Below, one piece after another: positions 1 to 64,000 of a DNA stretch of 64,000 bases. The position numbers were made by a program, and so were the translations under genes. A model generated the notes under the pieces. The model made no database searches and was not told the origin of the DNA. It saw only the letters and a program-made list of their open reading frames with translations. Positions within the stretch are counted from its first letter, which is position 1. Every line of letters begins with the position of its first letter. Source of the stretch: Gemmatimonadota bacterium (GTDB lineage: Bacteria; 4572-55; J002); contig RFFQ01000013.1 in assembly GCA_003697105.1 (NCBI GenBank), forward strand, positions 1 through 64,000, in the 5' to 3' direction.

Positions 1-81
1 CGTCTGGTGATTTCGCGCTCCATTGGTTGCTACGATGTCGGATAATTGACATCCTCTTGATAAAACACCGGCTAAAACAAC

Positions 82-116
82 AAAACCTCACAGATGATAG
101 GCATCTGTGAGGTTTT
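82..116. terminator. bidirectional intrinsic terminator
   Basis: A perfect 15-bp stem (82-96 with 102-116) closes a 5-nt loop. A T run follows on the plus strand (to 119) and an A run precedes it, which gives a T run on the minus strand. It lies just past the end of the minus-strand operon that finishes at 141, so it probably ends that transcript and any plus-strand gene to the left of the window. Confidence 0.85.
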
Positions 117-140
117 TTTATCCGGTGAGTAGAGGAAGAC

Positions 141-1049
141 CTACTTGATCTTACTCGCCACAAATTTGAACATGTTTGAAGGTACCCATGCTTTCGCCAC
201 CTGATCTGGATTTGGCATTTCGTTCGGATATAGATTATGGGCTTTTAACTGTTCCACCAATTTCGGATCAAAAGGTTTATAATTCAGTTCTTTGCGAATG
301 TTAAGGTAGTAGTTCCAGTGATTATAAAAATGTTTATTTTCCACACCATACCCCACAAATATGGAATACTTCGGTCCCTTGATGTAACTTCCCGAGTGAA
401 TGACTCGCGGATCGAAAATGATGCAATCCCCCGGTTCCGTGGCAATCCAATCCGCTTTATCCGCAATCGGGTCATTTCCGGTGATGACGGACATCACATT
501 ACGGACGAAACCGGTCCCTTTTTCAATTTTTTTGCGTTCCGCATCGATGTTGACCGGGTCATACCGGTGACTACCCGGGATCAAGCCCAGTTTGAAATCA
601 CTTTCCGCATGTTTTTGCAGATACACCCCGCACCGGAGCAGTTTGTAAGGCGCTTCGCTTTCATCCCAATCATCCCCTTCACCAAATTTACGGGTCACGC
701 TATCCCGGTGCCACGTCACTGCCGAAAAGCCTACGTGCAAATCATTATGTTGCAAAAACCGGATATCATCACCTAAAAGGGCACGCGCATATCCCAATAG
801 TTTCTCATTGAAAATATGCTCCCAAAAGTCCGGTGTTTGCGCCACACCATCCGGTAACGTCCACGCTTTGTAAAGCGTTTTTTTCGTTTTGTATGTTTTC
901 AATTTTCCGGAGGTGAAATCTTCCCGACGAATACCCGAACGTTCTTCCAATTTGGCTAAATATTCCTGCACTTTCTCTTCCGAAAGTAATTGTCGAACAA
1001 CGATATAACCTTTTTCCTTAAATTGTTGATGTTGCTCTGGGGTTAACAT
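141..1049 (-). CDS. phytanoyl-CoA dioxygenase (PhyH) family protein
   Basis: Predicted Fe(II)/2-oxoglutarate-dependent oxygenase of the PhyH family, 302 aa, a normal length. The metal triad is visible as H114-x-D116 (WHRDS) and distal H218 (DPRVIHSGS). The usual 2-oxoglutarate-binding Arg about ten residues after the distal His is not obvious; Lys225 and Lys228 lie there instead, so co-substrate binding is less certain. It is the last gene of a six-gene minus-strand operon with an acylneuraminate cytidylyltransferase, an SDR and a Gfo/Idh enzyme. This suggests it hydroxylates a sugar, nucleotide-sugar or lipid intermediate of a surface glycan rather than phytanoyl-CoA. The substrate is inference. 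Confidence 0.8.
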   Translation of the reverse strand: MLTPEQHQQFKEKGYIVVRQLLSEEKVQEYLAKLEERSGIRREDFTSGKLKTYKTKKTLYKAWTLPDGVAQTPDFWEHIFNEKLLGYARALLGDDIRFLQHNDLHVGFSAVTWHRDSVTRKFGEGDDWDESEAPYKLLRCGVYLQKHAESDFKLGLIPGSHRYDPVNIDAERKKIEKGTGFVRNVMSVITGNDPIADKADWIATEPGDCIIFDPRVIHSGSYIKGPKYSIFVGYGVENKHFYNHWNYYLNIRKELNYKPFDPKLVEQLKAHNLYPNEMPNPDQVAKAWVPSNMFKFVASKIK

Positions 1050-1072
1050 AATGGACTACCTCTTTCTTTTGG

Positions 1073-2293
1073 TTATGAATGTGTCGCTGATAGAATTAGG
1101 TCACATAATTCTCGCACCGCGCCCTTACCACCGGGCTTACTCAATATCCAATCAACATGCCGCAGAATACTCGGATGGGCATCTGCCACGGCAATACCTA
1201 ATTTCACCCGTTTTAAACATTCCAGATCATTCACATCATTCCCCACATAAGCCACTTGCTCCAAAGTAAGATTCCGCTCTTGCAAAATGTGGTCAAGCAT
1301 ACGGGATTTATCGCGAATCCCTTGATAGCACGGTAAATTTAATTTTTCACAACGCGCAGAAACCACCGGATTGACTTCTGTAGAAAGTACCACAACTTGA
1401 ATATCACGCTGGCGCAATAAATTGAGTCCCATTCCATCGCCCCGATTACAGATAACGGCTTCCCGTTTATCTTCAAAAACGATCACGGTATTATCGGTAA
1501 AAACACCATCAAAGTCAAACACAATTAATTTTATGCCTTCAAATAGTTGAATCAGCAGGTGATTCGGGTGTACCATCTCCCGGTCATCTTTTGCAATAAG
1601 CCATTCTGCAAAGACCCATTGATCCGGAGTGTCGATGTCCACCGCATAGTAGGGGTCAATCATTAACGGTAAAATATGGTCACCGGTCAAAGACTGTTTT
1701 TCCATAATCGTGCGGTAACGGATCGTATCAATATGCCCCGTCTGCCAAAACGTAGGCGGCAATTTTTGGCGCGGCAAGTTGTACGGCTCATCAAATTCAG
1801 ATTCTAAGAGCGGCGTTAGGTATTTCGCCTCGCGTCGCCACATTTTATATGGATTTTCGCCGGAACGTGTGATAGATCGTACGGAGTCCGCTTGGGGATC
1901 CGCCACGAGCAATTGCACAGATTCATCCACGCTGGTGGGAGGGCGAAAGGGCGACGTCGGTCGTAGTTGGACTATTATTTCCGGTTTGTAAGCTTCGTTC
2001 TCCTCTAACCATTTCAAGGCATGCACCATTACCGGAAAATCTGTGGTATCATCCTGAGCCAGTTGTGATGGACGAATAAAAGGGACTTCTGCGCCGTAGC
2101 GCTGGGCAACTTCCGCAATCAAACTATCATCGGTTGAGACAATCACCCGACCCACGGACGCGGCTTGCCGTCCTGCCGCAATGCTATATGCCAACAACGG
2201 ATGCCCTGCCAATAACTTGATATTTTTGCGTGGAATTGACTTTGATCCTCCCCGAGCCGGAATAATTGCCAATACATTTTTCGGATTTACCAT
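1073..2293 (-). CDS. acylneuraminate cytidylyltransferase fused to KdsC-like HAD phosphatase
   Basis: Two-domain enzyme of 406 aa. Residues about 5-235 are a CMP-acylneuraminate (NeuA-type) cytidylyltransferase with the nucleotide-binding start IIPARGGSKSIPRKN; this domain activates nonulosonic acids with CTP. Residues about 252-400 are a HAD phosphatase of the KdsC/NeuB-associated type: nucleophile motif D260-F-D262-GVFTDN and a late GNDVNDL metal-binding motif. Such fusions occur in sialic-, legionaminic- or pseudaminic-acid-like pathways, where the phosphatase dephosphorylates the nonulosonate 9-phosphate before CMP transfer. The start overlaps the SDR stop by 7 nt, so the genes are translationally coupled. 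No NeuB condensing enzyme is in the window, so the exact sugar is unknown. Confidence 0.88.
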   Translation of the reverse strand: MVNPKNVLAIIPARGGSKSIPRKNIKLLAGHPLLAYSIAAGRQAASVGRVIVSTDDSLIAEVAQRYGAEVPFIRPSQLAQDDTTDFPVMVHALKWLEENEAYKPEIIVQLRPTSPFRPPTSVDESVQLLVADPQADSVRSITRSGENPYKMWRREAKYLTPLLESEFDEPYNLPRQKLPPTFWQTGHIDTIRYRTIMEKQSLTGDHILPLMIDPYYAVDIDTPDQWVFAEWLIAKDDREMVHPNHLLIQLFEGIKLIVFDFDGVFTDNTVIVFEDKREAVICNRGDGMGLNLLRQRDIQVVVLSTEVNPVVSARCEKLNLPCYQGIRDKSRMLDHILQERNLTLEQVAYVGNDVNDLECLKRVKLGIAVADAHPSILRHVDWILSKPGGKGAVRELCDLILSATHS

Positions 2294-3102
2294 GCAGACC
2301 AGCCTCCATCAATCACTAAATTTGCCCCTGTCATATAGGATGAGGCATCTGATAATAGAAAAATAAGCGCACCGCAATATTCGTCCTTGTTTGCCATGCG
2401 ATTCAGCGTGGTGCGAGCACTGTAACGACGCACAAATTCCTCGTCATGGTTGTTGAACACACCGCCCAAAGTCAGCGTGTTGACCCGAAGCCCGTTATCC
2501 GCCCAATACGCGGCTAAATATTTGGTAAACCCAAAAACGGCGCTTTTGGTGACCGTGTAATTAACCGGTTTGTAAGTTGGCGGTTCATTGGGGTCATCTT
2601 TTTGATAAAGCCGCTGATCCGGCCCATTCATACCGTAAGTAGATGAAATATTGACTACAACCCCTTTCTTCTGTTGGATCATGATCGGCGCAACGGCTTG
2701 GGTGCACAAAAACATACCCGTCAAATTTACATCGAGACTTTGTTGCCACAATTCCAAGGGGAAGGTTTCAAATGAATTGGTATGAAACTGTTGGTGGTCG
2801 CGATCAAATTTGGGGTCAATCGCGGCGTTATTGACCAAACCATCGATACGACCATAGGCATTCATAACTTGATCGATCATCTGTTGGATGGAATTCAGGT
2901 CGGTGAGGTCTAACCGGAGGGGCAACGCTTTTTCACCGGGGACATTTTCCGCGGCGGCTTGTGCGGCATCGAGGTTTAAGTCGGCAACCACGGCGTGAGC
3001 ACCGGCTTCCGAAAGTGCCGCCACATATTCCCGTCCCACCAGACCGCCCCCTCCAGTGACAATCACCACCCGTCCGGTCATGTCAAACTTTTCTTTATAC
3101 AT
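2287..3102 (-). CDS. SDR family oxidoreductase
   Basis: Classical short-chain dehydrogenase/reductase of about 271 aa. Seen: the NAD(P)-binding TGGGGLVG loop near the N-terminus, the NNAAID motif, the active-site Ser in NISSTYG, and YTVTK as the YxxxK catalytic pair. I chose the ATG at 3102, which overlaps the preceding oxidoreductase stop as ATGTATAA, rather than an upstream non-canonical start. It lies between a Gfo/Idh oxidoreductase and a CMP-sugar synthetase, so a nucleotide-sugar or nonulosonate reduction or oxidation step is likely. The substrate cannot be read from the sequence. Confidence 0.85.
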   Translation of the reverse strand: MYKEKFDMTGRVVIVTGGGGLVGREYVAALSEAGAHAVVADLNLDAAQAAAENVPGEKALPLRLDLTDLNSIQQMIDQVMNAYGRIDGLVNNAAIDPKFDRDHQQFHTNSFETFPLELWQQSLDVNLTGMFLCTQAVAPIMIQQKKGVVVNISSTYGMNGPDQRLYQKDDPNEPPTYKPVNYTVTKSAVFGFTKYLAAYWADNGLRVNTLTLGGVFNNHDEEFVRRYSARTTLNRMANKDEYCGALIFLLSDASSYMTGANLVIDGGWSAW

Positions 3103-4096
3103 TCTGCCATGTCCTTTCTGCTGCTGCAAGTTTGATAGCTTCTATTATGTGTTGAATCCGAATCCCGTCCGCGAAGGTGGACAACGATTTAACCGGCTCA
3201 TCAAAAATTAAATTCAAAAATTCACCCATTTCATGGAGAAACATGACGTTCCGTTCATAGTGTGCCGGCGGGTTGAAAACGGTGGTTTCTTCGGTTTCTG
3301 CTTCGTAGAGTATTGCTTTACCGCTGATGTCATCCCAATGAATGGTTCCGCATTGTCCCACCAGATGTACCCACCGCGCGGTCGGACGCTCTACATAATT
3401 GAGATGAACCGAGCCAAACGCTCCAGAGTCAAATTGGAGTAAGGTCAAGGCGGTATCTTCGGAATCCACCTCCAAGCCGCCGATAATACCTGTTACCGCC
3501 GAGACTGCGGTGATTTCTCCCACCAGCCAGCGGAGCATATCAAATGGGTGGCACAATGTCAACAAAACTCCCCCACCCAAAGCGGCTTGGGCACTATAAC
3601 TTTTCCGGTAATCTTCCCACGGATGCCACCCCGGCAGATATTCCCCATAATGCGCTTCTGCCGTGACAATCTGCCCAATTTTCGCTTGATCCAACCATGT
3701 TTTGACCTGTTGCAATGCGGGATGAAACCGGTATTGAAATCCCATCATCACTTTAAGGTGGTTTTGGGTCACAATCCGTTGCAATTCCGCAATTCCATCC
3801 AGCGAGTGGGAAATCGGTTTTTCTAACAGAAGGTGACTTCCCGCTTTCGCGGCTTCGATGGCAACGGGTAAATGAAGTGCGGTCGGATTAGCAATGATGG
3901 TTGCCAACGGCTTTTTTGCTAATGCCGCTGCTAGGTCATATTCGGTGGGGATGTGTTCAAAAGGGTTTTCTGGGAGCGTGCTTTTACCGGTACGGTAGAG
4001 CAATAGATTATCATACCCTAATGCCAGCAAATTTTGTAGGTGACGACGACCGATAGAACCTAAACCGGCAATCAAAATAGGCTGTTCTGTATTCAT
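3095..4096 (-). CDS. Gfo/Idh/MocA family oxidoreductase
   Basis: NAD(P)-dependent sugar oxidoreductase of 333 aa. The Rossmann domain (about 1-120) has the dinucleotide motif GLGSIGRRH and the conserved EKPISHS segment that carries the catalytic-region Lys. The C-terminal alpha/beta half (about 130-330) fits the family. It overlaps the upstream glycosyltransferase by 4 nt (ATGA) and the downstream SDR by 8 nt. Two adjacent oxidoreductases plus a CMP-nonulosonate synthetase suggest stepwise oxidation and reduction of a capsule or LPS sugar. Confidence 0.87.
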   Translation of the reverse strand: MNTEQPILIAGLGSIGRRHLQNLLALGYDNLLLYRTGKSTLPENPFEHIPTEYDLAAALAKKPLATIIANPTALHLPVAIEAAKAGSHLLLEKPISHSLDGIAELQRIVTQNHLKVMMGFQYRFHPALQQVKTWLDQAKIGQIVTAEAHYGEYLPGWHPWEDYRKSYSAQAALGGGVLLTLCHPFDMLRWLVGEITAVSAVTGIIGGLEVDSEDTALTLLQFDSGAFGSVHLNYVERPTARWVHLVGQCGTIHWDDISGKAILYEAETEETTVFNPPAHYERNVMFLHEMGEFLNLIFDEPVKSLSTFADGIRIQHIIEAIKLAAAERTWQNV

Positions 4097-5067
4097 GTCG
4101 ATGTACCTTTGATAACGTTCCGGCAGACCTCAGCGATATACTCGCTGGATTTTCCGCCGTTCTGCCACGGTGTCAATTTGCGTAGCTCTGCCACATCCAA
4201 ATCGTAAGAATGGACTTCTTTGCCTAGGGCTAAGCCAACATAATTCACGGTGGAATATTGGGTGATGAGCACATCACAATTGGCGATCATCTCATCCGTA
4301 TTGCCCTCGGTATAAATCAAGGCATGGGGCGCCAACGCTTTAATTTCACGTACCGCTCGTTCTTTTTTCTCATTGGGATGCAATTTGAAGATTACTTGCC
4401 GGTCACCGGCAATATCCAGCGCATATTGGATAAATTTCTTCCGATTATGAATTTTCAGCGTTTCGCGCGCATCCGAAGTGGCGACCAACACGTAATGTTT
4501 GTGCGGAAAGTCGTTATCTAAAAAGCGTTTTACATTATCAAAATTGGGGATGCCCGTCACCACAATTTTTTCCGGTTTGACCCCTTTACGGATGAATAAA
4601 TCCCGGTAACCTTCTGATGCTACACAGAACTTTTCATACGCATCGGATAAGCCCGTGGTTGACGTTCCGGCAAGGTAGCGTGGCAATTTCAGCGTTTTTA
4701 CCAGATGGTACGTCCACTTTTCGGGGTCGGTCATGCCCTCCTGCACCAGCACAATTTTTTTATCCGCAATATTACGCTGGATCACCAGATCAGAAGAGGA
4801 AACAACTAAATCATAATCACCTGCCGTTCCACCGTAATCGGTCTTCAAATGATGCGCTTCAAAGTATTCACGAGATTGGCGCGCCCGTTTTTCCCCCATG
4901 ACGGTGAATTCCAACAAACGTGCTTTTGCCAGTAATCCCAAAAACCCGTCGCTGTAATAGGTAGTAAAATAACAATCGTATTCATCCATCAGATGTTGTG
5001 CGATCTGGTGCATCATGGTGGTCTGGTTCATCGAACCACCAATAAATAAAATTTTATCTGTGCCCAT
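4093..5067 (-). CDS. GT-B-fold polysaccharide transferase, CDP-glycerol/epimerase-like
   Basis: 324-aa soluble protein. The N-terminal start KILFIGGSMNQTT and the C-terminal half, with HPNEKK, then an acidic TEGNTDEMIANCDVLITQYST segment, are the pattern of GT-B transferases and capsule-type CDP-glycerol or UDP-GlcNAc-2-epimerase-like enzymes: a phosphosugar-binding HP motif followed by an ITQYST nucleotide-loop motif. It most likely transfers a sugar or polyol phosphate to a surface glycan. It is the second gene of the operon and sits 14 nt after the membrane protein. The specific donor and acceptor are not recognisable. Confidence 0.6.
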   Translation of the reverse strand: MGTDKILFIGGSMNQTTMMHQIAQHLMDEYDCYFTTYYSDGFLGLLAKARLLEFTVMGEKRARQSREYFEAHHLKTDYGGTAGDYDLVVSSSDLVIQRNIADKKIVLVQEGMTDPEKWTYHLVKTLKLPRYLAGTSTTGLSDAYEKFCVASEGYRDLFIRKGVKPEKIVVTGIPNFDNVKRFLDNDFPHKHYVLVATSDARETLKIHNRKKFIQYALDIAGDRQVIFKLHPNEKKERAVREIKALAPHALIYTEGNTDEMIANCDVLITQYSTVNYVGLALGKEVHSYDLDVAELRKLTPWQNGGKSSEYIAEVCRNVIKGTST

Positions 5068-5081
5068 TATTAAAAAAATAT

Positions 5082-6161
5082 CTAGCTAGTAGGTTCAGAA
5101 GATACCGGTTTTGAAGTGAGATGCAACAAGCCGGCAAACACAAAAATATCTAAAATCAATAGGAAATAAAAGGTCAAAAATCGCCACCCAGCGGTTATCA
5201 AACCGATGGCTTCTGCCGGTAAAAACGGCTTATAAATAATAAAGAAGATGGCTTCTGCGCCCCCAGAGGCACCCGGTAACGGCACAAAATTCATTGACAA
5301 AAAGACAAACCACTGCAAGATTAAAAAGCGCAACGGGTCTGCCGGTAACCCGAGACTCAGCACCAACGCGGTAATAACGGAATAACGGCAAATCCATTGA
5401 ATGCCTGTGATAAACGTCGTTAAAACATACCACAGTTTGCCGCGCCGCGCCACCAAACGGTAAACATATTTAAATTCATCCCATGCAATCGCCGCTTTAC
5501 GAGCAAATCGAGCAAGAACAGATGTTCGCTGCGTCTTAAGTTTGGGATTGATAACCTTTCGCTTGAAGACCGTCAAGACAAAAACGATGACCAACACCCC
5601 TAAAAGAACATATAATGACAGCGGCGATACTATTTTTGCTTTTGCGGCGTCCCATAAGCCAAAATCCCACATGGAATATCGAGCGAGACCCACCGGAAAA
5701 ATGACCAGCAGGAAAAATAGGTAAAAACCGAAATCTTCAACAGCCCCAAAGGTTGCTAATGATGCCGCTTCGCCCGGACTCAAGCCTTCCTGAATCAGCA
5801 TTCCGGCTTTGACCGGGGAGCCACCTACGGAAGTGGGGCTGACTGCCGCCCCCATCTCCGTACCAATGACGATTTTCATCACGCGCAAAAACGGGATGTT
5901 ATAACCTAAGAATCGAGTCCAAATCAACACCCGAAACGTATTCAAAAACCACGGGATCCATGTCAATAGGAGCGCCAAGAAAAAGTATGGCAACGAAAAT
6001 GAAATCACCGAAGTGAAAATATCATCATCCGTGGTCAAAAAGGAAAAAATTAGATTTCCAGCAACACCCATTAAAATAAAAATTAACAACCTCCGAAAAA
6101 TTTTATCAAAATCAATGGAAAATGAGGAGGTTGGAGCGGGAACTGGAGTTTGGATTGGCAC
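5082..6161 (-). CDS. lysylphosphatidylglycerol synthase TM-region / YbhN-like membrane protein
   Basis: 359-aa polytopic inner-membrane protein with about eight hydrophobic segments. It carries the conserved motif of the UPF0104/LPG-synthase transmembrane family: GTEMGAAVSPTSVGGSPVKAG near residues 95-115 and the late FVPLPGASGGAEAIFF segment. The family includes lipid flippases and the membrane half of aminoacyl-phosphatidylglycerol synthases. No soluble transferase domain is attached here. First gene of the six-gene glycan operon, so it may move or modify the lipid-linked intermediate; that role is inference from context. Confidence 0.8.
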   Translation of the reverse strand: MPIQTPVPAPTSSFSIDFDKIFRRLLIFILMGVAGNLIFSFLTTDDDIFTSVISFSLPYFFLALLLTWIPWFLNTFRVLIWTRFLGYNIPFLRVMKIVIGTEMGAAVSPTSVGGSPVKAGMLIQEGLSPGEAASLATFGAVEDFGFYLFFLLVIFPVGLARYSMWDFGLWDAAKAKIVSPLSLYVLLGVLVIVFVLTVFKRKVINPKLKTQRTSVLARFARKAAIAWDEFKYVYRLVARRGKLWYVLTTFITGIQWICRYSVITALVLSLGLPADPLRFLILQWFVFLSMNFVPLPGASGGAEAIFFIIYKPFLPAEAIGLITAGWRFLTFYFLLILDIFVFAGLLHLTSKPVSSEPTS

Positions 6162-6198
6162 AAGTTGTTAATCCTAAAAGTAAGGTGCTTAAAATTTA

Positions 6199-6210
6199 TG
6201 TTCGTGAACA
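6199..6210. promoter_or_regulatory. 12-bp palindrome in divergent intergenic region
   Basis: TGTTCGTGAACA is a perfect 12-bp palindrome. It lies in the 239-nt gap between the minus-strand glycan operon (start 6161) and the plus-strand lipoprotein gene (6401). The position suits a repressor site, but no regulator is identified and a 12-bp dyad can occur by chance. No convincing sigma70 promoter was seen in this gap. Confidence 0.3.
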
Positions 6211-6400
6211 CAAGAGCCCCCAATTTATAGTAAATAAGCCGTTTACGCCAGTTATTTTATGATGAAAAAGGCACACCAGTTCAATATTTTCCAACATACC
6301 GATAGCCCAGATTCGGCTTGATCCGTTGGAACGGAATCGCGAAACACCGCCCAGCTAGCGGCGGCATTAATAAACCCTCAAATATGAGAATGGAGAACTC

Positions 6401-6832
6401 ATGAACATTTGGTCTTGGAGCGGAATAACCCTTCTTCTACTGATTACCAGTTGTACTCCTCCGCCTCGTCCCCCGTCACCCCATATTACCCGTGATAACC
6501 CCCTACTTTATCAGGAGATTGCCCAACGGCGTTTTCTGGGACAGGCAGAATACCGGTTCAATCCGACAAAAACCCATGTAATGGTCATCCGGCGCGGTAA
6601 AACACGCCCATTTACACCCAAATATGCCCAGCCACTCGAGTTTTTTATCTTTGATCTGGCGGAACAGCGAATCGTTTATGAAGATCAACAAGCAAATGGG
6701 AAGGTGACTTGGGTCACCCCCCATCAGATTAAAGTTACGTTATTCCCGGAAACCATGCAAGGCATTGAAAACGAACCATACGGCTACCTTTATGACGTGC
6801 AAACACAACAAAAAACGGTGTTATCACAATAA
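6401..6832 (+). CDS. hypothetical lipoprotein
   Basis: 143 aa. Residues 1-17 form a signal peptide ending in the lipobox LITSC (Cys18), followed by a Pro-rich linker (PPPRPPSP), so it should be a lipidated envelope protein. The remainder has alternating beta-type hydrophobicity and no family I recognise. A hairpin lies directly after the stop. It stands alone between the divergent glycan operon and the large Asp-box protein. Confidence 0.75.
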   Translation: MNIWSWSGITLLLLITSCTPPPRPPSPHITRDNPLLYQEIAQRRFLGQAEYRFNPTKTHVMVIRRGKTRPFTPKYAQPLEFFIFDLAEQRIVYEDQQANGKVTWVTPHQIKVTLFPETMQGIENEPYGYLYDVQTQQKTVLSQ

Positions 6833-6838
6833 TTTACC

Positions 6839-6873
6839 GCCCATTTTCGGACAACTTCAGTCCGATAATGGGC
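6839..6873 (+). terminator. hairpin after lipoprotein gene
   Basis: The arms GCCCATT-TTCGGAC (6839-6852) and GTCCGAT-AATGGGC (6860-6873) pair with one internal mismatch around a 7-nt loop, 7 nt after the lipoprotein stop. There is no strong U run, so it may be a weak or Rho-assisted terminator. Confidence 0.5.
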
Positions 6874-6911
6874 ACTTTACTGTAATTTGTTCAATTTAAG
6901 GAGGATGTGAA

Positions 6912-9900
6912 ATGTCGCATCGATTATGGATTACTTATATTGTGAGTTTGAGCGTGATCATTGGGTTCGCACTCACCAGTTTTGCCGGGAGGGACGATCT
7001 GCCCGAAGAGACGAAACGACCGGAATTATATCATCATGATGCCCAATCAACCTACAAACGGAGTCTAGCGGTCTATCCACCCGAAACAAACGGGTTCAGT
7101 TCCGCCCAATTACGGGATAAACGTCTCCAACAGCGGTTAGGGATTCGGAAGGCAAAGAAAGATATGAGCTTTGGTCATCCTGATAAATTTTTTGAGTTGC
7201 ACCAAGCCCTACGAACGCGAGGCGGGGAAATCGCACCATCCTATCCCCCGAATTATAAACAGATCGAACTGGAAAAAGCTCTGCGCCGTAGCCATCAACG
7301 CGGCTTACGAGAAAACCTGGATTGGATTGAACGCGGACCCGCCAACGTGAGCGGCCGAACCCGCGCCATTGTGGTAGACCCAGATGACCCACTGAATATA
7401 TGGTACGTCGGTGCGACCAGCGGCGGTTTGTGGAAAACCACAAATGCCGGTGAAAGTTGGATCGATTTAACCCCACCGAATATGGTCAATCTCGCCATCG
7501 GTACGTTAGCGATGGCGGCTTCTAACCCGAATGTGATGTATGCGGGTACCGGAGAAGGGCTAGGCGGTCTGGGGCAAGTTCGTGGGGATGGTATATTTAA
7601 AACAACGGATCGTGGTGAAACATGGGTGCAGTTGGAAACCACCCTTGAATTTTCGAGTATCAATCGCATTATCGTTGATCCTACAGATGAAAATATTGTG
7701 CTGGCAGCGGCAGAAGCCAATCGATATGCGTCTGGACAAGTAGGCGGCGGTGTGGTTGAACCGTTTGGTCGTATCTATAAATCTACCGATGGTGGCACTA
7801 CCTGGACGATAACTTATGAGAACTCCAACGGCTATCCGGTCGAACAGATCATCGCCAATCCGGATAGTTTTCATATTCAATTTGCCACCGTGCAATGGGA
7901 TGGCATCTTCAAATCCACCGATGCCGGGGAGACCTGGACACAGAAGCTCAATGTCGCCAATTACAATGGACGACGGACGGAACTCGCCATTTCGCCCTCT
8001 AACCCTCGTTACATGTATGCCGGGATAGAAGGATCATTTGGTAGTGGAGCACTCCTTTTTCAATCAACAGATATGGGCGAAACGTGGACAAACCTAGCGG
8101 CGCAAGGGGCGAATATCCCCAACTGGCTCGGATCACAAGGGTGGTACGATAACTGTTTGGCGTTCAGCCCCTATGATACATCCGAGCTATATCTGGGGGG
8201 TATCCATCTCTGGAAATCGACACTCCTCAGTGAAGGCATTATTGATGTGCAAGAAAATGGCACCGATGAATTTATGATGTTGATCCCGTGGGGTGGTTTT
8301 GAAGGCGGCGGTGTCGGGACCGGGGTACAGTTTGCCAGTGTCGGGGCGCCACCCCCATTTGGCTTGGAAGATGAAGATTATGTTTCCGTTGAAGTTCGCT
8401 TTGGTCCCGGTATTCACCAGCGGATCCACCGGTTTGGTTTTGACGGCTTTCAAACCCTTTACGAAGATTATGAGGAGGTGCCCTTTGAAGTTTGGGATAC
8501 CGAGAATGATCGCCAATTGATGGCTTCCTTCCTCGATTTTGACGGGAACGATGCTTTTGAACTCACCCCCATCCTGGATCCGAACAACCCCACAAATGAC
8601 ATCATCATGATCAACAGCGTACTCTATGCCGAAACGCCCGATCCGACGATTTCCGGACGGGGGGATGGGCTATTTTACAAAAATATCTACACGATTTGGT
8701 CGGGACTAGCGCCGGGCGCCACGTGGGAACCGGACAGCCTACCGGAATCCAACTTAGCGATTATTTATGGTGAAATTGACGATCCGGTGTTCGGAATCCA
8801 CCAAATTTCATATGGGTACAACCCATTTACGGACAGCGGCACTCATGCGGATCACCATAATTTAACACTGATTCCAATTAATCCGGAAGAAGGCACTTTT
8901 CGCATTCTGAACGGGAATGATGGCGGGGTCTTTTATTCCGATGATGGCGGCTTAACGTGGGAAAACACCCTGAACGGCTACAATACCACCCAATTTTACG
9001 GCGTTGATAAAAAACCCGGCGCCGATGAATATATTGGCGGGATGCAAGATAACGGTACGTGGCAATCTCCACCGGGCGTCAGTGCGGATAGCACCACCAG
9101 TTGGCTGTATCGCATCGGGGGCGACGGATACGAAACGGCATGGCATTATGAAAATCCAGACTGGATATTAGGCGGCTATCAGTTTAATGGTATCAATCGC
9201 AGCACCAACGGCGGTGAAACTTGGGTTGACATCAGTGGCCAAATTGAAAGCGGCGCCGGAAATGCCCCATTTGTCACCAAAATTGCCAAATCCAACAGTG
9301 ATCCCGATCTAGTATTTGCCGTTAGTGCCTCTGGGGTATGGCGATCCGATGATTTTGGCGAAACATGGATTTTAACCCCCATCCCCGACCGGGAATGGCG
9401 AATGAGCAACCAAACCCATGTCCAGATTTCCCAAGCGAACCCACAAGTGGTCTGGGCAGGGGCACGCTTGGCAGACCCGGCAAATTCCCGCGCGACGTTG
9501 CATGTCTCGCAAGATGGTGGCTTAACCTTCACCCCTTGCGAAAGACCGGATTACGATCTCGGTTTAGTAACCGGATTGGCGACCCACCCCATCGACGAGG
9601 GTACCGCTTATGCACTGTTTTCATTCAGTGGAGCACCAAAAGTGCTACGGACAACCGATTTTGGACAAACGTGGGAAGACATTTCCGGCTTTGGCAACAA
9701 CGGAGAGAGTGATAACGGCTTCCCGGATGTGGCAGTTTATTCCTTGTTGGTGATGCCGCACGATCCAGACGTGATCTGGGTTGGGACGGAGATCGGGCTA
9801 TTTGAATCCACAGATAATGGCGAAAGTTGGGCGTATGCAGATAATGGCTTCCCGGCAGTCTCGATCTGGGAGATGAATATCACGGATGATCAGGTTGTGA

Positions 9901-11054
9901 TGGCAACGCACGGGCGTGGCATCTGGTCGGTCACTATCCCCGAACTGCCGCCACCACCGGTCGTCACGCGATCACCCCGCTTACGAATGTATCAGGGACC
10001 CCAACCCTATTTGACCGTTGATATCGCCCTGCGCTCCCCCTACGATTCCACGCAGGTGTGGATCAATGATGAGGTAATCCATCTTCCGGCAAATGAAACC
10101 CCACAAGATACCGTGATCGAATACACCGTTGCCGAAGAAATGGAGGTAAACGCCAGCGTGATTGCCTTTCGGGACGGTCGGGAATACCGGTCGCCGATAA
10201 TTACTCAAACCGCGTACCCCCTCGTGGAGCCACAAGTAAGTTATTTGAATCTGTTCGATGAACCTTCCGAAGATTTTATCGGAGACGGGTTTTCCATTCA
10301 AACGGTTTCCGGTTTTTCAGAACCCGCCCTCCATTCGCTCCACCCGTACCCCAACCAAACCAGCTTGATTTCCATGTTGCGGGTACCAATTATTGTGGGG
10401 TCGGGGAATTATGCCTTTCTGCAATTCCAAGAAGTGGTCATTGTGGAACCGGGGGAACCGGGGAGCGTCTTCGGTGATTTTAATTTCTGGGATTATGTGA
10501 TTGTCGAAGGTACCCGCAACGGGATTGATTGGCTACCCCTCCTAGATGGCTACGACTCCCGCGTTGACCCAGCGTGGCTGGATGCGTACAACGGTGGTAC
10601 CGTCGATGAATCTCTCTATCGCTTCCGGCGGATCAACCTGAACGAAACCTTTGAACCCGGGGAAACCATCTTGATCCGGTTCCGGTTATATGCCGATGCG
10701 GCAGTACGCAGTTGGGGATGGGCAATTGACAATCTGGAAATTCAGGAATATGTCGGGGTTGCGCCCGAACAAACCCGAATCGATATACCCCAATCGTTTT
10801 ACCTAGCGCAAAATTACCCCAATCCATTTAATCCCCGCACCACCATTGCCTTTTCTATCCCCGCCCTCGAACAAGTCAACCTCACGATTTACGATCTCAG
10901 CGGGCGAAAAGTGGATACCGTCGTGGATCAGCGCCTAGAAGCCGGTAACTATGAAGTCGTCTGGGATGCCGGAGACCGGCCTAGTGGCACCTATTTCTAC
11001 CGGTTGAGCGCGGGAACACAGCAACAAACCCACCGGATGATTTTGCTCAAGTAA
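6912..11054 (+). CDS. secreted Asp-box (sortilin/BNR-like) beta-propeller protein with T9SS sorting domain
   Basis: 1380 aa. A signal peptide (about 1-25) is followed from about residue 170 by at least eleven Asp-box-type repeats of the form (S/T)xDxGxTW, for example WKTTNAGESW, FKSTDAGETW, FQSTDMGETW and FESTDNGESW. They are spaced as in sortilin/Vps10-like or sialidase-like propellers. About residues 1030-1280 look like beta-sandwich modules. The last 85 residues are the FlgD-like T9SS type A sorting domain (NYPNPFNP, SGTYFYR, final LLK). AAGGAGG lies upstream of the ATG. It is probably exported to the surface by type IX secretion. No catalytic acid pair is evident, so a binding or peptidase-associated role is as likely as hydrolysis. 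Confidence 0.85.
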   Translation: MSHRLWITYIVSLSVIIGFALTSFAGRDDLPEETKRPELYHHDAQSTYKRSLAVYPPETNGFSSAQLRDKRLQQRLGIRKAKKDMSFGHPDKFFELHQALRTRGGEIAPSYPPNYKQIELEKALRRSHQRGLRENLDWIERGPANVSGRTRAIVVDPDDPLNIWYVGATSGGLWKTTNAGESWIDLTPPNMVNLAIGTLAMAASNPNVMYAGTGEGLGGLGQVRGDGIFKTTDRGETWVQLETTLEFSSINRIIVDPTDENIVLAAAEANRYASGQVGGGVVEPFGRIYKSTDGGTTWTITYENSNGYPVEQIIANPDSFHIQFATVQWDGIFKSTDAGETWTQKLNVANYNGRRTELAISPSNPRYMYAGIEGSFGSGALLFQSTDMGETWTNLAAQGANIPNWLGSQGWYDNCLAFSPYDTSELYLGGIHLWKSTLLSEGIIDVQENGTDEFMMLIPWGGFEGGGVGTGVQFASVGAPPPFGLEDEDYVSVEVRFGPGIHQRIHRFGFDGFQTLYEDYEEVPFEVWDTENDRQLMASFLDFDGNDAFELTPILDPNNPTNDIIMINSVLYAETPDPTISGRGDGLFYKNIYTIWSGLAPGATWEPDSLPESNLAIIYGEIDDPVFGIHQISYGYNPFTDSGTHADHHNLTLIPINPEEGTFRILNGNDGGVFYSDDGGLTWENTLNGYNTTQFYGVDKKPGADEYIGGMQDNGTWQSPPGVSADSTTSWLYRIGGDGYETAWHYENPDWILGGYQFNGINRSTNGGETWVDISGQIESGAGNAPFVTKIAKSNSDPDLVFAVSASGVWRSDDFGETWILTPIPDREWRMSNQTHVQISQANPQVVWAGARLADPANSRATLHVSQDGGLTFTPCERPDYDLGLVTGLATHPIDEGTAYALFSFSGAPKVLRTTDFGQTWEDISGFGNNGESDNGFPDVAVYSLLVMPHDPDVIWVGTEIGLFESTDNGESWAYADNGFPAVSIWEMNITDDQVVMATHGRGIWSVTIPELPPPPVVTRSPRLRMYQGPQPYLTVDIALRSPYDSTQVWINDEVIHLPANETPQDTVIEYTVAEEMEVNASVIAFRDGREYRSPIITQTAYPLVEPQVSYLNLFDEPSEDFIGDGFSIQTVSGFSEPALHSLHPYPNQTSLISMLRVPIIVGSGNYAFLQFQEVVIVEPGEPGSVFGDFNFWDYVIVEGTRNGIDWLPLLDGYDSRVDPAWLDAYNGGTVDESLYRFRRINLNETFEPGETILIRFRLYADAAVRSWGWAIDNLEIQEYVGVAPEQTRIDIPQSFYLAQNYPNPFNPRTTIAFSIPALEQVNLTIYDLSGRKVDTVVDQRLEAGNYEVVWDAGDRPSGTYFYRLSAGTQQQTHRMILLK

Positions 11055-11075
11055 CATTCAACCGGTGCCTCCCAA

Positions 11076-11106
11076 ACCCCGCCAATTGGGATTCAATTGG
11101 CGGGGT
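11076..11106 (+). terminator. GC-rich hairpin after the Asp-box protein
   Basis: A perfect 13-bp stem ACCCCGCCAATTG (11076-11088) with its complement (11094-11106) and a GGATT loop, 22 nt past the stop. The following bases are C-rich rather than T-rich, so it may be a stability or Rho-dependent element instead of a classic intrinsic terminator. Confidence 0.6.
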
Positions 11107-11216
11107 CTCCCCCCAACCTAAATCTAAACGGTTTTTTTATTGCATCTCCCTACAAAATATCGTAAAATCTCCCACATGAACGCTTCACCTACGAGTTTTC
11201 AAGGAGGAGATGCCCA

Positions 11217-12320
11217 ATGCCCAACCATCACCAGCACCCACAAAACCCGTATGAGCTATTACGCAAAAAGCTCCAACGGTTACAAAAAGCACACATTTTA
11301 GAGACAGACCCCAGTGTAAAATTTAAGTTGGAACACCAAATTAACGAGATTGAAGCCGAACTCACCCGGTTAAAATCATCCTCAAGTGTACCCTCTTCGT
11401 CGCCATCAACAACCCCCCCCATAACGGAACCCACACCGGCAATCGATAAGCCCGCGCCATCCCAACAGCCAACAACAACACCCAAATCCGACATTCTAAA
11501 ATGGGGATTCTGGTTGACCGGCATCCTTCTGGGCTATATTCTGGTCTTATTGGTCGGTATCCCGATTTTTGAGCAGTTCGCCCCGAATTACACCCAGACA
11601 TTAGTCTTTGTGGTATTGGTAATCGTCAGTCTTGTAGCGGCAATAGTGCTTTTCGGCTTTTTGGAAAGTACAGGTCTGTTCACAACCAAATGGGTCGAAT
11701 TTGGCGGCGCGGCGGCACTCGCCGGCTGGATGATCTGGTTTGGCATGGATCAACTCCAACCCGAAGTTCCTGTAGAATTACCCTCAATGAAAATCAGTGG
11801 CTTGATTTTTGTGGATGGAAAACCGGCCAGCGGGGTACGCGTCCGCTTAATCGAGACCGGCACCGATACTCAAACGAACGAAGGCAGTTTTTCCCTAAAA
11901 TTCACAACTGCCAACCACTTGGAGACCTATCATCTTCGCCTGCAATACAGTGAAATCGATACAACCGTAGAAATTCGCCCTTCTGCCATGCACGCCTTAC
12001 GGATCGATTTAGCCTCTCCGCCGAAACAGATCAGTGACGAGAAGCCCGAACCGGTGACCGAACCCCCCGTTCCGAAGGACATCGACCTAAAAAGTACCCT
12101 CGTTAATGTCATCGATCATCCGGTCCGCATCTATGTTGCAGGTCATACCTATGAAACTCACACCAATCGGGAAGGTAAATTTCATCTGCAAATACCTCGA
12201 CCGGAAAGACCGTTTCGGGTGGAGATTTTTACCGGGAATACTCTGTTTTGGTCTAGCCCTATCTACCAGCCCACCACATTCACCCATTTGCCGACCCGCA
12301 TTTGGAAAGAGAAAAAATGA
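11217..12320 (+). CDS. membrane protein with coiled coil and carboxypeptidase-regulatory-like modules
   Basis: 367 aa, unknown function. Seen in order: an N-terminal charged helical/coiled-coil stretch (about 10-55), a Ser/Pro/Thr-rich linker (57-95), two or three transmembrane segments (about 100-185), then two small beta modules beginning ISGLIFVDGKPASGVRVRL and VNVIDHPVRIYVAG. These resemble carboxypeptidase-regulatory (CarboxypepD_reg/CNA-B) beta-sandwiches. The start follows AAGGAGG at 11201. Its stop overlaps the MFS start (ATGA), so the two are co-translated and it may be an accessory of that carrier. Confidence 0.65.
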   Translation: MPNHHQHPQNPYELLRKKLQRLQKAHILETDPSVKFKLEHQINEIEAELTRLKSSSSVPSSSPSTTPPITEPTPAIDKPAPSQQPTTTPKSDILKWGFWLTGILLGYILVLLVGIPIFEQFAPNYTQTLVFVVLVIVSLVAAIVLFGFLESTGLFTTKWVEFGGAAALAGWMIWFGMDQLQPEVPVELPSMKISGLIFVDGKPASGVRVRLIETGTDTQTNEGSFSLKFTTANHLETYHLRLQYSEIDTTVEIRPSAMHALRIDLASPPKQISDEKPEPVTEPPVPKDIDLKSTLVNVIDHPVRIYVAGHTYETHTNREGKFHLQIPRPERPFRVEIFTGNTLFWSSPIYQPTTFTHLPTRIWKEKK

Positions 12321-13552
12321 GTCCAGTAATCCAATCCCTAAATCCTCCAATGTTGGTACGATTTTCACTGTATGGTTTTCTGAAAAATCAACGGTATTTT
12401 GAGCCGTTTTTATTTCTGATTTTCCTTGAAAAGGGGTTGTCCTATTTTGCTATTGGAGTATTGATCGGTTTTCGGGAGTTGTGTCTGAATCTAATGGAAA
12501 TTCCCAGCGGGGCGTTGGCAGATTTGTACGGGCGCCGGCGGACGATGATCGCGGCCTTTGTGGGATATGTGATCTCGTTTGTGGTATTTGCCCTGAGTCA
12601 TTCTTTCTGGGCATTGATGGGGGCGATGTTCTGCTTTGCCATGGGGGATGCCTTCCGTAGCGGGACTCATAAAGCGATGATTTTTGACTGGCTGGCACAC
12701 GAGGGCCGCCTCACGGAGAAGACAAAAGTGTACGGCTTCACCCGTTCGTGGTCAAAGATGGGGTCGGCGCTTTCCGTGGTGATTGCCGCCGGCATGGTCT
12801 TTTATTCCGGGCAGTACAGCCATATTTTTTGGTTTTCCATCCCACCCTATGTACTGGGGATTATCAACTTTTTCGGCTATCCGGCGTATTTGGATGGCGC
12901 ACGCCGGCGATCCTTTTCCGGGCATGCGGTATGGTCTCATTTTAAGCAAGCACTCCACCGGTCGTGGCAGGATTCCAACATCCGGCGCTTGATCGTAGAA
13001 TCCATGGGGTTTGAGGGGCTGTATAAATCGGTCAAAGATTACCTCCAACCGGTGATCCAGCATTTGGCGGTAACGTTACCACTATTGGTGGGGGTAGAAG
13101 ACACCCGGCGCACGGCCTTAATGGTTGGGGGAGTCTATTTTGTGCTTCATGTGCTTTCTGGAATTGCCTCGCGCCGGGCGTATCGTTTGCGGGATCGTCT
13201 GGGAAGCGAAGAGAACGCCGCGAAATGGCTCTGGCAACTCTACGGGTTACTGTTTTTAATCCTCACCTTCAGTTTCAGCCGGAATATGCTGTGGGTTGCC
13301 ATCCTATGTTTTACCGGTATGGCCATTGCCCAAAATATGTGGCGTCCAATTTTAGTCAGCCGGTTTGATGATCATGCCCCAGCAGAAGAAAGTGCCACGA
13401 TTCTGTCTATCGAATCCCAATCCAAGTCCTTAGCAACCATCCTATTAGCGCCGCTATTGGGATATGCGGTCGATCAATTTAGCTTTTTACCGTTGGGTAT
13501 TTGCGGCATCGCCGTTTCGAGCCTGATCGGGTTCCAGTTTTACCGGCGCTGA
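12317..13552 (+). CDS. MFS transporter
   Basis: 411-aa major facilitator with about twelve hydrophobic helices. The family's loop 2-3 signature is visible in MEIPSGALADLYGRRR (G-x3-D-x2-GRR pattern). I chose the ATG at 12317 because it overlaps the preceding stop as ATGA. The substrate is unknown; the form resembles small-molecule or drug-type effluxers. It ends in TGA, one of several genes here where TGA is an ordinary stop. Confidence 0.85.
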   Translation: MSPVIQSLNPPMLVRFSLYGFLKNQRYFEPFLFLIFLEKGLSYFAIGVLIGFRELCLNLMEIPSGALADLYGRRRTMIAAFVGYVISFVVFALSHSFWALMGAMFCFAMGDAFRSGTHKAMIFDWLAHEGRLTEKTKVYGFTRSWSKMGSALSVVIAAGMVFYSGQYSHIFWFSIPPYVLGIINFFGYPAYLDGARRRSFSGHAVWSHFKQALHRSWQDSNIRRLIVESMGFEGLYKSVKDYLQPVIQHLAVTLPLLVGVEDTRRTALMVGGVYFVLHVLSGIASRRAYRLRDRLGSEENAAKWLWQLYGLLFLILTFSFSRNMLWVAILCFTGMAIAQNMWRPILVSRFDDHAPAEESATILSIESQSKSLATILLAPLLGYAVDQFSFLPLGICGIAVSSLIGFQFYRR

Positions 13553-13599
13553 CAGTGCAGAAACCTCCCCATCCCCAACCTGACCAGATAACTTTTGGT

Positions 13600-13628
13600 T
13601 TGACTTTTGATCCCTCCGATCATAGATT
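13600..13628 (+). promoter_or_regulatory. sigma70 promoter for hslU
   Basis: TTGACT (13600-13605), 17 nt, TAGATT (13623-13628), about 110 nt upstream of the hslU start and after the MFS gene. Confidence 0.6.
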
Positions 13629-13739
13629 AAGCGATCTGTAACCAACATCTTCCCAGTTTTATTACCTAAATTCGGGGTTCTAAACTGGAAAACCCCATAA
13701 CAACTATACCAGCAGAAAAATACGATTAAGGAGGATTTG

Positions 13740-15113
13740 ATGGCGGAATACACGCCCCGGCAGATTGTGGCTGAACTGGACAAGTATATTGTAGGGCAAG
13801 CCAAAGCCAAACGCAGTGTGGCTATCGCCCTACGAAACCGTTGGCGACGGCAACGTGCCGCCGAAGAGATTCGGGACGAAATCATGCCCAACAATATCAT
13901 CATGATAGGACCAACCGGTGTGGGTAAAACAGAGATTGCCCGCCGTCTGGCACGTCTGGCAGGCGCCCCGTTCATCAAAGTAGAAGCCTCTAAATTTACG
14001 GAAGTCGGCTATGTGGGCCGCGATGTGGAATCCATGGTGCGCGATCTGGTCGATCTGGCAATCGGGATGGTACGTGAAGAGCAAACCCAGCGCGTGGAAG
14101 AGAAAGCCGAGCAGATGGCAGAAGAGCGCATCTTAGATTTACTCCTTCCCTCACCCCCCAAAGCCTCCAGTTTGGATGAAGAGGACATGATGGGGCTTGA
14201 TGCGGGACGCCTTGAAGAAATCGAGAGTAAATACCACCGCACCCGGGAGAAACTCCGCCAACAACTGCGGGATGGGAAGCTCGATCATCGCACGATAGAA
14301 ATCGAAACCGCCAGCCGCCAATCCCCGATGATAGAGATTTTCTCCAATGCCGGCATTGAAGAAATGGACATCAATTTTTCCGAAGTTTTTGGCAATCTAT
14401 TACCCCAAAAGAAGAAACGTCGAAAGATGCCCATCCCCGAAGCCCGGAACATATTAGTCCAAGAAGAAGCTCAAAAGCTCATCGATATGGATGAAGTGGT
14501 CAAGCAAGCCTTGGCTCGGGTGGAAGAATCCGGTATTATTTTTATTGATGAATTGGATAAAGTCGCCGCCGAAGATCGCAAATCAGGTCCCGATGTCAGC
14601 CGCGAGGGTGTCCAGCGGGATTTACTCCCTATTGTGGAGGGGTCAACCGTGGCAACGAAGTACGGCATGGTCAAAACGGATCATATCCTTTTTATCGCCG
14701 CAGGAGCATTCCACGTTGCCAAACCCTCAGATTTAATCCCGGAATTACAAGGTCGATTCCCCATCCGGGTCGAACTGGATAGCCTAACAAAAGATGATTT
14801 CATCCGGATTTTAACCGAACCGAAAAACGCCTTGACCCGCCAATATGCCGCTCTCATGAAAACCGAAGGTGTGGAATTGACCTTCACCAAAGATGCGATT
14901 GAGGCAATCGCCGAAATGGCATACCAGATCAATGAAAAAATGGAAAATATCGGTGCCCGCCGCTTGCACACTGTTCTAACGACGCTATTGGAAGACCTGC
15001 TGTTTGATGTACCCGATATAAAAACTGGTAGCACGAAAATCACCGGTAAATTTGTACGGGAACGCTTGGATAATATTATCGAAGATGAAGATTTAAGCCA
15101 ATATATTTTGTAA
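13740..15113 (+). CDS. hslU: ATP-dependent protease ATPase subunit HslU
   Basis: AAA+ unfoldase that normally feeds substrates into the HslV peptidase. 457 aa from the ATG at 13740, which AAGGAGG (13728-13734) supports. Walker A is GPTGVGKT (57-64), the pore loop GYVG is at 90-93, the I-domain is a charged insertion at about 110-240, Walker B is IIFIDELDK, and the C-terminus is the tail LSQYIL that docks on HslV. No hslV lies next to it: the upstream gene is an MFS carrier and the downstream genes are GWxTD proteins, so the peptidase subunit must be encoded elsewhere. Confidence 0.95.
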
Positions 15114-15164
15114 GAGACATTTACACAGACTATGTTCATTTACCACCCAGACGGGGATAGGCAC

Positions 15165-16451
15165 ATGCGACCAAATCGGTGGATTCTTCTCGTATTAGTC
15201 ATCCTAACCGCTTTGAGGGCAAATGCAAAGGAATCTCCCCGCACAGCGGTGATCGTCGATCAGGCGATTGGTCTGTTTCTGGATTATGCCCAATTCCGTC
15301 AGGGGACGGGTGAGCGATATTTGGAGGTTTACTATCAAGTCCCCCATAACCAATTTCAGTTCCGTGAAAAAGCAGGGCGCTATCAGGCAAAATTCGATGT
15401 CGCGGTGGCGGTTTATGATGCCGATCAATACCAACTGATCGGTGATGTCTGGCAACAACAGTTCTCGGTGGATACCATCGAAGAGACACGATTATTGAGC
15501 CGCTACTATCTGGGGCAAGTATCCTTAACCATTCCTCCACAAGCAACCGCATTCATGTTCACCCTTGAAGACCATCAGTCAAATCGCAAGGTTTCTGTCA
15601 CCCAACCCCTTTCGCCGCTGGACACCTCAGAGATCGAGATTAGTGATATTTTGTTTGCCTCTATGATTGAACCGGTCAATGAAGGCTCAACAGAGTTTAT
15701 CCGCGGGGATTTACGGGTGACTCCCAACCCCACCCGTGCCTACGGTGAGTTCTATTCTGATCTGTTCTTTTATTATGAGCTTTACACTCCCCAAGATTTG
15801 ACAAATTACCAGACCCTCTGCCAAATTTACAACGATCATGGGGATACCACTCTGCAAAAAGTCATCCCCATTGATGCGCATAGCACCGGTCAGTACGGTA
15901 AATTGGACTTGCTCCAACACCCCCAAGGCGAGTATATATTGGAGGTGATGGTGCTAAACCCGAATGGTACCATCTCCGCCCAAAAAAGAGCAAAATTTTC
16001 CATCCGCCGCTCGCTGTTTACCCAAGATTATGAAGTCACCCTTGCCCAATTATCCTACATTGCCACCATGGAAGAATATAATTGGTTGAAATCATTACCT
16101 CCCGAACAGCGTGTCCGCGGGTTACTCGAATTTTGGAAACGGCGCGATCCGACGCCAAACACCCCGACGAATGAAGCGCTAAGCCTGTTTTACCAACGAG
16201 TTAAATACGCCAACGAGCAATTCAGCTTTGCCACTCGGGAAGGATGGGAAACTGACCGGGGACGGATTTTCATCAAATACGGTCCTCCCGACCAAATTAT
16301 AGATCGCCCGATTGAGTTAGACCGCCGTCCCTATATTATTTGGTCTTATGATCATGTCGAGGGACGGCCCGGAGGACGCCAATTTTTGTTTGTTGATGAT
16401 ACGGGACATGGCTTTTATAAACTTTACAACCTCTCCGAGGAAGACCGCTAA
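15165..16451 (+). CDS. GWxTD domain-containing protein (first copy)
   Basis: About 428 aa with a cleavable signal peptide (about 1-22, MRPNRWILLVLVILTALRANA). The C-terminal GWxTD domain is clear: REGWETDRGRIFIKYGPP at about residues 365-382, followed by YIIWSY and a short beta end. The N-terminal two thirds are beta-rich. The domain is common in FCB and Acidobacteria envelope proteins and its function is unknown. I start at the ATG at 15165, where the signal peptide begins, rather than at an upstream ATG. A paralogue follows 18 nt downstream. Confidence 0.82.
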   Translation: MRPNRWILLVLVILTALRANAKESPRTAVIVDQAIGLFLDYAQFRQGTGERYLEVYYQVPHNQFQFREKAGRYQAKFDVAVAVYDADQYQLIGDVWQQQFSVDTIEETRLLSRYYLGQVSLTIPPQATAFMFTLEDHQSNRKVSVTQPLSPLDTSEIEISDILFASMIEPVNEGSTEFIRGDLRVTPNPTRAYGEFYSDLFFYYELYTPQDLTNYQTLCQIYNDHGDTTLQKVIPIDAHSTGQYGKLDLLQHPQGEYILEVMVLNPNGTISAQKRAKFSIRRSLFTQDYEVTLAQLSYIATMEEYNWLKSLPPEQRVRGLLEFWKRRDPTPNTPTNEALSLFYQRVKYANEQFSFATREGWETDRGRIFIKYGPPDQIIDRPIELDRRPYIIWSYDHVEGRPGGRQFLFVDDTGHGFYKLYNLSEEDR

Positions 16452-16469
16452 GAAAAAGGAGACCCACCC

Positions 16470-17930
16470 ATGAGACAAAACGGAATTTACCTTGTTATTG
16501 CCACCACCCTGTTGCTCCTCGGCTCGCTTCAACCGGCACAGAGCGCATGCAGTTCCAGTGAAAACGGACTCCGTTTTTGTGCGGATATTTCCTGTTTTCG
16601 GGGTGCGGAGCATAATACATACGTGGAAATTTACTACCGCATGAACAACGATCAACTGACCTTCCAACCGATTGAGAATTACCCGGATATACCCGAAACA
16701 GCAAAAGAAACCCATGAATTTGCCGCCGCGTTTGAAGTAACAATTCAATTATTTAGTTTGAAAGGAGATACGATTGTCGCCGATGTCCGGCGGCAAACAG
16801 TCCTCTCCCAAACTCAGGAAGATACCTACTCGGATCAACTGTTTGCATTGGATCAACGGGCGCTGGTCATGCAACCCGGAGAATACAAACTCCTCATCCA
16901 AATGCAAGATGAAAATAGCCATAGAAAGGGCTTTTTGCTATTACCGGTCGTTGCGGAATCCTTCCCACCGGATCAATTATCCCTGAGCGATATCCAGCTC
17001 TCGACATACATCCAGCAGTACCAACCGGATTATGGTAATCCGAAATTTGCCAAAAACGGGCTTGAAATAACGCCGAATCCGGCACAGACGTTCGGGAACC
17101 AATTTCCCAATCTGTATCTGTATTATGAAGTGTATAATCTGAAACCGGGTGAAAACGCCTTCTTTGAGGAAGCCATTGATATATTGGATGATAACGGAAA
17201 TACAGTCAAAAGCATTGAACCAGCCACCGTGGAGGTCACAACGGAAACCCGTGTGCGAGTACAGCGGATATTAGTCGGCAGTCTCCCCGATGGAGCCTAT
17301 ACCGCGCGGGTACAGGTCTCACAAGGGGATCAGCAGTGTACCCAAGAGAAACCATTTACCGTTCAATCCATCAAACCGAAACTTCCACCTTACCCCGAAA
17401 AAATACCACTTGCCGATTTTAATACGGAACAACTGGATAATTTGTTTATGGGATTGGATTATCTGGCGACCAATGCGGAAAAACGGCGGATTGATCAATT
17501 ACGGAAAGAGGGTACAGATGCGGAAAAACGAGAATTTTTGCTGGAATTTTGGAAAGAACGCGGACCGGAAGCCCAAAAAGAACATTATCGTCGGGTTGAA
17601 GTTGCCAATACGTCCTATTCGGAGCATTTTGGCTTCCGTGAGGGATGGAAAACGGAAATGGGGCGGGTTTACATCACTTACGGACCGCCCGAAGAAATTT
17701 CACGCTATCCCATGACGTTTGAAGTACCCGCTTATGAAATTTGGCGCTACTATTCTACCGGTAAGTATCTGGTTTTAATGGATGTTGACGGTACGGGGTC
17801 TTACATTGTTGCCGGTTCCAATATACCCGGCGAACCGTGGGACCCAGATTGGGTTGGTTATAAAGATTATCTGATTCAAGGTGGCAACTTGCCCACAGTG
17901 GATCAACACAATCTGGAGGAAGAAGAATAA
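16470..17930 (+). CDS. GWxTD domain-containing protein (second copy)
   Basis: 486 aa, signal peptide about 1-25, then a beta-rich N-terminal region and a C-terminal GWxTD domain with the variant GWKTE (REGWKTEMGRVYITYGPP). It has two early Cys residues (ACSSS, CADISC), unlike its upstream paralogue, and may form an extracytoplasmic disulfide. AAAAGGAG precedes the ATG. The gene order points to tandem duplication followed by divergence. Confidence 0.82.
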   Translation: MRQNGIYLVIATTLLLLGSLQPAQSACSSSENGLRFCADISCFRGAEHNTYVEIYYRMNNDQLTFQPIENYPDIPETAKETHEFAAAFEVTIQLFSLKGDTIVADVRRQTVLSQTQEDTYSDQLFALDQRALVMQPGEYKLLIQMQDENSHRKGFLLLPVVAESFPPDQLSLSDIQLSTYIQQYQPDYGNPKFAKNGLEITPNPAQTFGNQFPNLYLYYEVYNLKPGENAFFEEAIDILDDNGNTVKSIEPATVEVTTETRVRVQRILVGSLPDGAYTARVQVSQGDQQCTQEKPFTVQSIKPKLPPYPEKIPLADFNTEQLDNLFMGLDYLATNAEKRRIDQLRKEGTDAEKREFLLEFWKERGPEAQKEHYRRVEVANTSYSEHFGFREGWKTEMGRVYITYGPPEEISRYPMTFEVPAYEIWRYYSTGKYLVLMDVDGTGSYIVAGSNIPGEPWDPDWVGYKDYLIQGGNLPTVDQHNLEEEE

Positions 17931-17937
17931 AATCGTA

Positions 17938-18120
17938 TCAATTAAGGTACAATGATTTGATACTGTTCCACGTAGCATCTGCAGATGTTTGACCCGGCTG
18001 AAGAGAATCTCGGGCGTCTAATTGGATCGCTTTTACGGAATGTTGCGAATTGGCATACGTTGCGCCAAACAGCACGATAAGCACAACCAGACCGATGATA
18101 CTACCGATAATTCGTCTCAT
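17938..18120 (-). CDS. small single-pass membrane or secreted peptide
   Basis: 60 aa from an ATG placed 7 nt after a strong GGAGG. Residues 1-24 form a signal anchor (MRRIIGSIIGLVVLIVLFG), and the rest is short, polar and without a recognisable domain. It ends 8 nt from the convergent GWxTD stop. The good ribosome-binding site and typical hydrophobic N-terminus support a real gene despite its length. Confidence 0.55.
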   Translation of the reverse strand: MRRIIGSIIGLVVLIVLFGATYANSQHSVKAIQLDARDSLQPGQTSADATWNSIKSLYLN

Positions 18121-18207
18121 GTATATCCTCCGATCATCCATTGAGTCGTCTGTTTACACTGATGTAAATCGGATGGAATAGAAAAATGTATGCCACAATA
18201 AAAAACC

Positions 18208-18263
18208 AACACCACCTGATAACCCTAATAAGTTGACAATAAAAGGGTTATACAGATGGTGTT
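18208..18263. terminator. long bidirectional terminator downstream of gcvH
   Basis: A long stem, AACACCACCTG-ATAACCCT (18208-18226) with its near-complement (18244-18263), has one bulge and a 17-nt loop. A T run follows on the plus strand and an A run precedes it, giving a U run on the minus strand. It serves gcvH on the minus strand. Confidence 0.75.
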
Positions 18264-18326
18264 TCTTTTTTTGGAGACAAATTTTAGATGAAAATACCGG
18301 ATATTTTTTGCAACATCTATCCCGGT

Positions 18327-18704
18327 CTAGCTGGCGGCGATTTCCGCGTATCCATTGGCATCCAGAAGGGTATCCAGACCACTCGGATCCGCCAATTTCA
18401 CTTTGAAAATCCAGCCTTTCCCGTAAGGGTCTTCATTAACCAGTTCCGGGGCATCGTTCAGTTCTTCATTGATTTCCAGAACTTCCCCGCTCACCGGAGA
18501 TTTCAGGTCTTCGGCGGCTTTGACGGATTCAATCGAGCCGCACGGTTCATGCGCTTCAACCGTATCACCAATTTCCGGCGCTTCAATAAACACAATATCA
18601 CCCAATTCCGTCTGGGCATGGTCGGTAATACCAATGGTAGCAGTATCACCCTCCACCCGCACCCACTCATGGGACTCGGAATATTTGAGATCGGCAGGAA
18701 TCAT
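18327..18704 (-). CDS. gcvH: glycine cleavage system H protein
   Basis: 125-aa lipoyl carrier of the glycine cleavage system. It shuttles the aminomethyl group between the P, T and L proteins in the cytoplasm. The family start [15 protein letters not shown] and the lipoylation site ESVKAAEDL (Lys is the modified residue) are clear, as is [11 protein letters not shown] near the end. The start at 18704 follows AAGGAG with 7-nt spacing. It is monocistronic; gcvT and gcvP are not in the window. Confidence 0.95.
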
Positions 18705-18804
18705 AACACACTCCTTGATTATTGAGGTTGAAAAGAGTAGATTACCACTATCTGAATACAAACGCTACATTTTCAGATAACCCGATAACCGATTACGGTA
18801 TCGA

Positions 18805-18833
18805 TTCATATCAATTTTACCAGTAAAAGTCAA
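18805..18833 (-). promoter_or_regulatory. sigma70 promoter for gcvH
   Basis: On the minus strand TTGACT (complement of 18828-18833), 17 nt, TATGAA (complement of 18805-18810), about 100 nt upstream of the gcvH start. Confidence 0.65.
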
Positions 18834-18863
18834 TACTAAATAGACCCCAATGAGGTGAAACGC

Positions 18864-19802
18864 ATGACAGCAGAACAGCCCGTAACCGACGTACCAGAAT
18901 ACCATAAATCCGGATATATCGCAGTGTTAGGACGTCCCAATGTGGGTAAATCCACCCTGATCAATGCCTTACTCGGAGAGAAAGTCTCTATCGTTTCTCC
19001 CAAGCCCCAAACCACGCGAGATCGGATTCAAGGGATTTTATCATTAGAAGAGGCACAAATTATCTTTTTGGATACACCGGGCATCCACCAGCCCAAGAAT
19101 ATGCTCGATGAATACATGGTTAAAGTGGCAAATTATGCCCTACCCGATGCCGATGTGATCCTCTTCCTAGTGGATGTTGCGAACCCGCTGATCGAGGCAG
19201 ATCGTGAGATTGCCCGGCTGATCGAAAAGAAGCGTGAAAACAAACCGGTACTCGTCGGACTCAATAAAATAGACCAACAGACCGACCCAGCTCAAGTGGC
19301 AACTATCCAGACCGAACTCGCTACGCTCTTACCAGACGCAACATTTCTGCCCCTCTCTGCCACAACCGGTGCCCATCAAGACGAACTCCTGGAGTGGATC
19401 ATCGAAAAACTACCGTACGGACCTCGCTATTACCCGGTGGACATTATCAGTGACCAAAATGACCGGAAATTTGTGGCGGAAATTATTCGGGAAGTCTCGT
19501 TGGAACTGCTCCACCATGAAGTACCCCACGGCATGGCCGTGATTATCGATACCTTCAAAACCCGTGAAAACGGAATGCTCTACATTCAGGGAAAAATATA
19601 TGTAGAACGGGAATCGCACAAACCCATCGTATTGGGCAAAAACGGTTCGATGTTGAAACGAATCGGGCAACGCGCCCGCCAACGGCTAGAAGAAATTTAT
19701 GAGCAAAAAATTTATCTGGATTTGCGAGTGAAACCCCGCCACAAATGGCGTAAAAACCCTTCGGACTTGCGTTGGTTTGGTTACGTAACTCGCAAAAAAT
19801 AG
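18864..19802 (+). CDS. era: GTPase Era
   Basis: Ribosome-assembly GTPase that binds 16S rRNA. 312 aa from the ATG at 18864, which GAGGTG precedes by 6 nt; a GTG at 18855 is less likely. G1 is GRPNVGKST, G3 is DTPG, G4 is NKID, and the C-terminal KH domain contains the GxxG-type segment GKNGSMLKRIG. The family length is normal. It is followed after 7 nt by a T9SS-sorted protein and then an alpha-solenoid gene, so the three may be cotranscribed. Confidence 0.95.
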   Translation: MTAEQPVTDVPEYHKSGYIAVLGRPNVGKSTLINALLGEKVSIVSPKPQTTRDRIQGILSLEEAQIIFLDTPGIHQPKNMLDEYMVKVANYALPDADVILFLVDVANPLIEADREIARLIEKKRENKPVLVGLNKIDQQTDPAQVATIQTELATLLPDATFLPLSATTGAHQDELLEWIIEKLPYGPRYYPVDIISDQNDRKFVAEIIREVSLELLHHEVPHGMAVIIDTFKTRENGMLYIQGKIYVERESHKPIVLGKNGSMLKRIGQRARQRLEEIYEQKIYLDLRVKPRHKWRKNPSDLRWFGYVTRKK

Positions 19803-19809
19803 GTGTCTC

Positions 19810-21099
19810 ATGCGGATGTATTCAATGTGGCTAGTGTTTATTCTAAGCAGTCTCTCACCGGCGGGATACACGCAACCGGTAATGGAGTGGTCGCCGTCTT
19901 TTTTTGATCTTCGGGTACAAACCTTGACCGAATTTGATACGACTTTAGCGATCTACAACCGGGGCACAGAACCCTTGACGGTCGGAACATCCATCACCTA
20001 CCGGGATTCTACAGATTGGCTGTTCCTACAACCGGACACCCTTTACCTTGCCCCAGCGGATTCGGAGGTAATACGGCTTCAGGTGGAAACCACCGCCTTA
20101 CCACCCGGTCTCTATTATGCCATGCTCAATCTTACTACCAATGACCCGCAGAATCCTGACATCCCAATTCCGGTAATCATGCGCTTGATTAATCATCCCG
20201 GTTGCCAACTGATCCTACCCCATAACGGGCTATTGCAAACCCAACTTCCTCAAGAAGCCGACACGACACTGGACTTTTTCGTACTCAATATCGGAGATGC
20301 CGAATGTATCATCCATGCCACACCCGGTGAGGAGTGGTTAGCCATCAGCCCAGCCACCTTTGAAATACAGCAGGATGCCAGCGAACCACTTTCCGTAACG
20401 GTCAATACACGAGGGCTAAGCGATGGCGAGCATTGGGGGCAGATTGAATTCCGGGACCAAGCGGGCAATTTCTACGGACTGGATGTTCAAGTGACGGTAA
20501 CACCGGTCTGTTTGCAACCGGTCGTGCACTTAACGCAGGCACAGGCAACCATTAATATCGATCTTTTCCCACCAGAGAGTGGCTATACACCCGTATTGGT
20601 GCGAGTGTGGCAACGCTACGGAGAAAGTGATTGGGAGTTGCGCTATTCCCTACCCATGCAAGATTCATTGCACGTGGAACTGTCTCTGGTACCGGAAAGC
20701 CCGAACTGGTTTCGATTCCAAACGGTCTGTGAAGGTGGCGTGCTCAGTACCTTTTTGGAGCTTGGACCCTTCATTTACCCCAGCACCGTTGGCGCGGTCA
20801 TGGATGGACTCACCATTCCGGCACAGAGCCAGCTATTACCGGCAGTGCCCAACCCCTTCAATCCGGTTACAACCATCCGGTATGAACTGGCCAAAGCTGC
20901 CGCCGTGCGGATCGATATTTATGACTTTAGTGGAAAACACGTGCGGCAATTGGTCAATGGGCTACAAAATGCCGGAGTTTATCACGTGCAATGGGATGGA
21001 TGCAACCAAATGCAGACTGAACTTCCTTCAGGACTCTACTTCTGCCACTGGCAAGCAGGAGCGATTACCGCCGTAAAACCACTGGTACTACTCCGCTAA
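19810..21099 (+). CDS. secreted protein with T9SS type A sorting domain
   Basis: 429 aa. Signal peptide about 1-20, then two beta-sandwich modules of the BACON/Abfac or MSP-like type (about 25-120 and 125-220), with TNDPQNPDIPIPV typical of such repeats. A third beta region follows, and the FlgD-like sorting domain fills the last 85 residues (VPNPFNPVTTIRYEL, SGLYFCHW, LLR). No catalytic motif is visible. Probably a cell-surface or secreted binding protein; its place behind era looks incidental. Confidence 0.72.
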   Translation: MRMYSMWLVFILSSLSPAGYTQPVMEWSPSFFDLRVQTLTEFDTTLAIYNRGTEPLTVGTSITYRDSTDWLFLQPDTLYLAPADSEVIRLQVETTALPPGLYYAMLNLTTNDPQNPDIPIPVIMRLINHPGCQLILPHNGLLQTQLPQEADTTLDFFVLNIGDAECIIHATPGEEWLAISPATFEIQQDASEPLSVTVNTRGLSDGEHWGQIEFRDQAGNFYGLDVQVTVTPVCLQPVVHLTQAQATINIDLFPPESGYTPVLVRVWQRYGESDWELRYSLPMQDSLHVELSLVPESPNWFRFQTVCEGGVLSTFLELGPFIYPSTVGAVMDGLTIPAQSQLLPAVPNPFNPVTTIRYELAKAAAVRIDIYDFSGKHVRQLVNGLQNAGVYHVQWDGCNQMQTELPSGLYFCHWQAGAITAVKPLVLLR

Positions 21100-21112
21100 A
21101 TGGAGGTCAGGC

Positions 21113-23320
21113 ATGAAGTATATCGATCAATTGCGAGAGATGTTGCGCAAAAACATCTCAATGGTGCAGGTGGAGCGCCTGCAACAGCAGTTTATTACGG
21201 AGCTAAAGCTCAACAGTAACCAAATCCAGCAATTACTCGATGGATTGCTCACCATTGCTCGCATGGACCCCGACGCGCGATTGCGGGCAAATGCCCTGCG
21301 CATCATTGAACTCAGTTTTGAACCGGATGTTTTGCAAGCGTACACCCAACAATGGGTGGATTTCGTGCGGCAGGATTCCAGTTGGCGTGTCCGGCAGATT
21401 GCCGGACGTTTAATTGTCGCCCAACGGTTGACTCCGGATCAACAGGATCAATTGATCCAGCATCTGTCGCATGAATCCCATCCAAGCGTACTACTCGTGT
21501 TGGGGTTATTGCTGGGTGATGCCTTTCTGGAGGATTATCAGTATCATGCAATTGCCCGGTGGTACTATGAGCGGATTACCAACAGCAATCTGCCGCCATT
21601 GGATCCACAAGTGGACCATGCATTTAACCTGATTTTACATTGGATTCCCGATGTGGAACGCCACGTGATCGTCGCGGAAGTCACACAGGATACCGTCACC
21701 CAGTGGTCGGCATTGCATGCACTTGCCCAGCAAATCAATAAGATGGCAGATTCGCATCTTCACCGGCTATTGAAACAGGTGGCAAAAGGACAAATTTATG
21801 CCGATGGGTTGGATGAAATCTTTCATCTGTTTAACAAGATCAGCCATAAATGCAATGACGCTCTGATAGATCACCTGATCGAAGTCGTGCCTTACTACCC
21901 CCGATTTACCCAGTTGTTGCAAAAAAATGCCCGACGATTAACCGCGTCGCAAATTGAGAAGCTCATTTATTTGGCGGAAACAGCAACGGAACCATCCATC
22001 CAACAAGGAATTTACCGGGTTTTCACCCACGCCACATCCCAACTGAACCGGGAACACATCTACCGCCTGCTCTTTTTGCTCAGCGACCCGTTGGAAGAGA
22101 GTCGACAGATATTGCTGGAAGCACTGCGGGCACACGCTTCGCAATTGAACCCAGAACAGACTCGCATCATTGCCCGGCAATTACAACATGACACCAATCC
22201 TTCCCACATCTTTGCAATTTTGCAAACCACACCTCACCCGCTACCACTTACCGAACTATGCCCCCTGCTTGTCGATGCCCCCTTTCAGGATACCCGCGAA
22301 CGGCGAGAGCAAGTGGTGATCTTGCTGGAACGATACCTGACGGAAGTCAATGATGCCCTTCAAACCGGATTAATAACGCAAGCAATAACAGCAACCGAAG
22401 AGTGGCGATTTCAGCGAATCATTCTGATTTTGCAAGGGTTACAGTCCCGGTTGCGTCCGGATGATCTGAGCCGAATTCTCAGCATCCTACTGGAGGACCC
22501 CCAAAATCGGGAGGTCTCACGCCGGATGATCGCCGTGTTGCGGGCACTTCGAGGCGATCCCCCTCCAGAAAAAATCGAATTTTTAATGCACACCTTAGAG
22601 CATCGCCCTGTTGCCGCCATTCAGCGGGTCGTACTCGATGTGCTCCAAATTTATGCGCGCGCCCTCCGCCCGGATCATTTAAATCGCTTATTAAACCGGA
22701 TTGAGTTTGAAGGCGATCCCCAACGCCAACGAACGGTGCTCACCATTTTGCACATCCGGTTTAGTGCGCTGGAAGCCGGTCAGTTACATAAGATTATTAA
22801 AGCGTGGCAAGGTGGGTTATTTGTGGGGGCGTTGGTCAAAGATGTCATCCGGTTGTTGCGCCGCTGTTCGACACAATTGGATGAATCCCATGTGCAGGTA
22901 CTGTTCCGCATGTATGTGGAAGCCGTTGATGCCAGTTATCTGCGTGATCTATTCAATTTGTTGCAAATGCATACCGCTAAACTAGCGCCTCACAACTTGG
23001 AATATCTGATTCAAGCGATGAAAGCAAATGATGACCCCCAGCCAGTACGGTTGCTCCAGCGAGCAGTGGAGCAACTTAAGCCAGAACACATTGAGCAGTT
23101 GATCCAGATTGCCGAATCCAACGCCTCGGCGTTTGCTCGCCAAAATGCCGTTGCGTTGCTTGGGCGGCACGGAAATTTGAATGCGATCCAAGCCCTTGCA
23201 AAAATCCGAAGACACGAACGGTTGCGTCACCCGTTTAAAGCCTCTGAATTGGAAGAAGCCGCCTTTGAAGCCCTTTATGCAATCTACCTCCAGCACCCGG
23301 ATGCCTTTGAGGTTGCCTGA
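21113..23320 (+). CDS. HEAT/ARM-like alpha-solenoid protein
   Basis: 735-aa, almost entirely helical, cytoplasmic protein with no signal peptide or membrane segment. Repeating units of about 35-40 residues carry the shapes LxxxQxxxLI and LxPxxLxxLL throughout (for example LTPDQQDQLIQHL, LNPEQTRIIARQL, LRPDHLNRLLNRI, LKPEHIEQLIQIA), typical of HEAT/ARM scaffolds. Proposed role: protein-protein scaffold. It begins after GGAGGT, 13 nt behind the secreted protein gene. It ends in an ordinary TGA stop. Confidence 0.6.
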   Translation: MKYIDQLREMLRKNISMVQVERLQQQFITELKLNSNQIQQLLDGLLTIARMDPDARLRANALRIIELSFEPDVLQAYTQQWVDFVRQDSSWRVRQIAGRLIVAQRLTPDQQDQLIQHLSHESHPSVLLVLGLLLGDAFLEDYQYHAIARWYYERITNSNLPPLDPQVDHAFNLILHWIPDVERHVIVAEVTQDTVTQWSALHALAQQINKMADSHLHRLLKQVAKGQIYADGLDEIFHLFNKISHKCNDALIDHLIEVVPYYPRFTQLLQKNARRLTASQIEKLIYLAETATEPSIQQGIYRVFTHATSQLNREHIYRLLFLLSDPLEESRQILLEALRAHASQLNPEQTRIIARQLQHDTNPSHIFAILQTTPHPLPLTELCPLLVDAPFQDTRERREQVVILLERYLTEVNDALQTGLITQAITATEEWRFQRIILILQGLQSRLRPDDLSRILSILLEDPQNREVSRRMIAVLRALRGDPPPEKIEFLMHTLEHRPVAAIQRVVLDVLQIYARALRPDHLNRLLNRIEFEGDPQRQRTVLTILHIRFSALEAGQLHKIIKAWQGGLFVGALVKDVIRLLRRCSTQLDESHVQVLFRMYVEAVDASYLRDLFNLLQMHTAKLAPHNLEYLIQAMKANDDPQPVRLLQRAVEQLKPEHIEQLIQIAESNASAFARQNAVALLGRHGNLNAIQALAKIRRHERLRHPFKASELEEAAFEALYAIYLQHPDAFEVA

Positions 23321-23340
23321 ATCTTGAAACCCTTTCAATC

Positions 23341-23374
23341 AAAAAGAGCAGGTCTTAAGTGACCTGCTCTTTTT
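23341..23374. terminator. bidirectional terminator between solenoid gene and pckA
   Basis: A perfect 14-bp stem AAAAAGAGCAGGTC (23341-23354) with its complement (23361-23374) and a TTAAGT loop. It is flanked by A and T runs and lies between two convergent genes. Confidence 0.9.
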
Positions 23375-23402
23375 TACAGCCGTTCATGTGTGGGAGTGGG
23401 TC

Positions 23403-24986
23403 TCACACTTTTGGTCCGGCGTTAATAATGGCTTCGCTGGAGCCAGCTTTATATGTTTCAAAATTTTCATTGAATAAGTTCGCCAGTCGTTTTGCTGCCG
23501 CATCGTACGCCGCTTTATCTTCCCACGTGTTTTTCGGGTTTAGAATTTCCGCCGGCACATGCGGGCATTCCGTGGGGATATGCAATCCAAACACTGGGTC
23601 TTCTTGCGTGTTCACCTGTGCCAATTCTCCCGAATGAATCGCATCAATGATGGCGCGGGTGTGCTTTAGACTCATCCGGCTGCCGGTACCGTAACCGCCA
23701 CCCGTCCAACCGGTATTGACCAACCACGCATTGGTGTTGTGTTCGCGCATCTTTTGGGCGAGCAGTTCCGCATATTTGCTGGGATGCCAGACTAAAAATG
23801 CCGCGCCAAAGCATGCCGAAAAGGTGGCTTCCGGCTCCGTGATGCCAACTTCTGTACCGGCAACTTTCGCCGTATAACCACTAATAAAGTGATACATGGC
23901 TTGTTCGGGAGTCAACTTGCTAACCGGAGGCAAAACCCCAAAGGCGTCGCAAGTCAGGAAGATAATATTGCGAGGATGTCCTGCCATACACGGAATTTTG
24001 GCATTGGGGACGAATTCAATCGGGTAAGAGGCGCGGGTATTCTGGGTGATCGAAACATCGGCGTAATCAACTTCTCGTGTGTGCGGATCGAACACCACAT
24101 TTTCCAGAATCGAACCGTAGCGAATGGCGCTGTAAATCACCGGCTCTTTTTCGGGACTGAGGTCAATACATTTGGCGTAGCAACCCCCTTCAATATTAAA
24201 AATTCCGTCCGCCGTCCAACAATGTTCATCATCCCCGATCAATTTACGATTGAGGTCGGCTGACAACGTCGTTTTTCCAGTACCGGAGAGACCAAAAAAG
24301 AGGGCGACATCCCCATCATCGCCTTCATTGGCGGAGCAGTGCATGGAGAGCACACCTTGCTTGGGCATAAGATAGTTCATAATGGTGAAAATTCCTTTCT
24401 TCATTTCACCGGCATATTCTGTACCCAAAATGACGAATTCCCCGCGCTCAAAGCTGAGGTCAACACTGGTTTTGGAGGACATATACGTTGTATACCGGTT
24501 TGCTGGAAATTCACCGGAATTGAAGATCACATAATCCGGCTCGCCAAATTCGGCGAGTTGTTCCGGGGTCGGACGGACTAACATATTATACATAAAAAAA
24601 GCGTGGTACGCCCGGGTCGTAATCACCCGCACTTTAATTTGATATTGGGGGTCCCATCCGCCATAACCATCAAACACGTAAACCCGGTCTCGTGTATTTA
24701 AGTAGTCAATTGCCCGTTCGCGATTAATATCAAACGTATGTTCATCAATTTTCATGTTGATACTGCCCCACCAGATGTCATTCGTACTATCGGGATGGTC
24801 AACGATACGTTTATCCTTAGGGCTGCGACCGGTTTTAGCCCCAGACCGAACCGTCAGCGCCCCAGAACTGGTTAGATATGACCCACGTTCGTATTTCAGA
24901 GCATACTCATATAACACTGTAGGAACGGCATTCCGAATGATTTCCGGTCCCTTGATCCCATATTGCTCAAGTGTAAAATCAGTCAT
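23403..24986 (-). CDS. pckA: phosphoenolpyruvate carboxykinase (ATP)
   Basis: Converts oxaloacetate and ATP to PEP, CO2 and ADP, the entry step of gluconeogenesis. About 527 aa. Seen: the substrate-binding TGRSPKDK, the P-loop kinase-1 motif [11 protein letters not shown], kinase-2 LIGDDEHCW and the ATP-type adenine-binding region. This is the ATP-dependent class rather than the GTP class. I start at the ATG at 24986 behind AGAGAGG; a GTG two codons upstream is possible. Its own sigma70 promoter lies upstream. Confidence 0.97.
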
Positions 24987-25055
24987 AAACACCTCTCTTA
25001 TGAAATAGATAATAAAAGAATGACAAACGGATTTATTTATGCCTTTAGAGAGAAC

Positions 25056-25084
25056 ATCTTACTAATTGCAATACTAAAAGTCAA
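25056..25084 (-). promoter_or_regulatory. sigma70 promoter for pckA
   Basis: On the minus strand TTGACT (complement of 25079-25084), 17 nt, TAAGAT (complement of 25056-25061). Confidence 0.65.
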
Positions 25085-25118
25085 GCGGATTTTCGCCGGA
25101 TAGAAGGCGGAAAAAGCG

Positions 25119-25147
25119 TTGACATCACCCTAGGGATTTGTTAATGT
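25119..25147 (+). promoter_or_regulatory. sigma70 promoter for hrcA-grpE
   Basis: TTGACA (25119-25124), 17 nt, TAATGT (25142-25147), about 49 nt upstream of hrcA. I looked for a CIRCE dyad (TTAGCACTC-N9-GAGTGCTAA) here and did not find one. Confidence 0.65.
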
Positions 25148-25195
25148 TTGCCCCGATTAACTCCCCCTTATGCCCTTATGTTTCAGTGAGTTTAT

Positions 25196-26221
25196 ATGGC
25201 ACTAACCGAGCGCCAACGGGCGGTATTAAGCGCCCTTATCGATCGCTATATTGAGTCTGCAGAACCGGTGAGTTCCCGGATGTTGGCACGAACAACCACA
25301 TTGAATGTGAGTTCTGCCACGGTCCGCAACACAATGAGCGAACTGGAGGATTTGGGTTATTTGGACCAGCCCCATACCTCCGCCGGACGGATTCCCACAG
25401 ACCGGGCATACCGGCTGTATGTGGAAGAGCTGGTCCACCTGAAAGATGTGGCAACAGCGACTCAAGCACAGATTCGGGAAACAATTGATATTGCCACCAG
25501 TGTGGAAGACGTACTGGATCGTGCTTCACAAGTGTTGAGCCTCATTTGTGAGCAACTGGGAATTGCGCTATCCCCCCATTTTGACGATGGTATTTTTAAC
25601 GCACTGGAATTGATCCGCTTAGCCGAGCATCACCTATTGGTCGTATTAACCCTCAAATCCGGCTTAGTACGCACCATCAGTATGGAGCTACGGCTCGACT
25701 TGCCGCCGAGTATCCTGGCGCAAACCTCCCGTCTTCTGAACGAGCGATTGCACGGATTGACCTTACGCGAAATCCGCCACTCGATCAATGACCGGTTGCG
25801 GGATAAAGTCCGTCCAGACTTTCCGCTCCTCGTCCAGATTGTCCAGAATGCCGATCATGTGTTCCAGATGGAGCATGAGGTGCGCATATTTGTAGGCGAC
25901 CCGACCCGCCTCATCAACAAACCGGAATTTATGGACCGGGACCATATCGCCGATCTGTTCTGCCTGATGAATCGACGCCACCAGTTGGCAGGATTACTCA
26001 ATACAACCCCCCCTGAAATGAATGACTGGCACATCTCTATCGGTACAGAGCATCAGACCGAAGCCATGTCTAATTACAGTGTGGTCTCTTCGGCGTATCG
26101 TATCGGGAGTACCTACGGCACCGTAGGTATCATCGGGCCAAAACGGATGCCCTATGCCCGCTTGATCCCGATGGTTCAGTTTACCGCTAGTATTATCGAT
26201 GAAATGCTCGCCACCTATTAA
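25196..26221 (+). CDS. hrcA: heat-inducible transcription repressor HrcA
   Basis: 341-aa repressor of class I heat-shock genes, which normally binds CIRCE. The N-terminal winged helix contains LTERQRAVLSALIDRYI and the recognition segment SSATVRNTMSELEDLGYLDQPHTSAGRIPTD-type pattern (residues about 35-65). The C-terminal IF3/GAF-like part ends in YGTVGIIGPKRMPYARLIP, the family's C-terminal signature. grpE follows 51 nt downstream. dnaK and dnaJ are absent from the window, so the usual hrcA-grpE-dnaK-dnaJ order is broken by dinB. Confidence 0.95.
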   Translation: MALTERQRAVLSALIDRYIESAEPVSSRMLARTTTLNVSSATVRNTMSELEDLGYLDQPHTSAGRIPTDRAYRLYVEELVHLKDVATATQAQIRETIDIATSVEDVLDRASQVLSLICEQLGIALSPHFDDGIFNALELIRLAEHHLLVVLTLKSGLVRTISMELRLDLPPSILAQTSRLLNERLHGLTLREIRHSINDRLRDKVRPDFPLLVQIVQNADHVFQMEHEVRIFVGDPTRLINKPEFMDRDHIADLFCLMNRRHQLAGLLNTTPPEMNDWHISIGTEHQTEAMSNYSVVSSAYRIGSTYGTVGIIGPKRMPYARLIPMVQFTASIIDEMLATY

Positions 26222-26272
26222 CACAACCATGAGGGTTTTATGTACGGACGATTGAAAACAAGGAGAACAGAC

Positions 26273-26893
26273 ATGTCACGAAAAGCAATGAAATTGCGTA
26301 AAACAGCAAAACAACGGCGCATCCGCCGTAAAACACGCTACAAACAGCGTAAAGCCCAACAGAGTAGTAAAAGCGCCTTGAGACGATTGCAACAAGCGCA
26401 TCAAGCAGAACTTGAGGAAAAAATGGCTCAAATCCAAGCGCTGCAGAAAAAAGTGGCAGAGCAGCAATACTTGCTCAAACAGGCTCAAGATAAATTTCTG
26501 GAAAAAATGAACGAGTTTGAGAATGCCAACAAGCGCCGGGAACGCGAAAAAGACGAATTTGCAAAAAATGCCAATAAAGATTTGATTCTGGATTTGCTGG
26601 AAGTGATCGATAGCATGGATCGCGCATTTGACAGCGTAGAAGAAACAGAACAAACAAAGCCGATTTTAGATGGCGTCGATAATCTGCACCGCCAATTCAT
26701 GCAAAAGCTGGAAAAATACGGTCTCAAACCGATGGAAGACCAGCCCGGCGACCCCTTTGATCCCGAAAAGCATGACGCCATGATGCAACAGGAAAGTGAA
26801 TACGAACCGGATCATCTGGTGCAAATCTTTCAAAAGGGATATTACCTGAACGATAAAATCATCCGCCATGCCAAAGTAATTGTCTCCAAATAG
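26273..26893 (+). CDS. grpE: GrpE nucleotide exchange factor with strongly basic N-terminus
   Basis: 206 aa from the ATG at 26273, with AGGAGA six nt upstream; a longer start at 26240 has no such site. Residues about 50-110 are the long coiled coil of the GrpE dimer. The C-terminal beta wing is present (GDPFDPEKHDAMMQQ, FQKGYYLNDKIIRHAKVIV). The N-terminal 45 residues are rich in Arg and Lys (RRKTRYKQRKAQQ), the opposite of the acidic tail found on most GrpE proteins. The C-terminal part is otherwise normal. Confidence 0.9.
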   Translation: MSRKAMKLRKTAKQRRIRRKTRYKQRKAQQSSKSALRRLQQAHQAELEEKMAQIQALQKKVAEQQYLLKQAQDKFLEKMNEFENANKRREREKDEFAKNANKDLILDLLEVIDSMDRAFDSVEETEQTKPILDGVDNLHRQFMQKLEKYGLKPMEDQPGDPFDPEKHDAMMQQESEYEPDHLVQIFQKGYYLNDKIIRHAKVIVSK

Positions 26894-26916
26894 CACACCC
26901 CTTTACGAATTCTGGC

Positions 26917-26949
26917 ACACCCGATCTACACCGGATGTAGATCGGGTGT
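26917..26949 (+). terminator. intrinsic terminator after grpE
   Basis: A perfect 14-bp stem ACACCCGATCTACA (26917-26930) with its complement (26936-26949), loop CCGGA, and a short T run to 26953. Confidence 0.88.
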
Positions 26950-27038
26950 TTTTCTACAGGAACGACTCTTGCATCCTACCACCGGTTGAACCAAACCCAC
27001 ATCAGAGCCATTTCAGTTTACCTCTCCCCAACAACCGA

Positions 27039-28124
27039 ATGACAACGCTCCGCAAAATCATCCACATCGATATGGATGCCTTTTACCCCTCGGTAGAAAT
27101 CTTAGACCATCCGGAACTTACCGGCAAACCGGTTATTGTGGGAGGACGCCCCGAACACCGGGGGGTGGTTGCCTCAGCCAACTACGAGGCACGGAAATTT
27201 GGGGTACATTCAGCCATGCCGGCGGCAACTGCCAAGCGATTGTGCCCCCACGCAATATTTATCCCTCCACGCATGAACCGCTACCGCGAAGTCTCCCAGC
27301 AAATCCGTGCGATTTTTGAACAGTACACCCCCCTCATTGAACCCCTCTCCATTGATGAAGCCTATCTGGATGTGACCCACAATTATCAAGAAATCCCATC
27401 GGCGACCCGGATCGCCCAGCGAATCAAAACCCAAGTGCGGGAAGAAACCGGTCTGACCTGCTCCGCGGGTGTCTCTTTCAACAAATTCTTAGCCAAAGTT
27501 GCCTCCGACGAACGGAAGCCAAACGGACTTTCTGTAATTACCCCAGAAGATGCGCCAGCCTTTTTGGAGACTCTACCGGTACGAAAAATTCCCGGAGTGG
27601 GCAACGTCATGCAAGCCAAACTCAAGGAATTGGGCATTGAAATTGGCTACCAACTGCGGGAAAAATCGGAAGCCTTTTTAGTGCAACATTTCGGCAAAGT
27701 GGGCAGTCACCTCTACCAGATCATCCGGGGGAATGACCACCGTCCAGTAGTCACCCACCGGGAACGCAAGTCCATTAGTGTGGAAAACACCTTTCCGGTG
27801 GATTTGAGCTACGGAGACAAGCTGTTAGCCGAACTACAACAGCTCAGCCAGACCTTGTATCGCCGCATGAACCGGCGGGAACTTTCAGGGCGAACCGTGA
27901 CCCTTAAGGTCAAATTTCATGATTTTCAACAGATTACCCGCGCCACGACCGAAAAACATAATTTTGTCTCGGCGGAGGGCATCTTTCATGCCGCTCGACG
28001 GAAGTTACACTATGTTTGTCAGGTGGAATTTCCGGGTAAAAAAATCCGGTTATTGGGCATCGGAATTTCCAAATTTCATCACGACACCAGTGACCCGCAA
28101 CTGAATTTTTTGCATCTATTGTAA
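27039..28124 (+). CDS. dinB: DNA polymerase IV
   Basis: Y-family translesion polymerase, 361 aa from the ATG at 27039. The family start IIHIDMDAFYPSVE supplies the first metal-binding Asp, and PLSIDEAYLDVT supplies the catalytic SxDE motif. The helix-hairpin-helix thumb region and a C-terminal little-finger domain (SGRTVTLKVKF) are complete. The in-frame upstream extension to 26880 crosses the grpE terminator and is not coding. No obvious LexA box was identified. Confidence 0.93.
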   Translation: MTTLRKIIHIDMDAFYPSVEILDHPELTGKPVIVGGRPEHRGVVASANYEARKFGVHSAMPAATAKRLCPHAIFIPPRMNRYREVSQQIRAIFEQYTPLIEPLSIDEAYLDVTHNYQEIPSATRIAQRIKTQVREETGLTCSAGVSFNKFLAKVASDERKPNGLSVITPEDAPAFLETLPVRKIPGVGNVMQAKLKELGIEIGYQLREKSEAFLVQHFGKVGSHLYQIIRGNDHRPVVTHRERKSISVENTFPVDLSYGDKLLAELQQLSQTLYRRMNRRELSGRTVTLKVKFHDFQQITRATTEKHNFVSAEGIFHAARRKLHYVCQVEFPGKKIRLLGIGISKFHHDTSDPQLNFLHLL

Positions 28125-28139
28125 TCCCCCACGAAATCC

Positions 28140-28169
28140 TTGATTTTAGACCGGCATATCGGTTATGAT
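28140..28169 (+). promoter_or_regulatory. sigma70 promoter for the B12-radical SAM gene
   Basis: TTGATT (28140-28145), 18 nt, TATGAT (28164-28169), about 57 nt upstream of the radical SAM start at 28227. Confidence 0.5.
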
Positions 28170-28226
28170 AAGCTCACTTCAACCCCCACGGCATTAATTC
28201 TTTCCGCATTCAATCCGGAGGCATTC

Positions 28227-29747
28227 ATGAAGATTGCATTTGTGAATATCGGCGGCAGTATGTTTACCTTTCACAACGGTATTGCCGCCCTTTCTGCATA
28301 TATCAAGCACCATAGTGAGCATGAGGTCGCTCTGATCGATATGATTGGCCATCCGCGCCCTCTCAAATTTCAGCATCAGGTGGAGATCATCCAGCCCGAT
28401 GTAATCGCCTTTACCGCCATGACCATATACTGGCCCAATGTACGGGCATTAGCAACGCGGGCAAAGCAAATGAGTTCTGCTAAGACGATTGTGGGAGGAT
28501 ACCATCCGACGTTTGCCCCTGAAGAGTGTATTTCTCATCCGGCGATGGACGTCATTTGCCGGGGAGAAGGCGAGGAAGCCCTACTTGCCTTTCTGAATGC
28601 CCTAGAACGCGGAGAAGATTATACCCGAATTCCAAATCTATGGGTCAAAAAAGATGGAAATTTATATAAAAATGATATTCGTCCGCTGATCGCAAACATG
28701 GATGAGTTACCCTTCTGGGATCGGGACTTATTCAACTATGGTTCGTGGTATGATGCCATGCCAACATCACTCTCTGATTTAGACCGCCCGGAACGGACGG
28801 TCACCCTTGCCGCAAGCCGGGGATGCTACTATGACTGCACCTATTGTAGCAATGAGCCACTGAAAGCGATGTACGGCGGGAAAACATTCGTTCGTACCCG
28901 TTCCGTCGATCATATTATCAAAGAAATGAAGATGCTAAAAGCACGGTACAATCCCGACCTGTTTGAATTTCAGGAAGAGCTGTTTGTGGCACATCTGGAT
29001 TGGCTAGAAGAATTTGCCGATAAATACAAACGTGAAATTGGGCTTCCTTTTAACATTTCATACCGCGAGGAGTTAGCCCGAACCAAAAATATGGAACTTC
29101 TGGCAAAAGCCGGCTGTAACAGCATTGCATTTGGGGTTGAGTGCGGTAGTGAGGAATATCGTAAGAAATATCTGACCCGCCGCATGTCGAATCGAAAAAT
29201 TGAGGAAGCATTTGATCGCACCCACGAACTGGGCATGAAAGCCCTCTCCTTCAACATCATCGGTATGCCGTTTGAGACATACGATCTGATTCAAGAGACC
29301 ATCCAACTCAACCGGCGGTTACAAGCAGATTACCTGCAATGGTTTATTTACCAACCCTACCCCGGAACCATTTTGTATAATATCTGTAAAGAGAATGACT
29401 TGCTGTTGCCCGGCTACACGTCATCTTATATTTCCCTGCGACCGGGCATCAAATTGACCCACATCACCCGCGAGGAATTCCAGCAGTGCATGGAAGATTT
29501 TATGGCACTGCAACGTGAACAACAAGGTTATGACTGGCTCGACATCGCCGCCCAATCCAATGAAACCTTGGTCAATGTCCGCTATGCCACCGAGGAAGAA
29601 CGGTATGACATAATGGATTTATATAATCAGACCTTTCAGCGGGATCATGGGATAAACCGGTGGGAGTGGTTCCGCCGGAACCCAGAAGGCGCAGAAAAAA
29701 CCCCGTCGCCATCTCCAACCGGCAGAACGTCGTCGGAGCCCAGGTGA
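28227..29747 (+). CDS. B12-binding radical SAM protein, N-terminal part of a frameshifted gene
   Basis: 506 aa as read, from the ATG at 28227 preceded by GGAGG. Residues about 1-140 are a cobalamin-binding-like Rossmann domain (KIAFVNIGG, VGGYHPTFAPEE). Residues about 185-420 are a radical SAM TIM-barrel with the CxxxCxxC cluster motif RGCYYDCTYC. From about residue 455 an acyltransferase-like region starts (YATEEERYDIMDLYNQTF) but runs out of frame at the A6C4 tract 29695-29704. The rest of that domain continues in the -1 frame in the next entry. Restoring one base would give one long protein. The radical SAM part is complete and may still function; the substrate is unknown. Confidence 0.85.
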   Translation: MKIAFVNIGGSMFTFHNGIAALSAYIKHHSEHEVALIDMIGHPRPLKFQHQVEIIQPDVIAFTAMTIYWPNVRALATRAKQMSSAKTIVGGYHPTFAPEECISHPAMDVICRGEGEEALLAFLNALERGEDYTRIPNLWVKKDGNLYKNDIRPLIANMDELPFWDRDLFNYGSWYDAMPTSLSDLDRPERTVTLAASRGCYYDCTYCSNEPLKAMYGGKTFVRTRSVDHIIKEMKMLKARYNPDLFEFQEELFVAHLDWLEEFADKYKREIGLPFNISYREELARTKNMELLAKAGCNSIAFGVECGSEEYRKKYLTRRMSNRKIEEAFDRTHELGMKALSFNIIGMPFETYDLIQETIQLNRRLQADYLQWFIYQPYPGTILYNICKENDLLLPGYTSSYISLRPGIKLTHITREEFQQCMEDFMALQREQQGYDWLDIAAQSNETLVNVRYATEEERYDIMDLYNQTFQRDHGINRWEWFRRNPEGAEKTPSPSPTGRTSSEPR

Positions 29748-30574
29748 TGCTACCGGTGCGCTTTTCGTTTCAGGGTAAAGAACTCAAAGGCATTCATGCG
29801 ATTGATTATAAAATGGATGTGGTTTTCCCGGGTGAAATACCGCCGCTGGATGGCTTTCAGTCCCGATACGATATCGCATACCGGATCAATATCCCATACC
29901 AGCGCCCCGAACTGGGCTATTTTAAGCGACGCAACGAACGATGGGATAAAGTGAAGTTAGTCAACTACACCGACCAACCGGTAACACCCATCAATCGACT
30001 CAAAAAAGAGATAAAACCCACCCGCCGCTCGCTCTCCCAAAAAGTGCGCCACCGGTTCGATAAATGGCGCTACCCAGTCCAGCAAATCGATCAATTTGAT
30101 GAGAGAGCGGATCGCTTGTGGGAGCGGTGCAAATCGGACTTCGGTCTGGCAATTGTGCGGGATGCTCGTTATCTGAACTGGCGTTACGTGGATTGTCCAG
30201 ATGTCAGTTATCTTAAAATCGGGGTCTTCAGTCCATCTGGAGCAGAATTAAACGGGTGGGCGGTGTTACGTTTGGATGGGATTCATCCCCAGACGGCATG
30301 TTTGGTGGATTGGCTTGTGCCCAATGCGGAAACGGGTATTGCCGAAATTTTGCGGCGCAACGTCGAGCATTCAACCCGGCTCGGCGGCGCTCAATTTTTG
30401 GAGGTCTGTTTTCCAGAAGGTTCTGTACCGGATCGATTGTTCCGGGCACACGGGTACCAACCGGCGCCGGCACCCGCAACGTTGATGGTACATGTTTTCA
30501 ACCCAGATAGAGTGGCAACAGACACGCTACAAAAGACGTGGTACTACACCTTGGGCGACTCCGAGATGTACTAA
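29747..30574 (+). CDS. GNAT/FemAB-like acyltransferase domain, C-terminal part of the frameshifted gene
   Basis: Continues the acyltransferase fold that the upstream frame starts. The frame is open from before 29660, and the sequence NPVAISNRQNVVGAQVMLPV directly continues the preceding gene's RRNPEGAEK region. If translated separately the likely start is the ATG at 29747, which overlaps the upstream TGA as TGATG and follows a GGAG, so coupled re-initiation is possible. The domain resembles uncharacterised GNAT-type proteins with the late strand LVDWLVPN and a LEVCFPEGS segment. Whether the cell makes one fused, one truncated or two coupled proteins cannot be told here. Confidence 0.65.
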   Translation: MLPVRFSFQGKELKGIHAIDYKMDVVFPGEIPPLDGFQSRYDIAYRINIPYQRPELGYFKRRNERWDKVKLVNYTDQPVTPINRLKKEIKPTRRSLSQKVRHRFDKWRYPVQQIDQFDERADRLWERCKSDFGLAIVRDARYLNWRYVDCPDVSYLKIGVFSPSGAELNGWAVLRLDGIHPQTACLVDWLVPNAETGIAEILRRNVEHSTRLGGAQFLEVCFPEGSVPDRLFRAHGYQPAPAPATLMVHVFNPDRVATDTLQKTWYYTLGDSEMY

Positions 30575-30580
30575 ACCCAT

Positions 30581-30610
30581 CCCGGCAATTTGTTCGCCGG
30601 GTTATTTTTT
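30581..30610 (+). terminator. intrinsic terminator after the acyltransferase gene
   Basis: A short GC stem CCCGGC (30581-30586) with GCCGGG (30596-30601), then a T-rich tract. It lies 6 nt past the stop. Confidence 0.6.
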
Positions 30611-30768
30611 CCACCAGTTTGAACGCATATTTTTAAGCATCAAACACCCGATTTCAGATTGACAGGTCGATTCCATTCGGTTACATTGGCTTCCAGATAC
30701 TTCAACTCCGGCTCAAACACCGGTGGGTTAGGAAAAGGACTCCAAAATAAAGGGATTTTTACAGCTTC

Positions 30769-31857
30769 ATGGGTAAAATTTTAATTATTGAAGATGACAG
30801 TTACATTCGGATGAATTTGGTTGACATTTTGGAAAGTGAAGGGCATGACGTATTCACGGCTGAAGATGGTCAAGTTGGGATTCGACAAGCAAAAGAGCAT
30901 TTACCAGAGTTAATTTTATGTGACGTCTTGATGCCAAATCTTGATGGATATGGCGTTTTGAAAGAAATCCGGCAAAACCCGCTAACTGCCGGCACGCCAT
31001 TTCTTTTTTTAACGGCAAAAGCCGCTCGTGAGGATTTCCGTCATGGTATGGATTTGGGCGCCGATGATTATCTCGTCAAACCCTTTGAGATTAACAGTCT
31101 AATTCGCACAGTTCGTGCCCGGTTGGAGAAACGGGCACGGGAAGTTGAACAGATCAAGAAATTACGGGAAAACTTGAGCCGCACCCTACCCCATGAATTA
31201 CGAACACCGTTGACGTCCATTATTGGCATGGCAGATTTTCTCCGTACGCCGGAATTGGTCTCGTCAATGGCACAAGTGCATGAAATGGCACAAAACATCC
31301 ACGATAGTGCGATGCGGCTTCATAAACTCATTGAAAATTACTTGCTTTATGCCGAACTGGTGGTCTCTATAGAACGTCCGGAAGACGCCAAATTATGGAA
31401 AGGATCGTCAACTTATATCAATGAGGGGATTCTTCGGTCATTTGCATTAAAACAAGCGCAAATGTATAACCGGGAAGCTGATTTAAACCTCCGGGTGACA
31501 CCCTGTAATGCCCAAATCTCAGAAACCGCTTGGATAAAAATCGTCGAGGAATTGACCAATAATGCCTGCAAGTTTTCTCCAAAGGGGACACCGGTACAGA
31601 TTACAGTGGACTCCGATGACAAAACGGTCGTGATAACCGTCACCGATCAAGGCATTGGGATGACCAACGAAGAAATTGCCAACATTGGGGCATATATGCA
31701 GTTTGAACGCGTCGAACGGGAGCAACAAGGCTCCGGTTTAGGACTCAGTATCGTCAAGTTACTCACACAACTTTCAGATGGTAAATGTGTGATCACTAGT
31801 GAACCCGATAATGGAACATCTGTTCAAGTCATATTACAAGCCGGATCGTCTTCATAA
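30769..31857 (+). CDS. hybrid response regulator-sensor histidine kinase
   Basis: 362-aa cytoplasmic signalling protein with no membrane segment. The REC domain (about 1-122) has acidic residues ED/D at 9-10, phospho-acceptor Asp52 (LCDVLMPNLDG) and the conserved Lys in LVKPFE. A HisKA helix pair follows with His142 in TLPHELRTPLTS. The HATPase domain has an N box (ELTNNACKFSPKG), a G1 box (VTDQGIGM) and a G2 box (GSGLGLSIVK). A REC domain in front of the kinase suggests that phosphorylation by another kinase gates its activity. Its partners are not adjacent. Confidence 0.9.
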   Translation: MGKILIIEDDSYIRMNLVDILESEGHDVFTAEDGQVGIRQAKEHLPELILCDVLMPNLDGYGVLKEIRQNPLTAGTPFLFLTAKAAREDFRHGMDLGADDYLVKPFEINSLIRTVRARLEKRAREVEQIKKLRENLSRTLPHELRTPLTSIIGMADFLRTPELVSSMAQVHEMAQNIHDSAMRLHKLIENYLLYAELVVSIERPEDAKLWKGSSTYINEGILRSFALKQAQMYNREADLNLRVTPCNAQISETAWIKIVEELTNNACKFSPKGTPVQITVDSDDKTVVITVTDQGIGMTNEEIANIGAYMQFERVEREQQGSGLGLSIVKLLTQLSDGKCVITSEPDNGTSVQVILQAGSSS

Positions 31858-31908
31858 ATGATAAATAACCCGATTTCTTTCAACTCGTTAATTTTATAGG
31901 ATGTTATA

Positions 31909-33285
31909 ATGAATCCATTAATTGAACCCTTCAAAATCAAAGTGGTCGAACCGATCAAAATGACAACCCGTGCCCAACGGGAGCGATTGATCAAAAAAGC
32001 GTATTATAATTTATTTTTTCTCCATTCCAACGATATTATGATCGATATGCTTACGGATAGCGGCACGTCCGCCATGAGCGACGCCCAATGGGCAGGCATC
32101 ATGGGCGGTGATGAAGCTTACGCCGGTAGCCGCAGTTTTGAGCGCTTTGAACAGGTAGTTAAAGACCTAACGGGATACCGTCACATTATCCCCACCCATC
32201 AGGGACGTGCCGCCGAAAAAATCTTGTTTTCCTCAATTGTCAAAAAAGCGGGGGGAGTAATCCCTAACAACACCCATTTTGATACCACCCGGGCAAACGT
32301 CGAATATACCGGCACAACCGCAGAAGATTTGGTCATTGATGAGGGGCATGATCCCGCGTCAACCTATCCTTTCAAAGGGAATATGGACTTAAAAAAACTC
32401 AAAGCCTGCATCGAAAAAGCGGGTCCAGAAAACGTACCGGTTGTGATGATGACGGTCACCAACAATTCCGGTGGTGGGCAACCAGTTTCGATGGAAAATC
32501 TGCGTGCGGTTCGGGACATGGCGCATTCCTATGGTATCCCGTTCTTTTTGGATGCCTGCCGTTTTGCCGAAAATGCGTACTTCATCAAACAACGAGAAAA
32601 AGGATACGCCGATAAAACAATTCGTGAGATCGCCCATGAAATGTTCTCGTACAGTGATGGTTGTACCATGAGCGCCAAAAAGGACGGTTTGGCAAATATC
32701 GGCGGATTTTTGGGGATTAATGATGATGTGCTGGCACAGGATTGCCGCAATTTGCTAATTCTTACCGAAGGATTCCCAACCTACGGCGGCCTTGCCGGGC
32801 GCGATCTGGAAGCCATTGCTCAAGGATTGGATGAGGTCTTGGAAGAAGATTATCTCCGGTTCCGGATTGGGCAAGTCGCCTATCTAGGTGACCAATTAAC
32901 GAAAATGGGGGTGCCGATCATGCAACCACCCGGCGGACATGCTATTTACGTGGATGCCAAATCCTTTTTGCCCCATATTCCAGTAAATCAATTTCCGGGA
33001 CAAGCACTAACAGTAGAACTTTATCTGGAAGCAGGGATTCGCGGTGTCGAGATTGGGAGCGTGATGTTTGGTAAAAAAGACCCCGAAACCGGTACCGAAA
33101 TTCCGGCGGCGTTGGAATTGGTACGTTTAGCCGTACCGCGCCGGGTGTACACCCAAAGCCACATTGATTATGTCGCCGATGCATTTGTACGGATCAACGA
33201 ACGAAAAAAGACCATCCGTGGTTATAAATTTGTGTACGAAGCCCCGTTTTTACGCCATTTTACTGCACGTTTTGAGCGTGTATAG
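31909..33285 (+). CDS. tnaA: tryptophanase
   Basis: PLP-dependent beta-eliminating lyase, 458 aa, making indole, pyruvate and ammonia from Trp. The family pattern is strong: LTDSGTSAMSDAQWAG, DEAYAGSRSFERFE and PTHQGRAAEK, with the Schiff-base Lys in TMSAKKDGLANIGG. Tyrosine phenol-lyase is the close alternative. The substrate-pocket segment here reads GVEIGS, which matches the V-E-I of E. coli tryptophanase rather than the M-E-R of Citrobacter tyrosine phenol-lyase, so I favour tryptophanase. No tnaC leader or tnaB permease is next to it. Confidence 0.85.
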   Translation: MNPLIEPFKIKVVEPIKMTTRAQRERLIKKAYYNLFFLHSNDIMIDMLTDSGTSAMSDAQWAGIMGGDEAYAGSRSFERFEQVVKDLTGYRHIIPTHQGRAAEKILFSSIVKKAGGVIPNNTHFDTTRANVEYTGTTAEDLVIDEGHDPASTYPFKGNMDLKKLKACIEKAGPENVPVVMMTVTNNSGGGQPVSMENLRAVRDMAHSYGIPFFLDACRFAENAYFIKQREKGYADKTIREIAHEMFSYSDGCTMSAKKDGLANIGGFLGINDDVLAQDCRNLLILTEGFPTYGGLAGRDLEAIAQGLDEVLEEDYLRFRIGQVAYLGDQLTKMGVPIMQPPGGHAIYVDAKSFLPHIPVNQFPGQALTVELYLEAGIRGVEIGSVMFGKKDPETGTEIPAALELVRLAVPRRVYTQSHIDYVADAFVRINERKKTIRGYKFVYEAPFLRHFTARFERV

Positions 33286-33318
33286 CCCACAATACCTCGT
33301 GATAATTTTGTGATATGT

Positions 33319-33369
33319 ACCCGCTATGTTTACCCAATATAAGATTCTCCCCGCGAAACATAGCGGGTT
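33319..33369 (+). terminator. hairpin after tnaA
   Basis: A 13-bp stem ACCCGCTATGTTT (33319-33331) with its complement (33356-33368) and a long loop, followed by an A-rich stretch. It separates tnaA from the promoter of the thioredoxin-fold array. No U run follows. Confidence 0.5.
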
Positions 33370-33378
33370 AAAAAGATA

Positions 33379-33407
33379 TTGACATATCCATATGTTTCCT
33401 ATATAAT
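33379..33407 (+). promoter_or_regulatory. consensus sigma70 promoter of the Omp28/selenoprotein array
   Basis: TTGACA (33379-33384), exactly 17 nt, TATAAT (33402-33407): a full consensus promoter, the best in the window. The following region has no other gene before the lipoprotein start at 33520, leaving a 5' UTR of about 105 nt. Confidence 0.85.
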
Positions 33408-33519
33408 CGGCACACTCCCCTAGAAAACCCCTATGTCTATCTCTTACACTTATTATACACCAGATACAATTACCCCATTTTCTATTTAGTGGACATATTC
33501 CCTTTTGGAGGTTTCCAAA

Positions 33520-35148
33520 ATGCTTATTTATATACCGAGGGTTCTGTTTTCGGCAATTCTGATGGCGACTACCCTATTATGTTTAGGAAGTTGCGATGAT
33601 AGCGACAATATGCCCGAACCCCTTTCGATTCAATTCCTTTCTCCGGCAAATGATGCCGTTCTTCGGGAAGATAGGATTGAAGTTCAGATTAACGCTTCAG
33701 CCAACCATGCAGATGCCCGTATCGATAAGGTCGAACTATTTGCGGGAAATCAGCAGGTTGCAACCACAACGGAAGTCCAGACCAATCCTGCCATCGTCAC
33801 CCTGGAGTGGGACGTCTCCAATTTGCCCAACGCCACTTACGAATTAGAAGCAAAAGTCTATGATAACCGCGGTAACACCAAAAGCAGTCAAATCCAGGTT
33901 CAACTCCACCGACAATTAAGAGTTCAAATTACCTCACCGCAAGATGGGCAGATTATCAACAGCAACCAGATACCGGTAACGGTTACGATTAAAACGATTG
34001 CCGCTGATATTGTTGAAGCCATCTTAACGGTTGATGGTGCGGCGGTGGTCACAAAAACCCAAGCACCTTGGGAGTTTACTTGGGATACGGCAGGCTACCC
34101 CCTCAATCAGGAGTACCATCTTCAGGTGACAATTGAAGATGCCGATGGAAACACAGCCCAATCGAATGTCGTGACCATCTGCGTGGGGTGTGAAATCCCA
34201 CCCTTGAGTTTGGCAATCATTTCCCCTCAGGCGGGTGAACAAATTGAAGCCAATCAGATTTCCGTTTCTGGAACGGTAACCAGTAACATTGGGCGAGCCA
34301 TTGAGCGGGTCACTTTGATAGTGAATGATAGCCCGGTGGCAGAGCGCAACCAAGCGCCGTGGGAATTCATCTGGGATACCACCAGCTATCCCGATAGTAC
34401 CACCTGTACCCTTTTCATCGAAGCTGAAGATGAGCAGGGCAATGTGGCACAATCCGAACCGGTGACCGTCTGTGTGCGCTGTGTGGAGCAATTTAGCCGG
34501 CAGCGGGTGGTTGTTCAGGAACAATTTACCGGCGCATGGTGCCAAAACTGTCTGCTTTATGCCGATCCGGCGGCAGATGCGCTGGCAGAAGAATTTGGAC
34601 CCACCCAATTGCTCTCGGTACATTACCATATCCGGGCAGGTTTGTTTGATGATTTTGAAATCGCGGAAGGTGTGGCACGGCTGAACTACTATGCCTTGAA
34701 CAACAGCCTACCCCATGCGGTCTTTGATGGCAGTGTCGTTATTACCGGCGGAGACCCCAGTACAGAAGACGTTTACCGGCAACAAATCAATACCCAATTG
34801 GCAGATGAGCCACCCGTCGGTATTCTGTTGACCGGCACGTTGGGCGCCGGAGAAATAACGGCAAAGATCAAAGCATTTGAACAACTCGCCAATCCCGGTC
34901 TAACCGTTCAATTTGTGATTACGGAGAGTGACTTAACTCACCCCAGCCCCCCGATTCATTTTAACTATGTTGTGCGAGATATGTTGCCCCCCGCCTCGAT
35001 CACCTTACCCAATGAAGGTGATCAAACGGAAGTAAGTCGTTCTTTCGTGTTAGATGACAGTTGGAATATGGATGAAATTCAACTCGTGGTGTTTGTTCAA
35101 GATGATAACACCAAAGTTATTTTACAGGGTCAAGCTATATGGGAATAA
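33520..35148 (+). CDS. Ig-like/Omp28-like lipoprotein with CQNC thioredoxin motif
   Basis: 542 aa from the ATG at 33520, with GGAGG upstream; a TTG at 33505 lies on the ribosome-binding site itself. Signal peptide with lipobox LGSC, so lipidated. Three Ig-like repeats follow (about 30-130, 135-230, 235-325), each opening LSPxxG/xIxSP and closing with a DxxGN strand. The C-terminal Omp28-like thioredoxin-fold domain has the active site C341-QNC-344 (FTGAWCQNC) and the conserved LLSVHYH strand. It lacks the T9SS sorting domain carried by its downstream relatives. First gene of the array, so it is likely an outer-membrane-anchored redox protein. Confidence 0.78.
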   Translation: MLIYIPRVLFSAILMATTLLCLGSCDDSDNMPEPLSIQFLSPANDAVLREDRIEVQINASANHADARIDKVELFAGNQQVATTTEVQTNPAIVTLEWDVSNLPNATYELEAKVYDNRGNTKSSQIQVQLHRQLRVQITSPQDGQIINSNQIPVTVTIKTIAADIVEAILTVDGAAVVTKTQAPWEFTWDTAGYPLNQEYHLQVTIEDADGNTAQSNVVTICVGCEIPPLSLAIISPQAGEQIEANQISVSGTVTSNIGRAIERVTLIVNDSPVAERNQAPWEFIWDTTSYPDSTTCTLFIEAEDEQGNVAQSEPVTVCVRCVEQFSRQRVVVQEQFTGAWCQNCLLYADPAADALAEEFGPTQLLSVHYHIRAGLFDDFEIAEGVARLNYYALNNSLPHAVFDGSVVITGGDPSTEDVYRQQINTQLADEPPVGILLTGTLGAGEITAKIKAFEQLANPGLTVQFVITESDLTHPSPPIHFNYVVRDMLPPASITLPNEGDQTEVSRSFVLDDSWNMDEIQLVVFVQDDNTKVILQGQAIWE

Positions 35149-35178
35149 TCTCAACTTTTATCGATGGAGGAAGTACTG

Positions 35179-35721
35179 ATGAAATCAATTTTTAAGTTAA
35201 GTGCCTGTATTGTGTTGGCAATAACATTTGTTGCCGGAACGGCGATGAGTGCCGAAACGCGCGAATACCAAAAACTACCGGCATTTAGTACCAAAGATTT
35301 AAGTGGTAAACTCGTCAGTTTTGATGATGTCAAAGGTGAAAAAGCCACTTACATCACGTTTTGGGCAACGTGGTGCAAACCGTGCATGGCAGAATTGCCT
35401 CACTTGCAAGAGCTGTACGAGAAATATCAAGAGCAAGGATTGCAAATCATTGGTATGAATGAAGATACCGCCAAGAAAACCGCCAAGGTCAAAAAAGCCG
35501 TTAATCAGAAAAAGCTATCATACCCAATTTTGTTAGACCCAACAGCAGAAGTGGGTAAAAAGTTAGGGATGCCTACAGAGTTACCCTACGGCTTGCTCAT
35601 CGACGGTAACGGAAATATTATTGAAAAAACCATCGGATTTCAAAAAGGCGATGAGGATGCGTTAGAAAAGAAGATCGTTAAACTATTGGGGCTTGAAACC
35701 AGTACGGAGGAATCAAATTGA
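35179..35721 (+). CDS. TlpA/ResA-like thioredoxin
   Basis: 180 aa from the ATG at 35179 with GGAGG upstream; the ATG at 35164 lies on that site. Cleavable signal peptide (about 1-24), so periplasmic. Thioredoxin active site WC66-KP-C69 in the AhpC/TSA-like fold, with the late Pro before YGLLIDGNGNI as the cis-Pro equivalent. TlpA-type proteins reduce or relay electrons to extracytoplasmic thiols. Sitting inside the Omp28 array, it is a reasonable partner that reduces the neighbouring CxxC and UxxC proteins; that is inference. It overlaps the next start by 4 nt. Confidence 0.88.
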   Translation: MKSIFKLSACIVLAITFVAGTAMSAETREYQKLPAFSTKDLSGKLVSFDDVKGEKATYITFWATWCKPCMAELPHLQELYEKYQEQGLQIIGMNEDTAKKTAKVKKAVNQKKLSYPILLDPTAEVGKKLGMPTELPYGLLIDGNGNIIEKTIGFQKGDEDALEKKIVKLLGLETSTEESN

Positions 35722-37364
35722 AACCGCAAATAGCAATCAGTCTCGTCGCGATGGGATTGATGTTGTTGGTTAAGATTCCCACCGCCGGAAGTATTGATCT
35801 TAATTATTCATTTTACAATAATGTGCAATATTCGTTATTTGAAGCGTCGGAGCGCGACAGTCTTGTAGAACGCGCGGAAGTCAATCTTCAAATAGGGTTG
35901 TTGCGTACCGGCATGTTGCTGGAAGCGCGTCAACCTTTACCTAAAGTAGGAGATGCGGAACAAGGCTTTGGTCCCGTCAACGTGCGAAAACTGTTTTTTG
36001 AATTAGAAAAAGATGGGTTTTCGCTCCGTGCCGGAGATTTTCCGGTCTTATTTGGACGTGGATTATCGATCAACCTATTTCGAGATGATGCATTGCGTCA
36101 GGATACCGAACCGGAAGGCATCAAACTTGGCTACCGGAATGATTATGTTCAGGCAACGGCATTCAGCGGGTATGTGGAAAAATTTGTCGGACCCGTTTCC
36201 ACAAATGATGTCAGTTATGAAGTAGATGATACCCGGCAACATCTCTTTCGAGGTGCGGCATCTACGTTTCGTCCATTTACCAATACGGATTCTCCCTTAC
36301 AACCTTTAGAACTGGGGGTGCAATATGTCCGGTTTCGCTCCATCGAAGCCTATCCGTTCCCCCAAGAAACGCGGCGTTACGAAGACCGCCGTACAATGAC
36401 GGGAGGGAGTCTCTTCTATAGCGGTGATTTTTTTGATATTTACGGCGAATACGTCACCGGTAAGCGCATTGAAAACGAACTGTATCCCGATGGAAAAGCA
36501 AAGTTCACCATTGCCGAATACGATACCATCCAAGGAATATACGGCGTTATCAACGCCTTTTGGGGTGATTTTTCGCTTTTTGGCGAATTTAAGGATTATC
36601 AAGGGCTGGGCTTTTTTGATGCCTCCGGTAATTACTCCAAACCGATTGGACAGCTACAATCTCCTGCAAAACCGTACAACAATCCACCGCCCGTTGTCAC
36701 AGAGCATACCAGCCGGTTACTCGGTCGGGATATGTACCAGCCGATCATCCTCAATAACGAACGCGGGTATCGTGTGGAATTAGAGTGGACACCCACCTAT
36801 TCCACCCAGATTTTAGTCGATTATACCCGCGCAGAAAGTCGTGAAGGAGACCTCTATTTTCAGGAATATTACCTTGAATTTGAGCATTCTATTTGGGATG
36901 ATAACCTTTCGTTCATGGGCATGATCGAGCAAGGTGACGTGGGGGAAAAGGCAGACCGCACAGGCGGTTGGCTGAAAACCACGTACCAATTAAATGATAA
37001 ACAATCGATTGCCCTCACGACAGAATACATGGATGGTACGGTCAAAAACGTGGCAGATGAAGTCGGTCAATATTATGTTTTCAGTTTTTCGCAGTCCAAA
37101 GATACACATGAGAACGACTCGTTTTGGCGGGCGCTTCTGAAACGGTCGTGGACCCTCTCCGCCGCGTATGAGCTTAGTAGTGAAGCCGATCAGGATGGGA
37201 AAGATAATTGGTTTTCCTTAGCGATGGATTATAAAGTTTCAGATAATCATCTAGTACGGTTATTCTACGGTGCACGTCGAGCGGGTCTGAACTGCAACGG
37301 AGCAATTTGTGTCCCCGAACCGGCATTTGAAGGCTTCGAATGTCAATTAATTAGCGTGTTTTAA
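35718..37364 (+). CDS. DUF6029-like outer-membrane beta-barrel protein
   Basis: 548 aa with a signal peptide (about 1-25) and an alternating aromatic/polar pattern of many beta strands throughout, ending in a strand with a terminal Phe (CQLISVF), as outer-membrane barrels do. The final YGARRAGLNCNGAICVPEPAFEGFE segment is characteristic of the DUF6029 group seen with Omp28-like proteins in FCB genomes. It starts at a TTG overlapping the thioredoxin stop (TTGA), and GGAGG 7 nt before it supports this. A role as exporter, anchor or assembly partner for the neighbouring secreted proteins is inference. Confidence 0.7.
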   Translation: MKPQIAISLVAMGLMLLVKIPTAGSIDLNYSFYNNVQYSLFEASERDSLVERAEVNLQIGLLRTGMLLEARQPLPKVGDAEQGFGPVNVRKLFFELEKDGFSLRAGDFPVLFGRGLSINLFRDDALRQDTEPEGIKLGYRNDYVQATAFSGYVEKFVGPVSTNDVSYEVDDTRQHLFRGAASTFRPFTNTDSPLQPLELGVQYVRFRSIEAYPFPQETRRYEDRRTMTGGSLFYSGDFFDIYGEYVTGKRIENELYPDGKAKFTIAEYDTIQGIYGVINAFWGDFSLFGEFKDYQGLGFFDASGNYSKPIGQLQSPAKPYNNPPPVVTEHTSRLLGRDMYQPIILNNERGYRVELEWTPTYSTQILVDYTRAESREGDLYFQEYYLEFEHSIWDDNLSFMGMIEQGDVGEKADRTGGWLKTTYQLNDKQSIALTTEYMDGTVKNVADEVGQYYVFSFSQSKDTHENDSFWRALLKRSWTLSAAYELSSEADQDGKDNWFSLAMDYKVSDNHLVRLFYGARRAGLNCNGAICVPEPAFEGFECQLISVF

Positions 37365-37378
37365 TCAGGGAGGTACTA

Positions 37379-39394
37379 ATGAAAAAAAGGATATTATTAA
37401 CGGTTTTGATATTCGGAATAGCAGTTTCCGGATGGGCGGATATTCCAAAACTCGGCGTTATTGAGCAGTTCACCACAGTGGGAAATGAGTTGTGCGAAGA
37501 GTCCAATCTGTACGTTCAACAATTGAAGGAACATTACGGGGTCAAAAACGCCGTGGTGATTCAATATCACGTGGGAGATAATGACCCATTTTACCAAGCA
37601 AACCACACGGATAACGACGCCCGGGCAGAATATTACGGCGTTGAATATCTGCCAATGGTTGCTACCTCAGGCAATAGCATGGTGCAAGCCACCGATCCAT
37701 ACGATATAAACGTCAAAATGGATAAAGTGTTAGAAACAGATACCCCACTTTATATGAGTGTATTCCATGAAATTGAGGGATCAACGCTCTCGGTAGAAGG
37801 CTCGGTAGTTGCCGCCGGCGAGATAGATGGCACATATAATTTACAAATCGCCGTCATCGAAAAAGAAGTGACAGAAGGAGGCATGACATATTATAATGTG
37901 ATGCGTAAACTTTTACCAGATGGCGCGGGTACTGATTTTTACATCGCCTCTGGGGGAGACGACGCTTATTATGAGTTCTCGCAATCGCTGCAAATCGACG
38001 CCGGCTGGGATACCGATCAATTAGAAGTGATCGTTTTTGTCCAAGACCCAGCAACGCAAGGTATTTTGCAAGCGGTCACCACAGAACTGGTTGAGGCAAC
38101 ACCCTCCCCACACCATATCCGGCTGGTGTCCGAACAACGTGTCCGAATTTTACCCGTGAATACTTTTTTGGAAAATCACTATATGCGCTTCATCAATATG
38201 ATGGACCAAGATGACCAGTTTGACTTTTTGCTGGAAACAGATATGCCGGAAGGTTGGGTGGCGTCTTTTTGTGTGGGACCCATTTGCTTACCGGATTCCG
38301 CACGTATTGCGTTTGAGGCGGGACAATCCGAGGGACAACCCGAAGATGATGGACGACACATGTATGTAACCATCACACCGATGAACACACCCGGCGTCGG
38401 CGATGTCATCTTTACGGCACGCTCCGTAACCTACCCTTCGGTACAGCAATCACTTCATTTCCGGGTCATCACCGATGGTATTGATGTGCTAATCGTCGAT
38501 GCGGATGGTGGTCTGGATAGTGAACAGGGCATTGCCAGCGCTTTGGAGCGCGCAGAAGTTACCTATGGCATCTGGAAAGCATCCACACCCATCACCGGTG
38601 CCGAAATGGCGAATTTCCCGGTGGTCATCTGGAATACCGGTCGGGCATTACCCACATTGCTGGAATCTGACCGAGCCGCCATCCAAGAGTATATGGATAA
38701 CCTCGGCTCGATCCTGATCAGTGGGCAAAATATTGGTTGGGATTTAACCAATGCCGCCAGCCGTAATCGCGATCCGGAATTCTATAGTGGTGTGCTTCAT
38801 GCCAATTTCATCAATGATAATGCATCCAGCATGGCAGTAACGGGTGTTGGGTTTGCGGAAGGTCTGGCATTTAATCTGGTCGATCAAACCTCGCCGGATG
38901 TGGTGGAACCCGTCGATGATAACACCTTTGACCTATACCAATATGGCGAAAGTGAAGTTGCCGGATTGTACACGGGAGCGATGGTCTATCTAGGGTTCGA
39001 TCCGGCACAAATTGATAGTGACGATCAGCGTGACTGGACCATCGCACGTATTTTGAATTACTTTAATTTGGCGGTTGGTGCGGGACCGGTGACCACAGGC
39101 ATCACCCAAACGCCACCAGCCGTAACTCTCCACCAAAATGTGCCGAATCCATTCAATCCCACAACACGTATTCGGTACGAATTACCGCAAAGTAGCACCG
39201 TGAAGCTTACCATTTATGATGTCACCGGACGGTTGGTGCGCACGTTGGTCAACCAACCCCAAGAAAGTGGCATTTATGATGTCCAATGGAATGGTCATGA
39301 TGATGCCGGTCACGTCGTGAATAGCGGCATCTATGTTTATCAATTGGAAACTGAAACGGCGACGCAGACTCAAAAAATGATGTTGTTGAAATAA
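37379..39394 (+). CDS. Omp28-like T9SS cargo protein lacking the first redox Cys
   Basis: 671 aa. Signal peptide about 1-20, then an Omp28-like thioredoxin-fold domain. Where relatives have C/U-x-x-C this protein has N36-E-L-C39, so only the resolving-side Cys remains. The domain keeps VIQYHVGDNDPFYQAN and EYLPMV. A long beta region and a hydrolase-like DUF module (LIVDADGG, WNTGRALPTL, ILISGQNIGWDL; about 375-560) follow. The C-terminus is the FlgD-like sorting domain (VPNPFNPTTRIRYELP, SGIYVYQLE, LLK). A strong terminator follows, so many transcripts from the array promoter may stop here. Confidence 0.78.
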   Translation: MKKRILLTVLIFGIAVSGWADIPKLGVIEQFTTVGNELCEESNLYVQQLKEHYGVKNAVVIQYHVGDNDPFYQANHTDNDARAEYYGVEYLPMVATSGNSMVQATDPYDINVKMDKVLETDTPLYMSVFHEIEGSTLSVEGSVVAAGEIDGTYNLQIAVIEKEVTEGGMTYYNVMRKLLPDGAGTDFYIASGGDDAYYEFSQSLQIDAGWDTDQLEVIVFVQDPATQGILQAVTTELVEATPSPHHIRLVSEQRVRILPVNTFLENHYMRFINMMDQDDQFDFLLETDMPEGWVASFCVGPICLPDSARIAFEAGQSEGQPEDDGRHMYVTITPMNTPGVGDVIFTARSVTYPSVQQSLHFRVITDGIDVLIVDADGGLDSEQGIASALERAEVTYGIWKASTPITGAEMANFPVVIWNTGRALPTLLESDRAAIQEYMDNLGSILISGQNIGWDLTNAASRNRDPEFYSGVLHANFINDNASSMAVTGVGFAEGLAFNLVDQTSPDVVEPVDDNTFDLYQYGESEVAGLYTGAMVYLGFDPAQIDSDDQRDWTIARILNYFNLAVGAGPVTTGITQTPPAVTLHQNVPNPFNPTTRIRYELPQSSTVKLTIYDVTGRLVRTLVNQPQESGIYDVQWNGHDDAGHVVNSGIYVYQLETETATQTQKMMLLK

Positions 39395-39400
39395 ATCCCC

Positions 39401-39428
39401 AGCCCGGTACGGGTATCCGTATCGGGCT
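39401..39428 (+). terminator. intrinsic terminator between the Cys-less copy and the first selenoprotein
   Basis: A stem of 12 pairs including one G-T (AGCCCG-G-TACGG with CCGTA-T-CGGGCT), a GTAT loop and a U-rich tail (TTATTTTTAT). It sits 7 nt after the preceding stop and ends 38 nt before the selenoprotein start, with the ribosome-binding site between them. Confidence 0.85.
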
Positions 39429-39466
39429 TATTTTTATCCACCTTCGGTTGGAAGGAGATTGTACCA

Positions 39467-41443
39467 ATGCGTAAATTGTTTTTAGTATTGTTAGCTCTGG
39501 CTTTTTTGATGCCGGTACGCGGTATGGCGGTAGAACGCACCGTACTGGCAGAATTACAAACAGCAACGTGGTGAGTGTACTGTCCTTGGGCTGAAGCAGC
39601 CATCGATCAGTTGATCGAGGAATACGGTACCGATAACGTCGTTTATATTGCCTATCACTATACTGACGAACTGGAAATCGCCGAAGGAAGTGCACGCTGG
39701 GCATCCTATTATGGCAATGAAGGTACGCCTAATATGTACTTTGACGGGCTCCAAAATGTGTTAGGCGGTTGGGAAGGCTGTTATGACGCTTATCTTGCTG
39801 AATTGCAATCCCGCTGGGCAAACAGTAGCCCGATTCGCCTCGAACTCATCGGGGGAATTGTGGATACGGAAGGATATATCTCGGCAAATGTTACATTAGA
39901 AGGGGACATTCCCGCCGGTATGACCGTCCGCTTTGCCGTTATAGAAAATGATATTATCCTAAATCGCCACTATAATGGGGTATTACGAGACTTACTGGCA
40001 GAAGAAACGCTCAGCATCAGCCAGCAAGGCGAAACGGTTACGTTGGATCGCACCTTCCCCGTAGAAGAGGGTTGGAATTACGAAAATATGGGCGTGGTTG
40101 TATTTGTCCAAAATGATAACACCCACGAAGTCCTTCAAGCCGCTTATTTTGACGCTTCAGATTCTGAATATCTGGTGAGCTTTACGTCCAGCGGCACCGT
40201 TGCGATTTCAGAAGCAGACCAACCCTATGATTTTTATGCCTTGGTGGAGAATGTCGGTCCGAATGACGATACTTACACCATTACAATGAATACCGATGAA
40301 TTACCCGAAGGGTGGAACGCCACGTTTACCATCGGCGAAGACGTGTACGAATCCGAAGCCGAAATTGATCTGGCGTCAGGGGAACAGGTACTTCTCACTA
40401 TCAATTATAATCCGAATAACGTACCCGGTCAGGGCGATGTTTATTTAGAATTAGTCTCCCACGCCGAACCGCGCCTGCAAAAATCAATGAGTTTTCGGCT
40501 GATCTCCGATGTGGAAGTCCTGATTGTGGATGACGCCCTCAATACCGATGCCACCCTGTATGAAACGGTGCTAACCGAAGATGAAACGATATGGGGCACG
40601 TGGGAAGTCCTCCGGGGAGGCAACATTGATAGTGATGAAATTGCGAATATCCCCACCGTGTTATGGATAACCGGTAGCGACGATCGTGAAACCATCACCG
40701 AAGACGATCAAATGGAATTGATCACCTATCTGGAAAACGGCGGATCATTGCTCCTAACCGGTCACAATATCGGGGGCGATATTGCCGCAACTGAATTTTA
40801 CACCGATTTTCTGGGCGCCCGTTATCGTTTCAATAACTTCGGACAAACCACCCTGAACGGGATCGAAGGCAACCCGATTGGCGATGGGTTAGTCCTCGAA
40901 ATTGAACACGATTCCCCAGATGTGGTCATGATGCAGGACGATGTGGATGGTCTGGAACCGGTCTTCCAATATGGAGCAGTGCCCAACCTCTACGCGGCAC
41001 TCGCACATGCGGCAGATACGTACCGGACGGTCTATTTTTCTGTGAGTCTGGATCAAGTATCCGATCCAGACAGCCGGGAAAGTGCCCTATTGCGCTCCTT
41101 GCGCTGGTTGAGAGGCGAATCCACGAACATCGACCCGGTGGAGCAAACATCAATTGCCACCGTCTCACATTACCAACTGGCACAGAATGTACCGAACCCA
41201 TTTAACCCCCGAACCACAATTGCCTATGCGTTGCCGGAACAAAGTCGTGTCAGTATCCATATTTACAACTCTTCCGGTCAATTGATACGAACTCTGGTCA
41301 ATAAGACGCAGAATGCCGGCACATATCACGTCCAGTGGGACGGTACAGATAGTGAACATCACGAAGTCGCCAGTGGGATTTATCTGTATAAACTCGTGAC
41401 AGACAAAGAAACACACATTAAATCAATGGTATTACTCCGGTAA
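39467..41443 (+). CDS. Omp28-like selenoprotein, Sec36 (UVYC), T9SS-sorted
   Basis: 658 aa if TGA 39572-39574 is read as selenocysteine. The ATG at 39467 has AAGGAG 9 nt upstream, and a signal peptide (about 1-21) precedes the mature start AVERTVLAELQTATW. TGA sits exactly where relatives have the first Cys of CxxC: U36-V-Y-C39. The frame then continues without interruption through the Omp28 fold (NVVYIAYHYT, NEGTPNMYFDG), a beta region, a module with VLIVDDALN, SLLLTGHNIGGD and ARYRFNNF, and the FlgD-like sorting domain (VPNPFNPRTTIAYALP, SGIYLYKL, LLR). A start after the TGA would lose the signal peptide and has no ribosome-binding site. A SECIS-like hairpin follows the TGA. Confidence 0.85.
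39572..39601 (+). promoter_or_regulatory. Sec UGA codon with downstream SECIS-like stem-loop (first)
   Basis: The UGA at 39572-39574 is followed after 18 nt by loop GAAGC (39593-39597), closed by the 4-bp stem GGCT/AGCC (39589-39592, 39598-39601). The first loop base is G. Distance and loop match the general bacterial SECIS rule (loop 16-37 nt after UGA, a G in the first two loop positions). The stem is short, so it is weaker evidence than the second copy. A second candidate stem, CGATC/GATCG around AGTT, lies just downstream. Confidence 0.6.
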
Positions 41444-41465
41444 CCAAGCGGGCATAATCGGGTGA

Positions 41466-41497
41466 AACCCTTAGCATCTACAAAGGTGCTAAGGGTT
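41466..41497 (+). other. intergenic hairpin between the two selenoprotein genes
   Basis: An 11-bp stem AACCCTTAGCA (41466-41476) with its complement (41487-41497) and a 10-nt loop. No U run follows, so it is more likely an mRNA stability or processing element than an intrinsic terminator. Confidence 0.5.
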
Positions 41498-41549
41498 CAA
41501 TCCCAACAGAACACTCCATACCAAAAGCCCATTCATGAGGAGATTACCG

Positions 41550-43550
41550 ATGAGGCAAATTTTATGGACAAGTGTGGTTTGGTCATTTATTGCCGTCTCC
41601 GCATTTGCAACGGAACGGGTGGTCTTAATGGAAATGTTTACCAGCACCACCTGACCGGTTTGTCCCACTGCGGAGCAGTGGCTTGATAACTGGTATCCTA
41701 GCAATTACGATGACGTGGCAATTATCCGTTACCACATGAATTGGCCCGCCCCCGGGAATGACCCCTTTTATCACGCCAACCCGCTAGAAAACAACGCCCG
41801 GCGAGGGGTTTACGGCGTCAACGGCATACCGGACATGTTTGTGGATGGCGTTTTAAATCCAGGCATACCCTACAGTACCGCCGTCAACCAACGGTTGGAG
41901 ATACCTAGCCCGTTGGAAATCAATGTGGATGGAACATTTGATTGGACTACCAATGAAGGCACCACTACGGTGGAAATCACAGCAACAGAAGACTTCTCTT
42001 ATAATTCATTGCGGATGCAATACGTGATTATTGAAAATAATGTAGCATACACCGGTCCAAACGGACATACACCCCACCATCAGGTGATGCACGATATGGT
42101 ACCAACAGCTTCGGGCGAAAGTTTTGAGATTACAAATGGAGAAACCCTCCTATTCAACCGGAATTTCGTCATTGATGAAAGCTGGGATGCGAATGAATGT
42201 GAGATTGTTGTTTTTGTGCAGGATAATACGAGCCGTGAAGTCTTTCAAGCAATGCATATGTCGCTTGATGAACTGTTTCCTATCCGCCTCCGCTTTGAAA
42301 CAAGCGGCAATACGGCACTGGGTGCGTCCGATGGTGAGTATCCGTTTTACGCCCTCATCGAAAATCAAGACAACCAAGCAGATGTATTTGATGTTGAATT
42401 GACAACCTCTGCACCCGAGGCGTGGTCGATCAATTTTACGCTGGAAGGAGTCACCTACGAGGATGGGGCAGAACTCCCCCTCGATGCCGGTGAAGAAGTG
42501 CCCTTAACCGTGAATATCAGCCCCAATAGCACCGCCGGTGAAGGTTTTGCCACGGTCACCCTCACCTCCCAATCCGAACCACGGGTGGTAAAATCTCTGA
42601 CCTTCCAACTCATTACCAATGATGTAGATGTGCTCGTGATTGACGATGCCAATGATGGTAATATTGAACCGTATCGCGCCGCACTGGAAACAACCGATTT
42701 TGTCTTTGGCGCCTGGGATGTCGCGGTGGGAGGCGCTCTAAATCCAGAGGATCTAGAACAGATTACGACCCTCATCTGGTTTACCGGCGGTGAAGAAGAG
42801 ACCGCTTTAGAACCCGATGAAATCGAGATGTTGACCGGTTACCTCGATAACGGCGGGCAACTGATGCTCTCGGGGCGAAATTTGGGCGTTGCGATTGGCA
42901 CAACAGATTTTTATACTGAATATCTCGGTGCCCATTTCCGGTTCAACAACTTCAGCACCTATGAGGTGAATGGGATTGAAGGCGACCCCATCGGGGATGG
43001 TATCTCCTTCACATTTGAGCAGGATTCCCCAGATGTCGTCCTCCCCCGTCCCGGAGTGGATGGCGTGTCACCGGTTTTTCAATATGGCGATATTCCGCTG
43101 TATGCGGCACTACGGCACGAGACCGAAACCTACCGCACGGTGTACTATTCGATCAGCTTGGAAGGCGTCAATGAAGCCGATGCCCTCGCCCAGCTCATCG
43201 AAAATTCGGTTCTCTGGTTACAAGGGGAAGAAACAGCAATTGAGCCACAAAAAAGTGATGTGGCACGTGTAACTGCCTATCAATTATTTCAAAATGTACC
43301 GAATCCATTCAATCCTCAAACTCAAATTGAATATGCGGTGCCGGTACCTGCAACAGTTCAGTTGAATATCTATTCCGTGACAGGACAATTCATCAAAACG
43401 CTTGTACATCGTCCGCAAAGTGCCGGACACTATCGTGTGATATGGGATGGTACCAACCAGTTTGGAGCTGCCGTAGCCAGCGGAATTTATCTGTATGAAC
43501 TATCGGCTGGGGAACACCGGCTCACCCGTCAGATGGTTCTACTCCATTAA
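41550..43550 (+). CDS. Omp28-like selenoprotein, Sec35 (UPVC), T9SS-sorted
   Basis: 666 aa if TGA 41652-41654 is selenocysteine. The ATG at 41550 has GAGGAG 7 nt upstream; the signal peptide is about 1-20. The N-terminal mature part ERVVLMEMFTSTT-U-PVC aligns residue by residue with ERIVLLEMFTSTT-C-PPC of the gene at 43622, so U35 replaces the nucleophilic Cys and C38 is the partner. The frame is open from the ATG through the TGA to 43550: Omp28 fold (IIRYHMNWPAPGNDPFYHAN, GIPDMFVDG), beta modules, VLVIDDAND, LMLSGRNLGV, HFRFNNF, and the sorting domain (VPNPFNPQTQIEYAVP, SGIYLYEL). A clear SECIS-like stem-loop follows. TGA is a normal stop elsewhere in this window. Confidence 0.9.
41652..41681 (+). 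promoter_or_regulatory. Sec UGA codon with downstream SECIS-like stem-loop (second)
   Basis: The UGA at 41652-41654 is followed after 17 nt by a perfect 7-bp stem CCACTGC (41665-41671) / GCAGTGG (41675-41681) with loop GGA; alternatively a 6-bp stem with loop CGGAG after 16 nt. Distance, stem strength and G-containing apical loop all fit a bacterial SECIS bound by SelB. Confidence 0.75.
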
Positions 43551-43621
43551 TCTCACTGGCGAAACCTCAAGGAAGGAGGCTTCGTCTATTTTCCCAACCT
43601 ATGTTTTAAGGAGGTTTTACG

Positions 43622-45709
43622 ATGCGTAAAACACTATTTATGGTTTTAATATTAATACTAATGGTTACGCTTTTCGTACCCAATGTACACGCGGAACGAA
43701 TCGTACTGTTGGAGATGTTTACCAGTACCACCTGCCCACCGTGTGTATCCGCCAATGCGGCGATGAATACGTGGTATCCTGACAACGATGATATTTCGGC
43801 ATTGATTCGCTACCATGTTTGGTGGCCCTCACCGGGCAATGACCCGTTCTATCTGGCAAACACGGCAGAAGCCCAAGCCCGCACCAATTATTACGGGGTA
43901 AATGGGGTGCCCGACATCTTTGCAGATGGACTTTTGGACGCCAGTTTCCCTCCCATTTCTCAGGTTGCTCAACGTCGCGCGGTAGACCCGCCAGTGGATA
44001 TTATGGTTGCCGGCAGCTATGACGTTGATAATAACGTTGGTGAGGCAACTATTACTGTCTCCGCGCTGGAAGACTTCAATTACAATGACCTCCGCTTTTT
44101 CTTCGTTATTACGGAAGATAATTGTGTGTACACTGGTACAAACGGGGATCCGGTACACCATCAGGTGATGCGCGACATGGTGCCAAATGCCAACGGCGAA
44201 AGTTTTGATATTGCCGATGGTGAATCGGTCGTGTTTACCCGATCCTTCTCGCTATCACCCGTACCGGGTGTAAATGAGACCGGAATTCCTGAAAATACAA
44301 ACGTCGTGTGCTGGGTTCAAGATGTAGCAACAAATTCCAGAGAAGTACATCAGGCCGCTTGGGTACCCCTAATGGAACTCGTCCCAGCCGCCGCTATTGA
44401 AGGATATGTCACCGACTGTGCCAATGAGGAAGGCTTGGATGTGACGAATGTCTATGTGGAAGGCACGGGATATGCCACCATCACCGATGAAAATGGATTT
44501 TACCATCTCAATGCCGAACCGGGCACGCACACGGTCGTTTTTGAGCGGTTCGGGTATGTCACACACACCCAAGAAGTCACCTTAGCCGAAGATGATCTAC
44601 TGCCCGTAGATGTCTGTCTGAATGCGTTCGGGCAATCCACGTTAACCGGAACGGTTTCACAGCGGGAAAATGGTAATCCAATTCCAAATGCACCCATTGA
44701 ACTGCTCGGTGTACCAATTAATTCCACCGTAACGGATGAAAACGGGGTCTATACGTTCAGTGTTCCGGGTGGTTACACCTACGAGGTTTCGGTCTATGCA
44801 GATGATCGCGAACCGGTTGTAGAAAGCGTTACCGTACCTGAAAATGAAGTGGTAGAGCACAACTTCCCGATGCGCTTTGTTCAAAGTTTTGAAGCAACCG
44901 ATGGTGGCTTTGATCCCAACCGCCTGTGGGAGTGGGGCGATGCCAACGCAGGTGGTGGCGCTGAAACGGCCTATTTGGGGATGAAGTACTGGTCAACCAA
45001 TATCGACGGTGCATATCCCAGTAATCAACGTGCCGATCTGGTGACACCCGAATATAGCCTGACCCAAGCCAACGCCGCCGATTTATTCTATGCCCACTGG
45101 CTCGATACCAACGAGGGATGGGACGGCTATAATCTTTCCATCAGCACTAACGGCGGCGATGACTGGGTCCGGATCGAACCGGAAGGAGGCTATCCCGGCA
45201 GTGTGATCGGATTATCGGGACAACCTGGCTTCTCCAGTGATAGCAACGTATGGGAGATGGTACATTATGATCTGACCGACTATCTCGGCGAAGTGGTTCA
45301 ATTCCGATTCCGTTTCGGTAGTACCAACAACAACCGGAATTACTTAGGGGTTTGCATTGACTATTTTGATCTCCAAACGGATGTGGAAACGGCGGTAGAT
45401 GAGCCACAAATGACGGGTATTGCCATTCCACAAGCCCTGACACTGAGCCAAAATGTCCCCAACCCGTTCAACCCCAATACGAAAATCCATTTTGCCTTGC
45501 CCCAAACCCAACATATTAATGTCGCCATTTATGCCCTGAATGGACAGTTGGTAAAAACATTGCAAAATGGTGTTCTTTCGGCAGGGGATTACACCGTTAC
45601 TTGGAATGGTACCAATGAGCAAGGCGTACCGGTAGCCAGCGGAACATACATCTACCGCTTGGAAAGCAACGCTGAAATCCTCAGCAAAACCATGGTCTTG
45701 TTGAAGTAA
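43622..45709 (+). CDS. Omp28-like T9SS cargo protein with CPPC motif
   Basis: 695 aa. GGAGG precedes the ATG; signal peptide about 1-24. Omp28-like domain with active site C38-PP-C41 (EMFTSTTCPPC), the Cys counterpart of the selenoprotein upstream, followed by LIRYHVWWPSPGNDPFY and GVPDIFADG. Two carboxypeptidase-regulatory-like modules (about 260-335, AAIEGYVTD; and 340-415, STLTGTVSQ) are unique to this copy. A lectin/MAM-like beta domain (about 420-590) and the FlgD-like sorting domain (VPNPFNPNTKIHFALP, SGTYIYRL, LLK) complete it. Last gene of the array; two hairpins follow. Confidence 0.82.
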   Translation: MRKTLFMVLILILMVTLFVPNVHAERIVLLEMFTSTTCPPCVSANAAMNTWYPDNDDISALIRYHVWWPSPGNDPFYLANTAEAQARTNYYGVNGVPDIFADGLLDASFPPISQVAQRRAVDPPVDIMVAGSYDVDNNVGEATITVSALEDFNYNDLRFFFVITEDNCVYTGTNGDPVHHQVMRDMVPNANGESFDIADGESVVFTRSFSLSPVPGVNETGIPENTNVVCWVQDVATNSREVHQAAWVPLMELVPAAAIEGYVTDCANEEGLDVTNVYVEGTGYATITDENGFYHLNAEPGTHTVVFERFGYVTHTQEVTLAEDDLLPVDVCLNAFGQSTLTGTVSQRENGNPIPNAPIELLGVPINSTVTDENGVYTFSVPGGYTYEVSVYADDREPVVESVTVPENEVVEHNFPMRFVQSFEATDGGFDPNRLWEWGDANAGGGAETAYLGMKYWSTNIDGAYPSNQRADLVTPEYSLTQANAADLFYAHWLDTNEGWDGYNLSISTNGGDDWVRIEPEGGYPGSVIGLSGQPGFSSDSNVWEMVHYDLTDYLGEVVQFRFRFGSTNNNRNYLGVCIDYFDLQTDVETAVDEPQMTGIAIPQALTLSQNVPNPFNPNTKIHFALPQTQHINVAIYALNGQLVKTLQNGVLSAGDYTVTWNGTNEQGVPVASGTYIYRLESNAEILSKTMVLLK

Positions 45710-45722
45710 CGATTCGTCTCCT

Positions 45723-45752
45723 CCATGCCTAAATCCGAGCGATTTGGCATGG
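45723..45752 (+). terminator. hairpin after the Omp28 array
   Basis: Stem CCATGCC-AAATC (45723-45735, one bulged T) with GATTT-GGCATGG (45741-45752) and loop CGAGC, 14 nt after the last array gene. First of two hairpins in tandem. Confidence 0.55.
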
Positions 45753-45769
45753 TTCACTCTATTGATTGG

Positions 45770-45803
45770 AAACCGCCACTGCTCAGATGAATAGTGGCGG
45801 TTT
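45770..45803 (+). terminator. intrinsic terminator after the Omp28 array
   Basis: A perfect 11-bp stem AAACCGCCACT (45770-45780) with its complement (45793-45803) and a T run to 45804. It ends only 8 nt before the tlyA ATG, so it may also influence tlyA translation. Confidence 0.7.
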
Positions 45804-45811
45804 TACCATTT

Positions 45812-46570
45812 ATGGACAATATGAAGCGCATTACACCTCACGGTGACCGGCTTGACCGGCTACTGGTAACTTTGCAACTCACCGAATCCCGCCACCGCGC
45901 CCAACAATTGATTCAAAAAGGTGCGATTCGGGTCAACGGGGAGATTATTACCAAAAACAGTGCTCCAATTGCGGAAGGAGCCATTATCGAGGTGCTCCAG
46001 TCCTTATCCTATGTCAGCCGGGCGGGTTACAAATTAGAACATGCGCTCCGGCAGTTTAAGGTAGATGTCGCTGGGTTCATTTGCCTCGATATTGGCGCCT
46101 CCACCGGTGGATTTACAGACTGCTTGCTACAACACGGTGCAAATCGGGTTTATGCGGTTGATGTAGGAAGTAATCAACTTCACCAAACACTTAGACCAAA
46201 TCCACGTGTGATTTCCATGGAAAAAACCGATCTGCGCACATTACCCACCCTACCGGAACCGGTGGATTTGATAGTGATCGATGTTAGTTTTATTTCGCTC
46301 AGCTTGATCTTCCCGCATTTGGCTCGATTTTCTCATGACAAAAGCCGGATCATCAGTTTGATTAAACCCCAATTTGAGGTGGGCAAAGGTCATCTTAATA
46401 AACGAGGAATTGTCCGCCGGACAGAAGACCGCCAACGGGTACTTCAAACGGTAGTACACCATGCTGAAAGTCACGGATGGCACTGCTTACAACAAACCGA
46501 ATCCCCCATCGCCGGTGGGGACGGAAATATAGAGTATTTGGCATTATTTTGCCTTGAATCACCTCAATAG
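45812..46570 (+). CDS. tlyA: TlyA family rRNA (cytidine-2'-O)-methyltransferase
   Basis: 252 aa from the ATG at 45812; the ATG at 45821 is equally possible. The N-terminal S4 RNA-binding domain (RLDRLLVTLQLTESRHRAQQLI, about 10-65) is followed by an FtsJ-like SAM methyltransferase: motif I LDIGASTGGFTDCLL, then VYAVDVG, VDLIVIDVSFISL, and the family end KPQFEVGKGHL. TlyA enzymes 2'-O-methylate cytidines in 16S and/or 23S rRNA. The start codon lies close behind a terminator hairpin, and I see no strong ribosome-binding site. Confidence 0.92.
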   Translation: MDNMKRITPHGDRLDRLLVTLQLTESRHRAQQLIQKGAIRVNGEIITKNSAPIAEGAIIEVLQSLSYVSRAGYKLEHALRQFKVDVAGFICLDIGASTGGFTDCLLQHGANRVYAVDVGSNQLHQTLRPNPRVISMEKTDLRTLPTLPEPVDLIVIDVSFISLSLIFPHLARFSHDKSRIISLIKPQFEVGKGHLNKRGIVRRTEDRQRVLQTVVHHAESHGWHCLQQTESPIAGGDGNIEYLALFCLESPQ

Positions 46571-46602
46571 CATCATTTGCCGCGTCACCTCGTGTCCTGT
46601 TT

Positions 46603-48099
46603 TTAATTCACGGATACCCATCCTTTTGCGCGCTCTAGGGCGTTTTTCCACCCGGCAATCAATGTTGCCACGTTAGCGTGATCCATCTGGGGCGTAAATC
46701 GCTGATCCACCTGATACTGTTTGGCGATGTCATCCAAATTCTCCCAATAACCGGTCGCCAATCCGGCGAGATATGCCGCGCCGAGTGCGGTTGTCTCCGA
46801 CACACGAGGGCGAATGAGCGGCACCCCCAGAATATCCGCTTGGAATTGCATCAGCAGATTATTAACGGTTGCACCGCCATCTACCCGCAACTCGCGGATG
46901 GTAATGCCGGAATCCGCTTCCATTGCCGCCAGCACATCCCGTACTTGAAAGGCAATACTTTCCAATGCCGCCCGCGCCAGATGTGCCGCAGTGGTACCCC
47001 GTGTCAAGCCACAAATGGTGCCGCGCGCGTAGGAATCCCAGTGCGGAGCGCCTAATCCCGCAAACGCTGGTACCAGATAAACCCCACCGTTATCATTCAC
47101 ATTTGTCGCAAGCGTTTCCACCTCCGCTGAGGAGCGAATAATACCCAACCCATCCCGCAACCATTGCACCACAGCGCCCGCGATGAAGATACTACCTTCC
47201 AATGCGTACTCGGTTTTGCCCCCGATTTGCCACGCCACCGTTGAAAGCAAATTGTTGTGGGAGGTGATCGCCGTTTCGCCGGTGTTGAGCATCATAAAAC
47301 AACCCGTTCCGTACGTATTTTTAGACATCCCCGGTTGGGTGCAGACCTGCCCAAACAACGCCGCTTGCTGGTCACCAGCCATCCCAGCAATGAGCGCCGG
47401 AACGGCGAAAATGGAATTATCCGTCATCCCGTATATCTCGCTGGAGGAGCGAACTTCTGGCAGTAATGCCCGGGGAATATCGAGCAATTCTAGCAGGTCA
47501 TCATCCCAATCAAGGGTATGGATGTTGAACAACAGAGTCCGGCTGGCGTTGCTGACATCGGTCAGATGCAATTTCCCCCCGCTCAACTTCCAGACCAACC
47601 AACTATCCACCGTCCCAAAGGCAAGATGACCCGCTTTCGCCTTCTCCCGTGCGCCACCGACATTATCCAAAATCCATTTGATTTTGGTTGCAGAAAAATA
47701 GGCATCCACAAGCAGTCCCGTTTTCTGCTGAATCAGCCCCGCATGACCTTGCTCACGAAGCGCATCACATAACGGGGCGGTGCGCCGGTCTTGCCAGACA
47801 ATGGCATTAAAAATGGGTTCTCCCGTTTGGCGGTCCCAAATCAGGGTGGTCTCCCGTTGGTTGGTGATCCCGATCCCCGCAATCTGATCCCCGTGGAGTC
47901 CCATTCGAGCAATAGCTTCTGCCGCGACAGCCGCTTGAGACGCCCAAATTTCGTGCGGATCGTGCTCGACCCAGCCCGGTTGCGGGTAATATTGGGTGAA
48001 TTCCTTCTGTGCAATCGATTGAATCTCCCCACGCGAGTCAAATATCATCGCGCGAGAACTGGTTGTGCCCTGATCCAGAGCGAGAATGAAACGTTCCAT
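46603..48099 (-). CDS. glpK: glycerol kinase
   Basis: ATP-dependent glycerol 3-kinase of the FGGY family, 498 aa from the ATG at 48099, with AGGAGG 5 nt upstream. Seen: the family start [18 protein letters not shown], the substrate-binding QNRET-like [22 protein letters not shown], and the second-domain signature [18 protein letters not shown]. The neighbouring PfkB kinase is divergent. glpF and glpD are not in the window. Confidence 0.95.
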
Positions 48100-48192
48100 C
48101 AAAACCTCCTACGGATAGGATGAAAACAGGGTGAATCCATCTTGCGACATCACGATAAACCGATAACCTGCTAACAGAAAATCCTGAAAGGG

Positions 48193-48221
48193 TTGACAGC
48201 GTTCGACCAATCGTGTATTTT
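48193..48221 (+). promoter_or_regulatory. sigma70 promoter for the PfkB kinase
   Basis: TTGACA (48193-48198), 17 nt, TATTTT (48216-48221), 54 nt upstream of the kinase start. Confidence 0.6.
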
Positions 48222-48274
48222 CACAGCGGTTGTTCATCTATTTTATTTCTTAATCTTAAATTTACGAGGATGTT

Positions 48275-49180
48275 ATGAGCATTGTAGTGGTTGGATCCGT
48301 CGCGCTAGATAGTGTGGAAACTCCGTTTGGTAAAGCCGAAAACGCCTTAGGGGGTTCGGCGACGTATTTTAGTGCGGCGGCAAGCTATTTTTCACCGGTC
48401 AATATTGTCGCCGTGGTCGGGGATGATTTTCCGCAAGAGGATATTGAATTTTTGCGCGAACGCGGTGTCAATATGGAGGGTTTGGAAGTCATCAAAGGCG
48501 GTAAAACCTTTCATTGGAAAGGGTATTACGGCTATAATCTGAATGAAGCTCAGACCTTAGATACCCAATTAAATGTGTTTGAGACCTTCAACCCCCAATT
48601 ACCGGAATCCTACCGTAATAGTGATTATCTCTTTTTGGCAAACATTCACCCGGCGTTGCAACTCAGCGTCCTGGAGCAAGTCGAATCTCCCAAACTGATC
48701 GCCGTGGATTCCATGAATTTGTGGATTTCCGAAACACGGAATGAACTGTTGACCGTCCTCGGCAAAGTCGATATTGCCATGTTGAACGATGGAGAAGCCC
48801 GCCAACTTTCCGGGGAAGCAAACCTGATCAAAGCGGCAAAAGCCGTGCGCGAGATGGGTCCGAAAGTCGTGATCATCAAAAAAGGAGAACACGGTGTGGC
48901 GATGTTTGGGGAAGATTCTTACTTTGTCTTGCCCGCATCCCCGGTAGAAGAGGTCAAAGACCCAACCGGCGCCGGCGACAGTTTTGCTGGAGGGTTTATG
49001 GGGTATATTGCCAAAGCCGGAAATTTGGAAGACCGCACCCTGCGGCGAGCCGTGGTTTATGGGAGCACCATCGCCTCATTCTGCGTGGAAGATTTCAGTT
49101 TGGAACGATACCGTACCCTGACGATGGAAGAGATTGAGGCACGTTACGAGACCTTTAAAGAGTTCTCCGCATTTGCGTAA
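48275..49180 (+). CDS. PfkB family carbohydrate kinase
   Basis: 301-aa ribokinase-fold kinase. The N-terminal start VVVGSVALDSVETPFGKAENALGG is the substrate-side motif, and DPTGAGDSFAGGFMGY is the C-terminal PfkB signature with the catalytic Asp. Compact size and absence of extra domains are typical of FCB sugar or nucleoside kinases. The substrate (ribose, adenosine, fructose-type) is not clear. It has its own promoter, and its stop abuts the convergent ABC ATPase gene. Confidence 0.88.
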   Translation: MSIVVVGSVALDSVETPFGKAENALGGSATYFSAAASYFSPVNIVAVVGDDFPQEDIEFLRERGVNMEGLEVIKGGKTFHWKGYYGYNLNEAQTLDTQLNVFETFNPQLPESYRNSDYLFLANIHPALQLSVLEQVESPKLIAVDSMNLWISETRNELLTVLGKVDIAMLNDGEARQLSGEANLIKAAKAVREMGPKVVIIKKGEHGVAMFGEDSYFVLPASPVEEVKDPTGAGDSFAGGFMGYIAKAGNLEDRTLRRAVVYGSTIASFCVEDFSLERYRTLTMEEIEARYETFKEFSAFA

Positions 49181-49993
49181 TCAATCAAATTGAGTTGGTG
49201 GGTCATCCCGACGAACGGCTTCCAAAATCTGGGTGATTTCTTCCTCCGTGGGTTCTAAATCATGGCTATCGGCGCGACCTTCTACAAACTGCTGTAACAG
49301 ACGATTATCGGTGGTACGCGCATCCTCCGGCGTACCCCGATAAGCGATTTTGCCCTCGTGGAACATCACCATCCGGTCTGCAACTTTGAACGCGCTCTTC
49401 ATATCATGTGTGATGACAATCGAGGTGATAGAGAGATTTTCCCGTAAACGAATGATCAACTCGTTGATCACATCTGACATAATCGGGTCCAGACCGGTGG
49501 TGGGTTCATCATAGAGAACGTAATCCGGGTCCATAATGATTGCCCGAGCCAATCCAACCCGTTTGCGCATCCCTCCGCTTAATTCCGACGGGTTCAAATG
49601 TTCAATGTTATGTAATCCGACTAAATCCAAGCAATGGCTCACTTTTTTCTGGATCTCTTGAGGAGTCATATTGGTATGTTCGCGCAACGGCAACCCCACG
49701 TTTTCCGCTACCGTCAGCGAGTCAAACAACGCGCCACTCTGAAACAAAAAGCCAAACCGAATCCGGACTTCGTAGAGCCGTTTTTTGGTCATCTTAGCGA
49801 TTTCTTCCCCATCAACATAAACCGCCCCGCGATCCGGCGTGAGCAACCCGACGATGTGTTTAAGCATCACACTTTTCCCACAACCGGATCGACCCAGCAC
49901 GACGAAGGTTTCACCGTCATAAATGTCCATGCTGATACCACGCAAAACGTGCTTGGTACCAAAACTTTTATGTAAATCAACGATTTTGATCAT
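49181..49993 (-). CDS. Mla-type ABC transporter ATP-binding protein
   Basis: 270 aa from the ATG at 49993, where the canonical MIKIVDLHKSFG starts; the longer frame upstream is promoter region. Walker A GRSGCGKS, Q-loop, signature LSGGMRKRVGLARAI, Walker B DPDYVLYDEPTTGLDP. LSGGM-R-KR with DEPTTGLDP is the MlaF/Ttg2A type that powers phospholipid transport between the membranes. The permease (MlaE) and MCE protein (MlaD) do not lie next to it. It ends directly against the PfkB gene. Confidence 0.88.
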   Translation of the reverse strand: MIKIVDLHKSFGTKHVLRGISMDIYDGETFVVLGRSGCGKSVMLKHIVGLLTPDRGAVYVDGEEIAKMTKKRLYEVRIRFGFLFQSGALFDSLTVAENVGLPLREHTNMTPQEIQKKVSHCLDLVGLHNIEHLNPSELSGGMRKRVGLARAIIMDPDYVLYDEPTTGLDPIMSDVINELIIRLRENLSITSIVITHDMKSAFKVADRMVMFHEGKIAYRGTPEDARTTDNRLLQQFVEGRADSHDLEPTEEEITQILEAVRRDDPPTQFD

Positions 49994-50033
49994 ATTTTTC
50001 TCACGTGTCCGTTTTAAAATGCGTGACCGCCCT

Positions 50034-50062
50034 AATCTAGGAGAAATAGGATCGAAAGTCAA
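50034..50062 (-). promoter_or_regulatory. sigma70 promoter for the Mla-type ATPase gene
   Basis: On the minus strand TTGACT (complement of 50057-50062), 17 nt, TAGATT (complement of 50034-50039), about 40 nt from the ATPase start. Confidence 0.65.
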
Positions 50063-50093
50063 TGTACAAATTTAACCAAGAGGATAGAGCTTT

Positions 50094-51140
50094 ATGCGAT
50101 ATATTTCAACAACGATAGCCATTATGCTGGCGATGATTTACCTGACCGGTTGCCAGCAGAAGCCCTCCGGTCAAGCAACCTCAGAACACCAGCCCTCAAC
50201 CCCCACCAAAACGCAATATCTCACGATTGGTACCGGGGGTGTAACGGGGGTTTATTTTCCGGTCGGTGGCGCCATTGCGAAACTAATTAACAGCGCCAAT
50301 ACCGGTATCAACATTACGGTCGAATCAACCGGTGGCTCGGTCTTCAATGCCATTTCAATGGGAAATGGTCAGTTGGATTTGGGAATGACCCAATCGGATG
50401 TCGCCTATCAAGCATATCATGGCGAAGGCGAATTTGAAGGTAAAGCCATTGAATCGTTACGGGTACTGTTTAGCTTACACCCGGAACCGATGCACCTCAT
50501 TGCTCGCCGGGATGCCAATATTACCCGCGTTACAGACCTTGCCGGAAAAAAAGTCAATCTGGGTAATCCGGGCTCCGGCACCTTGAACTTCGCGAACGCA
50601 ATTTTAGCGGCATATGGTATGTCTGAAGACGATTTGGGTAAAGCCGAATTTTTGAAAGCCTCTGAAGCGCCCGATTTCCTGCGGGACGGTCGAATTGACG
50701 CCTTTTTCTATCCCGCCGGCGTCGGCAATGCCGCCGTGCAGGATATTTGCACCACAACGGACGTGGTGCTTATTCCGATTATGGATGACGCCGCCGAGAC
50801 GCTCATTCGGGAAAATCCGTATTATGCCAAATCGGTCATTCCGCCAGGTATTTATAACTCGGTAGATGAACCCGTGCCAACTGTGGGAGTCAAAGCGTTA
50901 TTTTCCACCACAACCCGCATCAGTGAAGAAACAGCCTATACCATCGTTAAAACAGTGTTGGATAATTTTGAGGCATTTAAGGCGGCTCATGGCGCGCTGG
51001 CTTCGTTGGAACCGGCAAATTTACTGGAAGCCATCCCCATTGATCTCCATCCGGGCAGTGAGCGGGCATTTAAGGAAGCCGGTTTAATTGGAGAGAAGCA
51101 GAGTACCCCGGCGGAAGACAGCACGGCAACACCGGAATAA
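50094..51140 (+). CDS. TAXI family TRAP transporter solute-binding lipoprotein
   Basis: 348 aa. The signal peptide ends at lipobox LTGC (Cys18), followed by a Ser/Thr/Pro linker (about 20-42), then a TAXI-type periplasmic binding fold: YLTIGTGGVTGVYFPVGGAIAKL, TGGSVFNAISMGNGQLDLG, and the later NLGNPGSGT motif. TAXI proteins capture small organic solutes (such as glutamate or dicarboxylates) for TRAP transporters. The membrane subunits do not follow; the next genes are convergent ferredoxin oxidoreductases. GAGGAT precedes the ATG. Confidence 0.9.
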   Translation: MRYISTTIAIMLAMIYLTGCQQKPSGQATSEHQPSTPTKTQYLTIGTGGVTGVYFPVGGAIAKLINSANTGINITVESTGGSVFNAISMGNGQLDLGMTQSDVAYQAYHGEGEFEGKAIESLRVLFSLHPEPMHLIARRDANITRVTDLAGKKVNLGNPGSGTLNFANAILAAYGMSEDDLGKAEFLKASEAPDFLRDGRIDAFFYPAGVGNAAVQDICTTTDVVLIPIMDDAAETLIRENPYYAKSVIPPGIYNSVDEPVPTVGVKALFSTTTRISEETAYTIVKTVLDNFEAFKAAHGALASLEPANLLEAIPIDLHPGSERAFKEAGLIGEKQSTPAEDSTATPE

Positions 51141-51283
51141 TCCTTATCAGAGGTTGTTTTATCCAAGGCGGAGAGGGTAGCTTCTTCGCCTCTTTTTATA
51201 TAAAAACCCGGTCTCACTGCCGTAAGACCGGGCTCACCCACCCTTCACAAAACCTGTTAGGAGGAGGTTTTGAGGAGGAAAAC

Positions 51284-52723
51284 TTATAAACCTTCCTTAA
51301 TGGCTTTAACTCCCCATTTGAAGGCTTCTTCATTCATCGGAATCATCGCACATTTGTGCGCCAACGCTTGCCGGATGGCAGTCAAAAAAGTCTCTTCTGG
51401 GAAAAGATTCGTCACCGCCTGTAAGGCACCCAACGCCACAATATTTTTCACGACGGCTCGACCCAAATCAACGGCAATTTCCGTGAACGGCACACCGTAC
51501 ATCTGCGTGTTGTGGTTGAATGATGGCGGGTCACTAATGACGGAGCTGTTATAGAGGATCACGCCGCCCGGGGCGACATCGGGACCAAATTTGACCAAAC
51601 TCGGCATATTGAACGCAATCAATACGTTCGGCTTTGGTGATGCCGGTGATAGCACTTCATCCTTGGCAATGTGAACATCCGCATACGAGGTGCCCCCTCG
51701 CGATTCGGGACCATAGCTTGGGATGTGAGTCGCATCAAAACCTTCGTTAATCGCCATTTGGGTCAATAACAAGGCGGCGGTTTGTGCACCATCACCACCG
51801 GCACCCGCCAGTTTAAAGGAAATATCATACGGGTGCAGATGTTCCGGGAATTTGCTGGCAAAACGGGGGGCGGCTTCTCGTGCACCACCGGTGATAATAT
51901 CGGTCACTTTTTCCGGATCATGGATCGGATAAAACGGTTTGAATTCGCGCTCTGGGGCGATCTCTTCAATGATGTCCTTTTTCACGCCGAGGGGAAAGAT
52001 CGGCACCATGTTCTCTTCGACCCATTTTTCGGTCTCTAAAGTGGAAAGTTTAAGATGAGTGGGGCATTCCGCCAACACCTCGATAAAGGTAAATCCTTTG
52101 TTTTCAACCTGATATTGAATGCCCTTTTTGATTGCTTTTTTCGCCCGATTGCGTTGCTTATTGTTAAATAGCGCAACCCGTTCCACATAGACGGGACCAT
52201 CCAATCCGGCGATAAGTTCTGCTACCCGGAAAGGTTGCCCCATAAAATTATTCCGTCCGTAGGGTGAAGTAGATGTTTTTTGGCTCATTAACGTGGTTGG
52301 CGCCATCTGGCCACCGGTCATCCCATAAATGGCATTGTTGATGAAAATAACGGTAATCGGTAGCCCAATCTGCGCACTGTGGACAATCTCTGCCAACCCA
52401 ATCGAGGCTAAATCACCATCCCCTTGATAACTGATCACAATGGATTCAGGGTTTGCCAGTTTATGTCCCAGTGCTACAACCGGTGCCCGGCCATGTGCCG
52501 CTTGGGAATTCCCCACATCCATATAATAGTACAAAAAGACACTACACCCAACCGGAGAAATCGCCACGGTACGATCTTGAATCCCCAATTCATCAATCGC
52601 TTCTGCCATATACTTATGAGCCAAGCCGTGTCCGCAACCCGGACAGTAGTGAGTCGCGTGACCTTTTAAACCTTTTCCGTGAGCATGTCGATCAAATTTA
52701 TCATAAAATGCACTGACACTCAT
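51284..52723 (-). CDS. 2-oxoacid:ferredoxin oxidoreductase, TPP-binding plus gamma subunit fusion
   Basis: 479-aa fusion. Residues about 1-270 are the TPP-binding beta subunit (HYCPGCGHGLAHK, GDGDLASIGLAEI, then INNAIYGMTGGQ). Residues about 290-479 are the gamma domain (LAGAGGDGAQTAALLLT, YGPESRGGTSYADV). With its partner it oxidatively decarboxylates a 2-oxoacid to acyl-CoA and reduces ferredoxin; Vor/Kor type (2-oxoisovalerate or 2-oxoglutarate) fits better than pyruvate. Its start overlaps the alpha-subunit stop by 4 nt (ATGA). Confidence 0.9.
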   Translation of the reverse strand: MSVSAFYDKFDRHAHGKGLKGHATHYCPGCGHGLAHKYMAEAIDELGIQDRTVAISPVGCSVFLYYYMDVGNSQAAHGRAPVVALGHKLANPESIVISYQGDGDLASIGLAEIVHSAQIGLPITVIFINNAIYGMTGGQMAPTTLMSQKTSTSPYGRNNFMGQPFRVAELIAGLDGPVYVERVALFNNKQRNRAKKAIKKGIQYQVENKGFTFIEVLAECPTHLKLSTLETEKWVEENMVPIFPLGVKKDIIEEIAPEREFKPFYPIHDPEKVTDIITGGAREAAPRFASKFPEHLHPYDISFKLAGAGGDGAQTAALLLTQMAINEGFDATHIPSYGPESRGGTSYADVHIAKDEVLSPASPKPNVLIAFNMPSLVKFGPDVAPGGVILYNSSVISDPPSFNHNTQMYGVPFTEIAVDLGRAVVKNIVALGALQAVTNLFPEETFLTAIRQALAHKCAMIPMNEEAFKWGVKAIKEGL

Positions 52724-54204
52724 GCGGACACCTCCTTTAGCGAAAGAACTTTTTCGACAATTTCGTGTTGTTGCGGTAAAATTCCGCCGAAATGCCGGAT
52801 CGCCTCAATCGGAGGATGATTCTGGAGACCGGCTTTACTCAGTGCCAGCCGCAATTCATCTTCCAACTGACCGTTACTAGCTTCTGCCATGACGATCCGG
52901 TTGGCGTTTTTCAGCACCGGTTTCAGCAGATCAATGGGAAAGGGCCAAACGGTAATTGGACGGAACAGACCCGCTTTGATGCCCTTATCCCGCAACTCCT
53001 GTACGGCGCCTTTTGCCATCCGGGAAGGTGTGTTACATGCCATGATGATCACCTCAGCATCATCACAGTAGAACACATCGGCTCGTTGTTCGTTCGCTAT
53101 CATTTCCTCATATTTTTGATTCAGATGTGCATTATGCTCTTCTAGGTCTGTTTCGGAAAGTTGAATTGAGCAAATCAAATTACCGCGATGATTCCGGTCG
53201 CCATAAACTGCCCATTCGGGGATACCGGGTTTGCGCATGGTTTGCGGTAACATCACTTTACCCGTCATCTGACCCAGATACCCATCGGCTAAAATCACCA
53301 CCGGATTGCGATATTTGAAACTAAGTTCAAACGCCAGCATGGTCAAATCGAGCATTTCCTGCGGGGTAGAAGGAGTCAGCACCACAGCATGGGTATTTCC
53401 ATGACCCAAACCGCGACAAGCAAGTTTAATATCGGCTTGCTCTGGGGCAATATTGCCGAGACCGGGACCCCCCCGCATCACATTGATGAAAACGCCCGGC
53501 ACTTCCGCACCGATCATATATGAGATACCTTCCAACATTAAGCTAAAGCCGGGTGAAGAAGTAAAGGTCATGGAAGCTAACCCTGCACCGCCGGTACCAT
53601 ACATCATATTTACCGTAGCCACTTCACTCACCGCTTGAAAAAAGACACCATCCAGTAGCGGTTGCAACTTTGCCATTAACTCCGCACCTTCGGTGGAAGG
53701 AGTAATCGGGTAGCCATAAAAATGACGACAACCGGCTAAAACTGCCCCGACTGCCGCCGCGTATGTTCCTTTTAGGACCAAAGGTTCTTTATGCGATAGT
53801 GGTACCATCTCGTCCGGTATGGGTTGGGGCGTTGGTGCCGAAGTGTGGCGCGGACCAAACAATGCTGAAGGGTCTTCTAGTTCATAGTCAGATTGAATAT
53901 ATTCTTTAACATCATCAAAGTTAATTAAGCCTTCCAGCTTTTCTTTGGCGAACCCTGCCCCATCTGTACCCAGATAGCGCAAACTTAAGCCAAAAGGTTC
54001 TGGACAAGCGCTGACACATAAGCCACAACCATTACATTTTTCCAGATCGAGATTTACCGGGATAAGCCCCGTTAAAGGGTTAATTTCGGTGCCCATCGTT
54101 ATGCAATCTTTCGTACATGCTTCGATACAGCGCCCGCACCCCTTGCAATACTCTGGAAACAGAAAAGGCTTTGGCTTCTCTTTAAGCTTGGATACTTTTG
54201 CCAT
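52720..54204 (-). CDS. 2-oxoacid:ferredoxin oxidoreductase, ferredoxin plus alpha subunit fusion
   Basis: 494 aa from the ATG at 54204, which AAGGAG precedes by 7 nt; the longer frame to 54261 runs into the operator. The N-terminus is a two-cluster 4Fe-4S ferredoxin (YCKGCGRCIEACTKDC; KCNGCGLCVSACP). From about residue 130 follows the alpha subunit (AAVGAVLAGCRHFYGYPITPSTEGAELM, then GGPGLGN). Alpha, beta, gamma and delta functions thus sit on two polypeptides. Regulation is suggested by a consensus-like promoter and a 25-bp dyad upstream. Confidence 0.9.
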   Translation of the reverse strand: MAKVSKLKEKPKPFLFPEYCKGCGRCIEACTKDCITMGTEINPLTGLIPVNLDLEKCNGCGLCVSACPEPFGLSLRYLGTDGAGFAKEKLEGLINFDDVKEYIQSDYELEDPSALFGPRHTSAPTPQPIPDEMVPLSHKEPLVLKGTYAAAVGAVLAGCRHFYGYPITPSTEGAELMAKLQPLLDGVFFQAVSEVATVNMMYGTGGAGLASMTFTSSPGFSLMLEGISYMIGAEVPGVFINVMRGGPGLGNIAPEQADIKLACRGLGHGNTHAVVLTPSTPQEMLDLTMLAFELSFKYRNPVVILADGYLGQMTGKVMLPQTMRKPGIPEWAVYGDRNHRGNLICSIQLSETDLEEHNAHLNQKYEEMIANEQRADVFYCDDAEVIIMACNTPSRMAKGAVQELRDKGIKAGLFRPITVWPFPIDLLKPVLKNANRIVMAEASNGQLEDELRLALSKAGLQNHPPIEAIRHFGGILPQQHEIVEKVLSLKEVSA

Positions 54205-54243
54205 GCGTCTGCTCCTTACTATATGAGGGTTAGCTATAAGTCC

Positions 54244-54268
54244 AGCATTAATGAAAGTCATTAATGCT
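54244..54268. promoter_or_regulatory. perfect 25-bp inverted repeat in the oxidoreductase leader
   Basis: The 11-bp arms AGCATTAATGA and TCATTAATGCT are separated by 3 nt. The dyad lies 35-60 nt downstream of the predicted transcription start of the 2-oxoacid oxidoreductase operon and before its ATG. It could be a repressor site or an mRNA hairpin. Confidence 0.65.
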
Positions 54269-54308
54269 ATTTATTATCGGATATATTTAATAGTCGATAG
54301 TTTAGTCC

Positions 54309-54337
54309 ATTTTAATACTTTATTGACTATCCGTCAA
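54309..54337 (-). promoter_or_regulatory. sigma70 promoter for the 2-oxoacid oxidoreductase operon
   Basis: On the minus strand TTGACG (complement of 54332-54337), 17 nt, TAAAAT (complement of 54309-54314). Confidence 0.65.
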
Positions 54338-54468
54338 GAGATATTTTCATCTTTTAATAAAAAAGAGAAGAATACGGGTGAGTTCCGGGTGTGAGCGGTA
54401 ACAGGGGCGGCGCCGTGTGAAAGCGCGCCGCTCCTGTGCATTATTTGAGGTATTTAAAAGAAAATGTG

Positions 54469-54756
54469 TTAATCAAGGGAAGTGCGGGCAAGAAGTCGAG
54501 TTTTGCGGAGAACTAACCACACAATCACAAAATCCAACACAGCGCTACCTAACAAACCCACTAACGATTGAATTTCCAGATACTTTTCGGTGTAAACATA
54601 TAAACCTAAATTGGCAATACCAAACAAAAACCACGAAAACCAACTCACTCCCTCCACATGGTGGGAACGAAAAATTTTAATCAGTTGAATAACCGTAGCC
54701 GTCGGAATAATAATACCGGGCAACCAACCCATCCACGTAACAATATTTGGTGGCAT
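54469..54756 (-). CDS. SemiSWEET/PQ-loop-like small membrane protein
   Basis: 95 aa with three hydrophobic helices: PGIIIPTATVIQLIKIF, WFSWFLFGIANLGLYVY, and LVGLLGSAVLDFVIVWLVL. The layout (Pro-x4-Gln-like P-TATVIQ in helix 1, a HHVEGVSWFSWFLF loop, then a third helix) matches a single PQ-loop triple-helix bundle, as in bacterial SemiSWEET sugar transporters, which work as dimers. Function is inferred from topology only. It is monocistronic, and the gap to the oxidoreductase operon holds that operon's promoter. Confidence 0.6.
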   Translation of the reverse strand: MPPNIVTWMGWLPGIIIPTATVIQLIKIFRSHHVEGVSWFSWFLFGIANLGLYVYTEKYLEIQSLVGLLGSAVLDFVIVWLVLRKTRLLARTSLD

Positions 54757-54847
54757 TATAAATAATCTCCATTAATTGAAAGGTGACAAAACAAGCAACT
54801 CTGACATTTTCATCAGTGAAGATACGATCTATCCCGAAAAAATGAAA

Positions 54848-54883
54848 GAGTCTGGTTTAAAAAATTGCGTTTAAACCAGACTC
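54848..54883 (-). terminator. intrinsic terminator of the dtxR-feoB operon
   Basis: A perfect 14-bp stem (54848-54861 with 54870-54883), loop AAATTGCG. On the minus strand it is followed by a U-rich tract. It lies 58 nt beyond the feoB stop. Confidence 0.85.
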
Positions 54884-54940
54884 AACAACAGGAACATCCC
54901 CCCAATGGTAGTCAGGGGGTTTTCTTCTCCCTCCCGAACC

Positions 54941-57169
54941 TTACGAAAACAAGCGTACCAGTGTCGCCACCAATACGGTCACCACAACTCCGATGCCGAG
55001 TGGCAACAGGGCACCGATAGCCGTCCACTTCGCACTTTTTGTTTCCTTCCAAATGGTCAAAATGGTGGTAGAACACGGATTGTGTAACAAGGCAAACAAC
55101 ATCAAATTCACCGCCGTCAGGATCGTCCATCCAGCGTGATCAACCAGCAACGCGCGTAACTGGCTCATTTCTTCCAATTGAAACATCATTCCGGCGTTCG
55201 CATAGCCCATCAAAATGGTCGGGACGACAATCTCATTTGCCGGAATCGCGACAATATAGGATAGCAAAATGATCCCATCCAAACCCATCAGATGACCCAG
55301 CGGTTGCAAAAATCCAGCGATATGTTGAGTCAAAGAGACACCACCAACCGTGATGTTGCCTAACAACCAAATGATCCCCCCCGCCGGCGCCGCCATGATA
55401 ATCGCCCGCCAGAGCACAAATATCGTGCGGTCAATCAGTGAGGTATAGAGAATCTGACCCACATTCGGTTTGCGGTAAGGTGGCAGTTCCAGCGTGAAGC
55501 TACTGGCTTCCCCTTTCAACAGTGTGCGGGAAAGCATCCAAGAAACCCCAAAGGTAAACGCAATCCCGATCAGGACGACACCTGTGACCGTACCGGCGGC
55601 GATCAGGGAAGCAACTACTGGCGGGAAAGACGCCGCCATAAAAATCACGGCCAGCATAATCAAGGTGGGGAACCGCCCATTACACGGCACAAAATTGTTG
55701 GTTACAATGGCAAGAAGCCGTTCGCGTGGGGATTCAATAATTCGGGTGGAGATGACCCCCGCGGCATTACAGCCAAACCCCATGCTCATGGTCAAGGCTT
55801 GCTTGCCGTGCGCTCCAGCTTTTTTGAAGAGCCAATCCAGATTGAATGCGACCCGGGGCAAATAGCCTAAATCCTCCAAAATGGTAAATAGCGGGAAAAA
55901 TATCGCCATCGGGGGCAACATCACGGAAACAACCCACGCTAACCCCCGGAACACACCATGTGCCACAAACCCAGTCAACCACCACGGCGAACCCAGTATG
56001 TTCATCAATCCGGCTAACTGATCCTCAACCCAAAACAGACCGGACGCCAGCATTGATGAGGGGACATTAGCGCCAGCAATGGTCAACCAAAAAATACCCG
56101 CCAGTAACAGAAACATAAGCGGTAATCCCCAAACTGGTGAAGTGACCCAGCGATCAATCTTTTGATCCAAATCGTACTTTTTATGAGAATCCGTGCGAAT
56201 AACCCGATCCGCAATCATTTCCGCATTATTGTACAGGTCGATCACGACCATATCTCGAAAGTTGCGGCTCAACCGGGATCGAATTTGACTCGCCGTTTGT
56301 AATAACGACCGCCCCGATCCGGAAGGGTCATTCTTACTGACGGAAGTACCCTCTTCGCGCCCGTTTTCGTTTCCATTCTCTTCAAGGAAAATCTGCCACT
56401 CATTCCGTTCAATGGCTTGTTGCACGCGGATATCTCCGTCCAATAATCGCATTGCCACCCAACGGGCGTTCGGTAACTCTGGAAATTGGGCTTCAATGAG
56501 TGGTGTTAATTGGTCGAGTGCCGCTTGCAACTGCGGGTTAACCGTTGCACGGCGTGGATTTGTACGGATACGCCCATTGACCACTTCAGACACAGCTTGC
56601 ACCAACAAATGCAGCCCATCTCCGGTCTGAGCGACCGTAGGAACGACCGGCACACCCAACTCCTTCGCTAATTTACGATGATCCACCTCGATTCCCCGCC
56701 GTTTTGCCTCATCCATCAGATTGAGGCAAACAACCACTTTACCGGTAATCTCCAAAATCTGCAACACGAGATTGAGATTGCGTTCCAACACCGTGGCATC
56801 CACTACGACAATCGTACAATCCGGTTGTCCGAACAGCAAGAAGTCCCGGGCGATTTCTTCATCAACCGATGCCGAAAGTAATGAATAGGTACCCGGAAGA
56901 TCGATCAATTTATAAGTTTTACCGGCTTGCGAAAAACCGCCTTCGGCACGGGAAACCGTCTTACCCGGCCAATTGCCAGTATGTTGTTTCAGACCGGTTA
57001 ATTTGTTGAAGACCGTACTCTTTCCAGTGTTGGGATTCCCTGCCAGTGCGACCACGTAATCCCATTTTTGGACATCAATCCCCAAGCGAGACAAATTCAA
57101 CTGGCAGGTATCACAGGCACTGCCAAATACACTTGACTTAGGCTGGTGAACTTCAGTTGTGGTTGCCAT
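54941..57169 (-). CDS. feoB: ferrous iron transport protein B
   Basis: 742-aa GTP-dependent Fe(II) importer of the inner membrane. The N-terminal G domain carries G1 GNPNTGKST, G3 DLPGTYSL and G4 NLMD. After a linker (about 265-330), the membrane region has the FeoB Gate motifs NNFVPCNGRFPTLIM and HNPCSTTILTIWK. An early CDTCQL Cys pair (about 18-23) precedes the G domain. The start overlaps the end of the dtxR gene by 17 nt, so iron uptake and its regulator are co-translated. Confidence 0.96.
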   Translation of the reverse strand: MATTTEVHQPKSSVFGSACDTCQLNLSRLGIDVQKWDYVVALAGNPNTGKSTVFNKLTGLKQHTGNWPGKTVSRAEGGFSQAGKTYKLIDLPGTYSLLSASVDEEIARDFLLFGQPDCTIVVVDATVLERNLNLVLQILEITGKVVVCLNLMDEAKRRGIEVDHRKLAKELGVPVVPTVAQTGDGLHLLVQAVSEVVNGRIRTNPRRATVNPQLQAALDQLTPLIEAQFPELPNARWVAMRLLDGDIRVQQAIERNEWQIFLEENGNENGREEGTSVSKNDPSGSGRSLLQTASQIRSRLSRNFRDMVVIDLYNNAEMIADRVIRTDSHKKYDLDQKIDRWVTSPVWGLPLMFLLLAGIFWLTIAGANVPSSMLASGLFWVEDQLAGLMNILGSPWWLTGFVAHGVFRGLAWVVSVMLPPMAIFFPLFTILEDLGYLPRVAFNLDWLFKKAGAHGKQALTMSMGFGCNAAGVISTRIIESPRERLLAIVTNNFVPCNGRFPTLIMLAVIFMAASFPPVVASLIAAGTVTGVVLIGIAFTFGVSWMLSRTLLKGEASSFTLELPPYRKPNVGQILYTSLIDRTIFVLWRAIIMAAPAGGIIWLLGNITVGGVSLTQHIAGFLQPLGHLMGLDGIILLSYIVAIPANEIVVPTILMGYANAGMMFQLEEMSQLRALLVDHAGWTILTAVNLMLFALLHNPCSTTILTIWKETKSAKWTAIGALLPLGIGVVVTVLVATLVRLFS

Positions 57170-58118
57170 ACATTACCCCTCCCGGTTCATTTAGTGGTGT
57201 AATATAAATCAACTTTGCCTGATCCTTGCGCAAGGCGACTTTTGTACCGCGAATGACATACATGGTGGGGTCTCCTCCAAAAGAACTGGGCATCTCATTC
57301 CGAATTTTTGCACCCGGAGTAATGCCCAAATCCAGCAAACGACGGCGAGTTAATCCTTGTAGTTGTTCCGATAGATCAAGTACCCGTGCTTGTTTGCCTC
57401 GCGGTAAATCGGCAAGGGTTTGTTTTGGAAAGGCTGGTTTTTCCGTTAACAGATGGACATCAATCTGATTTGCTTCAATGGTATCCAATGCAAGATCACG
57501 CCCTTCGTAGTGCACAATCACCTTGCCATCTTGACGGTCTCTCACCTCAATTAGGGTATGAACCCGAAAACCGTAAGCAGATAATTTTTTAAATACCGCT
57601 TCGGGTTCATCTTCCAAATGAATAATTTTTGCTATATCCCCCACATCCAAATCAGAAAGTGTCACGACGGGTTGTCTTGCGACATACCCGTCACGGTTCG
57701 GGATCGGGTCACCGTGGGGGTCAACATCTGGATAACCCAAGTGTGCATCCAGCTTATCCAGGTCAGAGCGTGTCAGATCGTGCTCCTTGCGTTCAGCATA
57801 TTTGTGCAAATCCGAGAACGAAATATCCGTTTCCCAACTTAAATAGGTCTCCCAAAGTCGGTGGGCACGGATAATTTGTAAAGCAACTTCCTGCCCTTGG
57901 GATGACAAAGAAAGCCCCTCGGGTTTGAGTTCAACTAATTTTAGCTGCTCTAAAATCCGAACAATATTCAGTATCTCCGCTTCGGAGAGACCAAGCACTC
58001 CCTTTAATCCTTTTAACGAGGCTAAATTATGCTTTTCCGATTGAGTATAGATAAATTTGAGCGCATCTTCGCAATAAATGCGTTCTATTTTTTTCGCCAA
58101 TTGGCGTTGCAGTCCCAT
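57153..58118 (-). CDS. DtxR/MntR family metalloregulator fused to FeoA domains
   Basis: 321 aa. Residues about 10-70 are the winged-helix domain and 75-145 the DtxR metal-binding/dimerisation domain (RAHRLWETYLS, KYAERKEHDLTRSDLDKLDAHLGYP). The C-terminal half contains two FeoA/SH3-like stretches (about 155-225 and 240-305; the second reads LTRRRLLDLGITPGAKI). It therefore serves as repressor and perhaps FeoA partner of FeoB, the gene with which it overlaps. Regulation of its own promoter is supported by the dyads at 58155-58186. Confidence 0.9.
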   Translation of the reverse strand: MGLQRQLAKKIERIYCEDALKFIYTQSEKHNLASLKGLKGVLGLSEAEILNIVRILEQLKLVELKPEGLSLSSQGQEVALQIIRAHRLWETYLSWETDISFSDLHKYAERKEHDLTRSDLDKLDAHLGYPDVDPHGDPIPNRDGYVARQPVVTLSDLDVGDIAKIIHLEDEPEAVFKKLSAYGFRVHTLIEVRDRQDGKVIVHYEGRDLALDTIEANQIDVHLLTEKPAFPKQTLADLPRGKQARVLDLSEQLQGLTRRRLLDLGITPGAKIRNEMPSSFGGDPTMYVIRGTKVALRKDQAKLIYITPLNEPGGVMYGNHN

Positions 58119-58154
58119 AATAACCTCCCATTTTAAATGTAGGCTTAATTCATT

Positions 58155-58170
58155 TTTAGACGTAGCTAAA
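58155..58170. promoter_or_regulatory. TTTAG-N6-CTAAA dyad, putative DtxR operator (downstream site)
   Basis: TTTAG (58155-58159), 6 nt, CTAAA (58166-58170). It overlaps the -10 element and start region of the dtxR-feoB promoter. Its outer bases resemble the TTAGG/CCTAA ends of known DtxR/IdeR boxes. Confidence 0.55.
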
Positions 58171-58197
58171 TATATCCGTAGATATACCTAAAGTCAA
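58169..58197 (-). promoter_or_regulatory. sigma70 promoter of the dtxR-feoB operon
   Basis: On the minus strand TTGACT (complement of 58192-58197), 17 nt, TATATT (complement of 58169-58174). Confidence 0.7.
58171..58186. promoter_or_regulatory. TATATC-N4-GATATA dyad, putative DtxR operator (spacer site)
   Basis: A 6-4-6 inverted repeat that fills the promoter spacer and touches the -10. Binding here would block RNA polymerase directly. Together with the neighbouring dyad it contains two CGTAG direct repeats. Confidence 0.6.
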
Positions 58198-58229
58198 GTT
58201 AAAAAATAAATTGAACCCCTAAAATACAC

Positions 58230-58263
58230 AAAGCCCTTAGTGTTTTGAAGCACTAAGGGCTTT
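58230..58263 (-). terminator. intrinsic terminator of the LutB-like/FHA/ABC operon
   Basis: A perfect 13-bp stem AAAGCCCTTAGTG (58230-58242) with its complement (58251-58263) and an 8-nt loop, 49 nt after the LutB-like stop and before the dtxR promoter. The U run on the minus strand is weak. Confidence 0.65.
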
Positions 58264-58311
58264 CTGAAATAAGACCGGAAGCAGGGTCAAGAGGGTGGAT
58301 TCACCTCGTAG

Positions 58312-59673
58312 CTATTTTAATGATTCGTTCCATATCTCGCGGAATGTTTTCGGTGCTGGAGAAGGAAAATCACGGGTTTCCGTCCAACCGGGGATGTAGT
58401 GAAACGCTCGTTGCGGCAACCAGCGAACAAGCCGGGAAGCAAGGCGGTACAATAGGGGTGAAATCATCGTAATGGTCCAAAATTTCATGGCAACCGCTTC
58501 GATGAGATGGCGGTCTGACCCTGACGAAACAACGGCTTGGCGTAACCATAGCAACAAATGATGCAGGTCGATTTGAACTGGGCAAATATCGGTACAACTC
58601 CCACACAACGAAGAGGCAAAGGGTAAATCTTTACCTTGGGTCAATCCTTGATATTTCGGGGTTAAAATGGCGCCAATGGGTCCCGGATAAACCCAACCAT
58701 ACGTATGCCCGCCGACCCGTTGGTAAACTGGGCATGTGTTGAGGCATGCCCCACACCGGATACAGTACAATGCCTGATGAAAACGCGGATCGGCGAGCAT
58801 TTCCGAGCGTCCATTATCTAACAAGACCAGATGCACCGCTTTGCCGGAGGATTGTGCCCCCCGAATCAGGGAAACATAACTGGTGAATTTCTGCCCGGTG
58901 GCGCTCCGTGGTAAAAGCCGCAAAAAGGTGGGTAGGTGTTCCAATTTTGGAATCACCTTTTCGATCCCCATCACCGCGACATGGACATCCGGTAACGTCA
59001 TACAGAGGCGAGCATTTGCCTCATTTTCGATCACCACTAGGGTGCCATTCTCGGCAATCGCAAAATTGACACCCGAAACGCCAATTTTTGCGGTCAAAAA
59101 TTTTTGGCGAAGCTTTTGACGAGCTATTTTGGTGAGTTCTTGCGGATTATCGGTGTAGTCAATACCCAATTTTTCCTGAAAAAGGCGGGCAATATCTTCG
59201 CGGGATTTATGCAAAGCCGGGGCGGTGATATGGGAAGGACGCTCTCCGGCAAGCTGGACAATATACTCCCCAAGGTCGGTTTCAATGGGGTTAATACCTG
59301 CCGCTTGCAACGCCGGATTCAAATCAATCTCTTCTGTCGTCATGGACTTAGACTTGACGACAAACGACGCACCCTCTCGCTTCGCCAATTGGATAATATA
59401 ATCGTTCGCCTCAGCGGCAGTTTCTGCCCAGAACACCTGCACGCCCTGTTCCGTCAGGTGTGCCTCCAATTGTTCCAGATACTCATCGAGATGGGCAATG
59501 GTCTCTTTTTTAATCTGATGCGCACGCCGCCGGAGCTGTTGCCACGTATCCTCACCCAACTCCTGCACTACTTGTGACCGCTTGAGCAAGGACGTGCGAG
59601 TCGATTTACGAAGGGTTTGCCGTAGATGCGTGTTGGTTAGGTTATCATGTGCTGCCTGTTTAAAATCATGCAT
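58312..59673 (-). CDS. LutB/YkgF-like iron-sulfur protein
   Basis: 453 aa. The LUD domain (about 65-300, with NGTLVVIENEANARL) is followed by a two-cluster ferredoxin region, IRCGACLNTCPVY and SLCGSCTDICPVQ, and a C-terminal helix/Trp-rich end. Such proteins belong to LutABC L-lactate oxidation or related quinone-linked dehydrogenases. LutA and LutC are not in the window. It is the last gene of an operon with an FHA protein and an ABC exporter, starting 10 nt after the FHA gene, so its link to lactate is uncertain. Confidence 0.85.
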   Translation of the reverse strand: MHDFKQAAHDNLTNTHLRQTLRKSTRTSLLKRSQVVQELGEDTWQQLRRRAHQIKKETIAHLDEYLEQLEAHLTEQGVQVFWAETAAEANDYIIQLAKREGASFVVKSKSMTTEEIDLNPALQAAGINPIETDLGEYIVQLAGERPSHITAPALHKSREDIARLFQEKLGIDYTDNPQELTKIARQKLRQKFLTAKIGVSGVNFAIAENGTLVVIENEANARLCMTLPDVHVAVMGIEKVIPKLEHLPTFLRLLPRSATGQKFTSYVSLIRGAQSSGKAVHLVLLDNGRSEMLADPRFHQALYCIRCGACLNTCPVYQRVGGHTYGWVYPGPIGAILTPKYQGLTQGKDLPFASSLCGSCTDICPVQIDLHHLLLWLRQAVVSSGSDRHLIEAVAMKFWTITMISPLLYRLASRLVRWLPQRAFHYIPGWTETRDFPSPAPKTFREIWNESLK

Positions 59674-59683
59674 GGGATTGGTC

Positions 59684-60907
59684 CTATTCCATGTTCAACA
59701 ACCCGCTCACCATAACAAATTCATTGACACCGTAGCTCAGTTCACTGTCTGACTGTGTCACATGGATGGCAATCACATTTCCCTTGTTATCAAAAACAGG
59801 TGCACCAAGGGACGCAATGCCGGGAACAATAAAGTCATACTCAATCCGGCTGGGGGCGACATGCCGTACCGTTCCGGCTAGGGAAATCGCCGCCACAGAA
59901 GTTTGATTGCCCTCAGAATCGATCTGTTCTGGAGTAGTGAAGCCCACAAAAGTTACCGGGCTGTCAATTTGAATCTGGTCTAACCCCTGCAAACGGTTCA
60001 GCGGAACATAGGCTAGATTCGCCGGAGGAGAATCCAGCTTCAGGAGGGCGAGTTGTTCTAATTGGACAGATGGGCTCTCCAACCAGTGTGCCGGAAGGGC
60101 GGCGTCTGGCTTAGAACCATTGAACCAGACGCGCATTTCAACCGTTTCTCCTTCAAAGGGGATCCCCAATTCTAAACTCCATTCTTCGAGGGCATACGTG
60201 GGATTTCCGACGCCGGTATGTGTTAGCAGTTCACCTTGGGGGGAGATACAGACGCCACTGCCCCATGTCTGAAAGGGGTACTGGCGCGCCAGTTCTTCAT
60301 TGGGAATAAGGGCATACGGTGAATCGGGGGACACTTCCAGATTGTGTTCAACCGCCGCTTGTTGCAATGCCGGCGAATTTTCACAGAGAAACATTCCACC
60401 TTTTGCCCCGATATACCGGTGCAAAACCAAAACAACCGCATCTTTTTGAAGTTCAAACACTTTTGCCGGTGGGATGCTTTCCACCGTTCCGGCGGGAGAA
60501 TGTGGTTTTAAGCCGTATTGTAACACAAAAATAAGGGTTATCAGGGCGGCAAGCCCAAACCCAATCACGATGTATTTACCTTTGATCATTGGGCTACCGG
60601 TGCGGCTCACCGTCACATTCTGGGGGGATTGCATACCGGTGACGATCAATGTTTGATCGACCGACTCAAAGATGTCCATCTTTTCGGCAGGTGTTAAGAT
60701 ATGCTTACCCAGTTCAATTTTATCACTCTCGTGAATTTGCGTCCGTTTGCGGATGCGTTTGCCATTGATCCAAGTGCCATTGGCACTGCCTAAATCTTCA
60801 ATAAAAAAGATGCGTCCCTCGCGGGTAATTTTGGCATGATTTTTAGAAACGGTACGGTCATCAATAATGAGATCGTTATCTTCCGCCCGTCCGATACGAA
60901 TTTCCAT
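59684..60907 (-). CDS. FHA domain protein with a degenerate trypsin-like domain
   Basis: 407 aa from the ATG at 60907, with AAGGAG upstream; a longer frame starts at 60928. Cytoplasmic FHA phosphothreonine-binding domain (about 1-85, IGRAEDNDLIIDDRTVSKNHA, GSANGTWING), one transmembrane helix (about 118-138), then an extracytoplasmic trypsin-like beta-barrel: WGSGVCISPQGELLTHTG and later ASLGAPVFDNKGNVIAI. The residue before GAP in the active-site loop is Leu, where a protease has the catalytic Ser, so the domain is probably inactive and used for binding. It looks like a transmembrane signalling protein; the partner kinase is unknown. Confidence 0.8.
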   Translation of the reverse strand: MEIRIGRAEDNDLIIDDRTVSKNHAKITREGRIFFIEDLGSANGTWINGKRIRKRTQIHESDKIELGKHILTPAEKMDIFESVDQTLIVTGMQSPQNVTVSRTGSPMIKGKYIVIGFGLAALITLIFVLQYGLKPHSPAGTVESIPPAKVFELQKDAVVLVLHRYIGAKGGMFLCENSPALQQAAVEHNLEVSPDSPYALIPNEELARQYPFQTWGSGVCISPQGELLTHTGVGNPTYALEEWSLELGIPFEGETVEMRVWFNGSKPDAALPAHWLESPSVQLEQLALLKLDSPPANLAYVPLNRLQGLDQIQIDSPVTFVGFTTPEQIDSEGNQTSVAAISLAGTVRHVAPSRIEYDFIVPGIASLGAPVFDNKGNVIAIHVTQSDSELSYGVNEFVMVSGLLNME

Positions 60908-60931
60908 ACGTCCTAGCTCCTTAATCAAAAA

Positions 60932-62749
60932 TTATGAAACCGTGGTAATTTCTGTGATTTCATTTTCGACATGGTGTTTACGGGTGTACTGCAATTGGTG
61001 CAATTTGTAGTATATGCCCCGCTGTCTGAGCAACTGGTCATGGTTCCCTTGCTCGCACACCTGACCTTTGTGCATCACCAAAATGGCGTCACAATCTTGA
61101 ATGGTGGATAACCGGTGGGCAATAACAATTGAGGTTCGGTTTTCCATCAGCCGGTGTAAGGACTCCTGAATGATATGCTCGGTTTCCGTATCAATGTTAC
61201 TGGTGGCTTCATCCAAAATCAAAATTGTTGGGTCAAAAACCAGGGCGCGGGCAAAGGCTAAAAGTTGCTTTTGCCCCGTGGAGATGTTATCGCCGCGTTC
61301 TTTGACCGGCGCATAATACCGCTCTTCTAATTTATCAATAAACAGATGTGCATTGACAAACGTCGCCGCAGCCTTAACTTGATCTTCCGTTAGTTCCGTA
61401 TGCCACAACCGGATATTTTCCAGAATGTTACCGCTGAACAAAAACGCATCTTGCAAAACAATACCAATATATTTTCGTAATTCGCGGGGGTCTATCTCCT
61501 TGATATTAATACCATCAATTAAGATTTCACCTTTTTGGATGTCATAAAAGCGGCAGACGAGACTGATGATCGTTGTTTTACCCGCACCGGTAGCCCCAAC
61601 AATCGCTACTTTCTGCCCCGGTTCAACCACAAACGAAACACCTTTTAAAATCCAGTTTTCATCATCATACGCAAACCAGACATCCTTAAATTCAATCCGA
61701 CCGCGAACATGAGTGAGCGATTTCGGTTGGTCTGGCGGCAACACATCTGGCTCGGTATCAATCAATTTAAAAATACGTTCCGAAGAAGCCATTGCCGCTT
61801 GCAGCAGATTGTATTTTTCCGAGAGATCCCGGATCGGACGGAAGAAAATTTGAGAATATTCGATAAACGCCACGAGGGCACCAAAGGTAATCATATTCCG
61901 ATCCACCAACCCACCCCCGTACCAGATAATCAGAGCAATCGCCAGCGAATTGATAATTTCCACCAGCGGAAAAAAGACCGCATAATAAAAGATAGAATCC
62001 AAATGAGCTTGTAGATTTTCCCGGTTGCGAACCTCAAAATCCTGCCGGTTTTGGTCTTCGCGGTTATACAATTGGACGATCTTCATCCCGGTAATCGTCT
62101 CTTGCAAAAAAGTATTAATCTTAGCAATGGCGATCCGGCTACGACGGTACACCTCCCGGACATTGGTCTTAAACCAGAGGGTTGCCCAAACCAACAGCGG
62201 TAATGCGGAAAAAGTCACCAGTGCCAACTTCCAATTGAACGCTAGTAAAATCCCGATAATGCCGACCAGCTTGAAAATATCGCCAAACATGCTGACCAGT
62301 CCGGCAGAAAAAAGCTCCCGCAAGGCTTCCACATCTGAGGTGACCCGCGTCATTAAGCGCCCCACCGGATTGCGATCAAAAAATTTGAGCGACATGCTTT
62401 GAATATGGGAAAAAATTTGCATCCGCAGATCATACATGATCTTTTGCCCTAACAACCGGGTAATATAGGTCTGGGCATACGTGAAAACAAACTCACCGAC
62501 TAAGACCCCAGCAAAAATCAAGATCAGCCGGTTGAATCCCTCCAAGACGCCGGGCGCAATATGATTATCAATTGCCAACTTAATGATATACGGGCGTAAT
62601 AGCGCAAAAATAGCCGTCGCCGCCAAAAACAGCAGCGCAATAACGACCATCCCCATGTACGGTTTGACATACGCCAGCATTCGCTTCATTAAACGGCTAT
62701 CATACGCCTTACCCATTACTTCTTCTTCACGGAAATCTTTTTGACTCAA
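60932..62749 (-). CDS. ABC transporter, fused permease and ATP-binding protein
   Basis: 605-aa type IV exporter half-transporter: six transmembrane helices (about 25-310) followed by an ATPase domain with Walker A GATGAGKTT, Q-loop, signature STGQKQ (variant of LSGGQ) and Walker B ILILDEATSNID. It resembles the MdlAB/YfiBC lipid- or drug-export type. The start is a TTG 5 nt after GGAGG. First gene of the operon with the FHA and LutB-like genes. The substrate is unknown. Confidence 0.9.
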   Translation of the reverse strand: MSQKDFREEEVMGKAYDSRLMKRMLAYVKPYMGMVVIALLFLAATAIFALLRPYIIKLAIDNHIAPGVLEGFNRLILIFAGVLVGEFVFTYAQTYITRLLGQKIMYDLRMQIFSHIQSMSLKFFDRNPVGRLMTRVTSDVEALRELFSAGLVSMFGDIFKLVGIIGILLAFNWKLALVTFSALPLLVWATLWFKTNVREVYRRSRIAIAKINTFLQETITGMKIVQLYNREDQNRQDFEVRNRENLQAHLDSIFYYAVFFPLVEIINSLAIALIIWYGGGLVDRNMITFGALVAFIEYSQIFFRPIRDLSEKYNLLQAAMASSERIFKLIDTEPDVLPPDQPKSLTHVRGRIEFKDVWFAYDDENWILKGVSFVVEPGQKVAIVGATGAGKTTIISLVCRFYDIQKGEILIDGINIKEIDPRELRKYIGIVLQDAFLFSGNILENIRLWHTELTEDQVKAAATFVNAHLFIDKLEERYYAPVKERGDNISTGQKQLLAFARALVFDPTILILDEATSNIDTETEHIIQESLHRLMENRTSIVIAHRLSTIQDCDAILVMHKGQVCEQGNHDQLLRQRGIYYKLHQLQYTRKHHVENEITEITTVS

Positions 62750-62839
62750 CAGTACCTCCAGCCGTACATCCGAATTAAAAATCCATACGATTTATGAGCA
62801 ACATACATCAAAATGAATCCAGAAGCAACGAAAAAGCCG

Positions 62840-63700
62840 TTAGCACACCTGCTGGAAACATTCAACAATCTGCGGCAATACCTCACTACTCGGAGCGTGG
62901 AGAAAAAAGCCCTTAGGAGTTGCCAGTGCCAAACGGCTAAACACATTGGGTTCGATGTTCACATCGATAATGATCCCCCCGCGGTGATAAACCCGTTGCA
63001 CTACCTGATTCGGTAGATTCGTCGCCCCGGAGGTACCTACCACAAGAAGTAAATCCGTTTTAGTTGCTACCTGTAGGGAGCTTTCAAAGTGATAAAATTC
63101 TTCATTATAGTATTCATCAAACCAAAGGATATGAGGCCGTGTCATTGCACCACACCGGGGACACGTGAGCAACGCCCACTGCTCACTGGTCAAATCGCCA
63201 TTTCGTGGGATACCCGGCACAGCATCCGGGATGGGATATAATGCCGACGAGCATTCGTCCGCACAACGCATAAATTCGATGTCGCCATGAATGGGGTACG
63301 TCCGGTCTAGGCTATTCCCTGCCCGTAGGTGCAAGCCATCTACATTTTGGGTAATCAGTAAAAAGCGATTTTGAAAAAGGCGTTCCATTTGCACCAATGC
63401 CAGATGCCCGGCATTCGGCTCGGCTTGCCGGCAAACCCCTCGCCGGAACAGATACCACTTCCACACCTCACGGGGTTGCCGGGAAAACATCCGGTAAGTG
63501 GCGATTTCATGAGGTTGGTAATTTTTGGAACCAATCTGCCAGTAACCCTCTTTGCCGCGAAATGTCGGGATTCCACTTTCAGCAGAAATCCCAGCGCCGG
63601 TCAATACCGTGATCTGTCCAGCGGATTGGTAAAATTCAGTTAAAGTATCCATCTGTTTTGGGTCGAGCATTGTCTCATAATCCTTTTTTAGATGTGCCAT
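62840..63700 (-). CDS. Sir2 family NAD-dependent protein deacylase
   Basis: 286 aa if started at 63700; the ATG at 63670, behind AAAGGA, gives 276 aa and is at least as likely. NAD-binding GAGISAESGIPTFRG, ITQNVDGLH and catalytic His in YPIHGD are complete. The Zn ribbon is CADEC...CPRC. The sirtuin deacylates lysines, releasing nicotinamide and O-acyl-ADP-ribose. The specificity (acetyl or longer acyl) is not evident. It stands alone upstream of the ABC operon. Confidence 0.93.
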   Translation of the reverse strand: MAHLKKDYETMLDPKQMDTLTEFYQSAGQITVLTGAGISAESGIPTFRGKEGYWQIGSKNYQPHEIATYRMFSRQPREVWKWYLFRRGVCRQAEPNAGHLALVQMERLFQNRFLLITQNVDGLHLRAGNSLDRTYPIHGDIEFMRCADECSSALYPIPDAVPGIPRNGDLTSEQWALLTCPRCGAMTRPHILWFDEYYNEEFYHFESSLQVATKTDLLLVVGTSGATNLPNQVVQRVYHRGGIIIDVNIEPNVFSRLALATPKGFFLHAPSSEVLPQIVECFQQVC

Positions 63701-63711
63701 TTTCCAGTTTC

Positions 63712-63734
63712 AATCTGCCGTTTTCAAGCAGATT
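63712..63734. promoter_or_regulatory. 7-9-7 inverted repeat upstream of the sirtuin gene
   Basis: AATCTGC (63712-63718) and GCAGATT (63728-63734), just upstream of the sirtuin start. Possible operator; not a recognised box. Confidence 0.3.
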
Positions 63735-64000
63735 TGTTGATAATTTTGGGGATAATGTAAAAATTATGTAAACTAAATTATTAAACGTTATGATTTACCC
63801 GCAAAAAAACGTGCGCTACGGCTGGAGTCGTTGCTCCAAAGCACCGTCCGCATCGCCGGCGTTTCACAATTGACCCCTCCCCCAACTCAGCGGATAGCCA
63901 CTAATTTGAGCCTCCCCGCCCCTATCTGTTTTTTTTCGGGGTTTATGAATAATTCGGGGTTTAAATTCGCAATTCCCCACTTTCAACTTGTCTCTTTCCA
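63735..64000. other. intergenic right edge, no gene seen
   Basis: No convincing coding frame, RNA gene or terminator. It contains a direct repeat TTCGGGGTTTA (63935-63945 and 63953-63963, period 18 nt) and an A/T-rich stretch that may hold the sirtuin promoter. Confidence 0.4.

Follow-up and report, generated by a model that had tools for sequence, protein, structure and literature searches.

Putative selenoproteins with type IX sorting domains in a Gemmatimonadota bacterium

Introduction

The window analysed here is a 64,000-nucleotide stretch of DNA from a Gemmatimonadota bacterium (assembly GCA_003697105.1, contig RFFQ01000013.1, positions 1 to 64,000). We find that one of its genes, at 41550, likely encodes a selenoprotein, for which Sec export followed by type IX transport to the cell surface is predicted. 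An in-frame TGA stands at the first position of a UPVC motif, where homologues have cysteine. Together with three further genes of the same genome, it belongs to a set of four whose predicted products are selenium-containing redox proteins that the type IX route would bring to the cell surface. The features discussed below are collected in Table 1.

Table 1 Features of the UPVC gene, its TGA-containing neighbour and the surrounding genes in the window
Feature	Position	Strand	Remarks
Omp28-domain lipoprotein-like protein	33505..35148	+	WCQNC, Big_7 repeats
TlpA/ResA-like thiol-disulfide oxidoreductase, candidate reductant	35164..35721	+	CKPC; PF00578 90.1 bits
DUF6029 protein, perhaps outer membrane beta-barrel	35718..37364	+	PF19494 71.0 bits; porin models below cut-offs
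Paralogue, first Cys lost (NELC)	37379..39394	+	type IX sorting domain
WUVYC Omp28/thioredoxin gene	39467..41443	+	658 aa, TGA as U; Omp28 and sorting domains
In-frame TGA, predicted selenocysteine codon of WUVYC	39572..39574	+	context LQTATWUVYCPWAE
Two adjacent hairpins of WUVYC	39589..39619	+	both covary with two paralogues
Second WUVYC hairpin	39602..39619	+	loop AGUU, 34 nt past TGA; fits SECIS model
Ribosome-binding site AGGAG	41538..41542	+	7 nt before ATG 41550; from sequence
UPVC Omp28/thioredoxin gene	41550..43550	+	666 aa, TGA read as U; frame also opens at ATG 41535
Thioredoxin-fold and Omp28 beta-sandwich domain, HBP35-like	41607..42281	+
In-frame TGA, predicted selenocysteine codon, first UPVC position	41652..41654	+	C in P0002 alignment
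Predicted SECIS of UPVC	41665..41681	+	7-bp stem; GGA loop starts 17 nt past TGA
Glutamine-amidotransferase-like / ThuA-like domain	42624..43232	+	VIA-align: 3soz, 2gk3, 3rht; model residues ~364-566
C-terminal FlgD-Ig / type IX type A sorting domain of UPVC protein	43299..43538	+	TIGR04183 25.1 bits
CPPC paralogue, no TGA at site	43622..45709	+	type IX sorting domain

Results

A TGA codon at a conserved thioredoxin active site

With TGA translated as selenocysteine (U), the 41550 product contains a single U, at residue 35, in the context MEMFTSTTUPVCPTAE. Its best full-length relative is the public protein P0002 (50% identity over 611 downstream codons), in which MEMFTSTT-C-PPC aligns with MEMFTSTT-U-PVC; between the signal peptide and U, 12 of 14 residues are identical in the two proteins. 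The Pfam profile for Omp28, PF11551, matches with 58.9 bits (cut-off 34.9). The gene has an in-frame TGA at a position where its homologues carry a conserved Cys, one criterion for a bacterial selenoprotein, and its product has UxxC in a thioredoxin-like fold. A sequence-only reading of this DNA had placed the TGA at the first Cys of a thioredoxin-type motif, behind an ATG and a ribosome-binding site and ahead of an open frame of more than 600 codons; each of these elements was confirmed, and 631 codons follow the TGA. The predicted surface protein also contains a glutamine-amidotransferase-like or ThuA-like domain, and as the rows of the VIA-align comparison come mostly from this middle domain, thioredoxins missing from that list carry no meaning.

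The gene directly upstream holds a second in-frame TGA, at 39572 and codon 36 of that gene, which the sequence-only reading had missed; its Omp28 domain scores 36.5 bits, above the PF11551 gathering score of 34.9. A domain-alignment search of the source genome (G000; 96.85% complete, 199 contigs) detected seven Omp28 domains. Four of these, UPVC (41550), UVYC (39467), UTYC (contig C185) and UATC (contig C24), have TGA at the same codon position and no further stop within the stretch matched, and three, CPPC (43622), CQNC (33505) and NELC (37379), have none. In each of the four TGA genes, GGAG lies 5 to 11 bases ahead of the start codon. In the protein set searched, three of the four are recorded as N-terminally cut products that begin past the TGA and miss the active site (P0001, the gene-caller product of the UPVC gene, P0051 and P0079).

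Sorting domains and the type IX secretion system

All four TGA gene products exceed the TIGR04183 cut-off of 23 for the type IX sorting domain, at 25.1 (41550), 35.6 (39467), 28.9 (C185) and 30.8 bits (C24). The UPVC protein clears this model narrowly and fails PF18962, where it scores 15.7 against a gathering score of 27; the 39467 product reaches 28.7. Its highest C-terminal score, 42 bits, comes from the FlgD_ig profile PF13860, above both sorting models, as would suit a selenoprotein whose FlgD-Ig domain is merely structural and which stays in the periplasm or at the inner face of the outer membrane. We judge such retention improbable. The genome encodes both a translocon and a sortase, namely SprA (508.6 bits, joined with its neighbours in frame) and PorU (649.9 bits, cut-off 420), and the other three TGA genes score 28.9 to 35.6 on TIGR04183. 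Similar C-terminal domains recur genome-wide, with at least 47 matches to the PorU model (47 of 116 candidates were scored); those listed outside contigs C113 and C46 reach only the C-terminal part of that model. In addition, the protein with the closest structure, HBP35, is described as exported by type IX secretion (PMC3120885). The proposal of the sequence-only reading, a selenoprotein that has both a Sec signal peptide and a type IX sorting domain, therefore draws support from SprA and PorU as well as from the selenocysteine machinery of the genome.

Selenocysteine machinery and the reading of TGA

That machinery, on which the sequence-only reading depends, was found in full: a tRNA-Sec with anticodon TCA, SelA (585 bits), SelB (383.8 bits) and SelD (355.9 bits), the last with an in-frame TGA of its own. 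SelD (L018, contig C12, minus strand) is itself of the selenocysteine type, with its TGA in ACAGUASK.

TGA 41652 might instead be a true stop, leaving a 34-residue peptide and a separate gene that restarts at GTG 41715, or be the mark of a decaying pseudogene or a base error. Gene callers agree with a stop, P0001 starting downstream of it, and TGA terminates 10 of the 41 listed window genes (TAA 23, TAG 8). We nevertheless consider this very unlikely. The same accident would be needed at the same codon in four paralogues, and the 611-codon remainder is intact. The 20 codons between the TGA and GTG 41715, the first possible restart codon, are conserved, with 12 of 20 residues identical to P0002; they would be untranslated if the TGA terminated, so their conservation argues directly against a stop. 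The downstream part would also have no signal peptide and, as modelled, would miss the opening strand of the thioredoxin fold. That TGA is read as another amino acid, by near-cognate suppression or a reassigned code, is scarcely credible: no supporting point was found, the tRNA-Sec (TCA) and the whole selenocysteine pathway are present, the aligned relatives have Cys rather than Trp or Arg at the column, and TGA still stops those 10 of 41 genes, on which ground genome-wide reassignment was rejected.

SECIS hairpins

Insertion of selenocysteine, the reading we prefer, calls for a SECIS element. The SECIS model described in PMC13188914 has a loop of 3-9 nt, an upper stem of 4-16 bp, G at one of the first two loop positions and 16-37 nt from UGA to loop, plus an energy limit. 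The stem-loop that the sequence-only reading had noted at SECIS distance behind TGA 41652 is real, and it agrees with the model in stem, loop, G and spacing, the terms that the comparison covers. The three WUxxC genes (UVYC, UTYC and UATC) have two adjacent hairpins in common, of which the second fits the model, with 6-7 bp, AGUU and 34 nt.

For a background, hairpins were scored at 17,769 codons in the 41 window genes, and those equal to or better than a gene's own hairpin were counted. The fractions were 0.0064 for UPVC, 0.0297 for UVYC, 0.0064 for UTYC, 0.016 for UATC and 0.049 for SelD. Of the controls, five Cys or degenerate genes, three had no hairpin, CAPC of the related genome G001 gave 0.20 and CQNC_34540 gave 0.025; this last control also has a model-fitting hairpin.

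The structure shared by the WUxxC trio pairs in 34 of 36 cells, two not pairing, and shows both-sided changes in 4 of its 12 pairs, two of these in three forms (UA, CG, GC). Four such pairs were reached by 7 of 500 shuffles, and six slid versions gave 0 or 1; the sliding control keeps the relatedness of the trio, with three sequences only, and the structure was selected from the very sequences scored. The consensus fold of the trio lies below all 2000 synonymous-codon controls (0/2000), a figure that overstates the case because the three paralogues are related and this control does not preserve that.

Single-gene RNA evidence for a SECIS is weak. Over 42 nt, synonymous controls folded as low in 82/2000 cases for UPVC, 53/2000 for CPPC_43733 and 15/2000 for CQNC_34540, and the SelD element was not outstanding (303/2000). 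As single-gene folding energy fails to separate selenocysteine and Cys paralogues, it was rejected as proof of a SECIS, and the case is built on the trio covariation and the published model only. The rather stable hairpins that follow the active site in the Cys paralogues CPPC (43733) and CQNC (34540) may be relics of an earlier SECIS or chance.

Relatives and phylogeny

Of 194 related proteins gathered, 174 could be aligned across the active-site column, 6 begin past it and 14 were left unaligned by the model. The column reads C..C in all 174, to be set beside TGA in four of the seven domains of the source genome. The six that begin past it are the three cut products of the source genome and P0003, P0008 and P0189; the latter three could be products of further unannotated selenocysteine genes or of contig ends.

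TGA was not found at the column outside the source genome among 82 genomes of the G002 phylum, 29 of which have an Omp28-like match, in a survey of stretches that reach the column, the weak matches L067-L069 and G031:C59 set aside. Three match stretches, L053, L072 and L089, have an in-frame TGA, but their residues at the column are T, T and C, respectively. The phylum of the source genome is represented by two genomes, G000 itself and G001. G001 has two Omp28 domains, both with Cys, and it has SelA; judged from SelA alone, missing selenocysteine machinery was rejected as the reason for its Cys. Since G001 has Cys and none of the rows read outside G000 has TGA at the column, selenocysteine is not conserved among the relatives seen. 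A scan of genome contigs with the protein as query gave one locus, matching the C-terminal domain only.

A tree was built from 62 Omp28 domains, in which U was treated as C. The closest partner of the UPVC protein is P0002 (100/95), followed by CPPC 43622 (100/97) and, further out, CPPC of G001 (98/90); the three WUxxC proteins make up a separate clade (100/96). A single clade of all four TGA proteins was rejected by the AU test (p = 1.47e-5), so Cys and selenocysteine have been exchanged at least twice on this tree. The unequal SECIS distances (17 and 34 nt) agree with separate exchanges.

Genomic neighbourhood

The genes for the Omp28 lipoprotein-like, TlpA-like and DUF6029 proteins occur in the same order in G001 (contig C51, L095 2861-6102), there with no type IX-sorted Omp28 genes adjoining. 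The block in the window resembles a conserved thiol-redox module that has, in this genome, four consecutive sorting-domain paralogues behind it, two with TGA; the TlpA-like protein may feed electrons to these paralogues. Immediately upstream of the UATC gene (L097 6435-10455, contig C24, minus strand) are a mercuric-reductase-like gene (HMA and Pyr_redox_2) and a MerT-HMA fusion, and a gene for a MerR-type regulator is close by; given these neighbours, the UATC gene may belong to a mercury-response operon. PADLOC returned no match.

Discussion

In the mechanism we propose, SelB would deliver Sec-tRNA at UGA 41652, the hairpin downstream serving as SECIS. The signal peptide would be cleaved near the junction of AFA and TE, the thioredoxin and Omp28 domains would fold in the periplasm, and SprA, the type IX translocon, would recognise the C-terminal sorting domain, which PorU would cut. 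The UPVC selenol-thiol pair could then work as a surface thiol-disulfide (or peroxide) reductase, like the thioredoxin domain of HBP35 with Cys. On the periplasmic side, the TlpA-like protein encoded nearby is a candidate for supplying the electrons.

The sequence-only reading knew of no described Omp28-family or type IX-sorted selenoprotein. The Omp28 half of this claim does not stand, because Omp28-type selenoproteins are already known through NF045500 and GOS_C. NF045500 (NCBIfam, Omp28-related selenoprotein) is listed as "hypothetical protein GOS_C", with UxxC, in a 2026 review (PMC13188914), and Zhang and Gladyshev (2008, PMC2398784) reported 74 selenocysteine and 312 Cys sequences of GOS_C, with a thioredoxin-like fold. 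The type IX half holds within open-licence PubMed Central, where searches turned up no description of a type IX-sorted selenoprotein. Nor was literature found that joins Omp28 with "selenoprotein".

As these sources describe it, GOS_C/NF045500 resembles the proteins studied here in its UxxC in a thioredoxin-like fold and in the selenocysteine/Cys pairs within the family, and the tie to Omp28 is through the NCBIfam name. However, against the NF045500 cut-off of 200 the four TGA proteins score only 60.2 (41550), 66.3 (39467), 73.7 (C185) and 78.8 bits (C24), their matches spanning profile positions ~34-275 of 377, and we did not accept filing them in that family. In the proteins studied here, moreover, a type IX sorting domain is attached to the Omp28-type domain, and three of the four have a long middle part. 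HBP35 of Porphyromonas gingivalis (5y1a) has the same fold over the thioredoxin and beta domains of the 41550 product; it has Cys rather than selenocysteine, 344 residues and a role in hemin binding, whereas the UPVC protein has a predicted selenocysteine and 666 residues. Type IX-sorted Omp28 proteins of Ignavibacteria and Bacteroidota (for example P0010, P0015 and P0173) likewise combine an Omp28-type thioredoxin domain with Por_Secre_tail, but every aligned one has Cys at the column in place of TGA. Predicted outer-membrane selenocysteine proteins are also represented by a TonB-dependent receptor (NF049945) and an MtrB/PioB-type protein (NF041027); these are named as beta-barrel or receptor types, and no mention of type IX sorting was found for them.

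On balance, we think it probable that the four proteins are the first type IX-sorted selenoproteins: at least four surface selenol thioredoxins in two Omp28 lineages, with separate Cys/selenocysteine exchange and SECIS elements at 17 and 34 nt, bringing selenium chemistry outside the outer membrane, and one of them from a mercury-resistance-type cluster. Selenols are among the most easily oxidised protein side chains, and what keeps them reduced outside the outer membrane is not obvious. If the prediction is true, a surface family of this kind points to a substrate that requires a selenol (peroxide, mercury or another soft metal, or disulfides) or, alternatively, to an unknown electron route across the outer membrane. 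It would also mean that large type IX cargo can carry selenocysteine.

The UPVC and CPPC_43733 domains are 47% identical, and TGA 41652 beside CPPC 43733 offers a natural pair for testing what selenocysteine adds. The NELC paralogue, full-length and type IX-sorted with its first active Cys lost, may have another, non-redox role.
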